Shown: positions 1-20,303 of the stretch, piece after piece | Layout: the number at the start of each line of letters is the position of its first letter | Position numbering within the stretch: the first letter of the stretch is position 1 | DNA from: a virus | Length of the DNA: 20,303 bases | Reading direction: 5' to 3' (one strand) | Virus record (IMG/VR): IMGVR_UViG_3300022927_000159 | Location: 1 to 20,303 of that record | Made by a program: the position numbers and the translations under genes | The notes under the pieces: generated by a model | Databases searched by the model: none | What the model saw: the letters and a program-made list of their open reading frames with translations, nothing else | Told to the model about the DNA's origin: nothing

Positions 1-950
1 ATAAAAAATTTTGTATCATCTAATTGTTGTAGCTTTGGCATAATTTTATCAGCAGGTACGCCAAACCCCATTTCTTGTAAAGCTTTATTTTTTTGTGCTT
101 CATTCATACCAGCCATTATGAACTCTAAATCACCAACTTGATCTTTAACTGGGTCTTTAAATTTTTCATCAAGTTCTTCTATATATTGTGGTTGTCGCAT
201 ATTATAATTATTAGGTGCTATTCCCATTGGTAGAGTGTTAATACCAGAAGAATTTATATTAGGTTGTGCTAATTTTTTTATACCTTCATACGAAAGTTCA
301 GGTTGATTACTAAAATCAAGAAATTGTTGTTCATTTTGAGCTGCAGTGTTTGGAGTAATTCCTAAACCTTCTTTTAGACTTGCAAGTCTTTCATCAAGGT
401 CAGTCATGCTATAATCTCCATCAGCATATTTTCTATCTAAAGTATTTTGTATTGTATTAATTCTATTGAGATCAATTCTTTGTTGCCTAGCGTCATCATA
501 TTCTTGTTGAGTTCTATAACCCGTAAACTTTTCTCTAAAGTTACCAAGTGCATTATTTATATTTGTTATACCTGATTTACCTTTATTAAATAAACCAATT
601 GGTATACCTGTAGCAAAACCAAGCATTGTTTTAAATAAATTACCCAAACCACCACCTCGAGGTCTATAACCAAATTCATCTAAACCAATTGGTTTGTATT
701 TTCTACCTAAAGCAGCTGTTCTATCTCTATTAAATTTATCTATAAATCGGTTTCTGCTTCTTTCATAACTGGGTTGATTTCCACCTGTATCTCTTCCACT
801 GATACTTGGACCTAGATCATTGAAGCTTGCTCCACCAGCACTAACGTTAGGAGCTCCTTTATTAGTGGCTGCTCTTGTAGGTGTAGATACAGTTCCCATA
901 TCAGCTCCACCTTTAAAATTTCTTCTAGCAGTTATTCTTTTGTCTATCAT
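1..950 (-). CDS. Partial phage protein of unknown function, possibly a virion or ejection protein (3' end outside window)
   Basis: I translated this frame by hand. It stays open from an ATG at 950 to the window edge, giving 316 codons with no stop. The start shares one base with the stop of the nozzle gene (TAATG), and GGAAGAAG lies just upstream as a plausible ribosome-binding site. The protein begins MIDKRITARRNF and is rich in Gly, Asn and Arg up to about residue 100. Residues 99-122 form a Gly-rich hydrophobic stretch that could be membrane-active. The rest is polar, helical and Gln/Asn/Asp-rich. I do not recognise a domain. Its place after the nozzle gene, at the end of the structural operon, would suit an internal or ejection protein, but that is inference only. 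Confidence 0.8.
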   Translation of the reverse strand, partial: MIDKRITARRNFKGGADMGTVSTPTRAATNKGAPNVSAGGASFNDLGPSISGRDTGGNQPSYERSRNRFIDKFNRDRTAALGRKYKPIGLDEFGYRPRGGGLGNLFKTMLGFATGIPIGLFNKGKSGITNINNALGNFREKFTGYRTQQEYDDARQQRIDLNRINTIQNTLDRKYADGDYSMTDLDERLASLKEGLGITPNTAAQNEQQFLDFSNQPELSYEGIKKLAQPNINSSGINTLPMGIAPNNYNMRQPQYIEELDEKFKDPVKDQVGDLEFIMAGMNEAQKNKALQEMGFGVPADKIMPKLQQLDDTKFF

Positions 951-2893
951 TATCTTCTTCCATCTGGTTTTGCATCCAGTCTAAGAGTACCATAACGCCA
1001 GGTTTCTCCGACTGCATCATTTTCTATTTTAAGTGCTACTAGTCTTGCTCTTGCACGAGTATCTACTTTATCAGTAGATGAGCTAACTGTAAAGGGTCCA
1101 AGTGGAGAACTTACAGCTGTGCCATTAGGGTAATCATTAAGGATTAGAGTTATCTTAGAGTTACCTTCTAATAGTTGAAAATCAGGTATAAATCTTTTAA
1201 CTGACATAATATATTCACCATCTCCTCTAAAGTCCGCAACACCTGTTTGAGTTCCTAAAGCACTTGATCTACTTGCTATATCATAATCACCTGATTGTAT
1301 AAACGCATCAATAGAAGTTGTACCTGAACTATTAACTTGATCTACTCCTTTTTCATGTTCGTAGTAAGTAGAAGCCCCATAAGTGTTTGTAATACCTTGT
1401 ATAGGAAAATTAGGTAGCCCTGTTTTATTATATTCAGTTGCAAAGGGTAATTCAAAAACACCTTGATCTATGTAACTAGTTCTTGCAAGCGAACTCGTGG
1501 TCCATAAATTTTCTGTGTAATTATAAGTAACACACCTATCTATTTGAGAAGAACTTGCTTTAGGATAAAACCAGCTAACCTCTGTATACAAAGAATTATG
1601 TTCCGCATATACTAATTGATTTGATGTATAATTAATTCCTAAATGATCTCCATTAGTTGTAAATACAAAGTCTTCTACTAAACAAGGTATGCTTTTTACA
1701 GTACCATCAAACATAAAAAATCCACCTTCACCTGACATCCAGAATACTTTACCATCGGAATAACTTAATGCGTTCTGTCCAATCAATCCACAGTTAGTAC
1801 CAACTTGTCTTACAGAAAAAGTAAATGGTGGACCAACGAATTGAATCACATATGCAGATGTATCTGTTAAAACCAAAGTATAATCTTTACCAGATACAGC
1901 TCCAATAATTTCATTACCTTTATCAACTCTAAAAGTACCTGCAGTGTTTGTAGCTGTTGGAGCATAAGTATTAAAGTCTTCTTGATTAGAAAATCTTATA
2001 AACATAGGGTCTTGTGTTGTAGGATCACCTATAGTTGTTTCTGTTCCAAAATGAAACACGTGCCTATCTCTATCCGATACTTGAGTTAATCTTGATTTAG
2101 TAGGAGCGCCTGTCATTACTGCAGCTCTATTAGTTGTTGGATTAACCGCCCCCGCATCCCAAGTAAATGTTCTACCATTTCCAATAGTTGCAATTAATAT
2201 TTGACCAAAGTTATCTAGGCTCCAGAGGCCTGGATCTAAGGTTACATTAGTAGTTGCTCTAGGTGTGTTCCATGTACTAGTGCTCCATGTAGAGGTACCC
2301 CAACCAAAACCACCGGTTTGAAAAGTAGGGCCAACAATTTCATAAGGATTAATTGTTGCTGATCCAGTGCCGGATGTAGTTCCAGCTGAATTAGAAGGCA
2401 TTGTAATATCAAAAGTATTTGCTGTTCTATTTAAAACTTCAAAAGTATTATCTGTAAAAGCAGAGGTAGCATAACCCGATCCTGTTGGAACTGTAACCGC
2501 AGTAAATGTTACATACCTACCATTAAGTAATCCATGCGCTGTTTTATTAACAGTAACTGTTGCAGAACCGGATGTTGCATCAAAGGTAGCTCCTGTAATA
2601 ACATCATTATCTAAAGGACTGATGTCATAAAATGTATTATTAGCATATAAAAATAAACCTTGAGACGTACCAATTGCTACGTATTTTTCTCCTTTAATAG
2701 AAGTAAAAGCATGTTGTGCTCTCGCTACGCCAGGTAAAGTTAAATTACTTGAAGTTAATTGAGACCAACCTCCTATTTTTTCAGGTAAACCGTATCTAAA
2801 TCTAACAAAGTCTCCATCAATCCATTGTGATTCAGCTCCAGACTCAGTGACTTGTTTATCAAAACCAGGTTTAAAATTAAGTTTTTGTAACAT
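950..2893 (-). CDS. Tail nozzle / P22 gp10-like packaged-DNA stabilisation protein
   Basis: This 647-residue protein starts at an ATG with only a weak GGA upstream. Residues 24-43 read W-IDGDFVRFR-GLPEKIGGW, a motif I associate with the gp10-like stabilisation or nozzle proteins of podoviruses. In P22 these form the tail hub that closes the portal channel. The body is beta-rich with repeated aromatic and glycine strands, consistent with a propeller-like fold. A Thr/Gly/Ser-rich segment at about residues 100-185 looks like an inserted Ig-like domain. The size suits the family. Connector proteins lie upstream in the same transcript, although the enzyme island and the fibre genes intervene. The assignment rests on motif recall and context, not on an alignment. 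Confidence 0.7.
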   Translation of the reverse strand: MLQKLNFKPGFDKQVTESGAESQWIDGDFVRFRYGLPEKIGGWSQLTSSNLTLPGVARAQHAFTSIKGEKYVAIGTSQGLFLYANNTFYDISPLDNDVITGATFDATSGSATVTVNKTAHGLLNGRYVTFTAVTVPTGSGYATSAFTDNTFEVLNRTANTFDITMPSNSAGTTSGTGSATINPYEIVGPTFQTGGFGWGTSTWSTSTWNTPRATTNVTLDPGLWSLDNFGQILIATIGNGRTFTWDAGAVNPTTNRAAVMTGAPTKSRLTQVSDRDRHVFHFGTETTIGDPTTQDPMFIRFSNQEDFNTYAPTATNTAGTFRVDKGNEIIGAVSGKDYTLVLTDTSAYVIQFVGPPFTFSVRQVGTNCGLIGQNALSYSDGKVFWMSGEGGFFMFDGTVKSIPCLVEDFVFTTNGDHLGINYTSNQLVYAEHNSLYTEVSWFYPKASSSQIDRCVTYNYTENLWTTSSLARTSYIDQGVFELPFATEYNKTGLPNFPIQGITNTYGASTYYEHEKGVDQVNSSGTTSIDAFIQSGDYDIASRSSALGTQTGVADFRGDGEYIMSVKRFIPDFQLLEGNSKITLILNDYPNGTAVSSPLGPFTVSSSTDKVDTRARARLVALKIENDAVGETWRYGTLRLDAKPDGRR

Positions 2894-2903
2894 AAATATC
2901 CAA

Positions 2904-2962
2904 ATATTATAAAGGAGACAGCGGGTGGTATGTGGTGGTGTCCACTGCCTCCATTATAATAT
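2904..2962 (-). repeat. Long imperfect inverted repeat (18-nt arms, 23-nt loop) between oxygenase and nozzle genes
   Basis: The arms are at 2904-2921 (ATATTATAAAGGAGACAG) and 2945-2962 (CTGCCTCCATTATAATAT). In minus-strand RNA, 17 of 18 positions pair, one of them as G-U; the same position in plus-strand RNA would be A-C, so the structure favours the transcribed strand. The hairpin starts one base after the oxygenase stop and ends about ten bases before the nozzle ATG, so it fills the gap. No U-tract follows, so it is not a canonical intrinsic terminator. Each arm also contains TATAAT-like sequence. Possible roles are RNA processing, partial termination or mRNA protection. Confidence 0.8.
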
Positions 2963-2963
2963 A

Positions 2964-3581
2964 CTACCTTTTAAACCAAGATGGAAGACCTAAATGCGGT
3001 CTTTTATCAAACATATTTTCTTTGGATCCAGGAGTCTTTTTATTGTTATAATGCAAAAAAACTTGAACACATTCTTTGCCTTTAAATTTATTTCTCCAAT
3101 GCTCTAATTCACAACCAGAATAAACTAACATATCACCTTGTTTTAAATCTACTTTAATACCCTTCATACCTTCTTTACCAGATGGCTCTAAATATATAGG
3201 CCAAGGATCACCACCTAGATTCATTGTAGTAGATATCTCACAACTAAATCTATCTTTGTGTCTTTTTAATTCATCCCCTTTTTTATATATTCTTGCATAA
3301 GTATATGCTGGATATAATTTTAATCCTGTTATTTTTTCCATTTGTGGTTGACACTTTAACATTAAAGTTTCCATAGCAATATTTGCATATTGAGAGTATG
3401 TGTTTGGTATTTGTCTATCATCATAGCTTCCTATAATATTTTCAAATGGTGAAATATATCTTTGTGCTCTACAAGTATCATAAACTTGTTTTTGCATATT
3501 AAAATAGTTTGCAACAAATGCAGCTAAATCTTTTGATATAGCTTGACGAATAACTGTATATTTATTTTTTTTAAAACTCAT
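2964..3581 (-). CDS. 2OG-Fe(II) oxygenase-like protein, HxD type (cyanophage-like family)
   Basis: The protein has 205 residues and starts at an ATG overlapping the upstream stop by 4 nt. It shows a double-stranded beta-helix oxygenase pattern. The HxD iron ligands are H108 and D110 (RHKDRFSC), followed by a strand region NLGGDPWPIYLEP at 121-133. LKQGDMLVY at 146-154 leads to the distal ligand H161 in ELEHWR. Residues 169-178 (KECVQVFLHY) would carry the last strand; the usual distal Arg is not obvious. I recall this family from many marine phages. Known relatives use 2-oxoglutarate and O2 to hydroxylate a substrate, which cannot be predicted here. It is the last gene of the oxygenase run and lacks a Shine-Dalgarno sequence, so it is probably translationally coupled. 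Confidence 0.8.
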   Translation of the reverse strand: MSFKKNKYTVIRQAISKDLAAFVANYFNMQKQVYDTCRAQRYISPFENIIGSYDDRQIPNTYSQYANIAMETLMLKCQPQMEKITGLKLYPAYTYARIYKKGDELKRHKDRFSCEISTTMNLGGDPWPIYLEPSGKEGMKGIKVDLKQGDMLVYSGCELEHWRNKFKGKECVQVFLHYNNKKTPGSKENMFDKRPHLGLPSWFKR

Positions 3582-4195
3582 GTTATTTTTGTGGGGTCTA
3601 ATTTTATATTTCCAGAAACACTTATTCTTTTTTTATTTGATAAATAAAAAGGATATACTTGATGAACTAATTTTGAAGGAAACAATATAATAGTTTTTTC
3701 GTCTTCTGGCTCTAAATGATATTTTTGCTGGCAAACTGATCCTAAAATATTGGTGTAAGTAAATTCAAAAGTATTTGGACAAGGTACATTAGTTTCTCTA
3801 ACAAATTTTAATTTTTTTTCTTTTTTATAACTTGAAGGAATTTCTACCCAAACTACAAAAGATAAAACCCCTGAGTGACAATGTGATGGATTAAACTCAT
3901 ATTTATTTTGCATATTAACCCAAAACCCATCTAAAGCATAAGCACAATTTTTTGTTAAAGGATGTCCAACAATATTATTTATATCTTCCGGTGAATATTG
4001 ATCTATTAAAGAAAATAAAACATTTTTTAAAAACCAGTCATCTTTATCTTTTAAAGCAAAAGAATCTGATATATTTCCAGCTAAAGTAGCATTATATCTG
4101 TTTTTTTTATTTTTTATATAAATTTTTAATTTATTAAATGCTTCGTCATTTAATTTATCTTTAATAATTCCTGTATTTAAAAATGAATTAAACAT
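3578..4195 (-). CDS. Putative 2OG-Fe(II) oxygenase, HxH type (2OG-FeII_Oxy_5-like)
   Basis: The protein has 205 residues. Its ATG overlaps the upstream stop by 8 nt, and its own stop overlaps the next start by 4 nt. The likely metal site is H105/H107 in NPSHCHSGVLSFVVWVEIP, followed by ILFPSKLVHQVYPF with distal H178, and KKRISVSGNI with R190 as candidate 2-oxoglutarate anchor. This order (HxH, strand, FPS--H-V, then R-S-S-N) fits the TIGR02466/PF13759-type oxygenase-like proteins. The N-terminal 60 residues are Lys/Asn-rich. The coding sequence is very AT-rich, with many A and T homopolymers, unlike the capsid genes. Activity is not certain because the family has few characterised members. 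Confidence 0.72.
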   Translation of the reverse strand: MFNSFLNTGIIKDKLNDEAFNKLKIYIKNKKNRYNATLAGNISDSFALKDKDDWFLKNVLFSLIDQYSPEDINNIVGHPLTKNCAYALDGFWVNMQNKYEFNPSHCHSGVLSFVVWVEIPSSYKKEKKLKFVRETNVPCPNTFEFTYTNILGSVCQQKYHLEPEDEKTIILFPSKLVHQVYPFYLSNKKRISVSGNIKLDPTKIT

Positions 4196-4823
4196 CTTTA
4201 GCCATTTCTTTCGGTACAGCTTGTATATTCCAATGTATAAATCTAAACGGTTCTATACCATGATCGACCACATATTCATGTTCCAAGTATCCTGGAAAGA
4301 TAATTAAAGTTCCAGGTTGTACTTTACAATTAATTAATTCAGTTCCATGAAATATATCATTACTTGTTTTCATTTTTAATTTTGTAGCTCGTGCACCTGT
4401 TCTCGGTTCATGAAATACAGGATAAGAAGTTTTATCACTACATTTTAAAAAATAAAAACCTGATACATGTTGATTCCAATGTACGTGTGCTGAATGATGA
4501 CCACCACCTTTTTTAGCAAACTCTTGCACCCACATCTCACTAAACATAGTTGTGTACTGTTGCATATCAAAACCTTGCCAATCTAAAAACTCCCAAGATT
4601 TTTGACCTACATAATTTCTAAAATCTAAAAAATTATTATCCATAATTAATGGTGTTGAATGATAACTTCTTCCAAAATCTCCATGTTTTTTTATATATTC
4701 TTTTGCTTCTGGAAAATTTTTAGCTTTTTTAACATATTCATTGGAAGCTTTATTTAGAGATTTAACAAATTCAGGTTTTTGTTCTGTCCATATTGGTGTT
4801 TTAAAATATTCTTGAATAATCAT
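4188..4823 (-). CDS. Putative 2OG-Fe(II) oxygenase, HxH type
   Basis: I chose the ATG at 4823 (211 residues). The frame extends to a TTG at 4844, but that start has no ribosome-binding site and lies inside the previous gene; the ATG falls directly after the previous stop. The metal-site candidate is H113/H115 in HHSAHVHWNQHVSGFYFLK, matching the H-H---SG-YFL pattern of the PF13759-type oxygenase family. TLIIFPGYLEHEYV carries distal H182, and EPFRFIHWNI has R194 as the likely 2-oxoglutarate contact. It is a probable relative of the next downstream gene, judged by shared motif order rather than close identity. The substrate is unknown. Confidence 0.75.
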   Translation of the reverse strand: MIIQEYFKTPIWTEQKPEFVKSLNKASNEYVKKAKNFPEAKEYIKKHGDFGRSYHSTPLIMDNNFLDFRNYVGQKSWEFLDWQGFDMQQYTTMFSEMWVQEFAKKGGGHHSAHVHWNQHVSGFYFLKCSDKTSYPVFHEPRTGARATKLKMKTSNDIFHGTELINCKVQPGTLIIFPGYLEHEYVVDHGIEPFRFIHWNIQAVPKEMAKDV

Positions 4824-4824
4824 A

Positions 4825-5460
4825 TTATTTAAATGGATATCCAAGGTTCCACATTACCAATGAATATCTCGTTCCTTTCGTTACGGGTTTAACTCTATGC
4901 CAGACAAATGATGGAAAGACAATAATAGATCCTTTAGGTAATATCTCTTTTGCTTTTCTTAAATGTTGACTTTCATCTCTCATATGTGGATCATAGTTTC
5001 TAAAATCAAACTCTAACTCTCCACCTTCATATTCTGAACCATCTGTTAATTGACAAGTCATAGATAGCTTTCGAATTTTGCCGTGTTCTTCTGGATTGTT
5101 AGGTTTATCATAAGGTTTATGCCAACTATCACAGTGCCAATCATAGTATTGATTAAGTTTATATTTTGTAAATTGACAAGACTCACTTCTATCCCATTCA
5201 AAATTCCAACCAGCAGATTTATTAGCTTGATGTATGTAGGGATGTAATTCTTTATATATCCAAGTTTCACTTAACCAAACAAGATCTGAATTTCTTTTAC
5301 GTTTCATATCTTTTATTTCTTGTTTAGATAATTCTCTATCACCATATCCACCCGTTCTTGCCATAGATTCTGCTTGTGATAATCCATAATTAATTATGTC
5401 ATCACATAGTTTTGGTGGTATTGCTGAAGTAAAATACCAATAATAATTAGATATATTCAT
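4825..5460 (-). CDS. 2OG-Fe(II) dioxygenase, PKHD/prolyl-4-hydroxylase-like
   Basis: This 211-residue protein is the clearest oxygenase of the run. H109 and D111 (DWHCDSWH) form the HxD motif. They are followed by RKLSMTCQLTD at 130-140 and EYEGGELEF at 143-151, both typical of prolyl-hydroxylase-like folds. GSIIVFPSFVWHRVKPV supplies distal H188, and TKGTRYSLVMW supplies R198, the expected 2-oxoglutarate anchor ten residues on. The full catalytic set is present at normal family length, so activity is likely. The family hydroxylates peptidyl or small-molecule substrates; which one is unknown. The ATG at 5460 overlaps the upstream gene by 14 nt and has no Shine-Dalgarno sequence, implying coupling. 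Confidence 0.85.
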   Translation of the reverse strand: MNISNYYWYFTSAIPPKLCDDIINYGLSQAESMARTGGYGDRELSKQEIKDMKRKRNSDLVWLSETWIYKELHPYIHQANKSAGWNFEWDRSESCQFTKYKLNQYYDWHCDSWHKPYDKPNNPEEHGKIRKLSMTCQLTDGSEYEGGELEFDFRNYDPHMRDESQHLRKAKEILPKGSIIVFPSFVWHRVKPVTKGTRYSLVMWNLGYPFK

Positions 5461-5950
5461 AAGTTATTGTTTTAACAAAATTCAATGAATCTTTTTGATT
5501 GTTTGAGATAACATACATGTTTGTCGATGGAAACATAATGAACATATTATCTTTTAATTCTATATCCCAACTTTTTCCTTTTCTTCTATTGTTGTCATAG
5601 AATATTCGCACCATACATTCATTAGTTTTAACACCATACAATAATGTATAATCAGGTGAGTTTCGAAGATCTATTGGATCAATATTTAGTAAGGGTTGTG
5701 ATATTTGATTAGGTTTATAAATATCTCCAAATGTTTTTTTATTAACTAATTGAAAGCCATATTCTAAATTTATATGCTCACGTATATACGTATTCAACAT
5801 ATCCCAAGTTCTTGAGAATGGAAACTCTGAATTTATAAATGTCGATTGTAAAATGTCGCCTGATAGTTTATCTCGATCTATTTCAAAACCTTTAGGCATT
5901 GAAACATCACCATAGTATAAAGCTTGCTCTGTTAAAACTTTCTTTTGCAT
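5447..5950 (-). CDS. Conserved marine-phage protein, oxygenase-like but without metal ligands
   Basis: The protein has 167 residues. KNPDYT-like strands, then SWDIELKDNMFIMFPSTNMYV and a terminal TITYEY, resemble the second half of a beta-helix oxygenase. There is no HxD or HxH, and the position where FPS is normally followed by a distal His carries Asn/Tyr (STNMYVISNN). If the fold is right, this is a catalytically dead or non-metal relative. The N-terminus (VLTEQALYYGDVSMPKGFEID) recalls hypothetical proteins of cyanophages. The ribosome-binding region is unusual: GGGTGGTGGT abuts the ATG in place of an AGGAG sequence. It could act as a binding partner of the neighbouring oxygenases or as a structural protein. 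Its function is not known. Confidence 0.65.
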   Translation of the reverse strand: MQKKVLTEQALYYGDVSMPKGFEIDRDKLSGDILQSTFINSEFPFSRTWDMLNTYIREHINLEYGFQLVNKKTFGDIYKPNQISQPLLNIDPIDLRNSPDYTLLYGVKTNECMVRIFYDNNRRKGKSWDIELKDNMFIMFPSTNMYVISNNQKDSLNFVKTITYEYI

Positions 5951-5968
5951 ACCACCACCCGATATATG

Positions 5969-6418
5969 TTATGCTAGACTATTTGTCAAATCCCAGGCTT
6001 GAGTTTCTTCATTCCAGTTGTAACCCCATCTGTGAGTTCCAGCTACAGTTTGATCTTTTTGTTCTTCTGTTAATGCTGGAGCAGCACCAATTGGTGATTC
6101 CCAATTAGCAATTGTATTATTTTTTACCCAAGATGCATGTGGTTTTTTAGGCCAAAAGATTTGATCATCTTCATCCCAAGTGTAACCAATCCCTGCATAG
6201 TTTCCTCTAAACGCTGTACCACCATTAGTATGTTGATTACCTACTGTATTGTAAGATGTTTGAATCCACATTTGTGCAGGCCAATTATTATGTGTTTCTA
6301 AATATTGTTGACCTACTGATTCATCTTCAACACCATCAGCATTTAACATATTAACATTATCAAGTGTTAATACTTGAATAACTTTATTATTAGTTCCTAG
6401 TTTTGCAAAATGTGCCAT
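5969..6418 (-). CDS. Conserved Trp-rich marine-phage protein of unknown function
   Basis: The protein has 149 residues, starts MAHFAKLGTNNKVIQVL, and has an AAAGGATAA ribosome-binding site before the ATG. I recall similar proteins in cyanophages and other marine phages, always as hypotheticals. It contains nine Trp (46, 51, 81, 89, 97, 106, 131, 135, 142), several in repeated W-D or W-E settings such as YTWDEDDQIFWPKKP and GYNWNEETQAW. These suggest small beta-hairpin repeats with a (Y/F)xW core. No signal peptide, membrane segment or catalytic motif is visible. It lies directly after the halogenase gene. It may be a virion surface protein; this is inference. Confidence 0.75.
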   Translation of the reverse strand: MAHFAKLGTNNKVIQVLTLDNVNMLNADGVEDESVGQQYLETHNNWPAQMWIQTSYNTVGNQHTNGGTAFRGNYAGIGYTWDEDDQIFWPKKPHASWVKNNTIANWESPIGAAPALTEEQKDQTVAGTHRWGYNWNEETQAWDLTNSLA

Positions 6419-6435
6419 ATGTTTATCCTTTTACA

Positions 6436-7581
6436 TTATTTCTTATATTTTGTAAATATATTATATTTAAAATTTTTCTCAAGATTGTGCCATAAAATAG
6501 GTATAAAAGGAAAAGTTTTGTCTCCATTATAATCTAAATCTTTAATATGTTTTATTGTTTCTTTCCATATATTATTATTATTATTAATATGTTCATAAGT
6601 TTTTTTCTTTGCATATTTCCAAAATTTACTATCAAAATTAGAGCCTCCATGATAAGCATAACATATAAAATTTTCATATCTAATAGCCATATCATCTAAA
6701 TAATTGTTTAATTCATCTTCTGATTTATTATTATGTAAGTAATCCCAAAAGGATCTGTTTATATTGTCATACATTACACCTGAAAGAGCTTCAATAGGTT
6801 CGTAAAAAATAGCTCTATTTCCATTTTTTAAAATTCTATCTTTTAAAAAATTTTTAGCTCTATAAGGTTTAAATTTAAATTCATTTATATTTTCTTTTTT
6901 TACATCTTTATTTAAAAGATTACTTAAATCTTTTAAAGCTTCTTCGTCAGAAGTAATTTTATCATTAAAAAGATAACCCCAACCTTGTCTTGTTTGTAGA
7001 GGTATTCCAAACATCCAACCATTTTTAGTCGCTTGATGGTAGGTAAAATTCCAATCACCTGGTTTATTTATTTGATGTGCAAAACATTTATTTAAAGGAA
7101 GAGCATTACAAACATGATAATCATCATATGATTCTGGCCAACCCCTACAATCAATTATATAATCAAATTTATTTTTTAAACTTTCTAAATTTGAAACATC
7201 TTCATGTAATTCTTTAAACCTATTTTTATAAATTTCTTTACATCTTTTAAAAACAAAATCTTTTAATTTAAAATTATTAAAATGCATTGCGTAATAAGGA
7301 GGTAAAATAGGACTTGTAAAATCTATTTTTCTCCAATTTTTATATAAAACATAATATTTTATTGTTGCATCTAGTTCTTTAGAATCAAATTGAATATTAT
7401 ATTTTATAGATTCCCAAAGCAATTTAGGTAGTTGAACATTACTACTTTCACCTATTCCTAAAATTTTTTTATTAGGATTATATATGCAAGTAATTTCTGT
7501 TTTTAAGTCACCCGCATATCTTAAAAAATGACACACAGTCATTACACCGACAGTACCGGTTCCCACCACAGCAATTTTCAT
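6436..7581 (-). CDS. Flavin-dependent halogenase of the tryptophan halogenase family
   Basis: The protein has 381 residues. GTGTVG at 7-12 is the FAD-binding GxGxxG of a Rossmann fold. GIGESSNVQLP at 42-52 matches the G-GEAT-P element. K75 lies eight residues before W83 in KYYVLYKNWRK, the spacing of the catalytic Lys in PrnA. GWMFGIPL at 188-195 aligns with the signature GWxWxIP, with Phe for the second Trp. FYEPIEALSG at 259-268 matches F-EPLES-G, with E264 at the catalytic Glu and Ala for Ser. The protein is shorter than bacterial enzymes of about 530 residues. VirX1 of a cyanophage is a known viral member. The expected reaction is FADH2-, O2- and halide-dependent halogenation; a separate flavin reductase is needed and none is seen. 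The ATG has no Shine-Dalgarno sequence. Confidence 0.85.
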   Translation of the reverse strand: MKIAVVGTGTVGVMTVCHFLRYAGDLKTEITCIYNPNKKILGIGESSNVQLPKLLWESIKYNIQFDSKELDATIKYYVLYKNWRKIDFTSPILPPYYAMHFNNFKLKDFVFKRCKEIYKNRFKELHEDVSNLESLKNKFDYIIDCRGWPESYDDYHVCNALPLNKCFAHQINKPGDWNFTYHQATKNGWMFGIPLQTRQGWGYLFNDKITSDEEALKDLSNLLNKDVKKENINEFKFKPYRAKNFLKDRILKNGNRAIFYEPIEALSGVMYDNINRSFWDYLHNNKSEDELNNYLDDMAIRYENFICYAYHGGSNFDSKFWKYAKKKTYEHINNNNNIWKETIKHIKDLDYNGDKTFPFIPILWHNLEKNFKYNIFTKYKK

Positions 7582-7584
7582 ATT

Positions 7585-8886
7585 TTATTGATATTTATAT
7601 CTTATAACTACAATTCCAGATCCACCAGCAGCACCACTACCCATAAAACCAGATCCTCTAGCTGTTCCTGCTCCACCGCCACCACCAGTGTTTGCTGTTC
7701 CAGCTTGGGAAGGTGGTTCTGCTGGTGGACCATAAGCTCGTCCTCCGCCACCAGTTCCACCTAAACCATTATCATCACCTGTATGAGAACCACCGCCACC
7801 ACCGCCACCATAAGCAGTTGGTGATGCTGTGATTGAAGTAGTTGCTCCATCTCCACCGTCAGCGGGTGTTCCACCAGCTATAGTAGTTCCAACTTGTGTT
7901 GCTCCACCACCGCCACCAGAACCAGATCCTCCAGTATTAGGGGCTCCAGCACCGCCAGGAAAACCTTGAGACGGACTTACAGGAGGTGTATTACCTGCTC
8001 CTCCTGCTCCACCAGTATTAGCTCCACCACCACCTGAACCACCAGTAGCTCCAGCTCGAGGAGCTGGGTCACCTGCACCGAAACCTCCACCAGTAGAAGT
8101 TATTGTTGAAAAAACTGAATTGCCACCACTACCTGCTGCTGTAATTGTTCCACCTGGATAGCTAGTAGTGGAAAAAGTTCCAGCAGACCCACCTGCTCCA
8201 ACTGTTATTGGATAAGGTGTTGCAGTTACTGTAATTGCAGTACCACCTGGATTACCGTTAAGGGGACTTGCTGAATAACAGTCTGCAGGTCCTTTATATT
8301 CTCTGAAACCTCCAGCTCCACCACCGCCACCACCAGCTCCAGAAGCTCCACCACCGCCACCACCACCGACGACCGTATAAGAAACTATATTATTTGCAGC
8401 ACATGCAGAAGTTCCAGACACTGCAAAAGTACCAGGTCCTGTAAATTTATGAATTTTGTAATCTCCTGAAGTTGTAATTGTTCCACCTGTTGCTGTTATA
8501 AAAGTTTGAGCTCTAGCATTAGATGTTGAGTCTATTACATTTAACCAACCTTGTGTTGAATCTACATATACAAATGTAACTGATTGACCTTCTGTATTTA
8601 AAGTTGCATCAGCATTTGCTCCACCAATTTTATCTGACCCATTTGGAGATACTGTTACATTATTTGTTTGCCAAGTTGCTGCATAATCAGCTAAGGCAAC
8701 TATATCTCCAGCTGAACCTGCTGGAAGTGTTACTGTAATTGCTGCAGATGTTGTGTTAACAAAATAACCATTACCACTTACAGCAGTGAATCCTGAAGTT
8801 TTAGCTGTAGTGTCCCAAGTAACCGCTCCAATATTTTGGAAAACTCCCTGATCTATCATTGTAGTTCCGCACGATACTACTCCCAT
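7585..8886 (-). CDS. Glycine-rich tail-fibre adhesin (gp38/PGII-like)
   Basis: The protein has 433 residues, an AAAGGAGA ribosome-binding site and a TAATG overlap with the upstream fibre gene. Residues 1-125 are a Thr/Val-rich beta domain (GVFQNIGAVTWDT, ITVTLPAGSAGDIVALADY) seen on phage fibres. Residues 147-173 (KFTGPGTFAVSG, VSYTVVGGGG) begin a glycine-rich domain that runs to the C-terminus. Poly-Gly blocks at 174-193, 284-300, 318-328, 360-366, 378-382 and 401-405 are separated by short polar loops, and the protein ends SGIVVIRYKYQ. This design matches glycine-rich adhesins in which polyglycine-II helices display variable receptor-binding loops. It is therefore the best candidate host-range determinant. 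Confidence 0.82.
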   Translation of the reverse strand: MGVVSCGTTMIDQGVFQNIGAVTWDTTAKTSGFTAVSGNGYFVNTTSAAITVTLPAGSAGDIVALADYAATWQTNNVTVSPNGSDKIGGANADATLNTEGQSVTFVYVDSTQGWLNVIDSTSNARAQTFITATGGTITTSGDYKIHKFTGPGTFAVSGTSACAANNIVSYTVVGGGGGGGASGAGGGGGGAGGFREYKGPADCYSASPLNGNPGGTAITVTATPYPITVGAGGSAGTFSTTSYPGGTITAAGSGGNSVFSTITSTGGGFGAGDPAPRAGATGGSGGGGANTGGAGGAGNTPPVSPSQGFPGGAGAPNTGGSGSGGGGGATQVGTTIAGGTPADGGDGATTSITASPTAYGGGGGGGSHTGDDNGLGGTGGGGRAYGPPAEPPSQAGTANTGGGGGAGTARGSGFMGSGAAGGSGIVVIRYKYQ

Positions 8887-9590
8887 TATGAATCTCCTTT
8901 TATCTTAGATAAATTAATTTTAAATTTTTCTCCAGATATATTATTTATCATGAATATATCATCTTTTCCTTCTTGTAAAGTCCAATTACCTTTAGTTCCG
9001 TCTACCATGTTTCCTTGATTTTTAGCTTGATTAGATAAATGTAAATCCCCTGTATACAAATTTCTCCATACATTTCCCGAAGCTCCTAAGTCATAAGTGT
9101 CATTTGCTCCTGGAACAATATTTCCTGTAGCAGTTATACCTCCTGAAGTAACATCGCCAGCAGTAATGTCTCCTAAGTCAGCTGTAATATCTACAATATT
9201 AGTTCCATCAGAATATAAAATTTTATATCCTTTATCTGTAGTAGACCACGTAGCACCTGTTCCAGAAGATGTTTTAAAAGTTACTGTAAAAGCACCTGTT
9301 GTTGCATTTTCAACTAAATAAGTTTTTTCTATAGAGTCTGGAATTGTAACATTAACAGCACTTGTAATAGTTCCTGTTAATCTTAAAACTTGATTTTTAC
9401 CATTCGATAAAACACCATTTGAAAAAGTCAAGGTTGCACCGGTAGTTGCATTTAATCCTACAGCATCATACCCACCAATTGCTTGCTCAAGAATTAGTAA
9501 ATTAGTGTTAGTAAACTGTCCCCAAGTTCCTGAGTTTTCTCCAGTTTGTTGTACAGTTAATTTTAAACTAGCTGATGTTGCGTTTGCCAT
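8886..9590 (-). CDS. Tail-fibre protein with recurrent C-terminal module
   Basis: The protein has 234 residues and starts at an ATG after TAAGGAA. Residues 8-41 (LKLTVQQTGENSGTWG, LLILEQAIGGY) are an N-terminal motif found in many phage fibre-like proteins. A beta-rich middle of Thr/Gly strands follows at 45-145. Residues 156-234 are a compact module (DTYDLG-SGNVWRNLYTGD, LHLSN, TKGNWT, and a final SGEKFKINL) about 70 percent identical by eye to the C-terminus of the protein at 10361-11797. The shared end suggests a common trimerisation, assembly or attachment role. The gene is between the 22-residue-repeat protein and the adhesin, with which it overlaps by one base. Confidence 0.78.
   Translation of the reverse strand: MANATSASLKLTVQQTGENSGTWGQFTNTNLLILEQAIGGYDAVGLNATTGATLTFSNGVLSNGKNQVLRLTGTITSAVNVTIPDSIEKTYLVENATTGAFTVTFKTSSGTGATWSTTDKGYKILYSDGTNIVDITADLGDITAGDVTSGGITATGNIVPGANDTYDLGASGNVWRNLYTGDLHLSNQAKNQGNMVDGTKGNWTLQEGKDDIFMINNISGEKFKINLSKIKGDS
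8889..9125 (-). repeat. Copy 1 of a duplicated fibre C-terminal module
   Basis: This stretch encodes residues 156-234 of the 234-residue fibre. It matches the module at 10364-10585 in protein and, over much of its length, in DNA; for example, TGTCATTTGCTCCTGGAACA appears in both on the plus strand. It is either a duplicated or recombined domain, or a widespread module acquired twice. Confidence 0.85.
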
Positions 9591-9637
9591 ATTTTAAATT
9601 CCTTAAAATTTTATTTTATTCAATTTATTGTTAAAAA

Positions 9638-10354
9638 TCAAGCTACTTCCTGCCAACCTGGAGGATCGATAGGAGCACCTCCTGTGTTAACTTCTGTCCA
9701 TACTATATTTTCAACAGTATTTAATGTCATTGTCATTTCAATTCCTGTTGGCCTTGCTACTGAATCTGTAGCTGTAGCTTGACCTTCTTGCATCGTTAGA
9801 TCAAAACCAGTTAAATCTATTAAAGTATTTGCATCCAAAACAGTTGTTCCAAGAGCAGCTGTCATAGCTTCTCCAGTCAAACTAACATTTGCATCTGCAC
9901 CAATTATAACAGAGTTTTCTTGCATGGTCATTGCTTGACCAGTGACGGATATATCTGCGGTACCTGTAACAGTAACAGAACCTAAATTAGCAGACATTGC
10001 TATTCCAACCACATCTTCCGTTACAACATCTGTAAATGCTTGAGCTGTGCCTTGAGTAATAGTTAAAACTTGTCCTGTTACATCAACATTTGCAATACCT
10101 GTAATTGAAACAGAACCTAAATTAGAAGACATTGCTATCCCTGTTGGAAATGCAACAACACCTGCAAATATATCTACTGTACCTAGATTAGCAGACATTG
10201 CTATTCCAGTTACATCTTCTAATACAACATCTGTAAATGCTTGAGCTGTTCCTTCATTTAAGGTTAAATCAAAACCTGTTAATTCAACATTAACACTTGT
10301 TGAACCTGTAGCTGCAAAAGGACTTTCTGCAAAAGCTGTTATACCAAAAGCCAT
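9638..10354 (-). CDS. Virion protein made of nine 22-residue beta repeats
   Basis: The protein has 238 residues; its start lies six bases after the previous stop. Nearly the whole protein is a tandem repeat with the core TG-x-x-(M/L)-(T/S)-x-x-x-G. The core glycines are at residues 27, 50, 72, 94, 117, 139, 161, 183 and 204, spacings of 21-23. Examples are TGIAMSANLGTV, TGIAMSSNLGSV and TGQVLTITQGTA. Such regularity suggests a beta-helix or stacked beta-prism fibre. The N-terminus MAFGITAFAESPFA and the C-terminal PPGWQEVA are conserved-looking caps; I have seen similar ends in marine phage proteins. It is flanked by fibre genes, so a fibre shaft or capsid-surface fibre is likely. There is no known enzymatic motif. 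Confidence 0.75.
   Translation of the reverse strand: MAFGITAFAESPFAATGSTSVNVELTGFDLTLNEGTAQAFTDVVLEDVTGIAMSANLGTVDIFAGVVAFPTGIAMSSNLGSVSITGIANVDVTGQVLTITQGTAQAFTDVVTEDVVGIAMSANLGSVTVTGTADISVTGQAMTMQENSVIIGADANVSLTGEAMTAALGTTVLDANTLIDLTGFDLTMQEGQATATDSVARPTGIEMTMTLNTVENIVWTEVNTGGAPIDPPGWQEVA
9710..10285 (-). repeat. Nine-unit 22-codon tandem repeat array
   Basis: This is the coding repeat inside the 238-residue protein. At the DNA level, 9981-10051 and 10182-10252 are 71-nt direct repeats differing at about eight positions. They are 201 nt apart, i.e. 67 codons or three repeat units, so the array contains a larger duplicated block. Confidence 0.85.
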
Positions 10355-10360
10355 GAGCTA

Positions 10361-11797
10361 CTAAACCTCTTCTAATTTGAACTTATATTTTTTACCTGAT
10401 TTGTTATTGAATAAATAAAGATCTTCAGCACCCTCTTGAATAGTCCAATTACCTTTTGTACCATCAACTGCGTTACCTTCTTTTTTTGCTTCGTTAGATA
10501 AATGTAAGTCTCCAGTGTATAAGTTTCTCCAAACGTTTCCTGATTCACCTAAATCATAAGTGTCATTTGCTCCTGGAACAACGTGACCAGTGACATTTAA
10601 TTCTGAACCATCAAATGTTAAATTTGCTTCTGCATTCATCGCATCTGTGCCTGTTGCAGTAAGAACTCTATTATTAGAACCATTAGACATGAAGTCTGAT
10701 ACATCAACAGCGACTGTGTCTGCTGCTACATCAATACCTGTACCCGCACCAACATTAAGTGTAACAGAACCAGAAGCACCGCCTCCTGTTAAACCATTAC
10801 CAGCAGTAACCCCTGTAATGTCTCCAGTGTTAGTAGTGTAACCTGCATCATTATTAAATCCTGAATTATTAATATTTGCTTTAGTTAGTTTCTTTTGATT
10901 ATTAGAAGCATCAACTACAACAAAAAAATCTCCATCAGCGTCTGATGTAGATGTAGTTAATTCTGAAAGATCAACATCTATTTGATCTGCTTGAACATCA
11001 ATTAAGTTCCCGGCTCCAACGTTTAATGTAACATCTCCAGAAGATCCACCACCTGTTAAACCGTCTCCTGCTGTAACTGCTGTAATATCTCCAGTAGTTG
11101 GAGTTTGAAATTCTAAAGCTGTTGCACCACTGTTTACAGCTAAAACTTGGTTAGCTGTCCCAATAGCTGTTAAACCTGTACCGCCTTTTGATGTTGGCAC
11201 TGTAGGTAATCTATCTGATGATAAAGTTCCTGAAGCAACGTTTGATGCATCAAGATTTGTTAAAGCTGAACCATTTGCTGCTGGAAGTGTTGCGGGGAAT
11301 CTTGCGTCAGGCACTGTGCCCGATGCTAAATCGTCTGCGTCTAAGTTTGTTAAATTAGCACCACTAACTGCAGGAAGTGTTGCTGGGAATCTTGCATCAG
11401 GCACTGTGCCTGAAGCTAAATTATCTGCATTTAAATTTGTTAAATTAGATCCATTGTTTGCAACAATGTTTCCACTTGAATCTAGTATGACTGCTTTGGA
11501 TGCAGGAAGGGTACAGAAAACATCTTTAGTACCTGCAGAAAAATCTACCGCAGAGTCACTATTAGATGATGATAATATGGTATCTCTTGATAATGTATCA
11601 GTTGCAGCATCTGTAACTGTGCCAAGTCCAACTTCAAACTCACCATTCTCATTTACAATAGAATAATAAGTTGTATTACTGTTACCAATACCAGCAACAA
11701 AAGTTTCAAAACCTAAAACGGCCCCTGCTAAATTTATTGTGCCCGTACCTGTACTTGTAGAGGTTTCTTTTACCCTGTCATTTACAACTAGTGCCAT
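10361..11797 (-). CDS. Repeat-rich tail fibre protein
   Basis: The protein has 478 residues with an AAGGAG ribosome-binding site. Residues 1-103 (MALVVNDRVKETSTSTGTG to FCTLPASKAV) are an N-terminal domain common on phage fibres. Residues 118-207 hold three 30-residue repeats built on LTNL-A--LASGTVPDARFP, the first two almost identical. LNVGAG-containing repeats (TGDIT-VTAG-GLTGGG) occur at 235-263 and 324-352. Residues 405-478 are the C-terminal module shared with the 234-residue fibre. The layout of anchor, repetitive shaft and conserved tip or chaperone-like end is typical of a trimeric fibre. It is the first of four fibre-type genes ending in the Gly-rich adhesin. Confidence 0.82.
   Translation of the reverse strand: MALVVNDRVKETSTSTGTGTINLAGAVLGFETFVAGIGNSNTTYYSIVNENGEFEVGLGTVTDAATDTLSRDTILSSSNSDSAVDFSAGTKDVFCTLPASKAVILDSSGNIVANNGSNLTNLNADNLASGTVPDARFPATLPAVSGANLTNLDADDLASGTVPDARFPATLPAANGSALTNLDASNVASGTLSSDRLPTVPTSKGGTGLTAIGTANQVLAVNSGATALEFQTPTTGDITAVTAGDGLTGGGSSGDVTLNVGAGNLIDVQADQIDVDLSELTTSTSDADGDFFVVVDASNNQKKLTKANINNSGFNNDAGYTTNTGDITGVTAGNGLTGGGASGSVTLNVGAGTGIDVAADTVAVDVSDFMSNGSNNRVLTATGTDAMNAEANLTFDGSELNVTGHVVPGANDTYDLGESGNVWRNLYTGDLHLSNEAKKEGNAVDGTKGNWTIQEGAEDLYLFNNKSGKKYKFKLEEV
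10364..10585 (-). repeat. Copy 2 of the duplicated fibre C-terminal module
   Basis: This encodes residues 405-478 of the 478-residue fibre. It carries the same DTYDLG-SGNVWRNLYTGD core as the copy at 8889-9125 and ends SGKKYKFKLEEV. Confidence 0.85.
11177..11446 (-). repeat. Three 90-nt coding repeats in a tail fibre
   Basis: The 30-residue units start at residues 118, 148 and 178. The nearly identical DNA blocks beginning at 11283 and 11373 are exactly 90 nt apart. The third unit (ASNVASGTLSSDRLP) is diverged. Variation in unit number would change shaft length. Confidence 0.85.
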
Positions 11798-11810
11798 TTA
11801 AAACTCCTTA

Positions 11811-12251
11811 TTAACCAGAGATTCTTAATATAGCTGCTGATGTAGTAAATGCTGGAAACTGAATTGTAAAAGTTCCTGATGTAGCTGTTTTATCTGCTCC
11901 AAAATCTAAAATTGCAACTGCTGCATTAGTAACTGCAGAAGATGTATTGTAGATCATTGCACCTCTAGCTGTCAACGTTACACCTGTGAAAGATAAATCT
12001 GCAAAGTCTACAATTGCAACACCTGATGCAATTGAAGTATTCTGACCTGCTAATGGATCACCACCCGATGCGTAAGTACCTGTGTTTGCAACTTCGTTTG
12101 TAGTTGTAAATGAAGTAGTCGCTGAGTTTAGAGTTGCTGAAGAAGTATAAAGTGCTAATTTAAAAACATCACCACCAGATGAAGAAAAGTTTTGATCACC
12201 TTCTAGTAATTGTTTTTTGAAAGCATTTGCGATCGCTTGTGTTATAGCCAT
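11811..12251 (-). CDS. Putative virion structural protein
   Basis: The protein has 146 residues, preceded by AAGGAGATATAC, a textbook ribosome-binding site very like that of T7 gene 10, which suggests high expression. It begins MAITQAIANAFKKQLLEG, then FKLALYTSSATLNSATTSF. This opening is common to small structural proteins of many phages. The rest is beta-rich (VDFADLSFTGVTLTARGAMI, then FTIQFPAFTTSAAILRI). No enzyme motif is visible. It lies between the adaptor and the first fibre gene, so a tail or baseplate-like accessory, or a fibre-attachment protein, is possible. The exact role is unknown. Confidence 0.72.
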   Translation of the reverse strand: MAITQAIANAFKKQLLEGDQNFSSSGGDVFKLALYTSSATLNSATTSFTTTNEVANTGTYASGGDPLAGQNTSIASGVAIVDFADLSFTGVTLTARGAMIYNTSSAVTNAAVAILDFGADKTATSGTFTIQFPAFTTSAAILRISG

Positions 12252-12262
12252 AGTATATCTCC

Positions 12263-12913
12263 TTATTTTCCTATTCGAGGAACACCGCTTTGATATTCAT
12301 CTCGTCTTCTTCTTCCCATTTGTTCAATTGAGAAGCCTTCTACCACTTGTTTATACTTTTGTTCGTATAATTGCAAGAGGTCTTGAGGTCCTTTTAAAAA
12401 TCCATAGGCCTCGACTAGGCATGCATATAAAAGTCCATTGGGAAAATTCTGACTTATATATGTTGTAGCATTTGTACTAGATAATCCGGGATCTTTCAAG
12501 ATATAATTTAATTGAATTGTGTAAGTAGCATCAGGGGTAGGTGCTACCACAATTTTTTGTTCATCCCATAAACTGTAATATTTTGGAACTCCTGTTACTT
12601 CTGTAGGATTAAATTCAGACATAAAACTAGTATCTCTATATTGTAAAAATTCTCTATTATTAGGTTGAGAACTTCCTTGAGAATCTACTATTTGAGCTGA
12701 TCTAACAATTAATAATCCTGCTGGTCTACCTATAAATCTATCTGAAGTAATTAAATTAGCTGTATCATATCTTCTGTTATTATCAGAATCGATATCTCTA
12801 AAAATTCTAAATTCAGCATTTTCAATAAATCCATCTAAGATAGTTGATGTAAAAACATTTGCATCTACTTCTGTATAGTCTCTAATTTTTTGTAATAATT
12901 CTGTGTATGTCAT
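12263..12913 (-). CDS. Head-tail adaptor (SU10 adaptor-like)
   Basis: The protein has 216 residues. Helical MTYTELLQKIRDYTEVDANVF and FIENAEFRIFRDID at the N-terminus match what I recall of the SU10-type adaptor family, which sits beneath the portal in short-tailed phages. A beta middle follows (VTGVPKYYSLWDEQKIVVAP, PDATYTIQLNYILKDPGLS). Then comes a helix around 165-195 (GLLYACLVEAYGFLKGPQDL, LQLYEQKYKQVV) and a basic tail with MGRRRRDEYQ. The length suits the family. Its start overlaps the stop of the upstream gene as ATGA, so it is translationally coupled to the 270-residue protein. Confidence 0.78.
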   Translation of the reverse strand: MTYTELLQKIRDYTEVDANVFTSTILDGFIENAEFRIFRDIDSDNNRRYDTANLITSDRFIGRPAGLLIVRSAQIVDSQGSSQPNNREFLQYRDTSFMSEFNPTEVTGVPKYYSLWDEQKIVVAPTPDATYTIQLNYILKDPGLSSTNATTYISQNFPNGLLYACLVEAYGFLKGPQDLLQLYEQKYKQVVEGFSIEQMGRRRRDEYQSGVPRIGK

Positions 12914-13722
12914 CCTTGTTTAGTATCCAGTGGTCCAGCTAAGACTTGAATACCTCCTCCTGTTTCTGTACTCGAAGCATTTGAAACCAAGTTAAACGTA
13001 TAACTATTTTCTAAAGTTATTGTAGAAGGTTGGCCTGCTTGTTGTTGAGTTGTTTGTATCATAGTTATTGAATAACCGCCAACAATAATTGCACCTGAAT
13101 TATGAGCGCTAGCAGTTGTGTTTTTAGGTAAGACTCCTCTAAATTGTGAGTTAGTTCCTCTTACACATCCTGTTAAATCATTGCTTGATTTACCAGTGTA
13201 TTGAATAACTTCGTTGTTAAAATAAGAATCTCCATCATCTGATACATCTACTTTTTCAATCATAAAAAATCCTGATGTAGGAAAGGCTGAAGCATCTGTT
13301 AATGAAATAGTTGTGTCAGTTGCAGTTATGTTTGAAGCTAATGTTGTAGTTAGTTCTAATGTAGATTTAGCTACACCACCTACCGTTGGAGATTTAACTG
13401 ATTGAAATCTTACAATATCATTATTTACTCTTGCGCTGTTAGGTTCTGATACAGTTAGTAAAGTAGAACCTGAAGCTGTTGTAAAAGGGTTCGTTGGTAA
13501 AAAATCTGTAGTTCCAAATTCTGTTCTTGCAGGTCTTGCTTTTTCTAAACCTTGTGGATCAGCAACAAATGGTTTTGGCTCTAATTGTGGTTGCTTACGT
13601 TCATATTCTGAATAATGTACAAACGCACCATTCCATTCTGTTACCATTTCTCTCCACGGAAAAGCTAATCCGCTTCGGTCAGAGATTGCTAAAGCGTGTT
13701 TCCCTTTTGCAAACTTTGCCAT
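12910..13722 (-). CDS. Conserved phage structural protein with degenerate zinc-ribbon N-terminus
   Basis: The protein has 270 residues with a CGGAGA ribosome-binding site and a TAATG overlap with the upstream connector gene. Residues 7-55 (KHALAISDRSGLAFPWREM, EWNG, ERKQPQLEP) match a family I recall as ALAICDRCGF----L--EWNG--VC--C--PKHPQL-P; here Ser and other residues replace all four Cys. Residues 122-214 carry a beta module (TTLASNITATDTTISLTDA, then EVIQYTGKSSNDLTGCVRGT and NTTASAHNSG) also present in the neighbouring 309-residue protein. The C-terminus, 218-250, is beta and Thr/Gln-rich. Its position among adaptors suggests a tail-connector role. Confidence 0.7.
   Translation of the reverse strand: MAKFAKGKHALAISDRSGLAFPWREMVTEWNGAFVHYSEYERKQPQLEPKPFVADPQGLEKARPARTEFGTTDFLPTNPFTTASGSTLLTVSEPNSARVNNDIVRFQSVKSPTVGGVAKSTLELTTTLASNITATDTTISLTDASAFPTSGFFMIEKVDVSDDGDSYFNNEVIQYTGKSSNDLTGCVRGTNSQFRGVLPKNTTASAHNSGAIIVGGYSITMIQTTQQQAGQPSTITLENSYTFNLVSNASSTETGGGIQVLAGPLDTKQG
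13081..13359 (-). repeat. Copy A of a shared beta module (270-residue protein)
   Basis: This encodes residues 122-214. Shared with 14181-14390 are the landmarks TDTTI, then SG, NE-I-YTG-SS--LTG--RG, and TTA--H. Copy A has an extra loop (KVDVSDDGDSYF). Confidence 0.75.
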
Positions 13723-14651
13723 TATATCTCCGGATAATAAGTTTTAGGTGAAATGTAAACACTAGCTGATGAACCATCTTCTTCTAATGCTCTTAGTAAT
13801 TCATCTTCGTAAAGTAATTTCATTTCTTGAGTTCTGTTAGGTGCTTTCTTTTGTGATATGTAATAAGCTAAACCCGCACACATACAAGGTACAAATCTAT
13901 TAACAACATCAGCTTCGTTAGTATATTTACCTGCATCTTGTAATCTTTGTAAATAATAAAAGAACACGTAGTCTCCAACTTGATCAGAACCTGGAGTTAA
14001 ATATAAAGTTACTGATATTCTATCTATAAATCTCTGTACCCAATATTGAGAAGGTTGACCTGTAGCAGTTTTATTTGAAAAAGCTGAATATTGTGATCTG
14101 TTTACTTTTGATAAAGGAGAGTCTACATTTGCTGAAGTTCTATAACTAGCCTCTAACATATCAGAAGCCATATTTACAAAATTATTTACTGAATCGTTTT
14201 GTGCATGAGAAGCAGCAGTTGTGTTATCTACACCTCTGGTAGCACCTGTTAAATTTAAACTAGATATTCCTGTATAAGAAATAATTTCATCATTGATTTT
14301 TATTTTTCCAGAGTCAGGCATCTGGGCCACAGAAGCAACTGGAATAGTTGTGTCTGTATCATTTATAGCAGCTGTTAGTGTAGTTGTAATTCCGTTTGAT
14401 GTACCATCGCTTGGTGATCTATAAATTATATATTCGTTTTGACCGCTAACTAAACTAAAAGCATGTTCTCTAACTTGCCAAAAATGGATACCTCTATTAT
14501 CCCATTCTTGAAGCATTATGTTTAATGATCTTCTAGCTGAACGCAGGTCATTACCTGAGTAATCAAAGAAACCTAATCTTTCAAAAGCTTCAGTTATAAT
14601 TTCATCGATCGAGAATGTTTTCTCGAATGTAGTTGTGCCTGAAAAAGCCAA
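13722..14651 (-). CDS. Tail connector protein, P22 gp4-like, with TTG start
   Basis: The protein has 309 residues. The start codon is TTG, justified by GGAGG six bases upstream and by the conserved N-terminus; the first internal ATG is at residue 46 and would remove it. Residues 13-60 (FSIDEIITEAFERLGFFD, then RSARRSLNIMLQEWDNRGIH) match the helical N-terminus of P22 gp4-like head-completion or tail-accessory proteins. Residues 88-157 are an inserted beta module shared with the next gene. Residues 200-240 (YWVQRFIDRISVTLYLTP, YVFFYYLQRLQDAG) and a C-terminal helix (RTQEMKLLYEDELLRALEED) complete it. It probably joins portal to nozzle. Confidence 0.75.
   Translation of the reverse strand: MAFSGTTTFEKTFSIDEIITEAFERLGFFDYSGNDLRSARRSLNIMLQEWDNRGIHFWQVREHAFSLVSGQNEYIIYRSPSDGTSNGITTTLTAAINDTDTTIPVASVAQMPDSGKIKINDEIISYTGISSLNLTGATRGVDNTTAASHAQNDSVNNFVNMASDMLEASYRTSANVDSPLSKVNRSQYSAFSNKTATGQPSQYWVQRFIDRISVTLYLTPGSDQVGDYVFFYYLQRLQDAGKYTNEADVVNRFVPCMCAGLAYYISQKKAPNRTQEMKLLYEDELLRALEEDGSSASVYISPKTYYPEI
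14181..14390 (-). repeat. Copy B of a shared beta module (309-residue protein)
   Basis: This encodes residues 88-157 of the connector (TLTAAINDTDTTIPVASVAQ, then NDEIISYTGISSLNLTGATR). It interrupts the helical gp4-like fold and parallels 13081-13359. Confidence 0.75.
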
Positions 14652-14659
14652 GTTGCCTC

Positions 14660-14971
14660 CTACGAGTTACTTCCGCCGCTATGAAAAACAGTGATAGCTG
14701 TAATCGATTCAGTAGTTAGTGCAGAGTAAACATCTGTTTTAAATAAAATTGGTACAGGGAAATTAACTGTCATATCATGAATATGAGCACCCTTATTTAA
14801 TTTTACTTTTGATGTTCCACTTGCTCCACCATCTTTAAGCTCTAAAACTCCAGCTGCGTTAGGACCAGATACATGAACTCCATATACTCTAGTTCTTCCA
14901 GATTGAACAGTTTTAGTTTCAGTAGTTACGTTAGTTGCAACTCCATCAATTGATGATCCAAATGTTGACAT
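14660..14971 (-). CDS. Small beta-rich putative virion protein
   Basis: The protein has 103 residues with a TAGGAGAT ribosome-binding site. The sequence (VQSGRTRVYGVHVSGPNAAG, VLELKDGG, KVKLNKGAHIHDMTVNFPVP, then SITAITVFHSGGSNS) has the strand pattern of a small jelly-roll or Ig-like protein. I recall similar short proteins in marine phage structural operons without a named role. It lies between a 172-residue structural protein and the connector gene, eight bases from the latter. No signal peptide or catalytic motif is visible. Decoration or head-completion are possibilities. Confidence 0.68.
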   Translation of the reverse strand: MSTFGSSIDGVATNVTTETKTVQSGRTRVYGVHVSGPNAAGVLELKDGGASGTSKVKLNKGAHIHDMTVNFPVPILFKTDVYSALTTESITAITVFHSGGSNS

Positions 14972-14995
14972 AATTTTTATCTCCTAAAATTTATA

Positions 14996-15015
14996 TGTGG
15001 GGCCGAAGCCCCACA
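14996..15015 (-). other. Stable C(UUCG)G RNA hairpin after the 172-residue gene
   Basis: In minus-strand RNA, UGUGGGGC and GCCCCACA form an 8-bp perfect stem closed by a UUCG tetraloop with the favourable C-G closing pair. It starts 11 bases after the upstream stop and is followed by TATAAATTTT rather than a U-run. It is more likely an mRNA 3'-end stabiliser, processing signal or weak terminator than a full terminator. Confidence 0.75.
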
Positions 15016-15026
15016 CTAATTATTTA

Positions 15027-15545
15027 TTAACTATCACTAAATGGTGTAACAATAGTTCCTGATCCTAAGATCAAAGTATTGTGTACCAAGTATTGAGCAG
15101 TTTCTAACGCTGTAACTTGAATTACAGATCCAACGATCCCACCTGTAGTTGTTCCATTCATAGAAAGAACATCATTATCTGTAGAAGGGAAGAAAGCTTT
15201 TTTAGCTCCATCATCCACTGCGATCATAGCTGCACCTGTAAATTTATCTACACCGTCAGTTACGATTTGAACATCAGTTGCAGTTGTGTCTACGTAAAAA
15301 TAGAAACTTGCACCAATGTTATTTAGATTGTTGTAGTCTGTCTCACCTGCACTTGCTCCATTAGCATTTGCATTGATTGATGGTAAAGTAAAGATACCAT
15401 CCGCGTCTTGTGTTAATAAGATTCTTCCTGCGTGAGCATTTACAGTTAATGAAGTATTAGCTGTTAAAGCAACAGTTGAACCTGGTCCAGTACCTATAAA
15501 GCCATTTTTAGAAATGACCGGTCCTGAAAACGTAGTATTTGCCAT
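15027..15545 (-). CDS. Putative virion structural protein (beta-rich)
   Basis: The protein has 172 residues with a CTAGGAGAA ribosome-binding site. It begins MANTTFSGPVISKNGFIGTG. TVALTANTSLTVNAHAGRIL, then FYFYVDTTATDVQIVTDG and VIQVTALETAQYLVHNTLIL, give a clear beta-sandwich pattern. I recall relatives in marine phage virion gene sets with no established role. The gene has its own 166-nt upstream region with a possible promoter and is followed by a stable hairpin, so it may be expressed strongly and separately, as expected for an abundant capsid decoration or fibre protein. That role is inferred from context only. Confidence 0.7.
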   Translation of the reverse strand: MANTTFSGPVISKNGFIGTGPGSTVALTANTSLTVNAHAGRILLTQDADGIFTLPSINANANGASAGETDYNNLNNIGASFYFYVDTTATDVQIVTDGVDKFTGAAMIAVDDGAKKAFFPSTDNDVLSMNGTTTGGIVGSVIQVTALETAQYLVHNTLILGSGTIVTPFSDS

Positions 15546-15618
15546 AGTATTATTCTCCTAGTTTCCGTCTACATAGTCTCTAGGCCGTCGACTGTACGCG
15601 TCTATGTAAACTAATTAA

Positions 15619-15663
15619 ATTATACAGTGGTTTTTTTATATACTAGTTTTGAGTAGAGTGCAA
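15619..15663 (-). promoter_or_regulatory. Possible sigma70-type promoter in the 166-nt gap
   Basis: The gap 15546-15711 holds no gene. On the minus strand, TTGCAC (15663-15658) and TATAAA (15640-15635) are separated by 17 bases. A perfect TATAAT lies at 15624-15619 but without a good -35. Further along, 15570-15576 and 15602-15608 are 7-nt inverted repeats around the 5' leader of the 172-residue gene. The -35 match is only three of six, so this is a weak call. Confidence 0.4.
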
Positions 15664-15711
15664 GAGATCCTGCAGTGTGGAGTGGATTTTTCCAACGATG
15701 TAGCTTTTTGA

Positions 15712-15939
15712 TTAAGTAGCTACGGAAACTTGCGGAGCAGAGTCTTCAACTTTATTACGCATGTGTTCTCTTTGCGCTTCTGCCATCTTAATATGACTTA
15801 AAACATCTCGAACTTTTCGATCTATTTTAACCATATTGAGAGTATATCTACCCTCTTTAAGATGCTCTTGCTCCCACTGTAAGTCCAGACCCCTCTTTTG
15901 CTTGTAAAGGTCGTTTAAGTGTTGCATCATTTTTTCCAT
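15712..15939 (-). CDS. Small helical protein of unknown function
   Basis: I chose the ATG at 15939 (75 residues) because AGGAGG lies six bases upstream; the in-frame ATG at 15954 overlaps that ribosome-binding site itself and has none of its own. The protein is almost entirely predicted helix with mixed charge (MEKMMQHLNDLYKQKRGLDL, QWEQEHLKEGRYTLNMVKID, HIKMAEAQREHMRNKVED), suggesting a coiled coil or helical hairpin. It overlaps the upstream small gene by 83 nt. Its position shortly after the capsid gene suggests a head-related or regulatory role, but no family is recognised. Confidence 0.65.
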   Translation of the reverse strand: MEKMMQHLNDLYKQKRGLDLQWEQEHLKEGRYTLNMVKIDRKVRDVLSHIKMAEAQREHMRNKVEDSAPQVSVAT

Positions 15940-16129
15940 CGATAACCTCCTCATAGGTTATTCTATTTATCTTGTCACTATAAGAGTTTCCAAGATTTTC
16001 CCAAACTATACTTTTTTCTCCCAACTTGTCAAGTATAGCCTGTTCTAGTGAGGCTGGGTTATCATCAGCTACAACATTAAATTTAGCGTAATGATCATAC
16101 GCCCAGATATTTACTAGAAATTTTACCAT
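15857..16129 (-). CDS. Small protein of unknown function downstream of the capsid gene
   Basis: The frame opens at an ATG at 16144, but that codon follows the hairpin with no ribosome-binding site. The ATG at 16129 has GAAAGA just upstream, so I prefer 90 residues starting MVKFLVNIWAYDHYAKFNVV. The first 60 residues look like a compact alpha/beta domain (SLEQAILDKLGEKSIVWEN, then RITYEEVIDGK). The last 29 are low in structure and lie over the next gene. No domain is recognised. It is coupled to the 75-residue gene, whose AGGAGG is encoded by the Glu-Glu-Val codons of this one. Confidence 0.62.
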   Translation of the reverse strand: MVKFLVNIWAYDHYAKFNVVADDNPASLEQAILDKLGEKSIVWENLGNSYSDKINRITYEEVIDGKNDATLKRPLQAKEGSGLTVGARAS

Positions 16130-16148
16130 TATTCTTTCTTTCATAGAA

Positions 16149-16175
16149 TTGTGGCGAGACTATGTCCCGCCACAA
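16149..16175 (-). other. Strong RNA hairpin after the major capsid gene
   Basis: In minus-strand RNA, a 12-bp stem (UUGUGGCGGGAC with GUCUCGCCACAA, one G-U) closes an AUA loop, 10 bases after the capsid stop. The G-U would be A-C in plus-strand RNA, which favours function on the transcribed strand. A T-run lies before the stem rather than after it, so this is not a canonical intrinsic terminator. Capsid genes are often followed by terminators or RNA-stability elements. Confidence 0.8.
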
Positions 16176-16185
16176 AAAATTACGA

Positions 16186-17094
16186 TTAACTTGCTCCTGA
16201 AGATCCGAAGATACCTCTATAGTCAGATACACCAAATCTGTATCTTTCTCTAGCTTTGTATCTTACGTTTCCAGTATCAAAATCACCTTCCATTGCTGTT
16301 CTAATAGGTGTTCTTTCAAAATACTTCATTCCGTTAGGAACATCAGTAATGAAGAAGTACGCATTAGGATCAGTTAAGAAATTGTTCACTCTGTAACCTT
16401 GAGGAACCATTCCCATAGAAACGATTGCATTGATATCGTTATCAGCAGTGCCAGTTCTACCTTGAGACTTCATAAGTCTTTCAGCTTGGAATTGAAGCTC
16501 AGAAGGAACGATCATTTTCATTCCTCTAGCAGCAATTTTAAGACCTCTTTCGTCAGTCATTGCAGCGATGTCGATTAAAGACTGCTCCAATGAAGTTTCG
16601 TTAAGGTCAGCCTGTGTAGCCAAAGTGTTTGACACAGTTCCAGCGATCGTTGGGTGAGCTGTACTAAATAATTGTACACCATCTCCAGAAGTGAAACCAC
16701 CTCCGAAACCATTGATCAGTGGATTTACTGATTTGATTTGTTTAGTATTCGCCATAGATCTAGCTAGCGCTTTTGTATATCTAGACGCAAGTCTGTCATA
16801 CAAGTTGTCCTCAATCGCTTCTTCAGTGATTGCGAACGCAAGCGCAACAGTTTCCATAGTGTATCTAGCTGTGTAAGTCTCTTGAGCATTGTCAAAAGTT
16901 ACGCCAGAACCTTCAGGTTTAACTGCAGCATTAGCAAAACCAGATAACATAACTTCTTCTTCAAACGCTCTGTCTGAAGTTTCTGTTGTGTAGATCTCAG
17001 CATGCTGATTCTCATAACGTTTATATTCCAGTCCGAATAGTGCATTCAGGCCTGGTTCTAGTTCTTTAACTAGTTGTCCTCGTGATATAGCCAT
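16186..17094 (-). CDS. Major capsid protein
   Basis: The protein has 302 residues with an AGGAG ribosome-binding site. It opens MAISRGQLVKELEPGLNALF, with an extended charged N-arm (EYKRYENQHAEIY) and E-loop-like region. ETVALAFAITEEAIEDNLYD and ASRYTKALARSMANTKQI are the long helical spine expected of an HK97-fold protein. LFSTAHPTIAGT and the late AYFITDVPNGMKYFERTP are typical of Mu gpT-like or related capsid proteins. The C-terminus has NVRYKARERYRFGVSDYRGI. The length is normal for such proteins. Position after scaffold-like genes and a following strong hairpin support the call. It is slightly more GC-rich than the enzyme island, as expected for a highly expressed gene. Confidence 0.88.
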   Translation of the reverse strand: MAISRGQLVKELEPGLNALFGLEYKRYENQHAEIYTTETSDRAFEEEVMLSGFANAAVKPEGSGVTFDNAQETYTARYTMETVALAFAITEEAIEDNLYDRLASRYTKALARSMANTKQIKSVNPLINGFGGGFTSGDGVQLFSTAHPTIAGTVSNTLATQADLNETSLEQSLIDIAAMTDERGLKIAARGMKMIVPSELQFQAERLMKSQGRTGTADNDINAIVSMGMVPQGYRVNNFLTDPNAYFFITDVPNGMKYFERTPIRTAMEGDFDTGNVRYKARERYRFGVSDYRGIFGSSGAS

Positions 17095-17116
17095 GTTTTT
17101 TCTCCTATTCTAACTA

Positions 17117-17689
17117 TTATATTCCTGCCGTAGCAGAGTTGTATATGTGTTCGTTAATCATCACTACCCAATTAACATAACCAGATGCAATATCGCTATT
17201 GTCTATGTTAGTTGATGGACCTATGATTTTTAACTGACCACTTGCTGTTGATAGCGTACCATCATCTAACATTGAGTTAGACACAAAGTTTGCTGCAACA
17301 CCTGCTGAAACAACGATATCCGCATTCATGAATACATCAGTCTGCGCTGAAGCAGTTGATATATCAGTTTGGATTTCGAATCTTTCATAAGGGTCATCAC
17401 TTACGAATGCTACTATGTCAGAAGCGTTAACTTGTGCATAGTGGTTAGCAAACGTAGGTTTACTTGTATTTGGGTCTGTGTAGAAAACGCCATTAAGTGA
17501 TCCAAGTAATCTGTCACCAGCTGCGGCTTGTTCAATAGTTCCGCCAGCTACTGGTTTTACAGCATCTTGAAAATAGATAGTAGTCGCATAGTTTGCAGCG
17601 ATACTATATTCACTTAAACCTTGGTTGTCTCTATTTTGACCAACTTTTCCGATCGCTCTTAGACCGAAAGGTTCGTTTTTATTTGCCAT
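17117..17689 (-). CDS. Putative capsid accessory / decoration protein
   Basis: The protein has 190 residues with a strong AAGGAGG ribosome-binding site. It begins MANKNEPFGLRAIGKVGQNR, a start I recall in structural proteins next to capsid genes of marine phages. The middle (TIYFQDAVKPVAGGTIEQAA, LLGSLNGVFYTDPNTSKP) and the end (YVNWVVMINEHIYNSATAGI) are beta-rich. A conserved-looking DPYERFEIQTDIS segment lies near residue 100. Its position just upstream of the capsid gene, in the same operon and with a similar strong ribosome-binding site, suggests a protein made in capsid-like amounts. Decoration is likely but not proven by the sequence. Confidence 0.68.
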   Translation of the reverse strand: MANKNEPFGLRAIGKVGQNRDNQGLSEYSIAANYATTIYFQDAVKPVAGGTIEQAAAGDRLLGSLNGVFYTDPNTSKPTFANHYAQVNASDIVAFVSDDPYERFEIQTDISTASAQTDVFMNADIVVSAGVAANFVSNSMLDDGTLSTASGQLKIIGPSTNIDNSDIASGYVNWVVMINEHIYNSATAGI

Positions 17690-17767
17690 AGAGGCCTCCT
17701 TATAAATGTACCTGCCCTTGCGAGCCTCCAGTACGGGTTAAATGAACTTTAATGGTTAGGAAATTTT

Positions 17768-18232
17768 TTAAGATTTCTTTGAGCCACCAAAAGTTACACG
17801 AGTCTGTCTATCAATATCGATAGGCATACTTGGGTGCTCTTCCTTCATCAGATCATTATCCATTGCTTTGACTTTTTCATTATGCTGTGAAGCATAATAT
17901 TCTTGTCTCTGCTTAATAACCTCTTCAGGTATCCTAGCGAGCAGTAGGCCGCCAACTCCGATCACTCCTGAATATTTCCCGTCTTCAATGACTGGAAATT
18001 GTGAATCTGGGTATTCATCGGCACGAACTAATTCGTATCCTTCTCTTAACGAGGCAGATACATTTTTCGTATCTTGAAATCCCATTGACTCAGCTCTAAT
18101 CCATCTATGTCTAAAACCTGATGGAGCAGGTGGTGAATCTAAAGGTGATGGTGGAGTCCAAACTTTTTTATGAGCTGTTTTTTCTCTAGTTTGACTCGCA
18201 CGTGAGGTCTTCTTATCTATTGTATTTTCCAT
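17768..18232 (-). CDS. Conserved phage protein of unknown function, head operon
   Basis: The protein has 154 residues with an AAGGAGG ribosome-binding site. A basic Ser/Thr/Lys-rich N-terminus of about 30 residues and a Pro-rich stretch (WTPPSPLDSPPAPSGF) precede RHRWIRAESMGFQDTKNVSA and LREGYELVRADEYPD. Then come YSGVIGVGGLLLARIPEEVI and a charged helix KQRQEYYASQHNEKVKAMDN. I recall this WIR-E---F-D--N---R-REGYE pattern in marine podovirus-type phages beside the scaffold gene. It has no assigned role. The charge pattern and position suggest a virion or assembly-associated protein. The 78-nt gap on its downstream side (17690-17767) holds no gene. Confidence 0.7.
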   Translation of the reverse strand: MENTIDKKTSRASQTREKTAHKKVWTPPSPLDSPPAPSGFRHRWIRAESMGFQDTKNVSASLREGYELVRADEYPDSQFPVIEDGKYSGVIGVGGLLLARIPEEVIKQRQEYYASQHNEKVKAMDNDLMKEEHPSMPIDIDRQTRVTFGGSKKS

Positions 18233-18236
18233 ATGC

Positions 18237-19238
18237 TTATCCCTCCTTCGTGATATTTAATTGTTTCGCATACTCTTCGAGTGGCACACCTAATTTCTTA
18301 GCGATTGTAACCTGTGATGGTGTGAGCCTCACAGTTTTGCGACCAGATTTGGTACTTCGCTTCGCTGAAGCTACTTGTTGTACCGGAGCAGGTCGTGTTT
18401 CTTCTCCCGTTGTATTTGTTCTACCAAATTTGTGGGGAAATTCAAGTCTTATTCTTTTGTCTATTTCAGAATAATACTCGTCAGATTGTGGGTCAAAACC
18501 TTCCACTTCTGTAAGTTTTTTATGAAGATCAAAAGCTGTGTAAGTCATAGCTGAATCTTGACCAAACCATGGATTTTTTTCACTCCATGCTTCAGCTTTA
18601 GGATCAGGTGTTCCTTGCGCTGCTTGCTGTCTTAAATTAACTTCAGGTGCAGGTTTTTTCTCCGCTTTTTGTTTTTCATAAGCTTCTTGAGCTGCTTTTG
18701 TTTCAGTCAATTTAGCTTTTTTGTATCCAAACTCGGATATAGCTGCCATAGCTTCTGCTTCAGCTCCTAGATCATTTGCTTCTCTAGCTGCTGCAAGTTT
18801 TGCTTTTGCTGCTTCAATACCTGATTCGATACTTTGTTCAGTGACAGAAAGAAAGTTAGGTTCTATCTTTTTAAGTTTATCTTCTGCTTCTTTTTTGTCT
18901 TTAATGACACGTTCAGCATAAGTTAAAGCTTCATCTTTTTGACGTTCAGCTTCTCTCCACTTTTTAGTTAGTTTTGCTATTCTCTTTTGTACACTTTCAC
19001 TATATTGTTCTAATTCTTCTTTATTATCTTTCTTGTCGTCAAGTTTGACTTCTCTTTCATTTTCGTAAGTTTGATCCTCTGGTACTTTTTCATCTACCAC
19101 AGGTCTTACAGTCGGTTCTTCTTTTATTTCCGGCTGCTCAATCTCTGCTTGATCTTTTTCTTCAGGTACATCGACATCCATTGCTGGACCAGAGGTATCG
19201 ATATCAACTGTTTTTTTCACTTCTTCAGTGTCTGGCAT
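18237..19238 (-). CDS. Capsid scaffolding-like protein
   Basis: The protein has 333 residues with an AGGAGG ribosome-binding site. Residues 1-75 are very acidic and disordered. Residues 75-195 are a long charged coiled coil (VQKRIAKLTKKWREAERQKD, then AERVIKDKKEAEDKLKK). Residues 212-270 form a globular segment (EAWSEKNPWFGQDSAMTYTA, then FDPQSDEYYSEIDKRIRLEF). The tail has a basic patch followed by RLTPSQVTIAKKLGVPLEEY. Acidic, coiled-coil-rich proteins upstream of the capsid gene with a basic C-terminal helix are typical of scaffolds, which guide capsid assembly and leave. There is no protease domain, so any processing would be by another protein. Confidence 0.78.
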   Translation of the reverse strand: MPDTEEVKKTVDIDTSGPAMDVDVPEEKDQAEIEQPEIKEEPTVRPVVDEKVPEDQTYENEREVKLDDKKDNKEELEQYSESVQKRIAKLTKKWREAERQKDEALTYAERVIKDKKEAEDKLKKIEPNFLSVTEQSIESGIEAAKAKLAAAREANDLGAEAEAMAAISEFGYKKAKLTETKAAQEAYEKQKAEKKPAPEVNLRQQAAQGTPDPKAEAWSEKNPWFGQDSAMTYTAFDLHKKLTEVEGFDPQSDEYYSEIDKRIRLEFPHKFGRTNTTGEETRPAPVQQVASAKRSTKSGRKTVRLTPSQVTIAKKLGVPLEEYAKQLNITKEG

Positions 19239-19255
19239 AGTTTCCTCCTATGTTA

Positions 19256-19723
19256 TTAATATTGATGAAGTATATCTTCGGGGTTATCGATTGTAGCTAA
19301 CACTTCATCATCATTTAGCAATCTAACTTCACCCCCGTCAATTTGTATACGGCTTCCTGCATATCTTGCAAAGACAACCCAATCACCCTTCTTGCACCAA
19401 GGTCCTTCAGGAAATTTTTCTTTGTCATAACAATGAGGTCCCATTGCTAAAACCAAACCACATTGAGATGCAACTTGTTGTTTTTCTAAAGTTTCTTGTC
19501 CAAGAATTAATCCACCTTTAGTTTTTTCTTTCATCTTGAAAGGGAGAAGTAACATTCTCCAACCAGTGGGTTGAGGTAATTTATCTGATTCTTTTGTTTT
19601 TAATCGTTCGTAAGTTTTTTGTTCTTTATCTTCGATCTTTTTATTTTCTTCTTCGTATTTGTCCGCCAAAGCATATTTAATCTTTGGGTTCTCCGAATTT
19701 GATAACTGTTCCTTTTTCGTCAT
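19256..19723 (-). CDS. Phage-encoded GroES-like co-chaperonin
   Basis: The protein has 155 residues with an AAGGAG ribosome-binding site. Residues 54-145 have the GroES order: GWRMLLLPF, then EKTKGGLIL with the hydrophobic tripeptide LIL at 72-74 in the mobile-loop position that would contact GroEL. QVASQCGLVLAMGP follows, then KKGDWVVFARYAGSRIQIDG, VRLLNDDEVLATI. Residues 1-50 are a charged helical extension absent from bacterial GroES (about 97 residues). T4 gp31 and other phage co-chaperonins help fold capsid protein with host GroEL; the head-gene context here suggests the same. No GroEL gene is present. The start lies 47 nt inside the upstream gene. Confidence 0.85.
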   Translation of the reverse strand: MTKKEQLSNSENPKIKYALADKYEEENKKIEDKEQKTYERLKTKESDKLPQPTGWRMLLLPFKMKEKTKGGLILGQETLEKQQVASQCGLVLAMGPHCYDKEKFPEGPWCKKGDWVVFARYAGSRIQIDGGEVRLLNDDEVLATIDNPEDILHQY

Positions 19724-19910
19724 TTTGCTCCTTCTTGTTTAGCAGGTTAGAGATATCCTGTGATATTTTATAATAGGCATGTGCCTGTCCCATCATATAC
19801 TTATATTTTTCCATATTGTCAACACTACCAGAAATCATAGCATCACCAATTTGTTGATATTGTTCTTTCAGTTCTCTCTGTATCTTAGTTATTAATGTTA
19901 GTTCGTCCAT
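19677..19910 (-). CDS. Small helical protein of unknown function
   Basis: The protein has 77 residues. Two amphipathic helices (TLITKIQRELKEQYQQIGDA and KYKYMMGQAHAYYKISQDIS) are separated by a short ISGSVDNM turn, and the tail is charged. It overlaps the upstream gene by 26 nt and the GroES gene by 47 nt, so it is part of a tightly coupled cluster. The ribosome-binding site is weak. I recall similar helical-hairpin proteins next to the portal and head genes of marine phages, but none with a known role. Confidence 0.68.
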   Translation of the reverse strand: MDELTLITKIQRELKEQYQQIGDAMISGSVDNMEKYKYMMGQAHAYYKISQDISNLLNKKEQNDEKGTVIKFGEPKD

Positions 19911-20079
19911 TTGCTTTTTTACCTTTATTTATACCTTTCTTAATAATGTAATCTTGTGTTCCGTTCGCACCTGTCTCAACTTCTTTACGAAGGTTTTTAA
20001 ACAGATTTTTTTGTTTTTTTTCCTCTTCTTTTTTTACTGAAAAGGTTTCTAATAATTTTGTATCCCGCATAAAATACAT
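19885..20079 (-). CDS. Small Lys-rich protein of unknown function
   Basis: The protein has up to 64 residues and is very basic (KKEEEKKQKNLFKNLRKEVE, then KKGINKGKKANGRTNINN). The ATG at 20079 overlaps the -10 element of a strong promoter, so a transcript from that promoter could not use it. The in-frame ATG at 20070 would fall almost at the predicted transcription start and might be translated leaderless. Neither start has a clear ribosome-binding site. A run-through message from upstream could still use the first. Basic composition suggests nucleic-acid contact, without other support. Confidence 0.55.
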   Translation of the reverse strand: MYFMRDTKLLETFSVKKEEEKKQKNLFKNLRKEVETGANGTQDYIIKKGINKGKKANGRTNINN

Positions 20080-20106
20080 TATCTAATTTTAACGCAATAT
20101 TGTCAA
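20078..20106 (-). promoter_or_regulatory. Sigma70-type promoter for the head operon
   Basis: On the minus strand, a perfect TTGACA (20106-20101), a 17-base spacer and GATAAT (20083-20078, five of six) form the best promoter match in the window. It lies in the 63-nt gap after the small basic gene and would drive the GroES, scaffold and capsid genes. Host-type recognition is assumed. A TTGACA/TATAAT pair in AT-rich DNA can arise by chance, but the exact -35 and spacing are good. Confidence 0.65.
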
Positions 20107-20142
20107 GACCAGCAAAAAAGTTATATATTAATCTATCTAACA

Positions 20143-20303
20143 TTAGCAATTCCACTTTCTTAAAGATTTATTAATTCTGCTATTTGGATCCCTGGCAGTC
20201 TTAGCTGAAGTTAATCTCTTCTTCATACCCTTCATTCTAGCACAAAATGACTTACGTCTTTTTGCAGCTTTAGATCCTTTTTTTAATTTTGATGGTTTAG
20301 TGG
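20143..20303 (-). CDS. Small basic conserved phage protein (5' end outside window)
   Basis: I translated this frame by hand from the window edge to a TAA at 20143, giving 52 codons without a start. The protein reads TKPSKLKKGSKAAKRRKSFC, then ARMKGMKKRLTSAKTARDPN and SRINKSLRKWNC. I recall the KKGSKAAKRRKSFCARM-GM and ARDP-S-IN--LR-W-C pattern in many marine phage genomes as an uncharacterised small basic protein. The strong Lys/Arg content suggests binding of DNA or RNA. The function is not known, and the upstream neighbour (perhaps a portal or terminase region) is outside the window. Confidence 0.8.
   Translation of the reverse strand, partial: TKPSKLKKGSKAAKRRKSFCARMKGMKKRLTSAKTARDPNSRINKSLRKWNC

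Follow-up and report, generated by a model that had tools for sequence, protein, structure and literature searches.

Between a glycine-rich adhesin gene and a nozzle-like tail gene of a marine phage lies a run of putative oxygenase genes together with a flavin halogenase gene, raising the question of whether these enzymes belong together and what they act on. The window, the whole 20,303-nt stretch that was analysed, is a fragment of an HTVC023P-type pelagiphage, whose hosts are among the abundant bacteria of the ocean. All the genes named in an earlier sequence-only reading were found at 2964-7581 on the - strand, in one direction. That reading had treated the Trp-rich protein gene as an exception to this arrangement; the gene does interrupt the run of enzymes, but it lies on the same strand. 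The features were as follows.

950-2893, - strand: virion structural protein, nozzle-like, PHROG_3287 (PHROG 1.4e-85)
2964-3581, - strand: predicted 2OG oxygenase, very probably mis-named 'ferrochelatase', HxD...H (H108, D110, H161) (PHROG_2954 5.9e-55)
3578-4195, - strand: predicted 2OG-FeII_Oxy_5 oxygenase, HxH...H (H105, H107, H178) (Pfam 6.9e-12)
4188-4844, - strand: predicted 2OG-FeII_Oxy_5 oxygenase, HxH...H (H120, H122, H189, R201) (Pfam 1.2e-12)
4825-5460, - strand: predicted Fe/2OG oxygenase, 2OG-FeII_Oxy_3, HxD...H (H109, D111, H188, R198) (Pfam 9.8e-16, PHROG_61 3.3e-39)
5447-5950, - strand: conserved pseudo-2OG-oxygenase, 167 aa, without metal ligands (predicted fold)
5969-6418, - strand: Trp-rich fibre-linked protein, 149 aa, PHROG_7759 (PHROG 3.8e-32)
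6436-7581, - strand: compact flavin-dependent halogenase, 381 aa, PF04820, PHROG_2928 (Pfam, PHROG and motifs)
7585-8886, - strand: glycine-rich tail-tip/adhesin-like protein, adjoining the cassette (PF21722 Gly_rich_2 1.1e-15)

The five genes from 5447-5950 through 2964-3581 overlap head to tail by 14, 20, 8 and 4 bases, which suggests co-translation. GC content is lower in the cassette (24-31%; 35% for the Trp-rich gene) than in the backbone (31-46%), and GC3 did not differ clearly between the two. An argument for lateral transfer from the odd GC was dropped, the GC3 contrast not being clear.

Predicted activities of the cassette genes

Ligand conservation was scored on non-redundant relatives, 11-73 per family. 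In the 4825-5460 gene, H109, D111 and H188 were 97-100% conserved, and the triads of the genes at 4188 (H120/H122/H189), 3578 (H105/H107/H178) and 2964 (H108/D110/H161) were invariant. The HxH form of the 4188 and 3578 genes was the pattern seen across their relatives. Because of this conservation the ligands are not a chance occurrence, and the four genes singled out earlier for an HxD or HxH motif with a distal His are predicted Fe/2OG oxygenases with intact ligand triads, on the strength of their motifs together with Pfam for the genes at 4825, 4188 and 3578 and a fold prediction for the 2964 gene. The 4825 gene also gave a weak PDB match to PiuC (1.4e-4).

The 2964-3581 product had no Pfam match, and a PDB sequence search with its alignment returned no match. 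Profile-profile comparison of the alignments of this gene and of the 5447-5950 gene against that of the 4825 gene gave no signal because the alignments lacked depth; the structures of both products were predicted instead. The AlphaFold2 model of the 2964 product (pLDDT 90.9) had as its best Foldseek match the prolyl hydroxylase PPHD (4iw3, in complex with EF-Tu; 1.9e-9). It aligned over residues 1-193 with SnoN, PPHD and PHD2 at Z scores of 15-16.6, the highest being to SnoN, and the small-molecule enzymes HygX and EctD were also among its fold matches. A Pfam ferrochelatase match was sought in 44 PHROG_2954 members at E values up to 1, and none was found. Based on the invariant HxD...H triad and the confidently predicted, prolyl-hydroxylase-like 2OG-oxygenase fold, the ferrochelatase reading was rejected, and we newly report that this annotation of PHROG_2954 is very probably wrong. 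The family was taken as a ferrochelatase in PMC9599517 and PMC11561400; with PHROG_2954 renamed as a 2OG oxygenase, the haem or iron role inferred there in the published ecology would fall away.

The 5447-5950 product likewise had no Pfam match, and no His was conserved among its 52 non-redundant relatives. Its AlphaFold2 model (pLDDT 88.6) matched PHD2 in Foldseek (1.5e-6) and gave Z scores of 14.5 to 3bvc and 2rg4, with alignments spanning 151-153 residues; the viral collagen hydroxylase vCPH was among the best VIA-align matches. Since the predicted structure is a 2OG-oxygenase fold, the earlier label of an oxygenase-like gene without ligands was right. The product is, on its predicted fold and missing ligands, a conserved pseudo-enzyme and not an active oxygenase. 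Its dN/dS of about 0.23 indicates purifying selection; the ratios of the halogenase and 3578 genes come from few or saturated pairs and carry no such weight. The 4825-gene family followed directly in 150 of 160 copies. A conserved pseudo-oxygenase, nearly always immediately upstream of an active one, is new here.

The halogenase matched Pfam Trp_halogenase at 1.1e-27 (97.4 bits; family cut-off 21) and PHROG_2928 at 6.3e-78, with PDB matches to LooH, RebH, PrnA and VirX1. The GxGxxG motif for FAD is kept as GTGTVG at residues 7-12. K75 aligns with the Lys of RebH SYK, and E264 with the second Glu of RebH EPLES, E261 also being present. This Lys and Glu are the catalytic residues of PrnA and RebH, and the window enzyme keeps both, as had been read from the letters. 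The WxWxIP position reads WMFGIP; the first Trp (W189), I193 and P194 are invariant, and the second Trp is replaced by Phe in the clade. The stretch between the FAD and core motifs is ~90 residues shorter than in RebH, which probably changes the tryptophan pocket. In the Trp-rich protein, W51, W97, W106, W135 and W142 are invariant or nearly so among relatives, and the upstream neighbour of its gene was the Gly-rich adhesin in 145 of ~170 copies.

Distribution of the oxygenases and the halogenase in related phages

The nozzle-like PHROG_3287 gene, for which 80 related loci were found, served as the anchor of a site survey; 35 sites were followed through the nozzle gene, and at 86 sites a fibre gene was reached. 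At least one 2OG gene, and typically two to six, lay between fibre and nozzle at 34 of the 35 sites. The exact order Trp-rich, pseudo-oxygenase, 2OG, 2OG, PHROG_2954 was found at 23 of the 86, so the oxygenase run is kept in order and place, and many relatives carried inverted or reduced cassettes. The 3578 gene was rare (2/35). Members of all four families (adhesin, Trp-rich, 2OG and PHROG_2954) were present together in HTVC023P, 023Pt_psg01, HTVC033P, HTVC008M, P-RSM4, S-MS29 and S-SM1, phages of different virion types with different outer neighbours; besides podoviruses, the module recurs in cyano- and pelagi-myoviruses. Other inserts at the site included a methyltransferase, a Nol-like carbamoyltransferase, a sulfotransferase and tail-fibre or collar proteins.

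The halogenase was present at only 3 of the 35 sites. Across the relatives it was found at about seven different positions within the site, and at two loci (L010 and L015) it had none of the listed 2OG families beside it. The halogenases at the site belong to several lineages: well-supported branches of their tree require at least five changes of label. Judged from these trees and positions, halogenases of several distant lineages came to this site separately, which is newly described here. Fifty long contigs were searched whole, and no podovirus contig among them had a halogenase outside this site. HTVC023P has the oxygenases and no halogenase, and the halogenases of the cyanophages S-MS29, S-SSM5, S-SSM7 and P-TIM40 are distant from both fibre and 2OG genes. 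Because the halogenase of the site is rare, variable in position, of several lineages and sometimes without a 2OG neighbour, an obligate partnership with the oxygenases was ruled out, and the proposal of a single fixed pathway for the whole set finds no support. Independent occurrence, named beforehand as what would count against that proposal, was thus seen for the halogenase; the oxygenases showed instead a conserved run.

Oxygenase clusters of this kind have been published for HTVC023P-type pelagiphages (Wittmers 2022, PMC9599517). HTVC023P and 023Pt_psg01, of the group treated there, share with the window the PHROG_2954 gene, two 2OG genes, the pseudo-oxygenase and the Trp-rich gene. The fibre-to-nozzle oxygenase run is therefore a known, widespread feature of the relatives and the halogenase an optional extra. 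The sequence-only reading had known of no described pathway of this composition; the published 2OG clusters qualify that statement. PMC9599517 names a halogenase 0 times, reads PHROG_2954 as a ferrochelatase and, in the passages covered, leaves the ligand-free oxygenase unmentioned. Literature searches for a phage halogenase paired with a ferrochelatase or VirX1, and for a phage-tail prolyl hydroxylase with collagen, returned nothing.

A further qualification comes from cyanophage Syn10, whose CPUG_00131 is the characterised viral halogenase VirX1 (whole-length match, E = 0). We report here that the VirX1 gene has fibre-region genes before it, a second halogenase gene beside it and, after it, an array of 2OG genes that ends in a PHROG_2954 relative, all of these in a row. 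The window halogenase, however, is of another lineage (381 versus 530 aa; match over residues 177-325 only, 3.8e-9), and the Syn10 oxygenases are different members from those of the window. Similarly, the T4-like myoviruses HTVC008M and Mosig carry PHROG_2954 with a cluster of 2OG genes, flanked by fibre genes on one side and neck genes on the other. In HTVC008M a halogenase adjoins a 2OG gene but is apart from the main cassette, and in P-SSM2 it is one gene away from a 2OG gene.

Possible role of the cassette

The reading we favour, at a probability of roughly 0.45, is a modular tailoring cassette, placed within the structural-gene operon, whose oxidising enzymes would act on proteins of the receptor-binding apparatus of the phage itself. 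The oxygenases would hydroxylate side chains of fibre-tip proteins (the Gly-rich adhesin and/or the Trp-rich protein) during virion assembly, and the adhesin is proposed as a candidate substrate or partner. The pseudo-oxygenase would be a non-catalytic partner of the 4825-5460 enzyme, positioning substrate or stabilising the enzyme. Where present, the FADH2-dependent halogenase may put a halogen on an exposed aromatic residue, and host-surface binding or tip stability would thereby be tuned or varied.

Several observations touch on this reading. In its favour, protein hydroxylases (PPHD/EF-Tu, PHD2) head the Foldseek matches of the models for PHROG_2954 and the pseudo-oxygenase. The conserved order and place, the recurrence across phage families, the arrival of several halogenase lineages at one site, the gene overlaps and the purifying selection on the pseudo-oxygenase also favour it, as do the group-transfer enzymes and the tail-fibre or collar proteins among the other inserts. 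Against it, tail-fibre regions attract insertions in general, and the neighbourhood alone could mirror insertion tolerance; the nearest solved folds include the small-molecule enzymes SnoN, HygX and EctD, the adhesin and the Trp-rich gene are unaccompanied by oxygenases in Bellamy and HTVC025P, and some cyanophage halogenases lie elsewhere.

It is rather unlikely, though not far-fetched, that these are separate auxiliary metabolic genes with their own substrates and no joint action, gathered at an insertion-tolerant hotspot next to the fibre genes. The rarity and variable placement of the halogenase and the inverted or reduced cassettes fit this view, and the site also takes up fibre genes and enzymes of unrelated kinds. 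PMC9599517, too, treats the 2OG and 'ferrochelatase' genes as auxiliary metabolic genes. However, the strongly conserved order of pseudo-oxygenase, 4825-type and PHROG_2954 genes (23 identical sites; the same downstream neighbour in 150/160), the joint recurrence across phage families and the mostly tailoring nature of the inserted enzymes whose domain is recognised count against it.

The oxygenases might target host proteins such as translation factors and so redirect the infected cell, as PPHD, the nearest bacterial relative by structure, hydroxylates EF-Tu. The best Foldseek match of PHROG_2954 points this way, but a fold likeness with 13-14% sequence identity is no guide to the substrate, and a location among structural genes of one operon points to late expression, so this target is improbable. 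Less probable still is a small metabolite or surface glycan, for example a halogenated aromatic, made or altered to protect the infected cell or change its surface. Tryptophan and phenolics are the classical substrates of the halogenase family; VirX1 reportedly iodinates diverse substrates in vitro. The PHROG_2954 model resembles the tailoring oxygenase SnoN, and antibiotic protection has been suggested for cyanophage prnA (PMC2984593); the operon, however, lacks biosynthetic scaffold enzymes, and the shortened halogenase with its probably altered tryptophan pocket speaks against such a product. That the oxygenases modify bases or carry out AlkB-like repair of nucleic acid, as proposed for Syn9 homologues (PMC2984593) and in line with AlkB structures among the fold matches, is very improbable: prolyl hydroxylases rank equal or higher, and the cassette sits in a structural operon, away from genes for replication or repair.

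To return to the tailoring cassette, it could tentatively be extended to an exchangeable tip-tailoring locus common to marine phages of several virion types, with stacked hydroxylases, pseudo-enzyme partners and an optional halogenase or carbamoyl-, sulfo- or methyl-transferases giving the adhesin a combinatorial diversity of post-translational changes. This broader form is doubtful; if true, it would supply a native role for viral halogenases, VirX1 included. 2OG oxygenases and halogenases are common yet unexplained in marine phages, and the recurrent link to fibre genes offers a concrete, testable class of substrate.

For the pseudo-oxygenase, the heterodimeric Fe/2OG oxygenase TlxI/TlxJ (PMC12141560) is proposed by analogy as a model, in which an incompetent subunit of oxygenase fold is encoded with the active one and is needed for efficient catalysis. 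TlxI and TlxJ are fungal natural-product enzymes, and TlxI lacks the 2OG-binding Arg, whereas the window protein lacks the metal ligands. The conserved pseudo-oxygenase hints at paired oxygenases in phages.

Layout and conservation of the fibre-to-nozzle cassette

The backbone of the 20.3 kb viral record was matched by HTVC023P-type pelagiphages. From GroES through the capsid to the nozzle, gene sizes agree with those of HTVC027P; the cassette between fibre and nozzle resembles that of HTVC023P and 023Pt_psg01. A phage-encoded co-chaperonin GroES-like protein (19256-19723) lies upstream of the capsid genes and is annotated in HTVC027P too. In transcription order, the region reads:

7585-8886, - strand, glycine-rich adhesin
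6436-7581, - strand, halogenase
5969-6418, - strand, Trp-rich protein
5447-5950, - strand, ligand-free oxygenase-like gene, without a Pfam or PHROG match
4825-5460, - strand, 2OG oxygenase, Pfam type Oxy_3
4188-4844, - strand, 2OG oxygenase, type Oxy_5
3578-4195, - strand, 2OG oxygenase, type Oxy_5
2964-3581, - strand, PHROG_2954 gene
950-2893, - strand, nozzle-like structural gene

The five genes from the ligand-free one to PHROG_2954 run into one another, with overlaps of 14, 20, 8 and 4 bases, which suggests that they are co-translated.

Related sites were sampled through the nozzle gene alone; 35 reached a fibre gene, and with nozzle proteins 79-100% identical, their counts describe this phage group only. 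The 4825-type oxygenase (families are named by gene start in the window) was present at 31/35 sites, followed by PHROG_2954 (26), the Trp-rich gene (23), the ligand-free gene (12), the 4188 type (11), the halogenase (3) and the 3578 type (2). When further 2OG families among unassigned genes were counted, at least one 2OG gene occurred at 34 of the 35, most sites having two to six. Some cassettes were inverted or reduced. Adhesin, Trp-rich, 2OG and PHROG_2954 genes also occurred together, in the same order or rearranged, in HTVC033P, HTVC008M, P-RSM4, S-MS29 and S-SM1.

In relatives, inserts between the fibre and nozzle genes (among them L032:1385-3058 and L074:7850-8536) include genes for a Nol-like carbamoyltransferase and a methyltransferase, and insert representatives also gave one sulfotransferase and one kinase-like match. 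In P-RSM4 and S-MS29, a carbamoyltransferase precedes the 2OG, PHROG_2954 and Trp-rich genes.

Oxygenases and the pseudo-oxygenase

The HxD or HxH plus distal His motifs read in four genes from sequence were borne out: with 11 to 73 non-redundant relatives compared in each family, their metal ligands were 97-100% conserved (2964, H108/D110/H161; 3578, H105/H107/H178; 4188, H120/H122/H189; 4825, H109/D111/H188). Both Oxy_5 members share the HxH...H pattern, with a C-terminal Arg in most relatives.

PHROG_2954 carries the name ferrochelatase, and both PMC9599517 and PMC11561400 treat it as one. No member of a 44-row family alignment matched a ferrochelatase profile. Instead, the window gene was modelled as a double-stranded beta-helix (AlphaFold2, pLDDT 90.9), with Pseudomonas prolyl hydroxylase PPHD with EF-Tu as top Foldseek match (1.9e-9) and Z of 15-16.6 against SnoN, PPHD and PHD2. 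Based on this predicted fold and an HxD...H invariant in the family, PHROG_2954 is very probably a 2OG oxygenase. According to a published rule, phage ferrochelatases always have a 2OG gene as neighbour; with this reassignment, it would become one of oxygenases clustering with oxygenases. The names 'DNA endonuclease (V)' and 'minor coat protein' (PHROG_2297, PHROG_274, PHROG_1644; L022:8967-9449) were also found on 2OG-like cassette genes (L090:5781-6440, L104:2534-3211, L020:5916-6551, L020:7129-7779); several such PHROGs may be further mis-named 2OG-fold proteins.

The fifth oxygenase-like gene, described from sequence as lacking ligands, indeed had no conserved His among 52 relatives and was predicted to adopt the 2OG-oxygenase fold (pLDDT 88.6; PHD2 match 1.5e-6; Z 14.5 to 3bvc and 2rg4). 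The conserved residues were D50, S98, D100, Y105, N121, R122, K124, N135, N144, Y146, N150 and N157. Median pairwise dN/dS was 0.23, a guide since distant pairs are saturated; the 4825 type was the next cassette gene in 150 of 160 copies; and each of the 12 sites with the gene in the unbiased, nozzle-sampled set also carried 4825-type, PHROG_2954 and Trp-rich genes. The gene thus encodes a maintained pseudo-oxygenase; its simplest role would be that of a non-catalytic partner, for which TlxI/TlxJ (PMC12141560) offer a precedent.

Halogenase lineages and the VirX1 locus

The window halogenase retains the FAD motif and, as the sequence-only reading held, the catalytic Lys and Glu (K75, E264); its WxWxIP motif reads WMFGIP. 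It lacks about 90 of the residues that in RebH separate the FAD/Lys part from the core (query 85-156 aligned with RebH 109-269). By sequence it is thus a compact form, and its pocket, hence its substrate range, probably differs.

That reading had also suggested that halogenase and oxygenases may act together as one set. A regular presence at the site was seen for the 2OG genes, and not for the halogenase, which is infrequent there and varies in position. It precedes the Trp-rich gene in the window; in relatives it lies between the Trp-rich gene and pseudo-oxygenase (L011, L229), the pseudo-oxygenase and 4825 type (L031), the 4825 and 4188 types (L157) or the 4825 type and PHROG_2954 (L078), or after PHROG_2954 (L009, L014). 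In L010 and L015 it adjoins the nozzle gene, and the rest of the seven cassette families are absent. In a tree built from 37 halogenases, well-supported branches require five or more switches between a place at this site and one elsewhere; L157 grouped with the VirX1 pair, L229 and the second copy of L014 with the S-ShM2 type, and L031 and L078 with others. In a search of 50 longer contigs over their whole length, halogenases of podovirus contigs were found only at the fibre-nozzle site, a weak result given that these contigs are short and most of them centre on it. The halogenase is associated with the site recurrently but not obligately.

Four halogenase genes of different lineages lie within about 9 kb in L020 (2265-11170; near-identical L019), a contig that carries a tail-sheath gene. 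They alternate with genes of 2OG families, have a Gly-rich protein nearby and are followed by a PHROG_2954 gene.

VirX1, the characterised viral flavin halogenase, is Syn10 gene CPUG_00131. It is followed by an array of 2OG genes that includes a PHROG_2954 relative, and preceded by a second halogenase and fibre-region genes, identified as fibre by position and homologous cyanophage annotation. Halogenases lie beside structural or fibre genes in S-ShM2, S-RIM4, P-SSM2 and S-SCSM1, and away from them in S-MS29, S-SSM5, S-SSM7 and P-TIM40.

The oxygenase cluster of HTVC023P-type pelagiphages has already been published. New, or without match in the literature searched, are PHROG_2954 as a 2OG oxygenase, the pseudo-oxygenase, the presence of a halogenase in podoviral pelagiphages with its repeated arrival at a single site, and the finding that VirX1 lies in a locus of this kind.

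Putative function

The favoured reading, held tentatively (probability roughly 0.45), is that the cassette enzymes would post-translationally modify tip proteins of the phage. It is favoured because cassette and tip module repeatedly occur together in virion types of differing outer neighbours, the closest Foldseek folds of the modelled proteins are protein hydroxylases, and most of the other enzymes recognised among the inserts are group-transfer enzymes. That the genes are independent AMGs is a lesser, rather unlikely prospect; oxygenases targeting host proteins are less probable again, and action on small molecules or glycans is doubtful. Action of the oxygenases on nucleic acid is very improbable.

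In the pelagimyophage Mosig EXVC030M (L257:9984-11220), genes annotated as heme oxygenase and phycocyanobilin:ferredoxin oxidoreductase come after the 2OG cassette, an odd find in a phage whose host has no phycobilin pigments.

Follow-up and report, generated by a model that had tools for sequence, protein, structure and literature searches.

A compact flavin-dependent halogenase-type gene in a pelagiphage-like genome fragment

We describe here a gene of the flavin-dependent halogenase (FDH) type on the minus strand of IMG/VR virus record IMGVR_UViG_3300022927_000159, within a stretch of 20,303 nucleotides (positions 1 to 20,303 of the record) that we call the window. Its 381-residue product is modelled with the variant-A FDH (PF04820) fold over its full length, and it belongs to a conserved compact lineage that lacks the tryptophan-binding segment of the well-known enzymes. 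We favor, with a probability of roughly 0.55, the interpretation that the product is a live, lidless FDH, which would be fed FADH2 by the host and would act on a bulky or peptide-borne aromatic group. The features on which this interpretation draws are collected in Table 1.

Table 1. Features of the halogenase gene and its neighborhood in the window
Feature	Coordinates	Strand	Basis
Compact FDH-type gene, 381 aa	6436..7581	-	ORF, Pfam, PHROG, AF2 fold
GTGTVG (residues 7-12), FAD-binding GxGxxG	7546..7563	-	Sequence; its three Gly are conserved in all 38 compact representatives
K75, equivalent of PrnA K79	7357..7359	-	Profile alignment; K in 38/38 compact representatives
Residues 84-100, site of a ~57-residue net deletion	7282..7332	-	Profile alignment, which breaks off after PrnA 90 (domain 1) and resumes at PrnA 157 (domain 2)
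GWMFGIP (188-194), altered WxWxIP, second Trp replaced by Phe	7000..7020	-	Sequence
EPIEALSG (261-268): E264 = PrnA E346, A265 = S347, L266-S267 = halide-amide loop T348-G349	6778..6801	-	Profile alignment
Short C-terminal part after W321, 60 residues	6439..6618	-	Alignment
Gly-rich tail-type protein, its gene ending 3 bp before the halogenase start	7585..8886	-	HTVC023P homologue is gp62
Trp-rich small protein phrog_7759, 149 aa, directly downstream of the halogenase	5969..6418	-	PHROG
167-aa protein in the dioxygenase island	5447..5950	-	ORF
2OG-Fe(II) oxygenase (PF13640)	4825..5460	-	Pfam
2OG-Fe(II) oxygenase (PF13759)	4188..4844	-	Pfam
2OG-Fe(II) oxygenase family (PF13759)	3578..4195	-	Pfam
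phrog_2954, PHROGs name 'ferrochelatase', predicted double-stranded beta-helix 2OG-Fe(II) dioxygenase	2964..3581	-	PHROG, model

Fold, catalytic residues and the compact lineage

The halogenase frame is open from an ATG start, and the plus strand at this place is rich in stops. The product scores 97.4 bits against the Pfam profile PF04820 (curated cut-off 21) and matches phrog_2928, 'tryptophan halogenase', with E = 6e-78; an NCBIfam search gave no match. An AlphaFold2 model built from an alignment of 44 compact homologues has a mean pLDDT of 94.0 and a pTM of 0.93. Re-alignment of this model with VIA places SttH in the top row (Z 38.9, rmsd 3.2, 368 residues aligned), and AbeH, Th-Hal, BrvH (Z 36.5), PrnA (35.7), RebH and MibH (32.3) are among the further top rows. 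The best 48 rows are all variant-A FDHs (Z 38.9-29.5), followed by CndH (26.9) and CmlS (26.5). The identification as a flavin halogenase, made without a strand in an earlier note on this DNA, is thus far above chance by profile (PF04820, phrog_2928) and by structure (Z up to 38.9). That note had also named a structural match to non-halogenating FAD monooxygenases as a result that would overturn it. The structure comparison has FDHs in its top rows and gives no such match; no monooxygenase stands among its best 50 rows, an absence that by itself excludes nothing.

Profile alignment to PDB chains puts K75 on PrnA K79 and E264 on PrnA E346 (numbers counted from the alignment), so that both residues stand at the catalytic positions where they had been expected; the equivalence is drawn from sequence and profile alignment. 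The PrnA mutant K79A is inactive, and the mutant E346Q is ~100-fold slower (PMC5727139). Two signatures used in FDH mining depart from the canonical form, which counts against a halogenase: the WxWxIP of canonical tryptophan halogenases reads W-M-F-G-I-P, without the second Trp, and motif 3 (Fx.Px.Sx.G) reads F-Y-E-P-I-E-A-L-S-G, with Ala replacing Ser. The effect of the motif 3 Ser-to-Ala change in CHEESY1 was only moderate (PMC12645471). A literature search for W272/W274 mutants found no paper.

These alterations are a property of a lineage. At least 265 IMG/VR stretches encode relatives of the compact halogenase, and complete viral FDH frames fall into two length classes, compact (340-410 aa) and long (at least 440 aa), with no intermediates; the long FDHs collected from cellular genomes have at least 480 aa. 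An origin of the compact form in truncated ORFs was rejected because complete ORFs are bimodal in length. We compared non-redundant representatives of 38 compact, 93 long viral and 108 cellular FDHs. Every compact protein has Phe for the second Trp of WxWxIP, as do 6 of the 93 long viral proteins and none of the cellular ones. As judged from these alignments the Trp-to-Phe change marks the compact lineage and is diagnostic of it; the relatives were gathered partly with the pattern NGWMFGI, a source of bias, but Phe is also present in compact members found by other routes, namely the S-RIM14 and S-SSM7 records and loci L220, L230, L232 and L241, which came from a long-FDH query. Ala occupies the PrnA S347 position in 36/38 compact, 17/93 long viral and 33/108 cellular proteins, and on this count EPxEA is ordinary among FDHs. 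At the PrnA T348 position Leu or Ile is found in 28/38 compact proteins, in no long viral protein and in one cellular protein, the last two counts being partly biased because those samples were gathered with a pattern that includes this motif (FxEPLE[AS]). This halide-loop Thr-to-Leu change, absent from the earlier note, is distinctive. The altered GWMFGIP and EPIEA signatures are present as that note had it, but they are lineage-wide and not peculiar to this gene.

The catalytic Lys is kept in all 38 compact and all 93 long viral proteins and in 104 of the 108 cellular ones, and Glu stands at the E264 position in 33 of the 38 compact representatives. Gln, Ser or Phe replaces it in the compact FDHs of L097 (4878-5981), L220, L230, L232 and L241, where a change of activity is possible. 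The compact proteins form one clade with support 1.0 and a stem of 1.32 substitutions per site (FastTree, midpoint-rooted). Between close relatives dN/dS is 0.08-0.16, rising to 0.17-0.27 between more distant ones. A motif scan of GTDB genomes with narrow patterns gave 58 pattern matches and no compact relative. When 398 genomes of one phylum were searched by profile, 49 had FDHs; their open frames measure 496 aa or more, except for one of 390 aa, which starts at most 120 bases from a contig end and is probably cut. The compact lineage has so far been seen only in phages, with no member among the cellular genomes sampled.

The shortening, the changed motifs and the few relatives without the catalytic Glu could be those of a non-catalytic or decaying FDH remnant. 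We regard this as very improbable given the absence of intermediate lengths, ~100 intact ORFs, and purifying selection together with the invariant catalytic Lys; a dead enzyme was rejected on the last two grounds, and the earlier note's claim that the protein is not one is upheld.

Two further arrangements of viral FDHs were seen. In L059, L065, L066 and L012 a second compact FDH, ~35% identical (FLEPLEATAM, GWCFYIP; minus strand), lies nearby in the opposite orientation. In L018, a 41.8-kb viral contig, four flavin halogenases of 514, 515, 487 and 389 aa at 265-11240 are interspersed with several genes of 2OG-Fe(II) type or similar to DUF6445, and GroEL- and GroES-like genes lie downstream of this group.

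Substrate segment and halide loop

At 381 aa the protein is indeed, as had been noticed, some 150 residues shorter than its characterized relatives (PrnA 538, VirX1 531 in the PDB chain list), and much of its substrate-binding module is missing. The counterpart of PrnA 91-156 is reduced to only ~9 residues in the profile alignment. The segment from the strand after K75 to H100 has 16 residues in most compact FDHs; long viral FDHs have 56-99 there, and cellular ones 63-88. With it the tryptophan-binding segment containing the equivalents of PrnA H101 and F103, which stack the indole (PMC5659210), is absent. The part after W321 is also short (compact median 58 residues, cellular FDH median 101). 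Set against the conserved 'box' of RebH (2-98, 167-426 and 519-528; PMC5945002), the compact protein corresponds to the FAD-binding box plus a reduced remainder.

With the H101/F103 segment lost and the C-terminal module approximately halved, the compact enzyme should not clamp free tryptophan. By analogy its site would be open and would perhaps take a bulkier substrate, such as a large metabolite or an aromatic side chain within a peptide or a protein of the virion. In BrvH, whose more open site resembles that of the peptide halogenase MibH, free Trp is not halogenated (PMC5945002). In PyrH, both trimming of a loop within F144-Y166 and the Q160N exchange gave higher activity on peptide substrates (PMC9775415), and the trimmed loop is the same region as the segment lost in compact FDHs. 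Loss of the insert fits a peptide-accepting open site, though the Z of 32.3 for MibH does not discriminate peptide-acting FDHs. The earlier proposal of a divergent substrate gains support to the extent that loss of the insert points to an altered substrate site.

The FDH route of halogenation, through FAD-OOH, HOX and the catalytic Lys, is established. In the compact enzyme, host-supplied FADH2 would bind at GxGxxG and react with O2 to give FAD-OOH; halide held on the backbone amides of the L266-S267 loop would attack FAD-OOH and yield HOX. This would move along the tunnel to K75, which would deliver X+ to the aromatic ring, with E264 assisting the electrophilic attack. The missing lid would leave the site open to a bulky or peptide-borne substrate.

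The halide loop and WxWxIP also bear on the possibility that the protein is an FDH-derived flavin monooxygenase, having lost halide use and transferring oxygen rather than halogen. WxWxIP has been suggested to prevent monooxygenase activity (PMC5945002), and both the Phe found in every compact member and the Leu or Ile of the halide loop, rare elsewhere and itself a point against a halogenase together with the 5/38 compact proteins lacking Glu, would agree with such a change, as would the oxygenases encoded next door. We nevertheless judge it unlikely. K75 is invariant and E264 nearly so, and the Lys is needed for HOX chemistry in FDHs; the best structural matches are halogenases. Since backbone amides hold the halide, its binding may well survive changes of side chains, and the active enzyme BrvH carries Ser at a site of the halide loop that is Gly in RebH (PMC5945002). 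The literature search found no halogenated product or assay for any compact member.

The same geometry limits what can be said about the halide. The halide is bound by backbone amides and the crystal structure of BrvH did not explain its bromide preference (PMC5945002), so halide preference is unreadable from the motif residues of the compact proteins, and the divergent preference suggested earlier cannot be inferred from the altered residues.

Insertion site and neighboring genes

On nucleotide comparison the window is a fragment of a HTVC023P/027P-type pelagiphage, its part at 13.5-20.3 kb being 92.9% identical to HTVC027P and that at 2.9-6.5 kb 79-83% identical to HTVC023P; from these relatives the host is probably a SAR11-type bacterium. 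No halogenase match was found in the homologous region compared of either phage. The flanks of the window gene meet at one point in HTVC023P (L024), window 6090-6468 corresponding to 8670-9050 and 7578-7630 to 9043-9095. The alignment thus presents the halogenase as a one-gene cargo insertion relative to HTVC023P, between the gp62 and gp63 homologues. At 19256-19723 (minus) the window has a gene in place of HTVC027P gp55, annotated co-chaperone GroES.

Ten genes that follow one another in the same direction between 9590 and 950, either overlapping or separated by small gaps, make up a late tail operon that includes the halogenase. A promoter and terminator scan gave site counts no higher than in shuffles, and no gene of the window was recognized as encoding a flavin reductase. 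Downstream lie four genes of the 2OG-Fe(II) dioxygenase type. The model of the phrog_2954 product (pLDDT 93.4) matches a prolyl-4-hydroxylase with a Foldseek E of 1.6e-9 and aligns with SnoN, PHD2 and P4H at Z 15-16 (VIA); its H108-x-D110...H161 triad is invariant in 24 sequences. It is predicted to be a DSBH 2OG-Fe(II) dioxygenase with an HxD...H triad, and the name 'ferrochelatase' looks wrong. Ferrochelatase partners have been reported in HTVC023P-type phages (PMC9599517). In the 167-aa protein no H-x-D/E motif was found; by eye its C-terminal segment is like that of the neighboring dioxygenases, to which it may be related while lacking the metal.

A 2OG-type gene lies at most four genes from the FDH at 88/101 compact loci (87%) and 88/110 long viral loci, vs 6/83 cellular loci (7%). 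The background rate among genes at least six genes away in viral loci is 187/402 (47%), so the enrichment near viral FDHs, though real, is modest in loci that are rich in dioxygenases throughout. DUF6445 proteins, which match 2OG-Fe(II) families weakly as well, are encoded in the vicinity of phage FDHs in L037 (4371-5051) and L018 (3916-4551). In L048 the island shared with a compact FDH also holds a carbamoyltransferase (PF16861/PF02543; 9492-10964) and a member of a 237-aa family (10967-11677), both on the minus strand.

The lidless halogenase that we favor would be made in the late tail operon together with the 2OG-Fe(II) dioxygenases, as one cassette of an oxidative-tailoring island. Its immediate downstream neighbor, the phrog_7759 protein, has 9 Trp in its 149 residues and is a candidate substrate. 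Its family, widespread beside tail genes, averages 5.0% Trp vs 1.7% for all genes, with five Trp positions 88-98% conserved in 42 sequences. The protein is equally Trp-rich in HTVC023P, which has no halogenase in this region, and Trp composition is therefore no evidence for a pairing. That phage-exclusive lidless FDHs and co-encoded dioxygenases modify tail-region proteins after translation, for instance at the conserved Trp of phrog_7759, is an extension we hold doubtful; if true, it would be a natural viral protein-halogenation system.

A different role is that of a small-molecule auxiliary metabolic gene, halogenating a host or phage metabolite during infection. Cyanophage halogenases have been viewed in this way (PMC10452541), the compact relatives of S-SSM5, S-MS29 and S-SSM7 sit among replication and metabolism genes, and the carbamoyltransferase of L048 would suit small-molecule tailoring. 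We consider this role possible, at clearly less than even odds, as the window gene sits in a tail-gene operon and not among metabolism genes, and as the known clamp for free Trp is lost.

Relation to known halogenases

Phage FDHs, short ones included, are already known: a table published in 2010 lists short cyanophage genes of 1104-1167 nt under the name PrnA (PMC3037559). The compact lineage is real and conserved, and the literature search found no paper treating the compact phage class as distinct. To our knowledge, a natural FDH of ~380 residues without the substrate insert would be the smallest FDH core. It would offer a direct test of whether catalysis itself requires the substrate module or whether the module serves only to select the substrate, and could start work on peptide or protein halogenation. 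Phage-confined halogenases in dioxygenase islands near tail genes would mean that a whole oxidative-tailoring chemistry travels with marine phages.

The closest known genes are the 'tryptophan halogenases' of T4-like cyanophages, which belong to the same compact lineage (S-SSM5 and S-MS29, 388 aa; S-SSM7, 367 aa; S-RIM14, 359 aa). Like the window gene they are short and have GWxF and the K75 equivalent, and S-SSM5 and S-MS29 are ~41-43% identical to it. They differ in host and phage type; in S-SSM5, S-MS29 and S-SSM7 the surroundings are replication, photosynthesis or metabolism genes, and S-SSM7 has Gln at the E264 position. The HTVC023P/HTVC027P-type pelagiphages supply the backbone of the window but have no halogenase in the homologous region, gp62 adjoining gp63 at the empty site of HTVC023P.

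The cyanophage enzyme VirX1, to which the earlier note had likened the protein, shares with the compact form its phage origin, the fold, the Lys and the Glu. We identified it in Cyanophage Syn10 (L095, 5986-7578) by its 530-aa length and the STLGHF and YPFGP segments printed in PMC8269204; in Syn10 it forms a tandem pair with another long FDH. A broad, iodide-preferring halogenase of the VirX1 kind is suggested by an open or enlarged site, described for VirX1 (PMC8407142) and predicted for the compact phage FDH, yet we find it improbable. VirX1 is full-length, has the canonical motifs GWVWNIP and FIEPLESTG, and groups with long viral FDHs in a clade (support 1.0) made up of 75 of these and one cellular FDH, with all 38 compact proteins outside. 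In the structural comparison it is only row 48 (Z 29.5, VIA, halogenase model), and no residue examined links the changes to iodide. The likeness is not borne out.

PrnA, RebH and SttH have the fold, GxGxxG and the catalytic Lys and Glu in common with the compact protein, but are ~150 residues longer, with the Trp-binding insert and C-terminal module in place and WxWxIP and EPLESTG intact. BrvH and MibH, the latter acting on a lanthipeptide, share the idea of an open site and match the model at Z 36.5 and 32.3; the second halide-amide position is Ser in BrvH as well as in the compact protein. Both are nevertheless full-length at more than 490 residues, and BrvH keeps WxWxIP.
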